Part shown: in pieces, positions 1-45,166 of the stretch
Layout of the letters: each line of letters begins with the position of its first letter
Numbering within the stretch: position 1 is the stretch's first letter
Source of the DNA: Synergistota bacterium
GTDB taxonomy: Bacteria; Synergistota; Synergistia; Synergistales; Aminobacteriaceae
DNA length: 45,166 nt
Direction: 5' to 3'
NCBI GenBank assembly: GCA_022704435.1
Contig: JAKJGK010000005.1
Span: 1 to 45,166 of the forward strand
Made by a program: the position numbers and the translations under genes
Notes under the pieces: model-generated
Told to the model about the DNA's origin: nothing
What the model saw: only the letters and a program-made list of their open reading frames with translations
Database searches by the model: none

Positions 1-79
1 CCCGCCGGTAGGCCAGCTTCCCGGAGCCCGTGTAGAAAAACCTCTTCTTGGCCCCAGAGTGTGATTTCATCTTTGGCAT
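1..79 (-). CDS. rpmI: 50S ribosomal protein L35 (3' end cut by window edge)
   Basis: The first 26 residues are visible, beginning MPKMKSHSGAKKRF and continuing with FYTGSGKLAYRR, the typical L35 N-terminus rich in Lys/Arg. L35 is a small protein of the large ribosomal subunit, normally about 65 residues, so roughly 40 residues lie beyond the window edge. The ATG is preceded by a strong GGAGGAAGGAGG-type ribosome binding site. It follows infC by about 105 bases in the same direction, the classic infC-rpmI-rplT order; rplT is expected just outside the window. Identification is firm despite truncation. Confidence 0.93.
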   Translation of the reverse strand, partial: MPKMKSHSGAKKRFFYTGSGKLAYRR

Positions 80-184
80 TGTGACTGTTCCTCCTTCCTC
101 CCGATGGACTCATCATAAAAGCCCGCCGCAAAACGCGACAGGCGAAATCTTAACGTCATCGCATTTCAGTTGAAGCCTGAGCGG

Positions 185-838
185 CTAGTCGGAGTTCTCC
201 TGTTTCCGCGGCTCCCCGGACGGGGTGTCGGTGGCGGACCCGACCTGCACCACTGCGTTCCTGGCAGTATCGTTCCTGGCATTTTCGCCCTTGGCCGCCG
301 GCTTCGGAGGGACCTGAGGCAGCGGGGTCATCATGATCCTCATGTAGCGCCCCTCCATACGAGGGTTTCCCTCGCTCTTTCCAAGTCCGTTGCAGTCCTT
401 CACAACCCGGGCCAGGACTTTCTCCCCCTTGTCGAGGAAGGACATCTCCCTCCCCCTGAAAAAGACCGAGACCTTGACCCTGTGTCCATCCTCCAGGAAG
501 CTCTTTATCGCCCTGACCTTGAAGTCGTAGTCGTGCTCGTCGATCTTGGGGCGCATCTTCATCTCCTTGAGGGTCTGGACCTTCTGCTTCTTCCTCGCGT
601 CCTTCTCCTTCTTCTGGAGCTGATAGCGGTATTTGCCGTAGTCCAAGATCCTGCACACCGGCGGATTGGCCAGCGGGGCGACCTCCACCAGGTCGAGAAG
701 TTTTTCCTCGGCCATCCTTATACCCTCGACGGTGGGGAGAACACCCAACTTGACTCCGTTCTCGTCGATTATCAGGACCTCTTTCGCGGTAATCTCCCGA
801 TTGACCCGGGGTTCTCCTTCGTCCTTTCTTGCTACTAT
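185..838 (-). CDS. infC: Translation initiation factor IF-3, apparent ATA start
   Basis: IF-3 binds the 30S subunit, prevents subunit joining and checks start-codon choice. The reading frame contains the IF-3 N-domain (RVNREITAKEVLIIDENG), the linker-adjacent PPVCRILDYGKY motif and the C-domain (KMRPKIDEHDYDFKVR). No ATG, GTG or usable TTG exists before the conserved RVNREI block: the frame opens after a TGA with Lys-Ala, then ATA. A near-perfect GGAGGTGA ribosome binding site sits 9 bases (from GGAGG) before that ATA at 838-836, so I place the start there (217 aa). AUU/AUC/AUA starts are the known basis of infC autoregulation by IF-3. An internal TTG at 748 would delete about 30 conserved residues. 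The C-terminus carries an extra low-complexity tail of about 40 residues beyond the usual family length. Confidence 0.9.
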   Translation of the reverse strand: MVARKDEGEPRVNREITAKEVLIIDENGVKLGVLPTVEGIRMAEEKLLDLVEVAPLANPPVCRILDYGKYRYQLQKKEKDARKKQKVQTLKEMKMRPKIDEHDYDFKVRAIKSFLEDGHRVKVSVFFRGREMSFLDKGEKVLARVVKDCNGLGKSEGNPRMEGRYMRIMMTPLPQVPPKPAAKGENARNDTARNAVVQVGSATDTPSGEPRKQENSD

Positions 839-857
839 AGCCTTTCACCTCCGTGAT

Positions 858-893
858 AATAAATAAAAAGGGTCGGCTATGAACCACCGACCC
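858..893 (-). terminator. Intrinsic terminator/attenuator in infC leader
   Basis: On the minus strand GGGTCGG, a 10-base loop and CCGACCC form a perfect 7-bp stem followed by TTTTTATTTATT. It lies between the promoter at 991-1019 and the infC ribosome binding site, so it would stop transcripts before infC. In many bacteria the infC-rpmI-rplT leader is attenuated by ribosomal protein L20; the position is consistent with that, but I did not identify the L20 binding site. It could also end transcripts arriving from the TRAP transporter operon. Confidence 0.75.
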
Positions 894-990
894 CGCATCT
901 GCGTGGACATCTCTTCTGACCAGGCGAATGACCTCTTCGCTAGGTGAGAGGGTGGCCCCTCTTCTTGCGCATATTCAATACCACCGTGGG

Positions 991-1019
991 ATTATAGCAC
1001 GAGAGTCGGCAGGACGCAA
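991..1019 (-). promoter_or_regulatory. Sigma-70-type promoter for infC-rpmI
   Basis: TTGCGT (-35, 1014-1019), a 17-base spacer and a perfect TATAAT (-10, 991-996) on the minus strand. Predicted transcription start is near 984, giving a leader of about 145 bases before the infC start, which contains the attenuator hairpin. Confidence 0.8.
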
Positions 1020-1042
1020 ATTTCGCCCGCGTTTTTCTCGCG

Positions 1043-2971
1043 TCACACAGCCGGTCCCTCCTTCGGCGCAGGCTCCCGGCCGCGCAAGTAGTGGAACGCG
1101 AGGATCGCGCCGAAAACCAGGAAACTGGTCGCCCTGAGCGACGCGAGCGGGTTGACCATCATTATCCCAGCCCCTACAAACAGCGCGCGCTCCCACAGCG
1201 GCATGTCCCTTTTAAGCATCCCTATAAGTCCGCAGGAGAGGGCGAACAACCCGACCCCGGCCGTGGCAAGGTTGACCAGGTACGACGAAAGCTCAAAATC
1301 GATGAACAGCAGATTCGGGTTGTAGACGAACAGGAACGGGAGCAGCAGACCCGACAGTGCCAGCCCCAGGGCGGCTATCGCGACCTTGAAGGGCTTCGCC
1401 CCCGCCAAACCGGCCGCAGTGTAGCTTGTGAGAGCCACCGGGGGCACAACCGCGGACATTGATCCGTAGTAGAAGGCGAAAAAGTGGGCAGCGAGCGCGG
1501 GCACACCCATCTGCTGAAGAGCCGGGGCGGCTATCGTGGCGGTTATTATGTAGCACGGAGTGGCAGGCAGACCCATCCCCAGTATCAGCGCGGCTATCAT
1601 GCAGAGGATGAGGGCGGCCCACAGCTTCCCGCCCGCGAACATTATTATGTTCATCGCTATCACCTGTCCGAGCCCTGTCATTCCAACCGCGCCGACTATG
1701 AACCCGACTATGGCGCAGGAGATCCCCACCGGCGCGGCGCTGCGGGCGCCGTCGTCAAGGGCGTGTATCATGTCCTTGAAGCTCATCCTGGTCGATTTTT
1801 TCAGGGAGGACACCAGTATTATCGCGAACAGTCCGAGGAACGCCGAGAACAGCGGAGTGTACCCCGCCACCAGGAAGTAGATGATGACCACGAGCGGCAC
1901 GGTCATGTGCCCCTTGTCCAGCATCGTGGCCTTGAGCGAGGGGATCTCGGACTTCGACAGCCCCGTAAGCCCCCGCTTCTTCGCCCTCAGGTCCACCATG
2001 AACATTATGGCGAGGTAGTAGAGGAGGGCCGGGGTGAAGCCCGCTATCATTATCGTGACGTAGGGTATCCCGAGGAAGGAGCTCATGACGAAGGCCGCGG
2101 CGCCCATGATGGGGGGCATCAGGATGCCTCCGGTGCTGGCCGCCGCCTCCACCGCCCCGGCAAAGTGGGGAAGGTAGCCCACGCGCTTCATCAGGGGTAT
2201 TGTGAACGCCCCGGTGGTCGCGACGTTGGCCTGCGCGCTGCCGGAGATGCTGCCCATGAGGGCTGAGGCCACCACCGCCACCTTGGCTGGACCCCCGCGA
2301 TACTTTCCGGCAAGGGCCAGCGAGAAATCGTTGAAGAAATCGCTCGTCCTGGACGCGGACAGGAAGGCCCCGAACAGGATGAACATGAACACGTAGCTCG
2401 AGGAGACCATGAGGGTCACCCCGTAAATCCCCTGGTCGGTGAGGGCCATCCTGATGATTATGCGCTCCCAGTTGAACCCCCTGTGGGCGAAGAGGCCGGG
2501 CAGCATTGGGCCGAGGCGGGTATAGGCCAGGAAGACGACGCTGAGCAGGGTGAGAGGCAGTCCCACGGATCTGCGGCTGGCCTCGACCAGCAGCGCCATG
2601 GTCAGCACCGCCACCGCCAGGTCCGTGAAGGTCGCCTGCAGGTTGGCGTAGAGCAGCCTGTCGTAGGTGAGCAGCAGCCATGCCATGCTCCCCAGCGAGG
2701 CCAGGGCCAGCGCCCAGTCGAGGAGTGACGGGCGTTCCCTGGGGGATCTCTCCGTCGCAGGGTAGAATAGAAATACGATGGCCATCAGGGTGCCAAGGTG
2801 GATCGAGTTCATCTTAACCGCAATCAGAAGGCCGATGCTGTTCATCCAGCAGTGCACCAGAGCGGTCGACACCGTGAGAGCGAGCGCCGCAACACCGGCT
2901 GGTCCCGTCAGCTTCCTGGTGGGTATGGAGTCCCCGGGTGCGAAAAAGGAGATGAAACTTTTCATATTCAT
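1043..2971 (-). CDS. TRAP transporter fused permease (4TM/12TM, DctQM type)
   Basis: 642-residue integral membrane protein of the TRAP-TAXI class, in which the small (DctQ) and large (DctM) membrane subunits are fused. An N-terminal group of hydrophobic segments (about residues 25-135) is followed by the long multi-spanning DctM part with the family-typical stretches GSISGSAQANVATTGAF and TGGILMPPIMGAAAF (about residues 240-290) and a second conserved GLPATPCYII near 470. It would use an ion gradient to import a substrate delivered by the periplasmic binding protein encoded 82 bases upstream. Substrate is unknown; dicarboxylates, glutamate and branched 2-oxoacids are all known for this class. 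The ATG at 2971 has a GGAGG site 10 bases upstream; a second ATG two codons later is equally possible. Confidence 0.93.
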   Translation of the reverse strand: MNMKSFISFFAPGDSIPTRKLTGPAGVAALALTVSTALVHCWMNSIGLLIAVKMNSIHLGTLMAIVFLFYPATERSPRERPSLLDWALALASLGSMAWLLLTYDRLLYANLQATFTDLAVAVLTMALLVEASRRSVGLPLTLLSVVFLAYTRLGPMLPGLFAHRGFNWERIIIRMALTDQGIYGVTLMVSSSYVFMFILFGAFLSASRTSDFFNDFSLALAGKYRGGPAKVAVVASALMGSISGSAQANVATTGAFTIPLMKRVGYLPHFAGAVEAAASTGGILMPPIMGAAAFVMSSFLGIPYVTIMIAGFTPALLYYLAIMFMVDLRAKKRGLTGLSKSEIPSLKATMLDKGHMTVPLVVIIYFLVAGYTPLFSAFLGLFAIILVSSLKKSTRMSFKDMIHALDDGARSAAPVGISCAIVGFIVGAVGMTGLGQVIAMNIIMFAGGKLWAALILCMIAALILGMGLPATPCYIITATIAAPALQQMGVPALAAHFFAFYYGSMSAVVPPVALTSYTAAGLAGAKPFKVAIAALGLALSGLLLPFLFVYNPNLLFIDFELSSYLVNLATAGVGLFALSCGLIGMLKRDMPLWERALFVGAGIMMVNPLASLRATSFLVFGAILAFHYLRGREPAPKEGPAV

Positions 2972-3053
2972 GTACTGCGCCCCTCCTGAAAAAGGAGCGG
3001 CATGGGAAAGCCCCCACGCCGCCCGTGTTGTGCCGCAGGATTATGTCCGAATA

Positions 3054-4043
3054 CTAGGGCATGCGCTCCGGCGGGACCGTCATGCCGATCTCCTGGAAGA
3101 ACCTGACGGCACCCGGGTGTAGCGGAGCGCCGAAGAGGCCGTCCATCGGGTTGTCGAAGTCGACCATCTTGAAGGCCGCGTGCTCGTTGAGCAGCTCGTC
3201 CTTCTTCGAGTAGATGATCTTCAGCATCTGGTAGACCAGCTCCTCCGGGACATCCTTCTCAACGGCAAGGGCGGATTTGATCCCGGCGACCCTGAGATCC
3301 TGGTCCTGTCCCGGGTAGATCCCCGCCGGTATGACCACCCCGGCGTAGAAGGGCGCGTCGACCTTCAGCTTCTCAAGGTCCTCGGGGGAGAACTGCATCA
3401 TCTTGATCTCCTGGCGGCCCGCGTAGAGCTCCGCCACCGCGCCGACCGGGAAGCCCGCCTCGGCGTTGAACGCGTCGAGCTGGCCGTTCTGCAGGGCCTG
3501 AGCGGCCTCGCTGTACCCGACATACTCCGCTTTGATGTCGTCGAAGGTCAGCCCGGCGAGCGCCTTCAGCAATACCCTGCTGCTGAACTCGGTGCCTGAG
3601 GCCGCCGGCCCCACCGCCACCTTCTTGCCGCGGAGGTCGGCCCACGAGTTTATCCCGGAGGAGCCGCTGACTATGAACTGGGTCACGTCAGGCCAGAGCC
3701 CCATCATGTAGCGAATGTTGTCGATCTTCTTCCCCTCGTACTGCAGGGTCCCTGTATAGGCGAAGCCGGTGATGTTGGCCATCACTATGGCCATCTCCGC
3801 CTCGCCGCTCTTGATCATGTCCAGGTTCTCCACCGTGCCGCCCGAACTCTGGGCCGACCACTTGTATCCCTTCTCCATCAGCGCGGTGTTGAAATGATTG
3901 GCCAGGATGGTTCCGACAGGGTAGTAAGTCCCGCCGGTGGAGCCGGTGACAATCGTTATGAACTGCGTGGAGGCCAGGGCGCCCCCGGCCAGTGTCAGGA
4001 CTAAAAACAGCGCGCACGCCAAAGCTGAAACCCTTTTTCTCAT
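3054..4043 (-). CDS. TAXI-family TRAP transporter periplasmic solute-binding protein
   Basis: 329 residues starting with a clear Sec signal peptide (MRKRVSALACALFLVLTLAG, cleavage near ALAS). The mature N-terminus FITIVTGSTGGTYYPVG is the hallmark of TAXI-type binding proteins. Later blocks NLDMIKSGEAEMAIV and LRGKKVAVGPAASGTEFSS are also typical. It captures the substrate in the periplasm and hands it to the fused permease encoded next in the operon. Promoter at 4135-4163. The ribosome binding site before the ATG is weak (GGCGG). Confidence 0.93.
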   Translation of the reverse strand: MRKRVSALACALFLVLTLAGGALASTQFITIVTGSTGGTYYPVGTILANHFNTALMEKGYKWSAQSSGGTVENLDMIKSGEAEMAIVMANITGFAYTGTLQYEGKKIDNIRYMMGLWPDVTQFIVSGSSGINSWADLRGKKVAVGPAASGTEFSSRVLLKALAGLTFDDIKAEYVGYSEAAQALQNGQLDAFNAEAGFPVGAVAELYAGRQEIKMMQFSPEDLEKLKVDAPFYAGVVIPAGIYPGQDQDLRVAGIKSALAVEKDVPEELVYQMLKIIYSKKDELLNEHAAFKMVDFDNPMDGLFGAPLHPGAVRFFQEIGMTVPPERMP

Positions 4044-4134
4044 CGTTCATCCGCCTTTCACGTAAATTTGCCCCCATGCACTCTCCTCCGCTCAAGCAGG
4101 GTGGAGTTCCGGCACAAAAGATGGCATGGCGAAA

Positions 4135-4163
4135 ATAGTATCAGATATAATCCATACTTTCAA
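4135..4163 (-). promoter_or_regulatory. Promoter of TRAP-TAXI operon
   Basis: TTGAAA (-35, 4158-4163), 17-base spacer, TACTAT (-10, 4135-4140), reading toward the binding-protein gene. The 5' untranslated region would be about 85 bases. Confidence 0.65.
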
Positions 4164-4175
4164 GCAGGACTTGAA
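4159..4175. promoter_or_regulatory. Operator-like palindrome overlapping TRAP -35 box
   Basis: TTCAAG-N5-CTTGAA, a perfect 6-bp inverted repeat with 5-base spacer that overlaps the -35 element of the TRAP operon promoter. The placement suits a repressor site; the regulator is not identifiable here. Confidence 0.45.
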
Positions 4176-4215
4176 CAAAATATGCCGGGGCCCGGCAGGG
4201 ATACCGCCGGACCCC
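4176..4215 (-). terminator. Likely terminator after thrS
   Basis: GGGGTCCGGC and GCCGGGCCCC form a 10-bp stem with one G-U pair directly after the thrS stop. The T-rich tail (ATATTTTG) is separated by a few bases, so efficiency is uncertain. Confidence 0.55.
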
Positions 4216-4221
4216 GACCTT

Positions 4222-6123
4222 CTACTTCCTCATCGGGTCGAACTCGCCCGAGAGGACCTCGCGGAACTGCTCCAGCGACATCGAGCCCAGGTCTCCCCTG
4301 GTCCTCTCCCTTGGGGCGACCGCGCCGGACTCCCTCTCCTTCTCCCCGATCACGATCATGTAGGGGATCTTCTGGGTCTGGGCGTCGCGAATCTTCTTGC
4401 CGAGCTTCTCGTCGCGCTCGTCGACCTCCGTGCGTACCCCCCAGGATTTGAGCGTCCAGGCGACCTCGCCAGCGTACTCGGCGAACTCCGCCGACACAGG
4501 AAGCACGCGGGCCTGCACCGGGGCGATCCAGTAGGGGAAGGCGCCGGCGAAGTTCTCTATCAGGATGCCGAAGAACCGCTCGAGGCTGCCGAGCACCGTC
4601 CTGTGCAGCATGACGGGGCGGTGCTCCCTGCCGTCGGCCCCGATAAAGTTGAGGTCGAACTTCTCGGGCATCTGGAAGTCGAGCTGGATGGTCCCGCACT
4701 GCCAGGTCCTGCCGATGCAGTCCTCGAGGTGGAAGTCGATCTTCGGGCCGTAGAAGGCGCCGTCGCCGGGGTTGAGCTTGTACTCGACGCCGCTCTCATG
4801 GAGCGCGCTCTTCAGCGCGTCCTCGGCCGCGTCCCACTGCTCCTTGGACCCCATGCTGTTCTCGGGCCTGGTGGACAGCTCTACCGAGTACTTGAACCCG
4901 AAGACCTCCTTGTAGATGTAGTTGCACAGATCCATTATGCCGATTATCTCGTCCTTGACCTGCTCGGGAGCGCAGTATAGGTGGGCGTCGTCCTGGGTGA
5001 AGCATCGGACCCTCATAAGGCCGTGCAGCACGCCGCTCCTCTCGTGCCTGTGGACGACTCCCAGCTCGGCCATGCGCAGGGGGAGATCCCGGTAGCTGCG
5101 TATCTGGCTCTTGTACACGAGCATTCCGCCCGGGCAGTTCATGGGCTTGATGGCGAACGGCCGCTCATCGATCTCGGTGAAGTACATGTTGTCCCTGTAG
5201 TGGTCCCAGTGACCTGACTGGATCCACAGGGACCTCTCGAGTATGAGCGGGGTGCGGATCTCGCAGTAGCCCCTCTTAGTATGCTCTTTTCTCCAGAAGT
5301 CGATCAGGCTGTTCAGGACGACCATCCCCTTTGGGTGGAAGAAGGGGAATCCGGGCCCCTCCGGCTGGATGCTGAAGAGGTCGAGCTCCTTGCCCAGCCT
5401 GCGGTGGTCGCGGTTCTTCGCCTCCTCCATCCTGTGGAGATAGGCCGCCAGCGACTCCTCGTCTGCGAAGGCCGTGCCGTACACCCTGGTGAGCATGATG
5501 TTCTTCTCGTCGCCGCGCCAGTATGCGCCGGCCACGGACAGCAGCTTGAAGTGACGCACGAAGGAGGTATCGGGGACGTGCGGGCCCCGGCACAGGTCGG
5601 CATAGTCGCCCTGTGCGTACAGGGTCACCGTGTCCTCCTCGAGATCGGAGATTATCTCCATCTTGTAGGGGTCGTCCTTCTTCCTGAACCAGTCGAGCGC
5701 CTGCTCCCTGCTCATGACGCGCCGCTCGACGGGGATCGCCCGCTTCGCAAGGCGGCTCATCTCGCGCTCTATCTTCGGCAGGTCCTCCTCGGTGATGCCG
5801 CCGGGTATCTCCATGTCGTAGTAGAAGCCGTCCTTGATAGAGGGCCCCACACCGTACCTCGTCCCCGGGTACAGCTGTTCCACGGCCTGGGCCATCAGGT
5901 GAGCCGCGGAGTGGCGCAGGATGTCGAGCCCCTCGTCGGACCCGGCGAGTATCGGCTCCACCCTGCCCCCCTCTTCGAGCGGACGCGACAGGTCCACCCC
6001 GCGCCCGTCCACCGCCGCCGCGACCGCGCCCTTCTTGAGCCCCAGGGCCTCAAGCACGTCGACCGCCTTCGTCCCGGCCTGCACCTCCGCGATCTTTCCG
6101 TTGCCTCCGACGAACTTCAACAT
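4222..6123 (-). CDS. thrS: Threonyl-tRNA synthetase
   Basis: Charges tRNA-Thr in the cytoplasm. 633 residues from the ATG at 6123, which has a GAGGAGG site 8 bases upstream; the in-frame upstream ATG at 6174 lies inside the T-box terminator region and lacks support. Domains in order: TGS (residues 1-60), editing domain with HSAAHLMAQAV and CRGPH, class II catalytic core with zinc-site NCPGGML, motif 2 region HERSGVLHGLMRVR, QDDAH, and PVMLHRTVLGSLERFFG motif 3, then the anticodon-binding C-domain. Expression is controlled by a T-box leader and its own promoter. It is separated from the downstream TRAP operon by a terminator. Confidence 0.97.
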   Translation of the reverse strand: MLKFVGGNGKIAEVQAGTKAVDVLEALGLKKGAVAAAVDGRGVDLSRPLEEGGRVEPILAGSDEGLDILRHSAAHLMAQAVEQLYPGTRYGVGPSIKDGFYYDMEIPGGITEEDLPKIEREMSRLAKRAIPVERRVMSREQALDWFRKKDDPYKMEIISDLEEDTVTLYAQGDYADLCRGPHVPDTSFVRHFKLLSVAGAYWRGDEKNIMLTRVYGTAFADEESLAAYLHRMEEAKNRDHRRLGKELDLFSIQPEGPGFPFFHPKGMVVLNSLIDFWRKEHTKRGYCEIRTPLILERSLWIQSGHWDHYRDNMYFTEIDERPFAIKPMNCPGGMLVYKSQIRSYRDLPLRMAELGVVHRHERSGVLHGLMRVRCFTQDDAHLYCAPEQVKDEIIGIMDLCNYIYKEVFGFKYSVELSTRPENSMGSKEQWDAAEDALKSALHESGVEYKLNPGDGAFYGPKIDFHLEDCIGRTWQCGTIQLDFQMPEKFDLNFIGADGREHRPVMLHRTVLGSLERFFGILIENFAGAFPYWIAPVQARVLPVSAEFAEYAGEVAWTLKSWGVRTEVDERDEKLGKKIRDAQTQKIPYMIVIGEKERESGAVAPRERTRGDLGSMSLEQFREVLSGEFDPMRK

Positions 6124-6134
6124 ACTCCATACCT

Positions 6135-6407
6135 CCTCGGTCTTTAAAATAATAACGCGCCCGTGCGTCCCCATATGGAGACGACACGGGCGTGTCGCGG
6201 TCCCACTCCACTTCCGCGCGGATTACGCGCGGCCCTTGACCCCGCTGTAAGGGGCGGAACCCCGGCGCCTTGTCCTCCCGGCATTTCGGCGCCCGCTCCG
6301 GGGCGGTCTTCAAGGGGCCTTCCGCAGGGGGTTTCTCAGCCTCGCGCCCCCCTCTCTGTCCGGGTCCGACTCCTCTACTCTCCCCATCATCGCATCATGA
6401 TACAATG
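6135..6407 (-). promoter_or_regulatory. T-box riboswitch (tRNA-Thr sensing) controlling thrS
   Basis: The 5' leader of thrS shows the T-box landmarks: an early GATGGGGAGAGTAGAGG block and AGAGAG motif of stem I, and the T-box core GGAGTGGGACCGCG at 6209-6196. The antiterminator folds as GGAG/CTCC, a 7-base UGGGACC bulge and GCGACAC/GTGTCGT, the standard architecture. The alternative terminator lies at 6146-6192. A candidate Thr specifier codon ACC is at 6307-6305 after TTGAAG; this assignment is inferred, since one-base register shifts cannot be excluded by eye. Uncharged tRNA-Thr should stabilise the antiterminator and let thrS be transcribed. Confidence 0.9.
6146..6192 (-). terminator. T-box terminator hairpin before thrS
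   Basis: CGCCCGTG(T)CGTCTCC pairs with GGGGACGCACGGGCG across an ATAT loop (one bulged T, one G-U pair), followed by CGTTATTATTTT. Its left arm overlaps the antiterminator, so the two structures exclude each other. Confidence 0.88.
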
Positions 6408-6413
6408 GGTAGA

Positions 6414-6442
6414 CTTATACATCCAAAGGGGCGGGCTGTCAA
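6414..6442 (-). promoter_or_regulatory. Promoter of thrS T-box transcript
   Basis: Consensus TTGACA (-35, 6437-6442), 17-base spacer, TATAAG (-10, 6414-6419). The -35 box overlaps the last codons of dut, so the promoter is partly inside the upstream gene. Confidence 0.85.
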
Positions 6443-6882
6443 CTGCTCCCCGTGCTGCCGAAGCCACCCTCTCCGCGGCCGGTGGCGTCGAGTGAATCCG
6501 ACTCGACCCACTCCACCCTGGACACGGGGGCTATGACGAGCTGGGCTATCCTGTCGCCCGCGGCTATGTTGAACGCATCCATGCCCAAATTGACCAGGAG
6601 CACCCTTACCTCGCCCCTGTAGTCGCTGTCGATGGTGCCGGGGGCGTTGAGCACCGTGACCCCGTGCTTGATGGCCAGACCGCTCCTGGGCCTGACCTGG
6701 CCCTCGTACCCCTCGGGGATCCCCAGTCGGATGCCGGTCCCGACGCTGATCCGCTCCCCCGGCAAGAGCAGCGCGTCCTCCGCGGAACGGAGGTCGACTC
6801 CGGCCGATCTCTCGGTAGCGTAGCCGGGGAGGGGGAACTCGATCGCCCTGCCCTCCCGCGAGATCATCACGCACACAGGCAT
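6439..6882 (-). CDS. dut: dUTP diphosphatase (dUTPase)
   Basis: Hydrolyses dUTP to dUMP and pyrophosphate, keeping uracil out of DNA and supplying dUMP for dTMP synthesis. 147 residues, normal length for the trimeric family. The five motifs are readable: [10 protein letters not shown] (1), PRSGLA (2), [13 protein letters not shown] (3, containing the catalytic Asp), [12 protein letters not shown] (4) and the C-terminal glycine-rich [10 protein letters not shown] (5). It starts 6 bases after the pnp stop, so it is probably cotranscribed with pnp. Its end overlaps the thrS promoter. Confidence 0.95.
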
Positions 6883-6888
6883 CGCGGG

Positions 6889-9174
6889 CTAAGGCCTCCC
6901 CGACGAATGTCTGCGCGGACCTCCCCCTCCGGGGCGCCTGTCTCCCCTGTCGCGCCCGGCTCCGCCCTCCCTGGGCCTGTCGCGCTCCGGCTGCGGGTTG
7001 TTTCTGCCGGCCTCGGCGAGCGCCTCGATCATGCTCTCGCGCTCCCTCTCGGCGGGAAGCACGTCGGAGAGCCCCTCGGCCGCTATGCGGCTCTCGTCGT
7101 CAAGGATGCGCCTCCTGGTGAGGTTTACCCGCCCCATGTCGTCGATCTCCTTGACCATCACGAGGACCTTGTCCCCTACCTTGAACACGTCCTCGACCTT
7201 TGGTATGCGTCTAGTGCTGACCTCGCTCACGTGCAGCAGCCCCTCCTTGCCGGGAAGGCACTCCACGAAGGCCCCGAAGGTCATCAGCCGGGTGACTGTG
7301 CCGTGGTAGACTTCGCCGGCCTCAAGGTCCTTCGTGAGACCGCGGATTATCGAAAGGGCCTCGTTGACCTTCTCCTGCGTCGGCCCGCCTATGTAGATCT
7401 CGCCGCTGTCCTCCACGTTGATCTTCACCCCTGTCTTCTGGGTGATGCCGCGGATTACCTTTCCGCCGGGACCGATCACGTCGCGTATCTTCTCCGGGTC
7501 GATGGTCGTCATGAATATCCGGGGGGCGTTGGGCGACAGCTCGGCCGGCGCGGGGATGGCGGCCTCCATGGCGTCGAGGATCTGCATCCTGGCGGACCTG
7601 GCCTGAGACAGAGCCTGCTCGAGTATCTCCCTGGTTATCCCCCCCGCCTTGTTGTCCATCTGCAGGGCGGTGACTCCGTCGCGGGTGCCGGCGACCTTGA
7701 AGTCCATGTCGCCGAAGTGGTCCTCCAGCCCCTGGATGTCGGTGAGGACCGCCACCCTGTCATCCTCCTTGATCAACCCCATCGCGATCCCGGCCACGTG
7801 CTTCTTCATCGGCACTCCGGCCTCCATCAGGGCCAGGCTGCCTCCGCAGATCGAGGCCTGGGAGCTTGAGCCGTTGGACTCCAGTATGTCGGAGACCACC
7901 CTCATGACGTAAGGGAAGTCCTCCTCCTCGGGGATCATGGCGCGCAGGGCGCGCTCCGCCAGCGCCCCGTGGCCGATCTCTCGCCTGCCGGGGCCCCTCA
8001 TCGGGCGAACCTCGCCGACCGAGAAGGGGGGGAAGTTGTAGTGAAGGATGAACCTCTTGGCCGGCTCGTCCTGCTTGAGTCCGTCCAGGATCTGGTCGTC
8101 GACCCCCATCATGCCGAGCGTCGTCACGACCAGGGCCTGGGTCTCGCCTCTCGTGAACAGGGCCGATCCGTGCACCCTGGGCAGGACGCCCGTCTCGCAG
8201 GTGATCTTCCTTAACTCGTCCATGCGGCGCCCGTCCGCGCGGATCCTCTCGTCGACTATCAGCGAGCGCATGATCCTCTTGACCATCCCGTCTATCACGC
8301 CGGACATGTAGTCCCCGGCGTCGGGATGCTCCTCCTCGAATCGCTCCACAAGCCTGTTCCTGGCGGCGGAGATGGCGTCGCCGCGCGGCTTCTTCTCGTG
8401 TATCATCACCGCCTCGCGGATCTCGGCCGAGAGGTTTTCCTCGGCCCACGAGTCTATGGCCTGGTAGGACGGGGGGGCGGGCAGCTCCAGCTTGGGACGC
8501 CCCACCGACTCACTCATCTCGTTGAACAGGCCGACGATCTTCCTGATCTCCGCCTGGGCGAGCTCGAGGGCGTCCACCAGCAGCTCCTCGGAGATCTCCT
8601 TCGACCCGCACTCGACCATGGTGACCCCGTCGAGGTGCCCTGCGACAAGAAGGTCCAGGGTTGACACGGCCATCTGCTCCTCGGTCGGGTTGACCACGAA
8701 CTCGTCCTCGACCCTGCCTATCCTGACAGCGCCCACGGGTCCGCCCCACGGTATGTCGGAGATGCTGAGCGCGGCGGAGGCGGCGTTGATGGCCAGCACG
8801 TTGGGCGGGTTGACCTGGTCCACCGAGAGCACGGTCGAGACCACGTGCACGTCGTAGCGCATGGACTCGTCGAACAGCGACCTTATCGAGCGGTCAACCA
8901 TCCTGCAACTCAGCACCGCCGTCTCGGATGGGCGTCCCTCGCGTTTGATGAATCCGCCGGGGATCTTGCCGGCGGAGTAGAATCTCTCCTCGAAATCCAC
9001 GAGCAGCGGAAAGAAATCGATCCCCGTGCGCGGTTTCTCCGTTATGCAGGCCGTCGTCAACACGGTCGTCTCTCCATGCGCCGCCACAACGGCCCCGTTC
9101 GCCTGCTTCGCCACCTTGCCGGTGGAGAATTGCAGGGGCCGTCCCCCGATTTCGACAGAAAACGTCTTCTCCAT
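6889..9174 (-). CDS. pnp: Polyribonucleotide nucleotidyltransferase (PNPase)
   Basis: Phosphorolytic 3'-5' exoribonuclease of mRNA decay. 761 residues from the ATG at 9174, which follows a GGAGGAAGG site; upstream in-frame codons lack a ribosome binding site. Order: first RNase PH-like domain (about 1-210), helical linker, second RNase PH-like domain with MRGPGRREIGHGALAERAL, KH domain (GPGGKVIRGITQKTG, about 565-600) and S1 domain (GTVTRLMTFGAFVECLPGKEGLLHVSEVS), then a glycine/arginine-rich tail. It follows rpsO, the usual arrangement in bacteria, with an intervening terminator. Confidence 0.97.
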   Translation of the reverse strand: MEKTFSVEIGGRPLQFSTGKVAKQANGAVVAAHGETTVLTTACITEKPRTGIDFFPLLVDFEERFYSAGKIPGGFIKREGRPSETAVLSCRMVDRSIRSLFDESMRYDVHVVSTVLSVDQVNPPNVLAINAASAALSISDIPWGGPVGAVRIGRVEDEFVVNPTEEQMAVSTLDLLVAGHLDGVTMVECGSKEISEELLVDALELAQAEIRKIVGLFNEMSESVGRPKLELPAPPSYQAIDSWAEENLSAEIREAVMIHEKKPRGDAISAARNRLVERFEEEHPDAGDYMSGVIDGMVKRIMRSLIVDERIRADGRRMDELRKITCETGVLPRVHGSALFTRGETQALVVTTLGMMGVDDQILDGLKQDEPAKRFILHYNFPPFSVGEVRPMRGPGRREIGHGALAERALRAMIPEEEDFPYVMRVVSDILESNGSSSQASICGGSLALMEAGVPMKKHVAGIAMGLIKEDDRVAVLTDIQGLEDHFGDMDFKVAGTRDGVTALQMDNKAGGITREILEQALSQARSARMQILDAMEAAIPAPAELSPNAPRIFMTTIDPEKIRDVIGPGGKVIRGITQKTGVKINVEDSGEIYIGGPTQEKVNEALSIIRGLTKDLEAGEVYHGTVTRLMTFGAFVECLPGKEGLLHVSEVSTRRIPKVEDVFKVGDKVLVMVKEIDDMGRVNLTRRRILDDESRIAAEGLSDVLPAERERESMIEALAEAGRNNPQPERDRPREGGAGRDRGDRRPGGGGPRRHSSGRP

Positions 9175-9237
9175 TAAAAGCCTTCCTCCTCGATATTTAT
9201 CTCTTCCTCTATGCGGAGTAAGAATACCACAATTGAC

Positions 9238-9268
9238 CAAAAAATGAGCGAGGACTTTTTGTCCTCGC
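9238..9268 (-). terminator. rpsO-pnp intergenic terminator
   Basis: GCGAGGAC-AAAAA-GTCCTCGC is a perfect 8-bp stem followed by TCATTTTTT. It would end most rpsO transcripts and let a fraction read through into pnp. Confidence 0.85.
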
Positions 9269-9288
9269 CCCTGGAACCGGTATTTTTT

Positions 9289-9555
9289 TTAGTGTCGCAG
9301 GCCCAGTCTCTCGATGAGAGCCTTGTATCGGTTGAAGTCCTTGTCCCTCAGGTAGCGCAGCAGCCTGCGGCGTTTGCCGACCATCTTCAGCAGCCCCCTG
9401 CGCGAGTGGAAGTCCTTCGTGTGGATCTTGAGATGCTCTGTCAGCTCGCGTATGCGCTGGGTGAGCATGGCGACCTGCACCTCCGGCGAACCGGTATCCG
9501 TCGTATGAACCCTGTACTCCTCGATGATCCCCTGTTTCTTTTCTCCCTGCAGCAT
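9289..9555 (-). CDS. rpsO: 30S ribosomal protein S15
   Basis: 88 residues, exactly the usual S15 length. Contains the helix-rich core with [33 protein letters not shown] and [12 protein letters not shown]15 binds the central domain of 16S rRNA early in 30S assembly. A ribosome binding site (AGAGGTGA) precedes the ATG. Neighbour pnp downstream is the standard partner. Confidence 0.97.
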
Positions 9556-9631
9556 TTGGTTTCACCTCTTGTAAAAAATCCCGAAACTCAGAAGAGCGTC
9601 AACGCGCCAATCCGGGTAAGGGTCGTTGGGA

Positions 9632-9660
9632 ATGTTACCATCTGGAGCGCAATAATGCAA
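9632..9660 (-). promoter_or_regulatory. Candidate promoter of rpsO
   Basis: TTGCAT (-35, 9655-9660), 17-base spacer, TAACAT (-10, 9632-9637). Moderate match; the -35 box touches the end of the degP terminator hairpin. Confidence 0.45.
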
Positions 9661-9684
9661 ACGCCCCCGCGCGGGGGGCGTTTG
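9658..9684 (-). terminator. Strong hairpin after degP, likely terminator
   Basis: Perfect 11-bp stem CAAACGCCCCC / GGGGGCGTTTG with a 5-base loop, located 41 bases after the degP stop. The following bases (CATTATTG) are only modestly T-rich. Confidence 0.55.
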
Positions 9685-9724
9685 ATCCGCCTGCTATCTC
9701 GTGACCGGGTATTTCATAGCGGGG

Positions 9725-11140
9725 CTAGTTGCGGGTCCTCACAGACACGAAGAACGTCCTCGAGTCCCTCATCAGCAGCAGCACAACCGAGCCGCTCCCG
9801 GCGTCAACCCTGTCCAGATCCGCGAGGCCGGCGATCCTGACCCCGTTCATCTCCAGTATGACATCCTTCTCGCGAATGCCCGCCCTCTGGGCCATCGAGC
9901 CGTCCTCGACCGAGGTGATCATCACCCCCTCGTCGCTCTTGAGGTTGTTCTGCTTCCTCACCTCGTCCGAGAGGTCGCCGACCCTGATCCCAAGGTCCTT
10001 GAGGGCCTTCGGTCCGCCGTCTCCCGCGACCGGGCGCCCCTGGCTGCCCGGCATCTCGCCGAGGGTGGCGTCGACCTCGATCTTATTCTTCTGGCGCACG
10101 ACTGTGAGGGCGACCTTGTCGCCCGCCATCATCTGGCGGATCTTCATCACGAACTCCTGGTGGTCCTTGATGGCGGAGCCGTCAACCTCCAGTATGACGT
10201 CCCCTCTCTTGAGCCCGGCCTTCTCGGCGGGGGAATCGCGCATGACGTCACTGACTATCGCGCCCTTCTCTCCCTCGACTCCGTAGGCCTCGGCGAACTC
10301 CTTGGTCAGCGGCTGAATGGTGACCCCGAGCCAACCCCTTCTCACCTTGCCGAACTCGATGAGGTCGCTCATCACCTGCTTGGCCATGTTGACCGGGATG
10401 GCGAACCCGATGCCCTGCGCGTAGGGAACAATGGCCGTGTTGATTCCAACCACCTCGCCCCTGAGGTTCAGAAGGGGGCCGCCGCTGTTGCCCGGGTTGA
10501 TCGCGGCGTCGGTCTGCAGGAAACCGTCGAAGTTGACGTTACCGTCGTGGACGCTCCTGTTCTTCGCCGATATTACTCCCACGGTCACCGTGTGCTCGAG
10601 CCCGAACGGGTTGCCTATCGCCACAACCCACTCTCCCACCTCGGTCTTGTCCGAGTCGGCGAGCTTAAGGAAGGGTAGGTCCTTGCCCTCGACCTTGATC
10701 ACGGCCAGGTCGAATGTCGGGTCCTTGCCGAGCACCTTGGCGTCGAACGTCCTGCCGTCTGAGAAAGTCACGGTTATCTTGTCCGCCCCGTCCACAACGT
10801 GATTGTTGGTCAGGATGTGGCCGTCCTTCGACACGATGAACCCCGAGCCCCTGCCCTGCATCGGGATGGTCCTGGAGAAGCGCTTGAACTCCTCCCCGAA
10901 GAATTGCCGGAAGACCGGGTCGTCGCCGAACGGGCTCATCGAGCGCGTGACGAGGGTCTCCACGTCGACGTTCACCACTGCGGGAGAGAGCTCGCGGGCG
11001 ATCTTGGCCACCGGGTTGTCGGTGAAGGGGTCCTGGGCGTAGGCCGTACCGGCCAGGGCCTGCGGCAGCAAAAACACGACTGCGGCCAGGAGCGCAAACA
11101 AGGAAAACCTGTACAGCGCGATTGATCTCTTGTTACTCAT
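9725..11140 (-). CDS. degP: DegP/HtrA-family periplasmic serine protease
   Basis: Envelope protein quality-control protease/chaperone. 471 residues with an N-terminal signal segment (about 8-35, ending TAYA). The trypsin-like domain has the catalytic triad His114 (TNNHVV), Asp144 (FDLAVIKV) and Ser219 (GNSGGPL). Two PDZ domains follow: the first around LGVTIQPL to GDVILEVDG, the second around LGIRVGDL to KDVILEMNG. The two-PDZ layout matches the Do subfamily. The ATG has a CGGAGGTGA site. It lies 90 bases downstream of the lgt-like gene; I see only a possible TAAAAT -10 box at 11171-11176, without a clear -35. Exact paralogue (DegP, DegQ or MucD) cannot be told. Confidence 0.94.
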   Translation of the reverse strand: MSNKRSIALYRFSLFALLAAVVFLLPQALAGTAYAQDPFTDNPVAKIARELSPAVVNVDVETLVTRSMSPFGDDPVFRQFFGEEFKRFSRTIPMQGRGSGFIVSKDGHILTNNHVVDGADKITVTFSDGRTFDAKVLGKDPTFDLAVIKVEGKDLPFLKLADSDKTEVGEWVVAIGNPFGLEHTVTVGVISAKNRSVHDGNVNFDGFLQTDAAINPGNSGGPLLNLRGEVVGINTAIVPYAQGIGFAIPVNMAKQVMSDLIEFGKVRRGWLGVTIQPLTKEFAEAYGVEGEKGAIVSDVMRDSPAEKAGLKRGDVILEVDGSAIKDHQEFVMKIRQMMAGDKVALTVVRQKNKIEVDATLGEMPGSQGRPVAGDGGPKALKDLGIRVGDLSDEVRKQNNLKSDEGVMITSVEDGSMAQRAGIREKDVILEMNGVRIAGLADLDRVDAGSGSVVLLLMRDSRTFFVSVRTRN

Positions 11141-11230
11141 TACGGGTCACCTCCGAATCAAGATGACAATATTTTATGCCCAAAGCGCCAACGAACATCG
11201 TTTTTTTTACCGAACAGTTAATACGCATTT

Positions 11231-12013
11231 CTAAGAATCCCGCGCCCTGTCCGTACTCCTGTAATAAGACCACGCAAGCCATAACAGGCCGCACAGGAGC
11301 GCCACCGGAAGTATGAGGCGATTCGCCTGCATCCCCGCTCTGTAGTAATCGTCTCGGAATGGATCCGCGACGAGCCGGAGGATGGAGTACAGCACCGCGA
11401 AGAGCGGGCAGAGTACGGCCCCCTGGATCCTCCTGGCGCTCCCGACGCCAATGCGGCGAACCTCCACCCACTGGAGTAGGGCTGCTATTATCAGGGCCCC
11501 GAACGAGTAGTAAAGCTGGGTAGGATGCCGCGCGATGGAGAACGGGTCGCTAGCCAGGCGCACCGCCCACGGCACGGATGTCTGTACCCCGTAGCAGCAA
11601 CCGTTCAACAGACAGCCCCACCTTCCGACAGCCACTGTCAGAGCCGCGGGCAGCGATGCCGCGTCGACCACCTTCCAGAAAGGGACATGCAATACTCGTG
11701 CGGTCACCAGCGAGAAGAGGCCGGCGCCGAGGAACGCGGGCACCGCCGACAGCCCCCCCTCCCAGATCCTGAGAAGGCGAACCGGGTCAGCCATAAAGTA
11801 GTCCCACGAGTCGTAGACGCTGCCGACGCGCGCTCCCAGCAGCATTCCGAGGAAGGCCCACATTATTATCCTTCGGGCGTCGTCGTCGGCGATGCCGTAG
11901 TACATGGTCATGCGCCTGCGCGAGAATATCACCGCCATGGACAAAGCGCCGGTCCACAGCAGGTAGTAGCTCTGGACCGGCGCGTCGCCTATGTAAAAGA
12001 GAACCGGGTGCAT
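11231..12013 (-). CDS. lgt: Prolipoprotein diacylglyceryl transferase-family membrane protein
   Basis: Lgt transfers diacylglycerol to the lipobox cysteine of prolipoproteins. This 260-residue protein has about seven hydrophobic segments, the GGLSA block (86-90) and the family core GRWGCLLNGCCYG (130-142) followed by RHPTQLYYS (162-170). In canonical Lgt the core reads GRxGNFxNxExxG; here the Asn after Gly and the Glu are both Cys, while the Arg and second Asn remain. It may be the cell's divergent Lgt or a paralogue with another role. The start ATG overlaps the jag stop by one base (TGATG), so translation is coupled. A long open frame extends upstream but lies inside jag in another frame and is not coding. 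Confidence 0.75.
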   Translation of the reverse strand: MHPVLFYIGDAPVQSYYLLWTGALSMAVIFSRRRMTMYYGIADDDARRIIMWAFLGMLLGARVGSVYDSWDYFMADPVRLLRIWEGGLSAVPAFLGAGLFSLVTARVLHVPFWKVVDAASLPAALTVAVGRWGCLLNGCCYGVQTSVPWAVRLASDPFSIARHPTQLYYSFGALIIAALLQWVEVRRIGVGSARRIQGAVLCPLFAVLYSILRLVADPFRDDYYRAGMQANRLILPVALLCGLLWLAWSYYRSTDRARDS

Positions 12014-12639
12014 CAGTAGTCCCTTCGGTGTGATCGAGGGTATACCACTACTTTCCTGGAGGGGGGGTCGCCCATCGACCTGGTCTCCACGTCCCTGCTG
12101 TCCTTGAGGGTCAGGTGCACGATCCTTCTCTCCCAGCTTGTCATAGGCTCCATGTGCACCGGTCTGCCCCTGTCGGAGCACTTTCTGGCCGCGGCCAGGG
12201 CCATGCGCTGCAGGCTCTGTTCCCGCCTCTCCCTGTATCCGTCGCTGTCGAGCACTATGCGGCGCCCCTCGTCGGCACCCCTGGCTACGAGGTTGAGAAG
12301 GTACTCCATGGCCTTGAGGGTCTCCCCGTACTTCCCGATGACGATGCCAGCATCGGGGCCCAACAGGTTCATTCCCTCGCCGTCGACTATCTCGGAGTCC
12401 ACGTTTAGATCCATGTGTCCCAGGATGCTGTTCAGGATGTCCCTGCCCCTCAGCAGGTAGAGCGGTGCGGAGGGGCGGGCCTCCACCTTCAGCCTCTTCC
12501 CCAGGAGACCGAAGAAGGCCTTGCCCTCCTCGATCACCGTAAGCGTTATATCGTCCGGGTCCAGGTTCCACGCGGCGGCAGCGTTTTTCCTTGCCTCCTC
12601 CGCCGAGGACACGTCCAGGACAAGAATATCGTCGTTCAT
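12013..12639 (-). CDS. jag: Jag/KhpB RNA-binding protein
   Basis: 208-residue RNA-binding protein, usually encoded after yidC and linked to cell-envelope and division control in Gram-positive species. Order: Jag-N domain (about 5-50, SAEEARKNAAAAWNL and AFFGLLGKR), KH domain with the GIVIGKYGETL loop, and C-terminal R3H domain (SWERRIVHLTLKDSRDVET). The ATG at 12639 has GGGAGG 6 bases upstream; the in-frame GTG 30 bases earlier is less likely. It is followed directly by the lgt-like gene. Conserved order rpmH-rnpA-yidD-yidC-jag supports the call. Confidence 0.9.
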   Translation of the reverse strand: MNDDILVLDVSSAEEARKNAAAAWNLDPDDITLTVIEEGKAFFGLLGKRLKVEARPSAPLYLLRGRDILNSILGHMDLNVDSEIVDGEGMNLLGPDAGIVIGKYGETLKAMEYLLNLVARGADEGRRIVLDSDGYRERREQSLQRMALAAARKCSDRGRPVHMEPMTSWERRIVHLTLKDSRDVETRSMGDPPSRKVVVYPRSHRRDY

Positions 12640-12767
12640 GATAATCCTCCCTTTCTCTCGGAGGTCCACTTGTTAAAGACCTCGCCAGCCCCGTCCCGCC
12701 GGCTCGGGCGCGTTATGCGCGTCGGCCGAAGTGCGGCGATGCCGGGAGTCGACGGGACGACGCCTGT

Positions 12768-13556
12768 TCAATCTCCGCTTCTCGTCGGCTTGTCCTTGAG
12801 CAGGGTCGGTTTTTTCTGCATCTCGGCCTTGGTCCTCCTGGCGGTGCTCAGCTGCTGAATGACGCCGAGCAGGGAGGACACGCCCCAATACAGAAGGACT
12901 CCGCCGGGCAGGCTGAGGCAGATGAAGGTAAGGAAGAGCGGCATGAACCAGTTCATCATGGCCATCTGGGGGTTGCCGCTCGACGTGAGCTGCTGCTGGT
13001 ACCAGGTGAGGAATCCTATGCCGAGCAGTAGCAGGAGGTTGGGCAGGTAGACCGACACGTTCATAAGGGCGAACGGGTTTGCCATTATCCCGTACATGAC
13101 GGTGATTATCCCCAGCTGCTCCGTGGGCACCGTCAGCTTCAGGGCCTCCGCCAGCGTGGTCAGCACCGAGCCGTCGAGCTGTATCCACAGGAAGGACACC
13201 CCTGAGAAGTCGTAGTTGGTAAGCACGCGATACAGGAGAATGAAGACCGGAAGCTGAACCAGGAGCGGCAGGCACCCGGCGGCGGGGTTGACCTTGTTCT
13301 CCTTGTAGAGCGTCATCATCTCGCGGTTGAGGGTCTCCTTGTCGTCCTTGAACTTCTCCTGCAGCATCTTGATGCGGGGCTGCAGCTTCTGCATCTTCTG
13401 CATGCTGTCCATCTGCTTCTTGGTGAGCGGGTGAAGCAGCAGCCTTACGATCAGGGTAAGCGCTATGATGGCCAACCCCCATGACCCGGTGAAGCCGTGG
13501 ACAAACTCCATCAGCTTCATCATGAGGTCCCCGCCCATCTTCCAAATTGAACCCAC
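12768..13556 (-). CDS. yidC: Membrane protein insertase YidC/Oxa1
   Basis: Inserts and folds inner-membrane proteins, alone or with SecYEG. 262 residues, the short form without the large periplasmic domain found in E. coli. Membrane segments are visible at about 23-42, 96-115, 150-165, 170-190 and 205-225; the core arginine of the hydrophilic groove is in LTLIVRLLLHPLTKKQ. PLLVQLPVFILLYRVL is the typical YidC motif. The GTG start overlaps the yidD stop by one base (TAGTG), implying translational coupling. An internal ATG (7th codon) is an alternative. Confidence 0.94.
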   Translation of the reverse strand: MGSIWKMGGDLMMKLMEFVHGFTGSWGLAIIALTLIVRLLLHPLTKKQMDSMQKMQKLQPRIKMLQEKFKDDKETLNREMMTLYKENKVNPAAGCLPLLVQLPVFILLYRVLTNYDFSGVSFLWIQLDGSVLTTLAEALKLTVPTEQLGIITVMYGIMANPFALMNVSVYLPNLLLLLGIGFLTWYQQQLTSSGNPQMAMMNWFMPLFLTFICLSLPGGVLLYWGVSSLLGVIQQLSTARRTKAEMQKKPTLLKDKPTRSGD

Positions 13557-13825
13557 TATCGATCACCGTCCTCGTACGAATAAGCCCCGTGACCCCTGTC
13601 CGGCGCCGGCGGTACAGGATCATAGCCTCCGGGATGCCACGGAGCACACTTGCAAAGTCTTATAATAGTCAACCAGGTTCCCTTGAGAAAGCCGTGAGCG
13701 GTCAGCGCGTCGATTGCGTACTGCGAGCACGTTGGGTAGAACCTGCAATTATCGCCAAGCATCGGGGAGATCAAGACCTGGTAGATCCTGGCGAGCTTTA
13801 CTCCGATCCAGGCTGCCGCGGTCAT
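13556..13825 (-). CDS. yidD: Membrane protein insertion efficiency factor YidD
   Basis: 89-residue small protein with the family signature [15 protein letters not shown] and the C-terminal [15 protein letters not shown]. It has an N-terminal amphipathic segment ([15 protein letters not shown]). YidD assists YidC-dependent insertion. Its ATG overlaps the rnpA stop by four bases (ATGA), and its stop overlaps the yidC start by one, so rnpA-yidD-yidC is tightly coupled. Confidence 0.94.
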
Positions 13826-14223
13826 CTCTCGTCCGGGCACGGCGAACGACCCTCCCAATCCGGGCCGGGCCACCCTGGCTCCATCAGGCCCGCTCCCTCC
13901 AGGAGCGATGCCGTCTCCGCGTAGATCTCCTTCGCCCCGGCTTTCATTCCGGCGCGGCTCAGGCCGGCCACTATCCACACGTCGCGACGTATCCAAGGCA
14001 ACAGCCTGCGAAAACCCTCCCTCAGGATCCTGCGTCCCCTGTTCCTGTCGTGGGATTTCCCCTGTCTCTTTCCGACGGCCATGCCGACCCTGGGGGCTCC
14101 CTCCGCGCCCTTCACAAACAGCAACCGCACCAGTTCGCCTCGAAGCCGACCACCGGTGCGGAAGACAACATCGAACTCCCACCCTCTTTTTAGGCGAGAA
14201 GACCGAGGGAAGAAAAACCTCAA
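13822..14223 (-). CDS. rnpA: Ribonuclease P protein component
   Basis: Protein subunit that helps the catalytic RNA mature tRNA 5' ends. 133 residues. The family RNR motif is present as [17 protein letters not shown], and the N-terminus has [17 protein letters not shown]. The start is a TTG only three bases after the rpmH stop, with no separate ribosome binding site, consistent with coupled translation. The C-terminal 30 residues ([14 protein letters not shown] region) go beyond the common core and overlap yidD by four bases. Confidence 0.92.
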
Positions 14224-14226
14224 AGG

Positions 14227-14361
14227 CTACACTGCCAGTCTAGCGCGGCCCTTTCTCCTACGGTTTCGGAGAATCCGGCGGCCCGACGGGGAACTTGAAC
14301 GGGCGAGAAAGCCCATCTTCCTTTTCCTCGGCCTGTTATGGGGCTGAAACGTCTGCTTCAA
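14227..14361 (-). CDS. rpmH: 50S ribosomal protein L34
   Basis: 44 residues containing the L34 signature [18 protein letters not shown] and a basic C-terminus. The start is TTG, 8 bases after an AGGAGG site; an in-frame ATG further upstream lies before the promoter and is not credible. First gene of the rpmH-rnpA-yidD-yidC-jag run, with a promoter at 14426-14454. Confidence 0.95.
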
Positions 14362-14425
14362 CGGTGACACCTCCTGACGACAATAGAAAACCGACCGTGA
14401 CCGGCGGTATTTTTTCAGCCTTGAT

Positions 14426-14454
14426 ACTATATCACACACCAAGTCGCCCGGCAA
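14426..14454 (-). promoter_or_regulatory. Promoter of rpmH operon
   Basis: TTGCCG (-35, 14449-14454), 17-base spacer, TATAGT (-10, 14426-14431), about 65 bases upstream of rpmH. Confidence 0.72.
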
Positions 14455-14518
14455 CAGGTCGTTCGGCCTTGATGGCGCGGGTTTCAACGGCTTGAAGAGA
14501 GCGCGGCCAGGTACGGTA

Positions 14519-16456
14519 TCAGGCGGAGACCACGAGCCTGCGGTATTTCACTTTCGGCAGGGCGGAGGGAATCTTCCAGTCCGGCCTGCTGAGCACCCTT
14601 CCGTCCAGGATCGCCACCCTGCCCCGGTCGCTTCGGCTTCTTATCAGCCTCCCGGCGGCCTGTCTCAGGAGCATTTTCGCCTCCGGAAGAGTGGAACGCG
14701 CGAATGCCCCTCCCCCCTCCAGCGCGTTGCGCGCCTGGACCAGAGGGTCGCCCGGGTGGGCAAAGGGGATTCGGTCTATTATCACCTGGGTAAGCCCGTC
14801 GCCGGGTACATCCACGCCCTCACGAAATGACGACGCCCCCACCAGCACAGACGAGGGGTCGCTTCTGAACGCCTCCAGCAGCTCGCTCCTGGGTCCCTCT
14901 CCCTGGACCAGCACCCTGTAGCCCCTGGGCTTGGCCTTGAGGGCTACGGCCACCTTCGCCAGGAGCCTGTGCGACGCGAGCAGAACCAGCGTGCTACCGC
15001 CGTTCTTCTCGACCAGCTTCTCCACCACTCTGCAGATGGTGCCGTCGTAGTTGGGGTTCATCACGTCAAGTCCCGTATCGACCACCACGATCTCCATCTG
15101 GCGCCCAAGGTCGAACGGAGACCCGCAGATGAACAGGCGGTCGGGGCGAATGCCAGTCTCCCTCTCCCAGTAGTCGAGCCTTCCGTCTATCGTGAGCGTG
15201 GCGGAGATGAACACCGACCTGTTAGCCGGGCCCGAGTGAATGGCCGAGGCCAGCTCCGAGCCGGGTGAAACAGGCGCGCTGAACAGGGTCCGCCCCCCCT
15301 TCCAGTACGCCCAGGACGGGTAGTCGGACACCTCGGCGCACCAGGCCAGGCTCCTCCTTATCCTGCCGCACTCCTCCATCCAGGCGGAGATCCCGCCGTC
15401 CTCCCCGGACTCGAAGGTCTCATCGCCGGAGGAGAGGGGTTCAAGAAGGTCCTGAAGGCCCTTGAGCTTTCCGCAGAGGGCCCTCTGTCTCTGGAGCAGG
15501 TCGTCGTTTTTGGCGGTTATGTTCTCCTTTCCACCGGGCAGGAGGATGTCCAGCTGCTCGAAGAAGCGCGCGGACTCCTCCCGCAACTCGCTCGACAGGA
15601 TCATGGCCGCGCCCTGCCTGCCCGATCTCTGGAGCTCGGCCACGGCATCCGTGAAGGGCCTGGAGCGCAGCAGCCTGACGAGGTCCTCGTCCGACACGGA
15701 GACCGTCATGGACGAGCGCGCGGCCTCGCTCAGCCTGTGAGCCTCGTCGCATATCAGCATGTCGTAGGGCACCGGGAATGGCTTGCCGGCCGCCATGATG
15801 TACGAGAAGTACAGGTGGTAGTTGGCCACAATAATGCGCCATCCCCTCGCCTCCCTGAGGGCGCGCTGGACGAAGCACTCCCCGCGCATTGGACACCTGA
15901 ACCCCCTGCAGGAGCGGGAGGAGGCGGCGATAGCAGCCAGCGCGGGGGAGTCCTGGGGCAGGGAGAGCTCGGACAGATCACCTGTGGCGGTCCTCTTAAG
16001 CCAATCCTCGATCTCCCTGGAGGATCGCCCGCCGTCGCGGTGCGACAGGTATCCCTGGCGTCCCTCGTCCCCCTCCGAGGCCTCCTCGGCCCTGGACAGG
16101 CATGCATAGTTGCCCTTGCCCTTCAGCAGTCCGAAGGGGAGGTCCAGCCCCAGCAGCTCGTTCAGGCGGGGAAGGTCCTTCATTATCAGCTGTTCCTGCA
16201 GAGGAATGCTTGCCGTCAGGAACAGCACCGTCTCGCCCGAGGCCGAAGCCCTCAGCATCGCCGGGGCCAGCAGGGCGAAGGTCTTGCCCACGCCGGGCGG
16301 CGCCTCCGCGGCCAGCGTGTACCCACCCTCGGAAGCCAGCGCGCCGGCGACAGATTCGGCCAGTTCCAACTGTTCCTCCCTGTGCTCGAACGCCGGAAAG
16401 CCCTTCATCATGATGCCCTCCGGGCCAAATATCTCCTCCATGGACGGAATCCCCAT
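14519..16456 (-). CDS. DinG/XPD-family ATP-dependent DNA helicase
   Basis: 645-residue superfamily 2 helicase of the iron-sulfur XPD/DinG group, acting in repair of stalled or damaged replication structures. Walker A APPGVGKT at 52-59 and the DEAH box (CDEAHRL, about 235) are clear. Between them four cysteines (YACLSR, then SCRGFRCPMRGEC) are spaced like the 4Fe-4S cluster ligands. C-terminal helicase motifs include GASSFREGVDVPGD and LLRQAAGRLIRSRSDRG. It is closer to DinG/YoaA than to a helicase-exonuclease fusion. It is divergently oriented from rpsT and ends about 65 bases before the rpmH promoter. Confidence 0.9.
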   Translation of the reverse strand: MGIPSMEEIFGPEGIMMKGFPAFEHREEQLELAESVAGALASEGGYTLAAEAPPGVGKTFALLAPAMLRASASGETVLFLTASIPLQEQLIMKDLPRLNELLGLDLPFGLLKGKGNYACLSRAEEASEGDEGRQGYLSHRDGGRSSREIEDWLKRTATGDLSELSLPQDSPALAAIAASSRSCRGFRCPMRGECFVQRALREARGWRIIVANYHLYFSYIMAAGKPFPVPYDMLICDEAHRLSEAARSSMTVSVSDEDLVRLLRSRPFTDAVAELQRSGRQGAAMILSSELREESARFFEQLDILLPGGKENITAKNDDLLQRQRALCGKLKGLQDLLEPLSSGDETFESGEDGGISAWMEECGRIRRSLAWCAEVSDYPSWAYWKGGRTLFSAPVSPGSELASAIHSGPANRSVFISATLTIDGRLDYWERETGIRPDRLFICGSPFDLGRQMEIVVVDTGLDVMNPNYDGTICRVVEKLVEKNGGSTLVLLASHRLLAKVAVALKAKPRGYRVLVQGEGPRSELLEAFRSDPSSVLVGASSFREGVDVPGDGLTQVIIDRIPFAHPGDPLVQARNALEGGGAFARSTLPEAKMLLRQAAGRLIRSRSDRGRVAILDGRVLSRPDWKIPSALPKVKYRRLVVSA

Positions 16457-16558
16457 GATCTACCCTCTTTCAAAGCCAGTATGAACAGTCCCTCGGCACG
16501 GGTTTCTCCGCCCTTCACGAGGTCTCTCGCCCCGCCCGGCGAAAATCCGCCGTTTCTC

Positions 16559-16588
16559 TTGCAAATATATCAGAAACCGTGCTAGAAT
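16559..16588 (+). promoter_or_regulatory. Promoter of rpsT
   Basis: TTGCAA (-35, 16559-16564), 18-base spacer, TAGAAT (-10, 16583-16588) on the plus strand. Transcription would begin near 16595, about 25 bases before the start codon. Confidence 0.75.
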
Positions 16589-16597
16589 GGCACGGTT
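16575..16597. promoter_or_regulatory. Palindrome framing the rpsT -10 box
   Basis: AACCGTGC-N7-GCACGGTT, a perfect 8-bp inverted repeat whose 7-base centre (TAGAATG) is the -10 element itself. Such placement is what a dimeric repressor site would have. It could also be chance; no protein is known to bind it. Confidence 0.5.
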
Positions 16598-16619
16598 GTG
16601 CCGGGAGGAGGTGAGTTAC

Positions 16620-16901
16620 ATGCCGAACAAGAAGTCAGCGATTAAAAGAATGAAGACGAGCGAGAGAAACAGGCTTTACAACCGTTTCTGGAAGACTCGT
16701 TGCAAGAACGCCGTGAAAAAGGTCCTCGCGGCCGTTGAGGGCGGAGACGAGGCTCTCGCGCTGACGCAGCTTGCCATAGCGCAGAGCGTCATCGACAAGG
16801 CGGTCGTCAAGGGTGTCATGCACGGCAATACAGCCGCACGCAGAAAGTCCATGATCACCAACAGGGTCAAGAGGCTCTCCGGGGAGAATCAGCCCGCCTG
16901 A
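16620..16901 (+). CDS. rpsT: 30S ribosomal protein S20
   Basis: 93 residues beginning MPNKKSAIKRMKTSERNR, the conserved S20 start, with SVIDKAVVKGVMH and NTAARRKSMITNRVKRL in the C-terminal helix. S20 binds 16S rRNA in the 30S body. The ATG at 16620 follows GGAGG-AGGTGAG; an earlier in-frame ATG at 16587 overlaps the -10 box and is rejected. One of only two plus-strand protein genes in the window, convergent with holA, a common neighbour pair in Firmicutes-like genomes. Confidence 0.96.
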   Translation: MPNKKSAIKRMKTSERNRLYNRFWKTRCKNAVKKVLAAVEGGDEALALTQLAIAQSVIDKAVVKGVMHGNTAARRKSMITNRVKRLSGENQPA

Positions 16902-16935
16902 TACGCCTAACTCGCCACTTGCCGTAAAAACAGGG

Positions 16936-16975
16936 AGCTGGACGTCGGGAACCGCGCCGTTCAGCTTATTTTTTT
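16936..16975. terminator. Bidirectional terminator between rpsT and holA
   Basis: AGCTGGACG and CGTTCAGCT form a 9-bp stem (one G-U) with a 13-base loop, followed on the plus strand by TATTTTTTT. On the minus strand the stem is followed by CCCTGTTTTTA. The plus-strand tail overlaps the last codons of holA. Confidence 0.75.
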
Positions 16976-17900
16976 GCCCCGGCGCCTGCCATGCACCGCA
17001 TTACCAGCGCCTCGAACCCGGGCCAACCTTCGGCATAAGAGGTCTTCTCCCCCCACGACAGGGACAGCAGGCCGAGCGCCATATCCGACAGCGCCTCCGG
17101 CCGGTAGTTCCGCAACGCCTCCCTCGCCATCTTAAGGGCATAGTCCTTTACCTCGAGGGCGACCATCACTCTCTCGGCCTCAGCCTGCGGGAAAACCCCG
17201 AGGTAGACGGCCGGCCTGATCCTGTTGTACAGGGCTGTCAGCAGGGGGAGCACGCTCGGCTCCCCCTTGAGGCGCTCGAACACGGCCAACACCTCGGCGG
17301 CGCGCGCCTGGCAGAAAGAGTCGAGGAACTTGAGCACCAGGTTCCTGCCCTCGTCGTAGGAGAGCCTCCTGACCATATCCGCGTCCACGCGAGCGCCGTC
17401 GGCGTAGATGCCGAGGCTCGCGAGCTCGGCTCGCACCTCCTCGGGATCCTCGGTCAGCTCCACCAGCAGCGCGGCCGCCTCGTCAGCCAGTGAGATGCCC
17501 TGCTTCGCCGCCAGGCCGAGCAGCCACTTCTTCCTCTGTGAGGACCAGAAGGGGACCGACTCGGCCTTCAGCATCGCAATCTTCTTTCTAGCCTCGGGGG
17601 GGAACGCTTTGCCGGGGTCCTTCTCGTACACCAAGAGCACTGCTTCCGGGGCATCCTCGTCCTCAAGGTGCTCGACCAACTCGGCCGGGAAGGGGCCCAG
17701 CAGCTCAGCCGACTCGACCACCGTGACCCTCCTGCTTGCGAACAGCCCCATGGCGCGGCCAGCGGCGATTATCTCCCGCCACTCGCCCCCCTCGCGCGTC
17801 CCGGCGTGCTCCCTCCCCTTCATTTTCAGGGCCTCCAGCTCCTCGGCCAGAATGCGTCTGCCGGAGGCCCCTCCTGAAGCGATGATCTTAAGATGAGACA

Positions 17901-17901
<1 letters not shown>
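16966..17901 (-). CDS. holA: DNA polymerase III delta subunit
   Basis: 311-residue protein of the HolA family, the clamp-loader subunit that opens the sliding clamp. The similarity is diffuse, as usual for this family: an N-terminal domain ending in LLVYEKDPGKAFPPEARK, a middle KQGISLADEAAALLVELTEDPEEVRAELASL-like helical region and the C-terminal collar domain (VLPLLTALYNRIR). It lacks a Walker A motif, as expected. The GTG start overlaps the leuS stop by one base (TAGTG). Convergent position next to rpsT supports the call. Confidence 0.83.
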
Positions 17902-20381
<2,480 letters not shown>

Positions 20382-20414
20382 ATACCTTCCTCCTCAAATC
20401 CTGTCGCTCAGCTG

Positions 20415-21212
20415 TTAACCGTCTTTCTTCTCCCGGCTGAAGTACATGTCCATGAAGGGCCTCAGCAGGTCTATCGGAAGCGGGAAAATGGTGGTGGTGG
20501 CCTTCTCTCCAACGCTGACCTCGCGCATGGTCTGCAGATAGCGAAGTTGCAGGGTTATCGGCGACGTCTCCATCTGGAGCGCGGCCTCGCTGAGCTTCTG
20601 CGCAGCCTGCAGCTCTCCCTCCGCGTTGATGATCTTCGCGCGCCGCTCGCGCTCCGCCTCCGCCTGCTTGGCCATCGCGCGCTTCATGCTCTCGGGCAGC
20701 TCCAGCTCCTTAAGCTCGACCGCGCTGACCTTTATCCCCCACGAGTCGGTCCGCTCGTCGATGATCTTCTGAAGCTCGTTGTTTATCTTCTCCCTAGACG
20801 AAAGCACCTCGTCGAGGTCGACCGACCCGATGACCGACCGCAGGGTGGTCTGGGACAGAAGGCTCGTGGCCAGCACGTAGTTCTCCACCTCCACCACCGA
20901 GTACGACGGATCCATGACCCTGAAGTAGACCACCGCGTTGACCTTGATCGGCACGTTGTCCCTGGTTATGACTTCCTGGACCGGCACGTCGAGGGTCACC
21001 ACGCGCATATCCACCCTGACTACCCTGTCTATGACGGGTATCACCAGCACCATCCCGGGCCCCTTCGCTCCCACCAGCCGCCCGAGGCGGAAGACCACCA
21101 GCCGCTGGTACTCGGGTATGACCTTGATGGCCGACGAGAGGAAAAAGACGAGGATCAGGATGAATCCAAACGAAGTCCCCAGGCTGAACAGCATATCCAA
21201 GATATCGAACAT
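20415..21212 (-). CDS. Slipin / SPFH-domain membrane protein
   Basis: 265-residue stomatin-like protein. A single N-terminal membrane segment (about 10-30) is followed by [40 protein letters not shown] and the coiled-coil-forming region [20 protein letters not shown] with [12 protein letters not shown] proteins scaffold membrane microdomains and regulate partner proteases. It starts 2 bases after the nfeD stop, the classic nfeD-slipin operon in which the two products act together. Likely topology: N-anchored with the SPFH domain on one face of the inner membrane. Confidence 0.93.
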
Positions 21213-21214
21213 GA

Positions 21215-22567
21215 CTAAACCTCCTTTGCAGATGAATCGCCGCCGGGCGTCGATTCCACGGTATCATCGCGGACGACTAGCGTGAAACCGTCCATCTCGG
21301 ACACAAGGACCTCCGCCCCCTTGTAGAAACGCGCCCCTCCGACTCCCTTCGCCCTCCAGATCTCGCCGTGGCACCTGACCATCCCCTCGGGGTCGAGATC
21401 CTCCACCACAACGGCCTTCCTTCCCGTCATCCCCTCCGCGCCGGAGACCGGCCTCCTGGCGTGCGAACGGAGGACGAGATACAGGGCCCCGATGAAGAAG
21501 AGCCCGAAGGCCAGGCTCATGCCGCCTATCACGTTCATGGACACGTTCAACAGCTCCCCTCCGGGCGCCCTGAAGAGAATGAGCCCGCCCGTGACCAGGG
21601 ATGCCAGGCCGAACAGGCTGAGCACCCCTATGCCTCCGACCACCAGGTCGAGGACGAGAACCACTATGCCCGCCACCAGAAGAACGACCCCGGCCCAGTT
21701 GAACGGGAGCATTCTCAGGCCGAAGGCCCCCAGCAGCACCATGACCGCCCCGGACGTCCCGAGCACGAATCCTCCCGGAGTCAGGACCTCCAGCACGATC
21801 ATCAGTATGCCGGCGGACAGCAGCATGTACGCTGTATCCGGGCTCGAGATGAACTGAAGGACCCTCTCGCGCGAGGACATATTTATCTCCACTATGACCG
21901 ACGGGTTGAAGAAAAGCTCCCTCTCCTCGCCTCCGACCAAGACCCTCCTGCCGAGGATGCCCGTCAGCAGCGAATCCATATCGGGCGCCGACAGGTCCAC
22001 CAGCCCTCCCGCGAGGGCCTCCTCCGAGGTAAGCGAGACGCTCTCGGTGACCATGCGCTCGGCGAGGTCGGGGTTGCGCCTCCTGAGCTGGGCGAGCGAC
22101 CTCATGTGAGCAGCCAGGTCGTTGGTTATCTTTCTTTTCATGTCCCTGTCCGGCGCATCCTGGCCGGAGGCCATGACCGGCTGCGCGGCGCCGACGTTGG
22201 TGCCGGGGGCCATGGCCGCCACGTGCGCGGCCTGCAGTAAGAAGGCCCCCGCCGAGGCCGCCCTGGCCCCCTGGGGAGAGACCCACACGACCACGGGCAC
22301 CGAAGAGTCCATGATGGCGGCCGTCATGGCCCTCATCGAACTGACCAGGCCGCCCGGGGTGTCCATGCGGAATACCACCAAGCCGGCTCCCTCATCCGAC
22401 GCGCGGGACAGGACTTCCTCGGTGAATACCTCCATGGAGACCCCTACAGTCCCCTCCAGCCTGGCGGCCATGACTACTCCGCCGTCCGCCTCGCACGCCG
22501 GCGCGGCTGGCAGGGCAAGCGACAGCGCGAGGAGAATGACTGCGCATATTTTACCAAATCTTGTCAT
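21215..22567 (-). CDS. NfeD family membrane-bound serine protease (ClpP-class)
   Basis: 450 residues, long form. Signal peptide 1-25, then a ClpP/S49-like protease domain with [13 protein letters not shown], Ser105 in [11 protein letters not shown] and a candidate catalytic Lys146 in [13 protein letters not shown]; this Ser-Lys dyad matches the known archaeal stomatin-cleaving homologue. Four to five membrane segments follow (about 235-365), then the C-terminal NfeD OB-fold domain ([21 protein letters not shown] region). The neighbouring slipin is its expected partner and possible substrate. The ATG overlaps the radA stop by four bases. Confidence 0.92.
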
Positions 22568-23898
22568 ATCATCACCGCCTTAAGGGCGTCCTTCAGGGTC
22601 GAGACCCCTGTCACAGCGAGCGGCGCGGCGCCGCGCAAGGCCCTCTCGCGGGAGCTGACGACGGCCCGCTTGAACCCCAACCTCGCCGCCTCCTGCAAAC
22701 GTCGCTCGAGCCTCACCACCGGGCGCACCTCGCCGGCCAGGCCCACCTCGCCCAGTAGAATGCAGTCCGCCGGGACAGGGGCGTCGCGCACCGCCGATGC
22801 CAGCGCCGCGCAGAGGGCCAGGTCCGCGGCCGGCTCCCTCAGGAGAAGCCCGCCCGCAACGTTCACGTACATGTCGAACAGGGAGCATCCGACGCCGCAT
22901 CTCTTCTCGAGCACCGCGGAGAGGAGCTGAATCTTGTTCACGTCCACTCCCCTGCCGGTGCGCTTCGGGTAGGGGAAGGCAGTCGCCGCGGCGAGCGACT
23001 GGATCTCCGCGATCAACGGGAGGCTGCCCTCGACCGCGACCGTCATGGCTACCCCCGGCACGGTCTCGGAGGCCCTGTTCCAGTACAATCCGCTGACATC
23101 CCGCACTGGGGACAGCCCCGAGTCCGTCATCTCGAAGACGCCGAGCTCCTCGGTGCTGCCGTAACGGTTCTTGCCGGCGCGGAGCATCCTGTAGGGGGAG
23201 TAGTCCTCGCCGGAGAAGGTGAGGACCGCGTCAACCATGTGCTCGAGGAGCATGGGGCCCGCGATCCTCCCTTCCTTGGTTATGTGCCCCACGAGGACCG
23301 CCGGGATTCCCCTCTCCTTGGCCGAGGAGATGCACGCCTGGGCCACGGCCCTGACCTGGGCCGGGCTGCCCGGCCAACCACCCTCGCCGTCCACGCTCAT
23401 GGCCTGAACGCTGTCCACCACCAGGAATCTCATCCCGGGCAGGGCCTCGAGCGCGGAGACTATATCGCCGGTGCACGCAAGGTGCAGCCCGTCGAGACGA
23501 GTCCCGAGGCGCTTGGCCCTGAGCGCGATCTGCGACTCGGACTCCTCCCCGGACAGGTAGAGCACCGGTCCGACTATCTCAGCCATCATGCCGCACGTCT
23601 GCAACAGGAGGGTCGACTTGCCGATTCCCGGCTGCCCGCCCAGCAGGTAGACGCCCCCCGGAACGAAGCCTCCGCCAAGCACTCGGTCGAAGTCGTCGAA
23701 CCCGGAGGAGACCCGCGAGGGGGGCAGAGCCTCGGATGCCACGATGCATCGCGCGACCTGACGGTTCGCCTCCGCGCCGGGCGTAGCGCCCTTCTCCATC
23801 GTGCCCCACTCCCCGCACGACGGGCATCTCCCCGCCCAGGAGGCGGAGGATGCGCCACAGACGGAGCAGAAGTACCTGGCTGCCGCCAGCTTAGCCAT
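22564..23898 (-). CDS. radA: DNA repair protein RadA (Sms)
   Basis: 444-residue RecA-related ATPase that promotes branch migration in recombination. N-terminal zinc finger (CSVCG at 11-15, CPSCG at 25-29), Walker A GQPGIGKST at 88-96, the RadA-specific KNRYGSTEELGVFEM motif, and a C-terminal Lon-like domain (GVDVNKIQLLSAVLEKRCG onwards). Length is typical. Its end overlaps nfeD; upstream it is separated from the PHP gene by 54 bases, so it may be transcribed with the cluster before it. Confidence 0.96.
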   Translation of the reverse strand: MAKLAAARYFCSVCGASSASWAGRCPSCGEWGTMEKGATPGAEANRQVARCIVASEALPPSRVSSGFDDFDRVLGGGFVPGGVYLLGGQPGIGKSTLLLQTCGMMAEIVGPVLYLSGEESESQIALRAKRLGTRLDGLHLACTGDIVSALEALPGMRFLVVDSVQAMSVDGEGGWPGSPAQVRAVAQACISSAKERGIPAVLVGHITKEGRIAGPMLLEHMVDAVLTFSGEDYSPYRMLRAGKNRYGSTEELGVFEMTDSGLSPVRDVSGLYWNRASETVPGVAMTVAVEGSLPLIAEIQSLAAATAFPYPKRTGRGVDVNKIQLLSAVLEKRCGVGCSLFDMYVNVAGGLLLREPAADLALCAALASAVRDAPVPADCILLGEVGLAGEVRPVVRLERRLQEAARLGFKRAVVSSRERALRGAAPLAVTGVSTLKDALKAVMI

Positions 23899-23952
23899 TT
23901 CATCTCACCCCGCGTCCAGTTTATATCCCAGCTTCTGTCCTGTCGAGGGGCA

Positions 23953-24714
23953 TCAGGGCGACCAGGTCCAGGGGTTGAGGACGCTCCTGCCCTCCATCCC
24001 CCCCAGCGCCATCCTCACCTCGCCGAAGGACGGGGCGGCCAGGCGCATCACCGTGCAGCGGTCCCTCGAGATCTCGGACAGCCTGTGGGCATCGGACGAG
24101 CGGACGAACACTCGGTCCGGGTATCGCTCCCTCCATTCCGCGAACGCAGAGTGCGACACGGCGGGCGACAGCTCGAGGGCGTGGCACGGGAAGTCGTCGG
24201 GCACCCTCCCGAGCACCGACTCGTAGGAGAAGGACGGCCTGTCAAGGTGCGCCGGTATCACGACGGCCCCCATGCGGCAGGCCTCCGAGGCCACCTCGTC
24301 CACCGAGTAGCCGACCCCCTGAACGAGCAGGGTATCGCGCTCGCTCATTATATTGTTTTCATGGTCGATGACGAGCTGGTAGCCGAAGATCGACGGGTCA
24401 TTCTCCCGGTCGGGCAATGAGAGCCAAAGCCACCTCCTGTACTCGACCGCGCTCTCGTCGTCGGGGAAGATCACCACCACGTGGATGTCCTCGGCCGTCT
24501 GGATCTCCATGCCGGTCAGCACCGCCGGGTCGCCCTCCGCGGCCTCGCGGATCGCCGGTGCGTTGGCTATATCGTTGTGATCGGTCACAGCGCAAAGAGA
24601 GACGCCGGCGCCCCGGTAGGCTGAGACTATCTCCGGGGCCCCCATCTCGAGCTCCGCGCACGGCGACAGGACGGTGTGAAGGTGAAGGTCGACCCAGTAG
24701 GAGGAGAGGTTCAT
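23953..24714 (-). CDS. PHP-domain phosphoesterase
   Basis: 253-residue protein with the PHP metal-binding signature: DLHLHTVLSPC (motif 1, residues 9-19), TDHND (motif 2), a central IPAHLDRPS and a C-terminal SDAHRLSEI. The family hydrolyses phosphoesters using a trinuclear metal site; the substrate cannot be read from sequence. It has no polymerase domain. Its ATG overlaps the stop of the small DRTGG-type gene by four bases, tying it to the hydrogenase-like cluster. A longer open frame continues upstream inside other genes and is not coding. Confidence 0.85.
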   Translation of the reverse strand: MNLSSYWVDLHLHTVLSPCAELEMGAPEIVSAYRGAGVSLCAVTDHNDIANAPAIREAAEGDPAVLTGMEIQTAEDIHVVVIFPDDESAVEYRRWLWLSLPDRENDPSIFGYQLVIDHENNIMSERDTLLVQGVGYSVDEVASEACRMGAVVIPAHLDRPSFSYESVLGRVPDDFPCHALELSPAVSHSAFAEWRERYPDRVFVRSSDAHRLSEISRDRCTVMRLAAPSFGEVRMALGGMEGRSVLNPWTWSP

Positions 24715-25052
24715 GAGGAGATCGGAAAACCGGCCTCCCTGAGGGCCCCTGCGGCGTCGAAGGCCGACATGGGAGTGGTCGCCAGGGTGATGCCCTCGAC
24801 GGAGCATCTGTCGACAAGCGTCCTGTCCGGCATTCGCCCGGAGGCCGCCAGGATGAACGGGACCTCCTTCAGCACCGCCACGGCTGCGGCGTTCACGTGG
24901 GTCTGGATCGTTATCCAGAGCCACCCCTCGCGAGCTTCGGCCATTATGAAGCTGAGCAGGTCCCCCGAAATGGCCCCGCCAAGCTCTCGGTCCATGTCCC
25001 CCTCCACCAGTACGCTGGCGCCGGTGACCCTTACCGCCTCGCCAATCTTCAT
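24711..25052 (-). CDS. Small DRTGG-type protein, second of two
   Basis: 113 residues beginning MKIGEAVRVTGASVLVEG. The body (GGAISGDLLSFIMAEAREG, HVNAAAVAVLKEVPFILA, GITLATTPMSAF) resembles the DRTGG fold, a small ligand-binding domain often found in regulatory proteins and beside hydrogenase genes. The ATG overlaps the stop of the hydrogenase-like gene by one base (TGATG) and its own stop overlaps the PHP start. The product looks like a free-standing paralogue of the 121-residue protein at the other end of the cluster. Ligand and partner are unknown. Confidence 0.7.
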   Translation of the reverse strand: MKIGEAVRVTGASVLVEGDMDRELGGAISGDLLSFIMAEAREGWLWITIQTHVNAAAVAVLKEVPFILAASGRMPDRTLVDRCSVEGITLATTPMSAFDAAGALREAGFPISS

Positions 25053-26368
25053 CAGGATCTCCTCCGTTTCCTGCCGGTGTGAAGCGTGTGCGGCAGCTTG
25101 GACGAGAGGCACTGGATCTCCTCGCTGAGCTGGGTTATCCTCTCCCTCATCTTGAACACGCAGTCGGAGACATCCCCCTGCCCCCTCACGATGTCCTCCG
25201 CGAGGGCCCTGCACGAGGGACGGCCGCAGGCGCCGCAGTCTATGTGCGGCAGGTCGGCGTAGATCGCGTCCATCTCCCGCAGCTTGGCCATGGCCTCCTT
25301 GATGTCCTTGGACAGGGGAAGGCGCTCGCGCGGGACTACCGGGGCCGCCAGCTCCCACACGCCCCTGTCGTGCCAGTGGCGTATCCTCTCCATCTCCTCG
25401 CTGGACGGCATCCACTCCGCGTCGATGTTGTTGAGCCTCAGCTGCGACAGGAAGCGGGACTCGTAGGTCCCGGTGCCGCCGAAGCAGCCCAGGTCGCACG
25501 CGCGGCACTCGATGAAGTCCACTCCCGAGAGGCGCCCGAGTTCCAGCTCGTTGAGAAGATCCTGGGTGTTCCTCAGCCCCGACACGGAGATGGAGGTGAA
25601 GCCCTTGTCGAAGAAGGAGGCGATGTGGCGCGCCTCGCCCCCCGAGGTGGACCACAGCAGCCACCTGCCGCTGACGGGCCTGGTCTTGGCCCCGGTGACC
25701 TTGACGTTGCAGGCGAGCATGTCGCGGATAACCGTCCTGACGCTTACGACGTACTCGAGCGAGCTTCGTTTCCTGCCGACAGGGTTTCGGACCAGGGTGG
25801 CCTTGGCGGGGCAGGGAGAGACCAGGGTAACGTTCTCCTTCGCCCCCGTCTCCTCCCGCCAGATGGTCACGGCGGTCTCGAGCGGCGACTCCACGGGCAG
25901 TATGCGCCCGACCAGCTCCGGGTAGTTCATCTGGATCAGGCGTATCACTGCGGGACAGTAGGTGGAGATGTAGGGCAGATTCTCCCCGCCCTCCCTGATG
26001 ATCTTGGCCGACGCGAAGGCGGAGAGGTCGAACGCGAGGGAGGCCCACTCGGAGAGGTCGTTGTACCCGTGGCTCTCCAGCGCCTCCATCATGAGACGAG
26101 GGCGCGAGTAGGCGCCCACCTGGACGTAGAAGGCCGGGTCCGCCATAAGGACGAGCCCCTCCCTGGTCTTGATGAGGTCCCACTCGTCGTCGTTGACTGT
26201 GATCGCCCTGTCCTTGCAGCTCCTTATGCACTCGCCGCAGTCTATGCACAGGTCTGGCAGAAGCCTGACCACGCCGTCGATCACGCGCAAAGCCTCGGTC
26301 GGACACGACCTGATGCAGTTGGCGCAACCGCGGCAACGGGATTCGGTGATCTTTATCCCTCCGGACAT
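25052..26368 (-). CDS. [FeFe]-hydrogenase-like iron-sulfur protein, probable sensory type
   Basis: 438 residues. Two N-terminal 4Fe-4S sites (Cys12/15/18/22 and Cys41/44/47/51) precede an [FeFe]-hydrogenase large-subunit domain. H-cluster motifs are degenerate: L1 is STYCPAV instead of TSCCPxW (Cys138 kept, the proton-relay cysteine is Tyr137), L2 is VSPCPAK (Cys186), L3 is ECRACDLGCFGG (Cys291, Cys295). A further Fe-S motif CGACGRPSC...C (Cys378/381/386/403) lies near the C-terminus, then a possible coiled coil. All four H-cluster ligands are thus present but the relay is lost, as in sensory HydS-like enzymes. It lacks a PAS domain. Neighbours are GHKL and DRTGG genes. Confidence 0.83.
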   Translation of the reverse strand: MSGGIKITESRCRGCANCIRSCPTEALRVIDGVVRLLPDLCIDCGECIRSCKDRAITVNDDEWDLIKTREGLVLMADPAFYVQVGAYSRPRLMMEALESHGYNDLSEWASLAFDLSAFASAKIIREGGENLPYISTYCPAVIRLIQMNYPELVGRILPVESPLETAVTIWREETGAKENVTLVSPCPAKATLVRNPVGRKRSSLEYVVSVRTVIRDMLACNVKVTGAKTRPVSGRWLLWSTSGGEARHIASFFDKGFTSISVSGLRNTQDLLNELELGRLSGVDFIECRACDLGCFGGTGTYESRFLSQLRLNNIDAEWMPSSEEMERIRHWHDRGVWELAAPVVPRERLPLSKDIKEAMAKLREMDAIYADLPHIDCGACGRPSCRALAEDIVRGQGDVSDCVFKMRERITQLSEEIQCLSSKLPHTLHTGRKRRRS

Positions 26369-26386
26369 GAAAACACGCTCCTTTGC

Positions 26387-26821
26387 TTAGCCCTGCTTGA
26401 AGGCCACGGTCGCCCTGAGCCTGGTGCCCCTCCCTACCTCCGTGTCTATCTCCATGGCATCGGCGTTTCTCTGGATATTTGGCAGCCCCATCCCGGCCCC
26501 GAACCCGAGTTCCCTGATCTCGTCGGTGGCGGTGGAGTACCCCTCCTGCATGGCGAGCTGGACGTCGGGGATGCCCGGCCCCGAGTCCGAGGCCTCTATC
26601 ACCAGGTGATCGTCGTGCACGGTCATCCGAAGCATTCCGCCGCCCCCGTGAATGAGCGCGTTCATCTCGGACTCGTAGGCGATGACCGATGCCCTGCGGA
26701 CCAGGTCGGAGGCTATTCCTAGCATCTTCAGGGTCGCCTTGAACTTGGTGGACGCCTCTCCTATCGCCGAAAAATCACCGGCCTGGATGGCGTACTCCTC
26801 CACATACGGCTCCTGCCCCAC
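26387..26821 (-). CDS. GHKL ATPase, RsbW-like anti-sigma/serine kinase family
   Basis: 144-residue single-domain ATPase. N box ESEMNALIHG, G1 box DSGPGIPD and G2 box GFGAGMGLPN are all present, with no dimerisation/histidine domain, which is the RsbW/SpoIIAB layout rather than a two-component kinase. Such proteins phosphorylate or sequester a partner. The GTG start is 3 bases after the stop of the upstream DRTGG gene, and the hydrogenase-like gene starts 18 bases downstream, so the three are one unit. No sigma factor or anti-anti-sigma gene is in the window. Confidence 0.85.
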   Translation of the reverse strand: MGQEPYVEEYAIQAGDFSAIGEASTKFKATLKMLGIASDLVRRASVIAYESEMNALIHGGGGMLRMTVHDDHLVIEASDSGPGIPDVQLAMQEGYSTATDEIRELGFGAGMGLPNIQRNADAMEIDTEVGRGTRLRATVAFKQG

Positions 26822-26824
26822 GGG

Positions 26825-27190
26825 TCACACCCCTCTGTCCGGAATATGACAGGGAAGGATGCCCTTCTGAAAGAGGATGCCGCACGTCTCGAACATGCTC
26901 ATCTGGCATACGAGGATCGGCATCTTGATCTGCGAGGCCAGTTTGACGGCGGCCTCCTGCGGTTTCTTCCCGCGGATGAAGACCACCGACGGCAGGTCGA
27001 GCATCTGGGCCGTGCGGACTATCTGGATGTTCGTGAGCCCGGTGAGCAGCAGCGACCCGGGCCTGGCGAACGCGAGGACGTCGCTCATCAGGTCGGCGCC
27101 GTAGGCACACTCGATGTCTATCGAGTCGAGCAGATCCTCCCCGCACAGCACCTCCGCCCGAATAAGGGTAACGAGATCGCGAAGTATCAT
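26825..27190 (-). CDS. Small DRTGG-domain protein, first of two
   Basis: 121 residues with the DRTGG-type fold pattern: VLCGEDLLDSIDIECAYGAD, LMSDVLAFARPGSLLLTGL, VVFIRGKKPQEAAVKLA and KMPILVCQMSMFETCGIL. This domain occurs in regulatory proteins and as stand-alone proteins next to hydrogenase clusters in anaerobes. Leading gene of the hydrogenase-like cluster; GAGGAGG site before the ATG. The 49-base gap to the upstream binding-protein gene shows no convincing promoter, so it may be read through from there. Confidence 0.75.
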   Translation of the reverse strand: MILRDLVTLIRAEVLCGEDLLDSIDIECAYGADLMSDVLAFARPGSLLLTGLTNIQIVRTAQMLDLPSVVFIRGKKPQEAAVKLASQIKMPILVCQMSMFETCGILFQKGILPCHIPDRGV

Positions 27191-27239
27191 TGTATTGCTT
27201 CCTCCTCTTTTATTGTCTGTTCGGAATGCGCTCTGCAGG

Positions 27240-28481
27240 TCAACGAAGGTTCTCGGGACCCCTGACCGTCAGGGTGTTGACCGGGTGGAAGCTCTTCTCC
27301 GCCACTTTCATGAAGGATACTCGCCTCTCGACGGGCCTGTGGGTGAGCGGGTTGACCGAGAGCGCCTGCGAGCCGAAAGCCAGCCCCCGGGCCAGAGGCA
27401 TGAATGCGGCGAGGTCGGAGGGCGCCGGGGAGCCTGAACGCCCGAAGGCGTCGAACAGCCACTTGCACGCGACGTATGCCCGCCCCGCGACGGCCGCGTC
27501 CTTCACGATCAGGTTCAATCGCCTGCGTATCTCCCGAAGGAGCGGGGCGAGAGAAGCATCGGTCCTCACAGGGTAGTCCTGGTCGGCCGCGACGACCCCG
27601 TCGAAGGAGAGCAGAAGGGGCTGAGGCGCGCCGCCGTACCAGATCTCGAACCCGCCGGTCTTCAGGCGGGTCGCCCTCCAGACGTCGCGCACGACCATCG
27701 AGCCGGCCCAAGTGATCAGTACTTTCGCGCCCGAGGACACCATCTCGGACTCCATCAGCCTGAAGGAGTCCATCGCCCCTCCGGGGATCCAGAAATACTC
27801 CGAGTCGAACCCCTTCTCGGACAGCATCTCCCCCAGGTTGCGCGACCGGCACTCGAGCGCCGGGTCGAGCCTGTCGGCCATCAGGGCCACGACAGATCCG
27901 GCCGGGAGGACGGCGGAGGCGTAGTCGGCGAAGGCCTGGACCCGGAAGTCGCTGTACAGGTCCAGGGCGAATACCATCGGGTCTGGAGCTCCATCTGCGT
28001 CCAGGATGTTCTCATGCTCTCCGTAGGCCGACAGCAGTACAGGTCCTTTCCCGGCCAGCAGAGGCCTGAGGATCGGGATGTCGTCGCCGCCGGACATGGA
28101 CAGGACGGCGGAGACTCCCTTTTTTCGCCAGTCCGCGACCCGGGAGGCGGCGGACTCCCCGTCCAGGGGCGGCTCCTGCAGGAACCTGATGTCGCGCCCT
28201 CTTATCCCGTCCGCGCTGTCCATTACCTCCCACTCGGCGAGGCGGATCGCCGCGATGGCAGACCTGCCCTGCTCGCTGTCCCACCCCTCGTCGGGCGGGA
28301 GGACCGCCACCTGCCAGACCCACCCGTCCTGCAGTCCCACCTCGAAGCCGTCCACGACGGCGCGCGCGGCGGTGGCGGCAAGAAGGAGCGAAAGGACCGC
28401 GACGAGGACGAACGCCTTCAGCGCCGTCGCACGTCCGCCGCCGCCAGCACCCCTTCCCCGCACGTAGCTCGCTGCCTTCAC
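27240..28481 (-). CDS. Orphan periplasmic ligand-binding protein, LivK-like fold
   Basis: 413 residues. An arginine/glycine-rich N-terminus leads into a hydrophobic signal segment (about 20-40) ending TAARA. The rest shows a type I periplasmic-binding fold: early [20 protein letters not shown], then [20 protein letters not shown] and [14 protein letters not shown], resembling amino-acid receptor proteins. No permease or ATPase gene adjoins it. The GTG start overlaps the adenosine-kinase-family stop by four bases, so the two are co-translated. A transporter subunit encoded elsewhere, or a sensor, are both possible; ligand unknown. Confidence 0.65.
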
Positions 28482-28975
28482 CGCTTGTAGCCGATGATCC
28501 GGCGAAGCAGGTTCTTTCTCCACTCGACGTCGCTCTCCGTCTCTACGCCCTTCGGTGGGAAGCCGTCGATGACCCCGGCCACTCCCCTGCCCTGCTCGCT
28601 CTCGCATACGATGACCTGAAGGGGGTTGGCCGTGGCCGCGAAGATGCGGCACACCTCCTGGCAGTCCTTGATGCGGTTCAGCACATTGATGGGGTATCCG
28701 CCGCGGAGCACCACCAGGAACGAGTGTCCCGCCGCGACCTCCTTCATGTTGTCGACCGCGACCTTCTGAAGCTCCTCGTCGTTGCCGTCGCTTCGGATCA
28801 GGCAGTCCCCAGATGCCTCGCAGAACGCCAGGCCGAACTTGAGCGACGGAGAGGACGTGACGAGGGCCTCGTACAGGTCCTCCACGGTCTTGATGAAGTG
28901 ACTCTGGCCAAGTATGACGTTGCAGTCCTCGGGGAAAGAGAGTTGGACCAGCGTCCACCCTGATATCTCTGGCAC
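28478..28975 (-). CDS. Adenosine-specific kinase family protein
   Basis: 165 residues matching the small adenosine-specific kinase family (PF04008), with [58 protein letters not shown] and [17 protein letters not shown]. The family is named from structural work on archaeal and thermophile proteins, but its physiological reaction is not settled. Start: GTG at 28975 is 8 bases after GGAGG; a TTG two codons earlier is too close to that site. It is preceded by a strong 9-bp hairpin and overlaps the binding-protein gene. Confidence 0.85.
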
Positions 28976-29003
28976 TTGCAACCCCTCCTTGTTAATGGAT
29001 TAT

Positions 29004-29024
29004 GCGGCGCGGCAACCGCGCCGC
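29004..29024 (-). other. GC-rich hairpin in the adenosine-kinase leader
   Basis: GCGGCGCGG-N3-CCGCGCCGC, a perfect 9-bp stem with a three-base loop, about 10 bases upstream of the GGAGG site. No T-run follows, so it is more likely an mRNA stability or processing element than a terminator. Confidence 0.55.
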
Positions 29025-29037
29025 AAGTATGATACAA

Positions 29038-29080
29038 CAGGGCGCAGACTTTAGCCACGCCCTGATCCGGCAAAACCGGA
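29038..29080 (-). terminator. Tandem hairpins after livF, possible operon end
   Basis: On the minus strand TCCGG-N5-CCGGA is followed by CAGGGCG-N13-CGCCCTG and TTGTATC. They lie within 70 bases of the livF stop. The T-rich tail is weak, so this is only a candidate terminator for the liv operon. Confidence 0.4.
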
Positions 29081-29108
29081 GACGACCGCTATCGCCCGGC
29101 CCTGCGGC

Positions 29109-29822
29109 TTACATGCCCATGTAGGCTTTCCTGACCTCGTCGGAGTCGAGCAGCTCCCTCGCCGATCCGGAGTGGACCACCCTCCCCGTCTGCAGCACGT
29201 ACCCGCGGTTCGCGATCTCGAGGGCCTCCTGCACCATCTGCTCGACCAGAAGCACGGTGATCCCCTTCCGGTTTATCAGCACCACGGTCTCGAAGACCTT
29301 CTCCACAAGGCTGGGCATCAGCCCGAGCGACAGCTCGTCCAGCATGATAAGCTTCGGCGCTGACATCAGGCCGCGCGCTATCGCGCACATCTGCTGCTCC
29401 CCGCCGCTCAGAGTCTCCGCAGTCTGAGTGCTTCTGTCCTTAAGCCTCGGGAAGAGCGCGAACATCTCCTCGAGCCTCTCGTCTATCACCTTGCGATCGA
29501 CGACTGTGAAGGCCCCCAGCTCGAGGTTCTCCCTGACCGTCAGTTTAGGGAAGAGCCTGCGCCCCTCCGGGATATAGGACAACCCCTTGCGGATGTTGGC
29601 CGAGGCAGGGCTCCTGGATATGTCCTCCCCCTCGAGCAGGATCTGCCCTCTCTCCGGGTGCAGCAGGCCGCATATCGCGCGCATCGTGGTGGACTTCCCG
29701 GCACCGTTGGCCCCGATGATGGCCACAATCTCGCCCCTGTTCACTTCGAGCGAGAGCCCGCGGATTACGGGAGTCCCGTCGTAGCCGCAGTGGATATCCT
29801 TCACCTCAAGCATCGCGGCCAT
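29109..29822 (-). CDS. livF: Branched-chain amino acid ABC transporter ATPase LivF
   Basis: 237 residues from ATG 29822, 9 bases after GGAGG; another ATG two codons earlier is too close to that site. Walker A GANGAGKST, Q-loop in YIPEGRRLFPKLTVRENLELG, signature LSGGEQQM, Walker B KLIMLDELSLGLMP and H-region LLVEQ. The conserved PEGRRLFPKLTV identifies LivF rather than LivG. It overlaps the end of livG by 17 bases. Confidence 0.94.
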   Translation of the reverse strand: MAAMLEVKDIHCGYDGTPVIRGLSLEVNRGEIVAIIGANGAGKSTTMRAICGLLHPERGQILLEGEDISRSPASANIRKGLSYIPEGRRLFPKLTVRENLELGAFTVVDRKVIDERLEEMFALFPRLKDRSTQTAETLSGGEQQMCAIARGLMSAPKLIMLDELSLGLMPSLVEKVFETVVLINRKGITVLLVEQMVQEALEIANRGYVLQTGRVVHSGSARELLDSDEVRKAYMGM

Positions 29823-30576
29823 CGTCATTCCCCTCCTTCGCGCCCTTCCTAAGCCTCCTGCTGTACTTCTCGCCGAAGTAGGCCCGGATCACCTCCGGGT
29901 CCTCGACCACCACGCCCGGCACGTCCTCGATGATCTTCTCCCCGCCGTTCAGCACCACGAGCTTGTCGGCGATCGGCATGATGGCCTCCATTATGTGCTC
30001 CACCATGAGAATCGTAACTCCCTCGCTCTTCATCCGGAGTATGAGTTCGACCATCTCCCTCGTCTCGGTCGTGGTCAGGCCCGCCGCAGCCTCGTCGAGC
30101 AGGATCAACTTAGGACCGGTGGCAAGGGCGCGCGCGACTTCGAGCCTCTTCTTGTTGCCAATCGTAAGCCCCCCCGCCCTGCGGTCCATGTAGTGCGACA
30201 GGGAGCTCATCTCCATGCACCTCTTCGCGCTGGCCATAGCCTCGGCCGGGTTCCCAGTGCGCATGTAGGCGCCCACCAGTATGTTCTCCAGCACGGTCAT
30301 CTCCTTGAGCGGGCGCACCACCTGGAACGTGCGGGCCACTCCCATGCGCGCGATCCTCCACGAGGGGAGGTTGGTGATATCCCTGTCCTCGAATGTGATC
30401 CTGCCCGAGGTCGGCCTGTAGAGCCCGGCCACGCAGTTGAACAGGGTGGTCTTCCCCGCGCCGTTGGGGCCGATGAGCCCTACTATGGTGCCGCTCTCGA
30501 CGTCGAACGAGATGTCGTTGTTAGCCACGAGGGCGCCGAAGGATTTTGTAAGATTCCGAACCGTGAGTATGGCCAT
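29806..30576 (-). CDS. livG: Branched-chain amino acid ABC transporter ATPase LivG
   Basis: 256 residues. Walker A GPNGAGKTT, the LivG-specific ARTFQVVRPLKEMTVLENILVG region, a signature LTIGNKKRLEVARAL (variant of LSGGQ, common in LivG), Walker B PKLILLDEAAAGLTT and H-loop VEHIMEAIM. Partner of LivF in the ATPase heterodimer. Start overlaps the livM stop by one base (TGATG). Confidence 0.94.
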   Translation of the reverse strand: MAILTVRNLTKSFGALVANNDISFDVESGTIVGLIGPNGAGKTTLFNCVAGLYRPTSGRITFEDRDITNLPSWRIARMGVARTFQVVRPLKEMTVLENILVGAYMRTGNPAEAMASAKRCMEMSSLSHYMDRRAGGLTIGNKKRLEVARALATGPKLILLDEAAAGLTTTETREMVELILRMKSEGVTILMVEHIMEAIMPIADKLVVLNGGEKIIEDVPGVVVEDPEVIRAYFGEKYSRRLRKGAKEGNDDGRDA

Positions 30577-31574
30577 CAGCGGTCACCCCCGTCGTTGGAC
30601 GCGTCCCGTCCCCGCGGGGCCAGCCCGCGGATCAGCCCCATGATGCCGGTCGGCTGCCTTATCATGGTGTAGATGATGATCAGGCCGAATATTATCAGGT
30701 CCACTCCGGACCCGAGGTGCGCGAGGTAGGCCCTCGTGTACTCCTGCAGGGGTATGAGCACGGCCGCGCCCAGCAGGGGGCCCCAGAAGGTGCCGAGTCC
30801 TCCCAGGATGGTGATCAGCACGAACTTCATGGACATGTCCAGCGACATGACCATCGGCGGGTCGACCCGGTAGTTGTACTGGGCGAAGAACGCCCCGCAC
30901 AGCCCGGCCAGCCCGGCCGACAGGGCCATGGCGGAGAGCTTGACCAGAGAGCTGTTGACGCCCAGGGACTCCGCGGTCTCCTGCCCCTCTCGGACCGCCC
31001 TCAGGTAGTACCCCATCCTGTGGGAGTCTATCCATCGGACTACGCCGAACACCAGGGCGAACAGGAAGAGCGCGCCGAGGTAGTAGCCGGTCTTGTCGGA
31101 GGACCAGGAGAAGTTCCTCCATCCGTCCTCGAGGATCGGGTAGTCGAGGCCTATCGCGCCCCCCACCCAGTCCCAGATCATGAAGAGCCTGTTGAATATC
31201 TCGACTATCGCGAAGGTGGCGATGGCGAAGTAGTGCCCCTTCAGACGGAAGCACGGGGCGCTTATCGGGATGGAGACGAGCGCGGCGACGAGCGCTCCGA
31301 CCGGCGCTCCGTACCACGGCAGGGAGTTGAACTGAACCACGGCCATGGCCGCTCCGTAGGCGCCGATGCCGAAGAAGACCGCGTGGCCGAAGGAGGTCTG
31401 TCCGCAGTACCCGCTGATGATGTTCCATGCCTGGGCCATCGACGCGTACAGGAACACCATCGTCAGCACGTGGCCGTGGAATGTGTTCTCTATGCCTCCA
31501 GGGATGAAAGGAAGCACGAGTGCCCCGGCGAGCAGCAGGTACCATATTCCATCCGAGATTTTTTTCGTATTCAT
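30576..31574 (-). CDS. livM: Branched-chain amino acid ABC transporter permease LivM
   Basis: 332-residue inner-membrane permease with about nine hydrophobic segments. Conserved family motifs: AQAWNIISGYCGQTSFGHAV near residue 48, RLKGHYFAIATFAIVEI, SHRMGYYLRAVREGQETAESLGVN (cytoplasmic coupling loop) and ILGGLGTFWGPLLGAAVL. Forms a heterodimer with LivH. Seven-base gap to livH, one-base overlap with livG. Confidence 0.94.
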   Translation of the reverse strand: MNTKKISDGIWYLLLAGALVLPFIPGGIENTFHGHVLTMVFLYASMAQAWNIISGYCGQTSFGHAVFFGIGAYGAAMAVVQFNSLPWYGAPVGALVAALVSIPISAPCFRLKGHYFAIATFAIVEIFNRLFMIWDWVGGAIGLDYPILEDGWRNFSWSSDKTGYYLGALFLFALVFGVVRWIDSHRMGYYLRAVREGQETAESLGVNSSLVKLSAMALSAGLAGLCGAFFAQYNYRVDPPMVMSLDMSMKFVLITILGGLGTFWGPLLGAAVLIPLQEYTRAYLAHLGSGVDLIIFGLIIIYTMIRQPTGIMGLIRGLAPRGRDASNDGGDR

Positions 31575-31581
31575 GAACGAC

Positions 31582-32442
31582 TCACCACCCGAACAGGCCC
31601 TTTGGGCGAATCAGTATTACCGCGAGGTAGACGGCGAACACCGCCGCGTACTTGACAACCGCGGCCACGTAGAATCCGGTGAAGGACTCCACCAGTCCGA
31701 TGATTATCGCCGCCAGCAACGCCCCGGGGATACTGCCGAAGCCGCCGAGGGCCACCACCACGAATGCGATCAGACTGAACAGAGACCCCACCTCCGGGTA
31801 GACGGCCAGGTAGGATGTCATGAGTCCGCCGGTTATCCCCACGCACGCGCCCCCTATCCCGAAGACCAGTAGATATATGTTCTCCGTCCTGATGCCCATA
31901 AGCTCCGCCGCCTCGCTGTCCATCGCGGTGGCCTGTATGGCCCAGCCGAGCCTGGTCCTCTTCAGCATCCAGTAGAGGCAGGCCAGCAGAACGAGGGCGA
32001 AGGCCGCGGTGGCGAGCTGGGGGACGGACAAGATGGCGCCGCCCACGGAGATGGTCTTCCCCTCCAAGACGGTGCCCGACAGCAGCCTGAAGTTCGGCGT
32101 GAAGCGGTTCATGCAGAAGTTCTTCAACACCATCGAGAGGCCGAAGGTCGCCAGCAGGGGCGCCATGGCGGACTTGCCCAGGCTGTTCCTGATGATGAGC
32201 CTGTAGGTTGCGGCGCCCATTATGAACAGGAAGGCGCCGGAGGCAATCCAAGAAAACAGGGGGTCAACGTCCAGAAAGAAGCCGATCCAGTAGCTCACGT
32301 ACATTCCCACCATTAGAAACTCGCCGTGCGCGAAGTTTATCACGTCCATGACGCCCCAGATCATGCTGAGCCCGGCGGCGACCAGCGCGTATACCAGGCC
32401 GTTTAAAAGGCCGTCGAAAAGCACCTGAAGAAAGTGGTTCAT
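31582..32442 (-). CDS. livH: Branched-chain amino acid ABC transporter permease LivH
   Basis: 286-residue permease from ATG 32442, preceded by GGAGG; the in-frame upstream codons lie in the livK-livH terminator and are rejected. Typical pieces: GLVYALVAAGLSMIWGVMDV, NFAHGEFLMVGMYV, TRLGWAIQATAMDSEAAELMG (coupling loop) and VVVALGGFGSIPGALLAAII. First gene after the livK attenuator. Confidence 0.94.
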   Translation of the reverse strand: MNHFLQVLFDGLLNGLVYALVAAGLSMIWGVMDVINFAHGEFLMVGMYVSYWIGFFLDVDPLFSWIASGAFLFIMGAATYRLIIRNSLGKSAMAPLLATFGLSMVLKNFCMNRFTPNFRLLSGTVLEGKTISVGGAILSVPQLATAAFALVLLACLYWMLKRTRLGWAIQATAMDSEAAELMGIRTENIYLLVFGIGGACVGITGGLMTSYLAVYPEVGSLFSLIAFVVVALGGFGSIPGALLAAIIIGLVESFTGFYVAAVVKYAAVFAVYLAVILIRPKGLFGW

Positions 32443-32460
32443 TATCCGCTCAACCTCCCG

Positions 32461-32492
32461 AAAAAAAGGGGGAGGCACATAATGCCGCCCCC
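32461..32492 (-). terminator. Attenuating terminator between livK and livH
   Basis: GGGGG(C)GGCA-TTATG-TGCC(T)CCCCC forms a 9-bp stem with one internal mismatch followed by TTTTTTT. It would make the binding protein more abundant than the membrane and ATPase subunits, a familiar arrangement. Confidence 0.8.
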
Positions 32493-32520
32493 TCGAAACG
32501 GTGCGTTTTGCCGGTGTCCC

Positions 32521-33780
32521 CTACCTATTGTCCCAGGGGGCCATCGGGTAGACGGGCTCCGCGTTCTTGAACTTCTCAGGGTAGATCGTGTTGTACTTGA
32601 GGTCCTTGATCTGGGTGATCACGCTGAGCGCCTTTATATTCTGGCCGCCGGGTTCGAAGGCGACTTCGCCGCTTAGCGAGAGGGGAGAGACGAAGGTCTC
32701 CGTGGCCAGGATCTCGCGGACCTTCTCGGTGTCGAGCTCCCCTGCCTTCTCTATCGCCTGCCCAAGGACCAGCAGCATTACCGCCTCCTGCAGGGAGTCG
32801 CTGTCGAACTCCTGGTTGGCCAGGGGGAAGTAGAACTTCTCCTGCACCTTCAGGGCCTCGGGCATGAACTCCTTGGCAAGCTCGGGGGAGAAGCTCATCC
32901 CGCCCATGAAGTAGTCGCCGTCACCGGCCAGCTCCTTCTGTACCGCCGGGTTCTGGTAGCCCGTGCAGAAGTTGATGGCGATCTTCGGGAGCCAGTTCAC
33001 CTGCTTCATGGTGCGGACCCACAGGGAGTAGTCGCCGCCGAGAGCGGCGCCGAAGACCGCGTCAGGGTTGGCCGCCTTGAGGGTCTGGACCTCGCTGCTG
33101 AGGTTGGTCGCGCCGTTGTTGAAGGGGACGTCCGCGACAACCTCGAGCCCTATCTTGGCTGCGGCCTTCTTGCCCTCGTCGGCCGCGTGCTTTCCGAACT
33201 CGGTGTTCTCGTAGATGAGGCCGAGGGTCTTTATTCCCGCCCCCTTCTTCTCATTGAGGTAGGTGATGTAGTCGGTGAACTCGGTTGCCTCTATAGCGTC
33301 AGTGGGGGCATGGCGGAAGAAGTACTTGTACTCCCTCTCGGTGAGAGCGGCGGAACTCGACGCCCCGCACAGGAAGAGCTTCTTCGCGCGCTCGGCCACC
33401 GCGCTGGCGGGCTTCGTCGCGGCGCTGTTGTAGCTTCCGATGACCGCGAATACGCCCTCCTGGTTGTACAGGCGCTCGGCCTCGGACTTTGCCACGTCCG
33501 GCTTGCCCTGGTGGTCGGCCTTGATGATCTCCACCTTGTACCCGCCAAGCAACCCCTCGGTCGCCGCAAGAGGAACGTCGAAGCCTTCATAGGCTCCGTT
33601 TATCAGCTCGGCCGCGGCCAGGACCGAGTTCAGGCAGTTCTGGCCGGAGACGGCGGAGGGACCAGTTAGCGGGAAGAGAGCGCCTATCTTGATCACCTTG
33701 TCCTCCGCCACTGCGACGCCCGTCAAGAGAAGAGCGCCAAGCACGCACAAAACCACGGTGAAAGCGATTTTCCTGAGCAT
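32521..33780 (-). CDS. livK: Branched-chain amino acid ABC transporter substrate-binding protein
   Basis: 419 residues with a Sec signal peptide (MLRKIAFTVVLCVLGALLLT, cleavage near VAVAE). Mature part begins KVIKIGALFPLTGPSAVSGQ, the type I receptor motif, then AVIGSYNSAATKPASAVAE and GLIYENTEFGKHAADEGKKA. The C-terminus has SLQEAVMLLVLGQAIEKAG. Periplasmic partner of LivHMGF; exact ligands (leucine, isoleucine, valine or other amino acids) cannot be told. Promoter at 33925-33953 with a 145-base leader. Confidence 0.94.
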   Translation of the reverse strand: MLRKIAFTVVLCVLGALLLTGVAVAEDKVIKIGALFPLTGPSAVSGQNCLNSVLAAAELINGAYEGFDVPLAATEGLLGGYKVEIIKADHQGKPDVAKSEAERLYNQEGVFAVIGSYNSAATKPASAVAERAKKLFLCGASSSAALTEREYKYFFRHAPTDAIEATEFTDYITYLNEKKGAGIKTLGLIYENTEFGKHAADEGKKAAAKIGLEVVADVPFNNGATNLSSEVQTLKAANPDAVFGAALGGDYSLWVRTMKQVNWLPKIAINFCTGYQNPAVQKELAGDGDYFMGGMSFSPELAKEFMPEALKVQEKFYFPLANQEFDSDSLQEAVMLLVLGQAIEKAGELDTEKVREILATETFVSPLSLSGEVAFEPGGQNIKALSVITQIKDLKYNTIYPEKFKNAEPVYPMAPWDNR

Positions 33781-33924
33781 GAGACAGCATTCCTCCTTAA
33801 ATTTCTTCTGCGGCTACCAGTGATGCAGCTTAAGCGATAGCGGCCCGTCCGCACGGAATCCTCCTTCCTGCCGCGGTATGACGCTTGTTTACCTGTTGGC
33901 GGCCGCTGAAACTATTACGTCTAG

Positions 33925-33953
33925 ATACTATTAGCAGCCGGCGGTTTTGTCAA
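33925..33953 (-). promoter_or_regulatory. Promoter of liv operon
   Basis: Consensus TTGACA (-35, 33948-33953), 17-base spacer, TAGTAT (-10, 33925-33930). The 5' leader before livK is about 140 bases. Confidence 0.8.
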
Positions 33954-33959
33954 TTGACA
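33948..33959. promoter_or_regulatory. 12-bp palindrome on liv -35 box
   Basis: TGTCAATTGACA is a perfect palindrome that includes the -35 hexamer of the liv promoter. It also places a TTGACA on the plus strand, but no -10 box or gene follows there. It is a candidate operator. Confidence 0.4.
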
Positions 33960-33979
33960 CGTCAGCGCCTTCGCCGTGG

Positions 33980-34858
33980 TCAGCAACTCGGGGCGACGCG
34001 CACCAGCTCGGTCTTCTCCCCGCCCGATCTCGACCTTGTCGCAGCCGCTTCAAGCGCCGCGACTCCATCCATACCCATGAGCCAATCCGCCAACGTCGCA
34101 AATCCGCCCTCGTTGGCCGACGGTATTATCACGTCCGCCATCGGCAGCACCTCGGCGGCCGCGTCGCGCGGAGCCGCGGACAGGTCCGCCTCCTTGAGCA
34201 TCTCGACGTCGTTGTGGTGATCACCGGCCGCCACCACGATCTCGGGCTTGGCAGGCAGCGAGTCCAGCCACCTGCGGAGTGCCGATCCCTTCGACACCCC
34301 GAGAGGAAGTACGTCCAGGTACCCCTCCCCGGCCTGGACAATCTCTGCCCTGCCCCCGAAGCGCTCCTTCAGGACGCGCTCAAGCGGCAGTATGTGTCTC
34401 ATCTCGCCGTAGAAGAGCACCCTGTAGACTCTGTCGGGCGTGAAGGGGGCCTCGCACGTCCTGTCCACGGGGATGCCGGAGCCTGTGAGGTATCTGCCGG
34501 TTATATGGTCGTCCTTCCTGCAGAACGCCGCCTCGTCCCCGACTACCTGGAGTTCGACCGGGCAGTCCCACCCGACGCGCAGGGCCTCGAGGGCCAGTCC
34601 GGGGTCCAGGGTGGTCTCGAAGACCGGCCTGCTAGTCCGGTGGTCCATGACCCTGGCGCCGTTGTACACTATCGCGGGCAGGGCCGTGCCAGTCTCGCGT
34701 ATGTGGTGCATCGACGACGCCAGCATTCTGCCGGTGGCCACCATGATGCTCCACCCCTCATCGTGAAGGCGCGCGCAGGCCGAGACCACCTCGGGAGGGA
34801 TATCGTTTCCCCGCGACAGGGTCTCGTCGATATCTGTGACCAGAAGCTTCTTTATCAA
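33980..34858 (-). CDS. HAD-superfamily hydrolase, Cof-like
   Basis: 292 residues starting at TTG 34858, 7 bases after GGAGG. Motif I is LLVTDIDETLSRG (Asp nucleophile and Asp+2), motif II MVATGRML, a C2-type cap in the middle, motif III KGSALRRWL and motif IV VAAGDHHNDVEMLKEAD. These mark the Cof/YbiV-type phosphatases that dephosphorylate sugar or cofactor phosphates; substrate unknown. Preceded by the skp terminator and followed by the liv promoter region. Confidence 0.88.
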   Translation of the reverse strand: MIKKLLVTDIDETLSRGNDIPPEVVSACARLHDEGWSIMVATGRMLASSMHHIRETGTALPAIVYNGARVMDHRTSRPVFETTLDPGLALEALRVGWDCPVELQVVGDEAAFCRKDDHITGRYLTGSGIPVDRTCEAPFTPDRVYRVLFYGEMRHILPLERVLKERFGGRAEIVQAGEGYLDVLPLGVSKGSALRRWLDSLPAKPEIVVAAGDHHNDVEMLKEADLSAAPRDAAAEVLPMADVIIPSANEGGFATLADWLMGMDGVAALEAAATRSRSGGEKTELVRVAPSC

Positions 34859-34873
34859 TTGGCAACCTCCGAT

Positions 34874-34921
34874 TAAAAAATGAGGGACCCGACATCCCCC
34901 CACGCGGGAGAAACGGGCCCC
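34874..34921 (-). terminator. Terminator after skp
   Basis: GGGGCCCG pairs with CGGGTCCC (8 bp, one G-U) and encloses a small inner stem TCCC/GGGA; TCATTTTTT follows. It ends about 15 bases before the HAD start. Confidence 0.75.
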
Positions 34922-34960
34922 TTGAACTCGGCAAAGCCGCCTGGCCTGGGCCGGGCTGAG

Positions 34961-35401
34961 CTATTTTCCCGCCGACTTCTTCTTGAGCTCCTGGATTACG
35001 TCGTCGGTGATGTCGATCCCGCCGAAGTAGACCGCCGACTGCTCGATGACGACCGTCACTCCCTTGAGCCTGGCGACGGTCCTCACCGCCACCTGGGCCT
35101 CCTGGAAGATCGGCTGCATGAGGCGGGCCTCCTCCTGCGCGAGCTCGCTGCGCTTCGCGTTGAAGATCTGCGCCTTCTTGTTCTGGTCCGACTCCTTCTC
35201 CACCGCGAGCTTCATCTCGTTCTCTTTCTGAGTGCTTATCTGCTGAAGCTGCTTCGTCACGGCCTCGAACTTCGGGTGCTGGAAGATGATCTTCTGGGAA
35301 TCAATGACGCCGATCTTCTCATCGGCGGATGCGCACACTGCGCTGACGGAGACCAGCAGGATCGCCAATGAAAGAAGAATCGCCACACGTCTCAAATACA
35401 T
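34961..35401 (-). CDS. OmpH/Skp-family periplasmic chaperone
   Basis: 146 residues. Signal peptide 1-26 (ends VCASA), then KIGVIDSQKIIFQHPKF and a long charged helical region (about 45-100) forming the coiled-coil arms of the jellyfish-like trimer, then KGVTVVIEQSAVYFGGIDITDDVIQEL, the conserved C-terminal core. Skp carries outer-membrane proteins across the periplasm, so its presence supports a diderm cell. GGAGG site before ATG, own promoter at 35446-35474. Confidence 0.9.
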   Translation of the reverse strand: MYLRRVAILLSLAILLVSVSAVCASADEKIGVIDSQKIIFQHPKFEAVTKQLQQISTQKENEMKLAVEKESDQNKKAQIFNAKRSELAQEEARLMQPIFQEAQVAVRTVARLKGVTVVIEQSAVYFGGIDITDDVIQELKKKSAGK

Positions 35402-35445
35402 CGAATAACCTCCTCGGCTGTTTTCACAAATTTTCTCCAGTAAGA

Positions 35446-35474
35446 ATTATATACCTGCGCCCGGATAAAGTCCA
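35446..35474 (-). promoter_or_regulatory. Promoter of skp
   Basis: TGGACT (-35, 35469-35474), 17-base spacer and perfect TATAAT (-10, 35446-35451), in the short gap after the pseC-like gene. Confidence 0.65.
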
Positions 35475-35478
35475 GACT

Positions 35479-36606
35479 CTACGAAATGACAGCCAACACC
35501 GCGTCGACGACCGACGCGACGTCCTCGTCGCTCAATCCGTAAAACAGCGGCATGCTGACCTCCCTGGCGTAAAGCTCCTCGGCGTGCGGGAAGTCGCCGC
35601 GCTTGTAGCCAAATCTGTCCCTGTAATAGGGGTGCAGGGGCACCGGGATGTAGTGGACCATTCCGTGGACCCCTCTTTTTCCCAGCTCCGCGAATGCCCT
35701 GGCCCTGTTCTCCGCCCTGAATCGGAGCGGGTACAGGTGGTAGGCGTGTCCCTCGCAACGGGGAGGGGTGAGGAGAGCCGGGATTCCGTCGAACGCCCGG
35801 TCGTAAAGCGAGGCTATCTCCCTCCTCCTCGCGACGAACCGGTCCAGCTTGCGCATCTGGCTGGATCCCAGGGCTGCGTGCAGCTCGCTCAGGCGGTAGT
35901 TGAAGCCCAACACCTGCATCTCGGTCGCCCAGGATCCGTCCGGCGAGTCCTTCATCCTTGCCGGTATCTTCTCGATGCCGTGGGTTCTGAAGAGGCGCAT
36001 CCGCCGGGCGAACTCGTCGGAGTCGGTCGTCACCATGCCGCCCTCGGCTGTGGTGATGTGCTTGACCGGGTGGAAGCTGAAGGCCGTCAGGTGCGCCTCC
36101 TTGCCCACGCGCACCCCGTTTCTCGTCCCCCCCAGAGCGTGGCAGGCATCCTCGACCACCACCGCGCCGCAGGAGTCGGCTAGCTCCCTAAAAGGTACCA
36201 GGTCGACCGGGTACCCGGCGTAGCTCACCGGGGCGATGACCTTGGTCCGCGACGAGATCTTCTTGCGGGCCTCGAGCGGGTCCAGGCACAGTGTGCCTGG
36301 GTCGATGTCCCCGAACCGCGGCACGCCCCCCAGGTACAGGGCCGCGTTTCCGGTGGCCGCGAACGTCATCGCGCTCGTCACCACCTCGTCCCCGGATTCC
36401 ACTCCCGCAGCGTAGTAGGCGCCGTGGATCGCGGCCGTACCGTTGGCGAAAGCCACGGCGTGCGCCGCCCCGACATAATCGGCGAACTTCTTCTCGAACT
36501 CGTCCACCGCGGGCCCCTGCGTGAGCCAGTCGCCCCTGAGGACTGCGGCCACCGCGGCTATATCTTCGTCGTCGATGTACTGACGGCCGTAATGCAGTGA
36601 TTTCAT
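35479..36606 (-). CDS. pseC: DegT/DnrJ aminotransferase, PseC-like
   Basis: 375-residue PLP-dependent sugar aminotransferase. The N-terminus LHYGRQYIDDEDIAAV, DWLTQGPAVDEFEKKFADYVG and TFAATGNAALYLGG resemble PseC, which makes the 4-amino sugar of the pseudaminic acid pathway (flagellin or surface glycosylation). The PLP lysine is Lys182 in SFHPVKHITTAEGG; the cofactor-binding DACHALG is also present. No other pseudaminic acid genes are nearby, so the sugar could differ (bacillosamine- or perosamine-type). Start at ATG 36606; a GTG four codons earlier is possible. Confidence 0.75.
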   Translation of the reverse strand: MKSLHYGRQYIDDEDIAAVAAVLRGDWLTQGPAVDEFEKKFADYVGAAHAVAFANGTAAIHGAYYAAGVESGDEVVTSAMTFAATGNAALYLGGVPRFGDIDPGTLCLDPLEARKKISSRTKVIAPVSYAGYPVDLVPFRELADSCGAVVVEDACHALGGTRNGVRVGKEAHLTAFSFHPVKHITTAEGGMVTTDSDEFARRMRLFRTHGIEKIPARMKDSPDGSWATEMQVLGFNYRLSELHAALGSSQMRKLDRFVARRREIASLYDRAFDGIPALLTPPRCEGHAYHLYPLRFRAENRARAFAELGKRGVHGMVHYIPVPLHPYYRDRFGYKRGDFPHAEELYAREVSMPLFYGLSDEDVASVVDAVLAVIS

Positions 36607-36631
36607 ACCCCTCACCACCTGTCATGCGAGT

Positions 36632-36658
36632 GAAAAGGAGGGCGGCTCACGCCCTCCT
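36632..36658 (-). terminator. Terminator overlapping tadA end
   Basis: AGGAGGGCG-N5-CGCCCTCCT, a 9-bp stem that includes the tadA stop codon, followed by TTTTC. Partial termination would lower pseC expression. Confidence 0.7.
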
Positions 36659-37117
36659 GCGCCTTTGAAAATACCCGGTCAACAGCCGGGCACACTCCTC
36701 CCCCAGCACCCCGGACCTCACCAGGCACCTGTGATTGAGGCGAGCGTCCCTCACGATGTCGAAAAGGGTTCCGCAGGCACCCGCGCGCGGGTCCGCACAG
36801 CCGAACACCAGCCTCCGCAGCCTGGCGAGGACCATGGCGCCGGCGCACATGGGGCATGGCTCGACGGTCACGAAGAGCGTGCATCCGCCCAGGTTCCAAG
36901 TCCCCAGCGACTCGCACGCGCTCCGTATGGCCAGGATCTCCGCGTGCGCGGTGGGGTCTCTCTCCTTGCGGTTGCTCGCCGCCGACAGGATGCGGCCGTC
37001 CATCATCACTACGGCGCCTATCGGCACGTCTCCTCGAGCTTGAGCCTCCAGAGCCTCGTCGAGGGCCAGGCTCATGTACCATTCGTCGGAGCCCGGGGCG
37101 AGGTGAGCTGGAATCAA
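36647..37117 (-). CDS. tadA: tRNA adenosine(34) deaminase TadA
   Basis: 156 residues. Converts A34 to inosine in tRNA-Arg(ACG). Zinc and catalytic residues are plain: HAE (His58, Glu60) and PCPMC (Cys88, Cys91), with VPIGAVV, GRILSAASNRKERDPTAHAE and the C-terminal GTLFDIVRDARLNHR that separates TadA from other deaminases. The start is TTG overlapping the arsA-like stop by four bases (TTGA), with GGAAGG upstream. The window also holds a tRNA-Arg(ACG) gene at 41243-41319. Confidence 0.93.
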   Translation of the reverse strand: MIPAHLAPGSDEWYMSLALDEALEAQARGDVPIGAVVMMDGRILSAASNRKERDPTAHAEILAIRSACESLGTWNLGGCTLFVTVEPCPMCAGAMVLARLRRLVFGCADPRAGACGTLFDIVRDARLNHRCLVRSGVLGEECARLLTGYFQRRRRA

Positions 37118-38100
37118 GGTCCTTCCCCGGAGCCCGACTTAACGGTGCCGGCAAGGGGGCTCTCCACCTCCAGCGCCTCGAGCTCGACAGCCATCGACTC
37201 GAGCTGCTCGACCCCGCGGATGTCGGAGTCCAGCAGCGGAAGCCTTACCCTCGAGTAGGAGGGGAACAGCCCGTCGATCTCCGCCAGGTACTCTTCCTGT
37301 GCGGTGCGCCGCTTTTCGAAGAAGGTCCCGGCCTCCGGCGGGATCACCTTGTTTATCACTATTCCTCCGATGGAGATTCCGTGCTTGACCAGCAGGCCGA
37401 CCGCGCGCGCGGTCTCCAGTATGGAGAGCTTCTCGGCGTTGAGCACGAAGAAGAAACCGGTCAGCGAGGCGTCGGTCAGGAGGTCCCTGGCCAGGGCGAA
37501 CTTCTCCTTCCTGGCCGTCAGAGTCCCGAGGATCGGGTCCTCCTTGATCCTGTCGGCAAGGTAGGAGTCGTATCGGGCGGCCATCTTCATCAGGTGCATT
37601 GCCTTTTGCCGCTTCTCGATGAGCTGTTCTATCCAGACGCCGAGTATCTCGGGCAGGGTCAGCAGCCTGAGAGTGTGACCGGTTGGAGCGGTGTCGAATA
37701 CTATGGCGTCGTACACGTCCCCGGCCGACTCCATCAGCTCAACGAACTTGTCGAATATGGCCGCCTCTTCCGCGCCCGGCGACATGTAGGCTATCTCGAT
37801 CTGCCTCTTTATCTCGTCCACTATGACGGCGCTGACCAGGTCCAGCGTCTTCTGCTGGATGAGCTCCATGTACTTCTTCGCCTCGACCGCCGCGTCGATC
37901 TCGAGTCCGTGCAGGTTCTCGCGAAGCTGAACGGCCTCGTAGCCTATCGGTATGTCGAATGCGTCCGAGAGCGAGTGGGCGGGATCCGTGGACACGACAA
38001 GTGTCCTGACCCCCCTGCGCGACAGCGAGAGGGCATACGCAGCGGCGCAGGAGGTCTTGCCTGTTCCTCCCTTGCCGCCGAAAAACGAGAAACGCTTCAT
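37114..38100 (-). CDS. ArsA/Get3-family ATPase
   Basis: 328 residues. Deviant Walker A GGKGGTGKT (8-16), switch I STDPAHSLSDAFD, and switch II VFDTAPTGHTLRLLTLP are the ArsA/Get3 signature. ArsA powers arsenite export and Get3 targets tail-anchored proteins; bacterial single-domain members often have neither role proven. No arsB or arsR gene is near. It lies 12 bases after a 96-residue small gene and overlaps tadA, so it is part of an operon. Metal-binding cysteines typical of arsenite ArsA are not evident, which argues against arsenite export. Confidence 0.85.
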   Translation of the reverse strand: MKRFSFFGGKGGTGKTSCAAAYALSLSRRGVRTLVVSTDPAHSLSDAFDIPIGYEAVQLRENLHGLEIDAAVEAKKYMELIQQKTLDLVSAVIVDEIKRQIEIAYMSPGAEEAAIFDKFVELMESAGDVYDAIVFDTAPTGHTLRLLTLPEILGVWIEQLIEKRQKAMHLMKMAARYDSYLADRIKEDPILGTLTARKEKFALARDLLTDASLTGFFFVLNAEKLSILETARAVGLLVKHGISIGGIVINKVIPPEAGTFFEKRRTAQEEYLAEIDGLFPSYSRVRLPLLDSDIRGVEQLESMAVELEALEVESPLAGTVKSGSGEGP

Positions 38101-38112
38101 TGGACAGTCTCC

Positions 38113-38403
38113 TCAGTCGAAATCGTACTGCGCCGCCTTCTCGGCTATTATGAACTTCCTGTTCTGGATTCTTCGCTCCCACGACTCAAGGTCGTCGGCC
38201 ACGTAGGGCAAAAGCTCTAGCATGTAGTACGACATGGGGTTAGGAATGCCCAGAAAGTCGCCGAAGAGAAGCAGCATCAGGTTGTCGTTGATGTCGAAGG
38301 CCTCCTTGCGGACCACGGCCATACGTTTGTCCACGAAGGTGCCGTGGTGAAACAGTACGATAAACTCCCAGGTTTTCTTGACGACAGACCAGATCCTCTT
38401 CAA
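38113..38403 (-). CDS. Small conserved-looking protein beside ArsA ATPase
   Basis: 96 residues, TTG start. Central block NLMLLLFGDFLGIPNPMSYYMLELLPYVADDL is amphipathic/hydrophobic, flanked by basic ends. I recall small proteins of this look encoded beside ArsA-family ATPases (the cory-CC-star family); this one lacks the C-terminal Cys-Cys, so membership is uncertain. It sits 12 bases before the ATPase gene and is probably its partner or substrate-adaptor. The function is unknown. Confidence 0.6.
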   Translation of the reverse strand: MKRIWSVVKKTWEFIVLFHHGTFVDKRMAVVRKEAFDINDNLMLLLFGDFLGIPNPMSYYMLELLPYVADDLESWERRIQNRKFIIAEKAAQYDFD

Positions 38404-38425
38404 AAGGCCATGCCTCTCTTCACGG

Positions 38426-38614
38426 CTACGCCTTGTCGATGAAGAGGGTCCCGCCCACGCTCAGGTTCTCCTTAGGCAGGTCGGATATCGTTATCCTGAC
38501 CGTCTCTGGAGCCACTCCAAGCGTGCTGCAGACCGCCTTTGTAACCTCCGACGCCAGTTTTCTCTTCTCGTCGACCGTCCTGCCCTCGAACACCTGTACT
38601 GTTATAAACGGCAC
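38426..38614 (-). CDS. 4-oxalocrotonate tautomerase family protein
   Basis: 62 residues, exactly the family size. After removal of the initiator, Pro is the first residue (MPFITVQVFEGR), as needed for the catalytic N-terminal proline. SEVTKAVCSTLGVAPETVRI follows the family pattern. Small tautomerases isomerise keto-enol substrates; the true substrate is not clear. GTG start with AGGAGG 9 bases before. First gene of the run leading to the ArsA-like ATPase. Confidence 0.88.
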   Translation of the reverse strand: MPFITVQVFEGRTVDEKRKLASEVTKAVCSTLGVAPETVRITISDLPKENLSVGGTLFIDKA

Positions 38615-38641
38615 GTCGTACCCCTCCTTTCTTATATGCGC

Positions 38642-38666
38642 AAAAGGGCCTGGGACTACCAGGCCC
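38642..38666 (-). terminator. Terminator after secreted protein gene
   Basis: GGGCCTGG-N5-CCAGGCCC, a perfect 8-bp stem followed by TTTTG. Short T-run, so moderate strength. Confidence 0.6.
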
Positions 38667-38690
38667 CTGATCGTCGGGATTGCTTGTGTG

Positions 38691-39179
38691 CTACTTCTTC
38701 TTGGGGGCCGCCTGAGCAGGCGCCTTTCCAGTCGCGTAGGCGTACGCCTTGAACGGGATCATATCCTTGGTCATGCCGATGAACTCGCGGGACGACTCGT
38801 CGTACTCGGTGGAGCGAATGCAGTTTCCGAGCATGTCGTAGTGATTGATGTAGGTGACCGCGAACGACTTACCGTCCGGGGAGTACGTGTAGCCGTACTC
38901 GGTGAAGTACAGTCCGTCGGCGAGCTCCTGGTCGGTGCCGAACTTCTCGACTATCAGCCCGATGGTCTCGGCCTTCACGTCGGGGTTGGTGTAGTACTTC
39001 CTGGCGTTGGCGAAGCAGACGCCGTTCTGCTGTCCGTAGTTGACGAGGTACCACTGCATCTTCACGTGGTCCTGCCCGAAGTTCACCGGCTGAACGTCGG
39101 CGATCGCAGCCCCCGCGACAAAGAGGGCGAGCAGAAGAGTGACAGCCGCTATCATGGTATTGCGCGCGTTGATTTTCAT
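38691..39179 (-). CDS. Small secreted protein of unknown function
   Basis: 162 residues. N-terminal signal peptide (about 1-28, ending GAAIA), then a soluble domain with WYLVNYGQQNGVCFANARKYY, LYFTEYGYTYSPDGKSF and NHYDMLGNCIRSTEYDESS, and a Lys-rich tail KKK. Two cysteines could form a disulfide in the periplasm. No family recognised. Start choice is uncertain: ATG 39179 is 14 bases from the ribosome binding site, GTG 39191 only 2. It stands alone between terminators, 78 bases after the glycosidase gene. Confidence 0.65.
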   Translation of the reverse strand: MKINARNTMIAAVTLLLALFVAGAAIADVQPVNFGQDHVKMQWYLVNYGQQNGVCFANARKYYTNPDVKAETIGLIVEKFGTDQELADGLYFTEYGYTYSPDGKSFAVTYINHYDMLGNCIRSTEYDESSREFIGMTKDMIPFKAYAYATGKAPAQAAPKKK

Positions 39180-39269
39180 ACTGAATTGCACAGCTCCTTC
39201 CGGTTTTCGTCCTTGATCCTGCGTTTTTTAGTCTACCACAAGACTGGAAAAAAAGTGCGCCCGATGCGA

Positions 39270-41096
39270 TTATTTTCCCGTACCTACCTCCCTTGGGAAT
39301 GCGCCCACCCCGTAGCTCACCGGGCGCTCCAGTCCGTCGGAGAGCACGTTCCAGAACGCGCCCTCGGAGATGATGCTGGAGGAGCCTCCGCCGTCCAGGT
39401 TCAGGGCATACACCGCCCCCGCGCTCTTGAGCACTCGCGCGGTCTCGTCAAGGGTGAACCCGACGCTGTGCACGGCGTTCCTCCCGTCGCCGACGAAGAA
39501 AAACCAGCGCCCCTCCTTCGTCAGGCCGACCGCCGTCCTCGGATGACGGTGGTCTACTACCGAATCGCTGAGGCTCTCCCGCCCGTCGAGAACGTCGCCG
39601 TTGCTCAGCAGGAAGGGGCCTCCCTGGATTATCTGGGTCATCTTCATCCACGACGGATCGCCCTCGTTCAGAGTATGGGTAACACCGACCCGCTCTCCGA
39701 ACTGAAGCGCTTCTATGAAGCGCGCCGCCGGCCCGTAGACCGACAGGACCGTCCTGCCGGCAGGGATGGGGTTGCCTCCCCCTGCTCGGACCTGTTCCAC
39801 GATGCCACCGCTCAGAACTGCCTCAGCCGCCCTCGTCGCGGCAACCGGGGTGACCTCGCCGAAGTGAGAGGAGAAGGCGACCGCCCCGTCCCCCTTGATA
39901 GCGCGGTTGACGGCGTTCAGCTCCATGTACCCGCCGCTCAGGTCCACCCGGCCCGTCCAGGAGAGCTCCCCGAAAACCGCCCTGTTGTCCGCGTTCCATC
40001 CGAAGCAGGTCCTCCCTTTGGTCGGGGGATTGACCAGGCAGCCGTCGACCATCAGGGCTCCGATAGGACTGCCGCGGCCCTTGCCGGAGGTCGAGAAAAA
40101 ACCGCCGTTCACCGCCGCCACTGCGCCGTCGCGGAGCATGGTGCTGAGCGGGACCAGCGCGCTCATGCCCTCGGAGGGCAGCAGCGGGCGGATCTCGAAC
40201 AGTCCCGGGTCGAAGGTGATCATGGTCCAGAAGCGAGGGTTGTCGACCTTGTCCCAGCTGGGCACCCCGGCGAACACCACCCCCTCCCTGCCGAGGGAGC
40301 GGGAGGCCGCTAGAAATTTCCTGACCCCGCCATACCTGTCGAAGAGGGGCGAACGCACCCTCCAGTCGTAGTTGTAGCTGTCGACCGTGGCCTCCACCCC
40401 CAGCCCGGCCAACATACCCCTGAAGGCGTCGGCCTCCTCCTTCGTATCGAAGCCGTTGACCACTCCCCTCCACTTGGGCAGGACGCTGTTGACCCCCTCC
40501 CGGTGCAGGCGTATCGTCATCCCTCTCCTCGGGCTGAGATCGACGGTAAGGCTGAGGTTACGGGTAGCCGCCGCGACGATGGAGGCAATATCCTTCGCCT
40601 CGGACGGGGAGATCTTGTGAGACGGGGCGAAGTTTGACACGTTCTTCGCGAGCAGGGGTGGCTTCATGTTGAGCGCCACGGCCAGCGCGCCCTTCTCCTC
40701 CGCGCTCAGGGCGCCTGTGTCCTTGTACGGCAGCGGGAAGGTCGCGAGCATCTTCGGCTCGTAGATCAACCCGAGGGATCGGACCGCGAAGACTATGGCC
40801 TCTTTTCGCGTTATAGGCTCCGCGTACTTCCCCTCCGGCACAGGCACCAGGTCGTAGTCAAGCGCCGCCGCGACCGGCGACTTCTCCCCGGCGGGGAGCT
40901 GAAAGCCGCGCGCGTTGAACAGCATGGCGATGAACTCGTCCCTGCGGACCGTCTGCGCCGCGTCCGCTCCGGCCACGAGCAGGAGTGCGCACATAAGCGC
41001 GGCGGCATGGACTATGAGCCAAGTGCGCCGTTGCAAACCGAGGAAGTGTCTGCTTTGGACCGGGGTGTCGACGGAGGGTTTGGAAGCGATCTGCAT
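39270..41096 (-). CDS. Exported SLH-like / phosphodiester glycosidase family protein
   Basis: 608 residues. An N-terminal hydrophobic segment (about 26-46) is followed by three SLH-like stretches (VRRDEFIAMLFNARGFQ, ITRKEAIVFAVRSLGL, ISPSEAKDIASIVAAA), a short SPOR-like segment with VVNGFDTKEEADAFRGMLA, and a C-terminal phosphodiester glycosidase domain (PF09992-like) carrying AAVNGGFFSTSG, HPRTAVGL and ALNLDGGGSSSI. Proteins of this fold cleave glycosyl phosphodiesters in cell-wall or surface polymers. The SLH part suggests surface or peptidoglycan-linked location. AGAGGAG site before ATG. A terminator-like element precedes it (tRNA-Arg terminator). Confidence 0.85.
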   Translation of the reverse strand: MQIASKPSVDTPVQSRHFLGLQRRTWLIVHAAALMCALLLVAGADAAQTVRRDEFIAMLFNARGFQLPAGEKSPVAAALDYDLVPVPEGKYAEPITRKEAIVFAVRSLGLIYEPKMLATFPLPYKDTGALSAEEKGALAVALNMKPPLLAKNVSNFAPSHKISPSEAKDIASIVAAATRNLSLTVDLSPRRGMTIRLHREGVNSVLPKWRGVVNGFDTKEEADAFRGMLAGLGVEATVDSYNYDWRVRSPLFDRYGGVRKFLAASRSLGREGVVFAGVPSWDKVDNPRFWTMITFDPGLFEIRPLLPSEGMSALVPLSTMLRDGAVAAVNGGFFSTSGKGRGSPIGALMVDGCLVNPPTKGRTCFGWNADNRAVFGELSWTGRVDLSGGYMELNAVNRAIKGDGAVAFSSHFGEVTPVAATRAAEAVLSGGIVEQVRAGGGNPIPAGRTVLSVYGPAARFIEALQFGERVGVTHTLNEGDPSWMKMTQIIQGGPFLLSNGDVLDGRESLSDSVVDHRHPRTAVGLTKEGRWFFFVGDGRNAVHSVGFTLDETARVLKSAGAVYALNLDGGGSSSIISEGAFWNVLSDGLERPVSYGVGAFPREVGTGK

Positions 41097-41194
41097 GAAA
41101 TCTACTCCTCTTGTTCTTTACAATGATCAGGGACAAACACCTGCCACGAAAGGAGTTTATCCCCTCCTCGGCAAGTACGCACTGGGAGAAATAC

Positions 41195-41223
41195 TGAAAA
41201 AACCGGAACCCACCGGGATTCCG
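41195..41223 (-). terminator. Terminator after tRNA-Arg
   Basis: CGGAA(T)CCC-GGT-GGGTTCCG, 8-bp stem with one bulged T, followed by GTTTTTTC. It ends the tRNA transcript about 20 bases past the CCA. Confidence 0.85.
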
Positions 41224-41242
41224 ATTTTCGCCTGGAATATGA

Positions 41243-41319
41243 TGGCGCGCCGGACAAGATTCGAACTCGTGACCTGCGGTTCCGTAGACCGCCGCTCTAT
41301 CCATCTGAGCTACCGGCGC
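41243..41319 (-). tRNA. tRNA-Arg (anticodon ACG)
   Basis: Acceptor stem GCGCCGG/CCGGCGC, D-arm GCTC...GAGC, anticodon stem GCGGT/ACCGC with loop CUACGGA (anticodon ACG), T-arm ACGAG TTCGAAT CTTGT, discriminator G and encoded CCA. Total 77 bases. The A34 of ACG is the TadA target, giving inosine that reads CGU, CGC and CGA. Promoter at 41360-41388, terminator at 41195-41223, so it is a single-gene transcript. Confidence 0.97.
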
Positions 41320-41359
41320 GCGTCCTGCGAATGGATGGGCAATCACCAACGCAAACGGG

Positions 41360-41388
41360 ATTCTATCATCCCATCCTGTTTTTTGCAA
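41360..41388 (-). promoter_or_regulatory. Promoter of tRNA-Arg
   Basis: TTGCAA (-35, 41383-41388), 17-base spacer, TAGAAT (-10, 41360-41365), about 40 bases before the mature tRNA 5' end. Confidence 0.78.
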
Positions 41389-41474
41389 GAGCATCGATTC
41401 CACCCTAATATTTCGGGAGATGAGGGGCTTTTAGACGACCTTGAGCCCATTTTCAAAATCTGAACGCCTCGCTA

Positions 41475-41503
41475 TTGCAAACGCAGGCAGGGGGTGGTAT
41501 TTA
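41475..41503 (+). promoter_or_regulatory. Candidate promoter of chemoreceptor gene
   Basis: TTGCAA (-35, 41475-41480), 17-base spacer, TATTTA (-10, 41498-41503) on the plus strand, 30 bases before the ATG. I saw no sigma-28 (flagellar) promoter. Confidence 0.55.
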
Positions 41504-41533
41504 AGTGAGACATCAGGCGAAAGGAGAATTAGC

Positions 41534-43156
41534 ATGAGAATAAGCACCACTTTGAAGGGCATCGTCTTCTTGCTTCTGCTTTTTTCCGTCGCGAGTTCAG
41601 CCGTGGTCTTCAGCAGGCTCGACGGCATGCAACAGGATGGTTCCGTAGTGAACTCGACGGGAATTGTCAGGGGGGCAGGGCAGCGCCTCGTCAAGCTCGA
41701 GATGGCCGGTAAGCCTTCCGACGAGCTTGTAGCCAGGCTCGACTCGCTTATCCCGGCGTTGGTCGGGGGAGACGATGTCATGGGCTTCCCCGAGGCGGAC
41801 GACCCTGCCTACATAGCGGAGATGCAGAAGGTCGCCTCGGGATGGGACTCCCTGAAAAAGGAGATCACCGCCGTCCGCGGAGGCGCACCCAAGGAGGAGC
41901 TTCTCGAAAGGAGCGAGTCCTTCTTTGCCCTCACGAACTCGGCGGTGGCCGCCGCCGAGGCTTTCTCGAAGAGGAAGGTCTCGACGCTCAAGATAACCCA
42001 GTCGATACTGACCTCGCTCAACATACTGCTGCTCCTTTGCATCTGGTTCATAAGCGGCAGGAGAATCTCAAGACCTCTCGATCTTCTCTTCGGGATTATC
42101 GAGGACCTGGACCTGTCGAAAAGAATCCCGAACTCCTTCGTATCGAGGGGGGACGAGATCGGGGGGCTGTCGAGGGCCTTTCAGAAGGTCATGGACGACA
42201 TTCGGGGTCTCCTCGAGCATGCGGCCAAAACGGCCGGAGAGCTGTCCGGCGCTTCTTCATCCCTTCGTTTACTCAGCGGGGAGTGGTCGGACCTGGCCGA
42301 TGAGTCGAGGAGGAGCGTCGAGGAGGTCTCGACCCAGATGGAGAGCCTTGCCGCGTCCGGCCAGGAGATCAACTCGTCGGTCGAGGAGGTCGCGGAGGGC
42401 GCGCAGACCTCGGCTGAGCGCGGCACGGACATGGCCCACGAGGTCGAGCTGGCTCGCGTCGCCGGAGAGGACGGCATGAGGGCGGTCTCGAGCGTCGTGG
42501 ACAGCATAGAGAAGGTCGCGGCCGACGCGGAAAGTTCCGCCTCCTACGCAAAAAACCTCGGCGAGCGCGCCAGGGAGATCCAGGGCTTCGTGACGCAGAT
42601 CGGGGCGATCGCGGATCAGACCAATCTGCTCGCGCTAAACGCCGCGATCGAGGCGGCAAGGGCGGGAGAGGCCGGGCGCGGCTTCGCTGTCGTAGCTGAA
42701 GAGGTTCGAAAGTTGGCCGAGGAGAGCAACGAGGCCGCCAAGAAGATCGCCGACCTCGCCGGTGGCATAACGAGGGATCTCGACAGGGTCGTCGGCTCCT
42801 CTGTGGAAAACGCGAAAGATTCCAGGGAATCCAGCGTCCAGGCTGGAGAGACGCGAGTCACCATCGAGAAGATGATGGAGGGACTTTCGAGGATTGCGGC
42901 GTCCACCCAGGACCTCGCCGCGGTATCCGAGGAGCAGGCGGCGTCGAGCGAGGAAATCGCCGCGGCCGTTCAGGGAATGACCGCCAGGGTAAGCGGGGCG
43001 TCCAGATCCGCCGACGAACTCAGGAGCCGCATATCAAGCATGGCCGAATCCGCGGGAAGGGTGGCCCGCGACTCCAATACTCTGGCATTCCTCTCCGAGA
43101 ATCTGAACTCGCTCGTGTCCAAATTTATGAAGGAGTCAGCGCCGAGTTCGCGCTGA
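41534..43156 (+). CDS. Methyl-accepting chemotaxis protein with PilJ-like sensor
   Basis: 540-residue chemoreceptor. TM1 (about 7-25), a periplasmic domain of about 130 residues whose [19 protein letters not shown] resembles the PilJ/NarX-type P-box, TM2 (about 157-175, [11 protein letters not shown]), a HAMP region ([20 protein letters not shown]) and a long cytoplasmic signalling coil with hairpin tip [20 protein letters not shown] and [17 protein letters not shown]. It signals through CheA/CheW to motility. Start ATG 41534 has AAGGAG upstream; a longer upstream frame lacks a ribosome binding site. It ends inside a hairpin shared with the tRNA-Ser end. Confidence 0.93.
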
Positions 43157-43160
43157 CTCC
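43132..43160. terminator. Hairpin shared by chemoreceptor and tRNA-Ser ends
   Basis: GGAGTCAGCGC-N7-GCGCTGACTCC, a perfect 11-bp stem overlapping the last codons of the chemoreceptor gene. Minus-strand continuation is TTCATAAATTTG, plus-strand TTGGGAGCTTG. Likely bidirectional, but T-runs are poor. Confidence 0.55.
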
Positions 43161-43183
43161 TTGGGAGCTTGTTATGCATTGTA

Positions 43184-43278
43184 TGGCGGTGGGTGAGGGA
43201 TTCGAACCCTCGAGGGAGGTTTAGGCCCCCCTACTCGCTTAGCAGGCGAGCGCCTTCGACCTACTCGGCCAACCCACC
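43184..43278 (-). tRNA. tRNA-Ser (anticodon GCT)
   Basis: Class II tRNA of 95 bases including CCA: acceptor GGTGGGT/ACCCACC, anticodon stem CTCGC/GCGAG with loop CUGCUAA (anticodon GCU, Ser AGC/AGU codons), long variable arm, T-loop TTCGAAT, discriminator G and encoded CCA. Promoter at 43295-43323. Confidence 0.97.
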
Positions 43279-43294
43279 AAAGACAGCGCGGTCT

Positions 43295-43323
43295 ATTCTA
43301 TAAAAGGGCATGTTACATGTCAA
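43295..43323 (-). promoter_or_regulatory. Promoter of tRNA-Ser
   Basis: Consensus TTGACA (-35, 43318-43323), 17-base spacer, TAGAAT (-10, 43295-43300), in the gap after the SurA-like gene. Strong match. Confidence 0.85.
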
Positions 43324-43347
43324 TAGGCCGCGCTCAAATCCGCTCCC

Positions 43348-44424
43348 CTACTTGGCCTCTCCCTCCGCCTCGGCCGGCGCGTCCTGGGACTCAGGCTCGT
43401 CGGAGGATGCGACGGGGGCCTCCGGGACGTGGAACAGCTCCGCGTCGTGGACGACAACCGAGGCCCTTGCGCGAAGGTCCTTGAAGAAGGCATCCAGGGC
43501 CGCACGCCGCTTGTCCTCCAGCACGAAGTGCTTCACGTCCGCGCTCACCTCGTCGAACGATACGGTCGACTCCTCCACCTTTTCCCTCTTCACGGCCACG
43601 AAGAAGTCGTCGCTGGTCAGGGGGAAGGGGCCCCCTACGACGCCGATGTCCAGGAGGGCAATGGGGGCATACTGGTCCTTGAACGACGACTCCGTCATGA
43701 ACACGGGGCCCGTCTCCGTGGAGCTGGACTGTACGTCCGCCGAGGATACGGACTCCACTGCGGCCTTCCACTCGCCTCCGGCCCTCGCCGCCTCGGCGAT
43801 CCTGCCCGCGGCCTCCTCGCCCTTCACCCTCGCGAAGTCCACCTTGAAGCCTGCCGGGGTGTGAAAGAACAGGGTCTTCATCTTGTCGTAGAAATCAAGT
43901 GCCTCCTCGTCGGTGGCCTCGATTCCGGCGGACGCGCGCTCCACCATCTTCCCCTGGACTATCTGGTCGGCGAGGTTCGACCTGAACTCCGCCATCTTTA
44001 TGCCCGACTGGTCCAGGTACTGCATGAAGGCCTCCTTCGTCGGGAACTGATCAGACACCTCTCTCACCGCGGCCTCGATCTCCTCGTCGGTGGCCTTGAG
44101 GCCGGAGCTCTCCGCCTCGATCGCGAGGCGCTGGTTCGTCGCGAGGCTGTCGAGCGCGGCCTGGTACAGCCGCGGGATGTCCTCAGGCTTCACGTCCCTC
44201 ACATCCATCCTGCTCACGAGGTTCCTGACGCTCTGGTCGAGGGAGGACCTCATCAGGGCCTTGCCGTCGATCTCGGCGACGACGTAGTCTCCGCCCTCTC
44301 CCCTGTCGGGACGTCCCCTGCGGGCGCCTTCAAAGCCGTACATTCCAAAGATGGAGATCACGAAGAGGACCACGATCGTGATCATGATCCACCGCACCTG
44401 GGACCTCAGGGTTCTCATCAACAA
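43348..44424 (-). CDS. Membrane-anchored SurA/PpiD-like periplasmic chaperone
   Basis: 358 residues. One N-terminal membrane anchor (about 13-30), then a SurA_N-type helical domain with VAEIDGKALMRSSLDQSVRN, LATNQRLAIEAESSGLKATD and FRSNLADQIVQGKMVERAS. The middle looks like a degraded parvulin region (GPVFMTESSFKDQYAPIALL, GGPFPLTSDDFFVAVKREKV), so isomerase activity is uncertain. The tail is Glu/Ala/Pro-rich. It would assist folding of exported proteins. Start TTG 44424 lies 10 bases after GAGG; ATG two codons later is also possible. Downstream of polA, with its own likely -10. Confidence 0.8.
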   Translation of the reverse strand: MLMRTLRSQVRWIMITIVVLFVISIFGMYGFEGARRGRPDRGEGGDYVVAEIDGKALMRSSLDQSVRNLVSRMDVRDVKPEDIPRLYQAALDSLATNQRLAIEAESSGLKATDEEIEAAVREVSDQFPTKEAFMQYLDQSGIKMAEFRSNLADQIVQGKMVERASAGIEATDEEALDFYDKMKTLFFHTPAGFKVDFARVKGEEAAGRIAEAARAGGEWKAAVESVSSADVQSSSTETGPVFMTESSFKDQYAPIALLDIGVVGGPFPLTSDDFFVAVKREKVEESTVSFDEVSADVKHFVLEDKRRAALDAFFKDLRARASVVVHDAELFHVPEAPVASSDEPESQDAPAEAEGEAK

Positions 44425-44466
44425 AGTACATCTTCCTCTCTAATGATTTCCGGACTCCAAGGGCGA

Positions 44467-44475
44467 ATTCTACCA
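44467..44475 (-). promoter_or_regulatory. Extended -10 promoter of SurA-like gene
   Basis: TGG-TAGAAT on the minus strand, an extended -10 element; no good -35 at the expected distance. It is 43 bases before the TTG start and just after the polA stop. Confidence 0.45.
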
Positions 44476-44492
44476 CAGAAGTCGCCGTTCGT

Positions 44493-45166
44493 TTATACTT
44501 CGGCGAGATTGGTGCCTACTTTTGACTCGGCTTTCAGCGGGACGTCCAAGTTCGCGGCCCCTTCCATTATTTTCACCAGATCCTCCCTGGTCTCCGGCGC
44601 TCTCTCAAGGTCGCACTCGCACACCAGCGAGTCGTGAACCTGCAGGACCAGGCGCACGCTTCCGCCATCGTGGAAGCGGCGGGCAAAGTCTACCATGGCC
44701 CTCCTGGCGATGTCCGCGGCGCTCCCCTGTATTGGCGTGTTGACTATCACTCGACGCAATGCGTCCCGGTCGCGCGGCCCCGTGGCGACCTCGCCTAGCG
44801 GCCTGATTCGGCCCGCGATTGTCCTCGTGTACCCCCTCGCCGTCGCCTCGTTGTATCCTGCCTCGAGATATTCCCTGACGCCGGGCAGGGCGCCGAAGTA
44901 GCGCTCGATTATCGAGGAGGCCTCCTGCCTGCTTATGGCCAGCCTCCGGGCCAGGCCGAACGGGCTCATGCCGTACAGCAGCCCGAAGTTGATCATCTTC
45001 GCCACCCTCCTCAACTCCGGGGTGACAAGGCCAGGGTCCACGCTGAACACCCAGGACGCGGTCTCGGTATGGATGTCGCGGCCCGCGGCGAAGGCATCCA
45101 CAAGGCGCCGGTCGCCGCTCAGGTGAGCCAGTATTCGCAGCTCGATCTGGGAATAGTCGGCGGAGA
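44493..45166 (-). CDS. polA: DNA polymerase I, C-terminal part (N-terminus beyond window)
   Basis: About 223 C-terminal residues of the family A polymerase domain; the frame runs off the window edge upstream. Motif A DYSQIELRILAHLSGD, motif B (O-helix) RRVAKMINFGLLYGMS and motif C QVHDSLVCE are intact, with the dNTP-selecting Phe in the NFG of motif B. It functions in gap filling and Okazaki fragment processing. The exonuclease domains cannot be judged from this window. Confidence 0.96.
   Translation of the reverse strand, partial: SADYSQIELRILAHLSGDRRLVDAFAAGRDIHTETASWVFSVDPGLVTPELRRVAKMINFGLLYGMSPFGLARRLAISRQEASSIIERYFGALPGVREYLEAGYNEATARGYTRTIAGRIRPLGEVATGPRDRDALRRVIVNTPIQGSAADIARRAMVDFARRFHDGGSVRLVLQVHDSLVCECDLERAPETREDLVKIMEGAANLDVPLKAESKVGTNLAEV

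Follow-up and report, generated by a model that had tools for sequence, protein, structure and literature searches.

Among the closest described systems is the group D sensory hydrogenase TamHydS of Thermoanaerobacter mathranii (PMC8163306, PMC10407848, PMC13104023). The hydrogenase-like protein of the present locus (HYD) shares with it the domain layout, the absence of a PAS domain, equivalents of E252 and E289, Ser at the M353 position, and the type of locus, including an adjoining HATPase. It differs in possessing Tyr rather than Ala at the C299 position, and its source genome has neither HydE, HydF and HydG nor a catalytic [FeFe] hydrogenase. Judging from gene content, the published AraC-type regulator beside TamHydS may be a DRTGG gene, since a relative from Thermoanaerobacterium has a DRTGG gene at that site and no HTH. 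The sister clade is made up of the group C sensory hydrogenases, which are PAS-linked and, in C3, come with a SpoIIE phosphatase. They have the same C-terminal Fe-S motif and a partner of the SpoIIAB/SpoIIE partner-switch type, and are also found in maturase-less genomes, but their PAS domain is fused and they are accompanied by no DRTGG or PHP genes.

The remaining genes also have described relatives. The GHKL protein matches SpoIIAB/RsbW over the ATPase domain with its N, G1 and G2 boxes, retaining the N-box Glu and Asn, whereas the cassette lacks a STAS antagonist and a sigma factor and the protein falls below the curated SpoIIAB cutoff. The DRTGG fold is known from the regulatory CBS-DRTGG region of a pyrophosphatase (3l2b) and the DRTGG protein AF1212 (2ioj); CBS and DRTGG domains co-occur in cassettes without HYD, although here the DRTGG proteins are paired and free-standing, with the CBS domains fused to the ATPase. 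The PHP protein shares fold and metal ligands with EndoQ, RNase AM and 2yb1, but lies below the family cutoffs and has no near characterised relative.

Locus organization

The window, that is, the whole stretch of DNA analysed, comprises 45,166 nucleotides from a member of the Synergistota. The cassette occupies positions 23953–27190 on the minus strand, in the order D1 (DRTGG), GHKL, HYD, D2 (DRTGG) and PHP (Table 1). Gaps of 3 bp and 18 bp separate D1 from GHKL and GHKL from HYD, respectively, while HYD and D2 overlap by 1 bp and D2 and PHP by 4 bp; the tight packing and gene order given in the preliminary description are thus correct, the largest gap being 18 bp. The cassette encodes only the DRTGG, HYD, PHP and GHKL proteins; genes for STAS proteins, sigma factors and DNA-binding proteins are absent from it.

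Table 1. Coordinates of the cassette genes and of the HYD motifs in the window
Feature	Position	Strand	Basis
D1, DRTGG-domain protein, 121 aa	26825..27190	-	ATG start; Pfam DRTGG E 1.5e-5, at cutoff; alignment of orthologues
GHKL, stand-alone SpoIIAB/RsbW-like ATPase, 144 aa	26387..26821	-	GTG start; closest solved structures, anti-sigma F factor SpoIIAB
HYD, group D (M2e) [FeFe]-hydrogenase-like Fe-S protein, 438 aa	25052..26368	-	ATG start; Pfam Fe_hyd_lg_C 4.7e-21, Fer4 and FeS; group D clade 100/99
HYD N-terminal 2x[4Fe-4S] domain, C12, 15, 18, 22, 41, 44, 47, 51	26216..26335	-	eight cysteines invariant, n=170 sequences
HYD L1 motif, residues 133-141, Tyr137 and Cys138	25946..25972	-	Tyr invariant in 86/86 Synergistota; Ala in 77/84 others
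HYD L2 motif, residues 183-190, Ser184 (CpI M353), Cys186, Lys189 (CpI K358)	25799..25822	-	alignment
HYD L3 motif IECRACDLGCFGGT, Cys291, Cys295, Glu287 (TamHydS E289)	25472..25513	-	alignment
HYD C-terminal [4Fe-4S] motif Cx2Cx4Cx16C	25160..25237	-	spacing of the published group C/D motif (PMC8163306); invariant
D2, second DRTGG-fold protein, 113 aa	24711..25052	-	ATG start; orthologue profile matches; AF2 model
PHP-family phosphoesterase, 253 aa	23953..24714	-	ATG start; complete HxH/DH/E/H/H/DxH metal-ligand set

The hydrogenase-like protein

HYD contains all four H-domain cysteines (C138, C186, C291 and C295). In its L1 motif, ISTYCPAV, Y137 lies at the CpI C299 position and the adjacent Cys138 is a cluster ligand. 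The C-terminal motif, C378-x2-C-x4-C-x16-C403, is the published group D motif (PMC8163306). These features, namely the four cysteines, Tyr in place of the proton-relay Cys and the extra Fe-S motif, had been proposed previously and are all confirmed here. In an alignment of 170 sequences (86 from Synergistota and 84 others) the 16 Fe-S cysteines are all invariant.

In the phylogenetic tree, for which the references were chosen in this study and TamHydS was represented by a Thermoanaerobacterium relative, group D forms one clade (support 100/99) that is sister to group C and apart from A, B and C. HYD falls inside it, which rules out a catalytic hydrogenase and agrees with the earlier view that the protein lies outside that class. 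C20, A137, E252, D265 and E289 of TamHydS map onto matching positions of the Thermoanaerobacterium orthologue. The group D layout is complete in HYD, with a 2x[4Fe-4S] N-terminus, a four-Cys H-domain, the C-terminal Cx2Cx4Cx16C and no PAS domain, and so are the characteristic residues: C299 is replaced (Tyr137), M353 is Ser184, and E252 and E289 of TamHydS correspond to Glu245 and Glu287. dN/dS for HYD is 0.05–0.09, and purifying selection acts on each of the five genes.

The partner proteins

The DRTGG profile matches all 21 D1 orthologues examined, in which D33, S36 (within D-L-M-S), T50, K75 and P77 are invariant. D2 itself yields no Pfam match; 17 of its 20 orthologues do match the profile, and its AF2 model (pLDDT 97) resembles the DRTGG structure 2ioj with a TM score of 0.82. 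Its invariant residues are D31, L33, S34, W46, T48 and N54. GHKL possesses invariant boxes (N-box E50-x3-N54, D79-x-G-x-G-I and GFGAGMGL) and scores 45.5 bits, far below the curated SpoIIAB cutoff of 135. The PHP protein is nearest to PHP proteins of the EndoQ/RNase AM type, at scores below the family cutoffs; its fold and intact metal ligands make it a member of the phosphoesterase family, with predicted activity. HYD is therefore accompanied, as first described, by an ATPase resembling a switch kinase, a pair of DRTGG proteins and a PHP protein.

Distribution and genomic neighbourhood

Among loci with flanking sequence, the five-gene order is intact at 45 of 46 in Synergistota and at 72 of 76 elsewhere. 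Purifying selection on all five genes, together with a gene order that is kept over several phyla, indicates far more than chance, and a fortuitous cluster is ruled out by this conservation. The conserved neighbourhood expected in relatives is therefore real. The arrangement is not a special version, as had been suggested, nor is it specific to Synergistota: almost every group D locus includes the DRTGG pair and PHP, and Clostridia, Syntrophorhabdia and other families carry the same five genes.

At loci with flanks the cassette usually adjoins NADH complexes of the NuoE/NuoF type. Frequent neighbours are NuoE-HATPase-TRX-NuoF, whose partner varies between HydA, RnfDEA, NfnAB, a NuoG/FdhA-like protein and complex I; in Clostridia a catalytic HydABC usually adjoins the cassette. 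The group D gene of Clostridium thermocellum is Cthe_0335 (PMC3561251). Many Synergistota, the source genome among them, carry the cassette in isolation; in the source genome it is not beside a NuoEF complex. This genome encodes NuoF-NfnB-like and NuoF-FdhA-like proteins and RnfC; no HydA was found in it.

The core DRTGG-GHKL-DRTGG-PHP also occurs without HYD, in two Synergistota and three other genomes (loci L237, L238, L255, L257 and L258). Here a CBS pair is fused to GHKL; at HYD-bearing loci, CBS occurs on 1 of 133 GHKL frames. Since the core exists with this fusion instead of HYD, the latter seems to be a replaceable input module of a switch associated with NADH/ferredoxin complexes, which probably concerns redox rather than H2.

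Maturases and the active-site lysine

HydE, HydF and HydG, which a functional [FeFe] hydrogenase or H2 sensor needs for its H-cluster, were not found in the source genome, nor was any Fe_hyd_lg_C protein or [FeFe] hydrogenase other than HYD. Its four sister species likewise have no HydE, HydF or HydG. Among HYD-bearing Synergistota genomes at least 90% complete (n=60), 27 lack all three maturases, including two single-contig genomes (G030 and G032), while the operon and the 16 cysteines are kept. Gene decay following loss of HydEFG is ruled out by dN/dS values of 0.04–0.20 and the invariant cysteines. Most Clostridia genomes have HydF; those without it (17/50) were left out as evidence because their completeness is not known.

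The Lys189 position of HYD is replaced in 18 of 39 sequences from maturase-less Synergistota, 2 of 47 from other Synergistota and none of 84 from outside. HYD of the source genome retains it, and some other maturase-less lineages (G245 and G233), like the source genus, also keep the lysine. On the tree the loss amounts to three changes, of which one occurred in a genome that encodes HydE and HydG, and as a stand-alone statistical test it is weak, with only 3 independent pairs. In the paralogous group C "sensor", compared over two maturase-less clades, all 6 genomes without maturases have lost the Lys358 equivalent, against none of the 16 others. Tyr137 was rejected as a marker of maturase loss, being also invariant in Synergistota with HydEFG. 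The literature on K358, or on DRTGG or PHP proteins with [FeFe] hydrogenase, yielded nothing of use.

Possible functions

A true H2 sensor, in which HYD with an H-cluster signals the H2 level via GHKL and DRTGG to hydrogenase genes, has been proposed for TamHydS, an H-cluster-binding protein that reacts with H2 (PMC8163306). The locus adjoins HydABC in many Clostridia, and Lys189, Glu245 and Glu287 are conserved in the source HYD. We nevertheless consider this reading improbable, given that maturases are lacking in the source genome and 26 other good HYD-bearing genomes, that the source genome has no [FeFe] hydrogenase to control, that the C299 position is Tyr in all Synergistota and that the core exists without HYD. 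The H2 alternative of the preliminary description is thus not supported for this genome, and since the maturases are absent and distant relatives keep the core without HYD, the cassette probably reads a redox or energy state. Somewhat better placed, though still unlikely, is an input that depends on lineage: H2 in Clostridia with HydEFG, Fe-S redox in maturase-less lineages and adenine nucleotides where CBS domains take the place of HYD. Retention of the Lys358 equivalent in all HYD sequences outside Synergistota and its loss only inside them, its parallel loss in group C and the replacement of HYD by CBS all favour this, whereas the lysine persists in some maturase-less lineages and the ligands are putative.

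The cassette often lies beside NuoE/HATPase/TRX/NuoF genes whose terminal subunits vary, and the relatives of PHP are enzymes. Both facts could also point to a module that serves NuoEF-type complexes as an enzyme or in assembly: HYD would pass electrons or aid the insertion of clusters or flavins, and GHKL and PHP would assist catalytically. SpoIIAB-type GHKL and CBS/DRTGG domains are typical of regulators, however, and the solitary cassettes of many Synergistota, that of the source genome included, make such a module very improbable.

To a conserved switch cassette that senses how reduced the low-potential ferredoxin/NAD pool is, and not H2, via a HYD with [4Fe-4S] clusters only, we assign about even chances. 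The core would be D1, the SpoIIAB-type ATPase, D2 and PHP, with group D HYD as the input here. In the source organism HYD would carry only [4Fe-4S] clusters and no [2Fe] subsite, and for this reason would report ferredoxin/NAD redox rather than H2. A changed Fe-S state of HYD would affect GHKL. In the manner of SpoIIAB, GHKL may bind or phosphorylate a DRTGG partner, the invariant Ser of D-L-x-S being a candidate site. A nucleotide-type ligand may in addition bind to the DRTGG proteins, and PHP would then take off either this ligand or the phosphate group. Ultimately the cassette would control electron-bifurcating NADH/ferredoxin complexes of the NuoEF type, acting on either their transcription or their activity. 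Protein contacts, phosphorylation, ligand and target are all putative. The C-terminal cluster of TamHydS is unresponsive to H2 (PMC13104023), which we count in favour of redox sensing; artificially matured TamHydS makes and oxidises H2 (PMC8163306), which counts against it. So do Lys189 in the source HYD, the HydABC neighbours and HydF of most Clostridia, the small number of lysine changes on the tree, the lack of a STAS protein, sigma factor or DNA-binding protein, and the distance of the source cassette from any NuoEF complex.

More tentatively, DRTGG - SpoIIAB-like kinase - DRTGG - PHP may constitute a widespread, undescribed signalling system with interchangeable inputs that controls NADH/ferredoxin electron-bifurcating complexes. 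A HYD whose H-cluster was lost, or never present, in many bacteria would report ferredoxin redox, and a CBS pair adenine nucleotides.

Finding the interaction partners of group D sensory hydrogenases has been called critical (PMC13104023), and D1, GHKL, D2 and PHP, conserved over several phyla, are four named candidates. The analysis also identifies genomes that are unlikely to sense H2 by means of an H-cluster, with cassettes lacking HYD and cassettes lacking maturases as natural controls. If the redox interpretation is true, genome surveys that take group C and D genes to indicate H2 sensing overestimate how common it is, and a general redox or energy switch for NADH-ferredoxin complexes becomes testable.

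The gene cluster and its conservation

The coordinates of five minus-strand genes in the window bear out the tight cluster reported in the preliminary description, with spacings between D1, GHKL, HYD, D2 and PHP of 3, 18, -1 and -4 bases, respectively (negative values are overlaps).

Positions and domain assignments of the cassette genes and their neighbors in the window
Feature	Position	Strand	Assignment
Upstream gene	27243-28397	minus	exported-looking, Peripla_BP_6-like
D1	26825-27190	minus	DRTGG (Pfam)
GHKL	26387-26821	minus	HATPase (Pfam); SpoIIAB/RsbW-like ATPase
HYD	25052-26368	minus	Fe_hyd_lg_C, two N-terminal ferredoxin clusters, C-terminal FeS (PF04060) motif (Pfam)
D2	24711-25052	minus	DRTGG via orthologues and AF2 model
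PHP	23953-24714	minus	partial PHP match (Pfam)
radA	22564-23898	minus

D2 itself had no Pfam match; 17 of 20 orthologues matched DRTGG (Pfam), and its AF2 model (mean pLDDT 97.3) gave a TM of 0.82 to the DRTGG structure 2ioj. The D1 profile finds D2 and vice versa, so the two small DRTGG proteins are indeed paralogous; both carry the invariant D and S of a D-L-x-S motif. The ATP-binding boxes in GHKL and the metal ligands in PHP are intact.

The same order and strand were found at 45/46 Synergistota loci and at 72/76 non-Synergistota loci with flanks, the latter from a pattern-based scan of named genomes that covered the top 80 of at least 510 candidates, so that locus frequencies are not a census. 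The neighborhood expected in relatives is thus conserved. These counts comprise 42 and 70 scripted loci plus 3 and 2 which show all five genes on inspection, having been hidden by over-long stop-to-stop frames. The Peripla_BP_6-like gene directly upstream of D1 occurs at 26 Synergistota loci and at none of the other loci compared, and is possibly a lineage-specific addition to the operon. The radA gene also lies after or close to PHP at several other Synergistota loci (L048, L049, L052 and L054); this proximity is probably only neighborhood inheritance.

HYD belongs to group D

As had been read from the sequence, HYD keeps the four H-cluster cysteines (C138, C186, C291 and C295), has Tyr137 at the CpI C299 position and possesses an extra C-terminal Fe-S motif (Cx2Cx4Cx16C). 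Together with Ser184 at the CpI M353 position, the cysteines and C-terminal motif fit the features published for group D (M2e) enzymes; Tyr137 is the one departure, TamHydS of Thermoanaerobacter mathranii having Ala at the C299 position. Residues C20, A137, E252, D265 and E289 of TamHydS are present, with a one-residue offset, in the Thermoanaerobacterium orthologue. In a tree that included reference sequences from groups A, B and C, HYD falls outside the catalytic hydrogenases, as anticipated, within a single group D clade (support 100/99) that is sister to group C and contains the Synergistota as one branch.

Published work places group D genes near a kinase, upstream of bifurcating hydrogenases (PMC3561251), and H2 sensing has already been proposed for the group. 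No mention of DRTGG or PHP was found in the literature searched. Land et al. (PMC8163306) named an AraC-family regulator beside TamHydS; the gene next to the Thermoanaerobacterium group D gene encodes a DRTGG protein that lacks an HTH, so the AraC name may reflect mis-annotation.

HYD is retained without maturases

HYD is the only Fe_hyd_lg_C protein in the window's genome, and model searches, in which Thermotoga maritima controls scored above cutoff, found no HydE, HydF or HydG there. All three maturases are missing from 41/92 HYD-bearing Synergistota genomes. Some genomes are drafts, and the absence is based on 27 good genomes, not on a single one: of the 60 that are at least 90% complete, 27, including the near-complete single-contig G030 and G032, have none, 24 have all three, eight have HydE+HydF and one has HydF+HydG. 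Outside the Synergistota, neither HydF nor HydG was found in the HYD-bearing G233 and G245. Regardless of whether maturases are present, none of the 16 Fe-S cysteines varies across 170 HYD sequences (one of them truncated), and comparison with sister species gives HYD a dN/dS of 0.05-0.09. HYD and its [4Fe-4S] sites are thus retained where no known route supplies the [2Fe] subsite.

HydE and HydF, but no HydG above the model cutoff, were found in Synergistota genomes G107, G108, G110, G115-G118, G123, G125, G138, G139 and G169, most of which carry a strong [FeFe] hydrogenase; HydG-free maturation or a divergent HydG is possible.

CpI K358 contacts the diiron subsite. This position is Lys in 84/84 HYD outside the Synergistota and in 45/47 Synergistota with a maturase; among the maturase-less Synergistota, 18/39 carry Arg, Met or Val instead. 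The window's HYD retains Lys189. Taken alone this is weak evidence, because on the tree the replacements reduce to just three changes: two fall in maturase-less clades and the third in G142, a genome with HydE and HydG. An independent family, the PAS-linked 'sensory' hydrogenases of group C, shows the same direction of loss. These paralogues have Lys in 16/16 genomes that encode a maturase; they also persist in six genomes lacking HydE, HydF and HydG, and there 6/6 have Arg or Ser (L197 and L217-L221; G025, G026, G028, G040, G043 and G121). These six represent two clades, one including the window's genus.

Redox neighbors and cassettes without HYD

Outside the Synergistota the typical downstream run is NuoE - second HATPase - 2Fe-2S - NuoF - HydA, with NuoF and HydA present at 31/50 loci having at least 8 kb downstream (from the same top 80 of at least 510). 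HydA is replaced by RnfD/E/A at L078, by NfnA and NuoG-like genes at L079, and by NuoG/FdhA-like or NfnB-like genes at L041-L047 and L158; at L077 NfnAB lies upstream. Where the cassette has redox neighbors, its constant partner is a complex of the NADH type rather than a hydrogenase.

D1 occurs in 97 Synergistota genomes, HYD in 92 and both in 90. A D1 profile search for genomes with D1 and no HYD located the order D1 - CBS-GHKL fusion - D2 - PHP in Synergistota family f11 (L237 in G002, L238 in G003) and three non-Synergistota genomes (L255, L257 and L258); in 4/5, NuoE and/or second-HATPase genes come next. At L256 the cassette is D1-GHKL-D2-PHP with neither CBS nor HYD, adjoining complex I-type Nuo genes, and L259 has D2-PHP near NuoE/NuoF. 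A CBS pair is found on 1/133 GHKL frames at HYD-bearing loci versus 5/6 HYD-less cassettes having GHKL, and from this distribution HYD and CBS appear to be interchangeable inputs feeding a single core. The single exception (L078 in G233, 7835-8707) combines HYD and the CBS-GHKL fusion, then NuoF and rnfD/E/A. CBS domains commonly bind adenine nucleotides. As in the HYD-less cassettes, DRTGG occurs together with CBS in regulated pyrophosphatases (3l2b).

Remnants, D1-GHKL only or a solitary D1, occur at L242 (G167), L240 (G158) and L241 (G161), beside radA or the same upstream neighbor, which suggests stepwise loss.

Proposed mechanism

By analogy with its relatives, the N-terminal clusters of HYD would exchange electrons with ferredoxin, and the redox state of HYD would alter GHKL. 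The latter, as SpoIIAB does, may bind or phosphorylate a partner; D1 and D2 are the candidates, since the operon encodes no other small partner. PHP would reset the signal by taking off a phosphate or nucleotide ligand. The targets of the cassette would be the NADH/ferredoxin complexes. HydA was not found in the window's genome, but the organism does have complexes of this kind, their subunits named by eye from sequence: NuoF is paired with NfnB-like subunits in one case and with FdhA-like subunits in another, and there are also RnfC and a group 4-like [NiFe] complex that has Mrp-type subunits.
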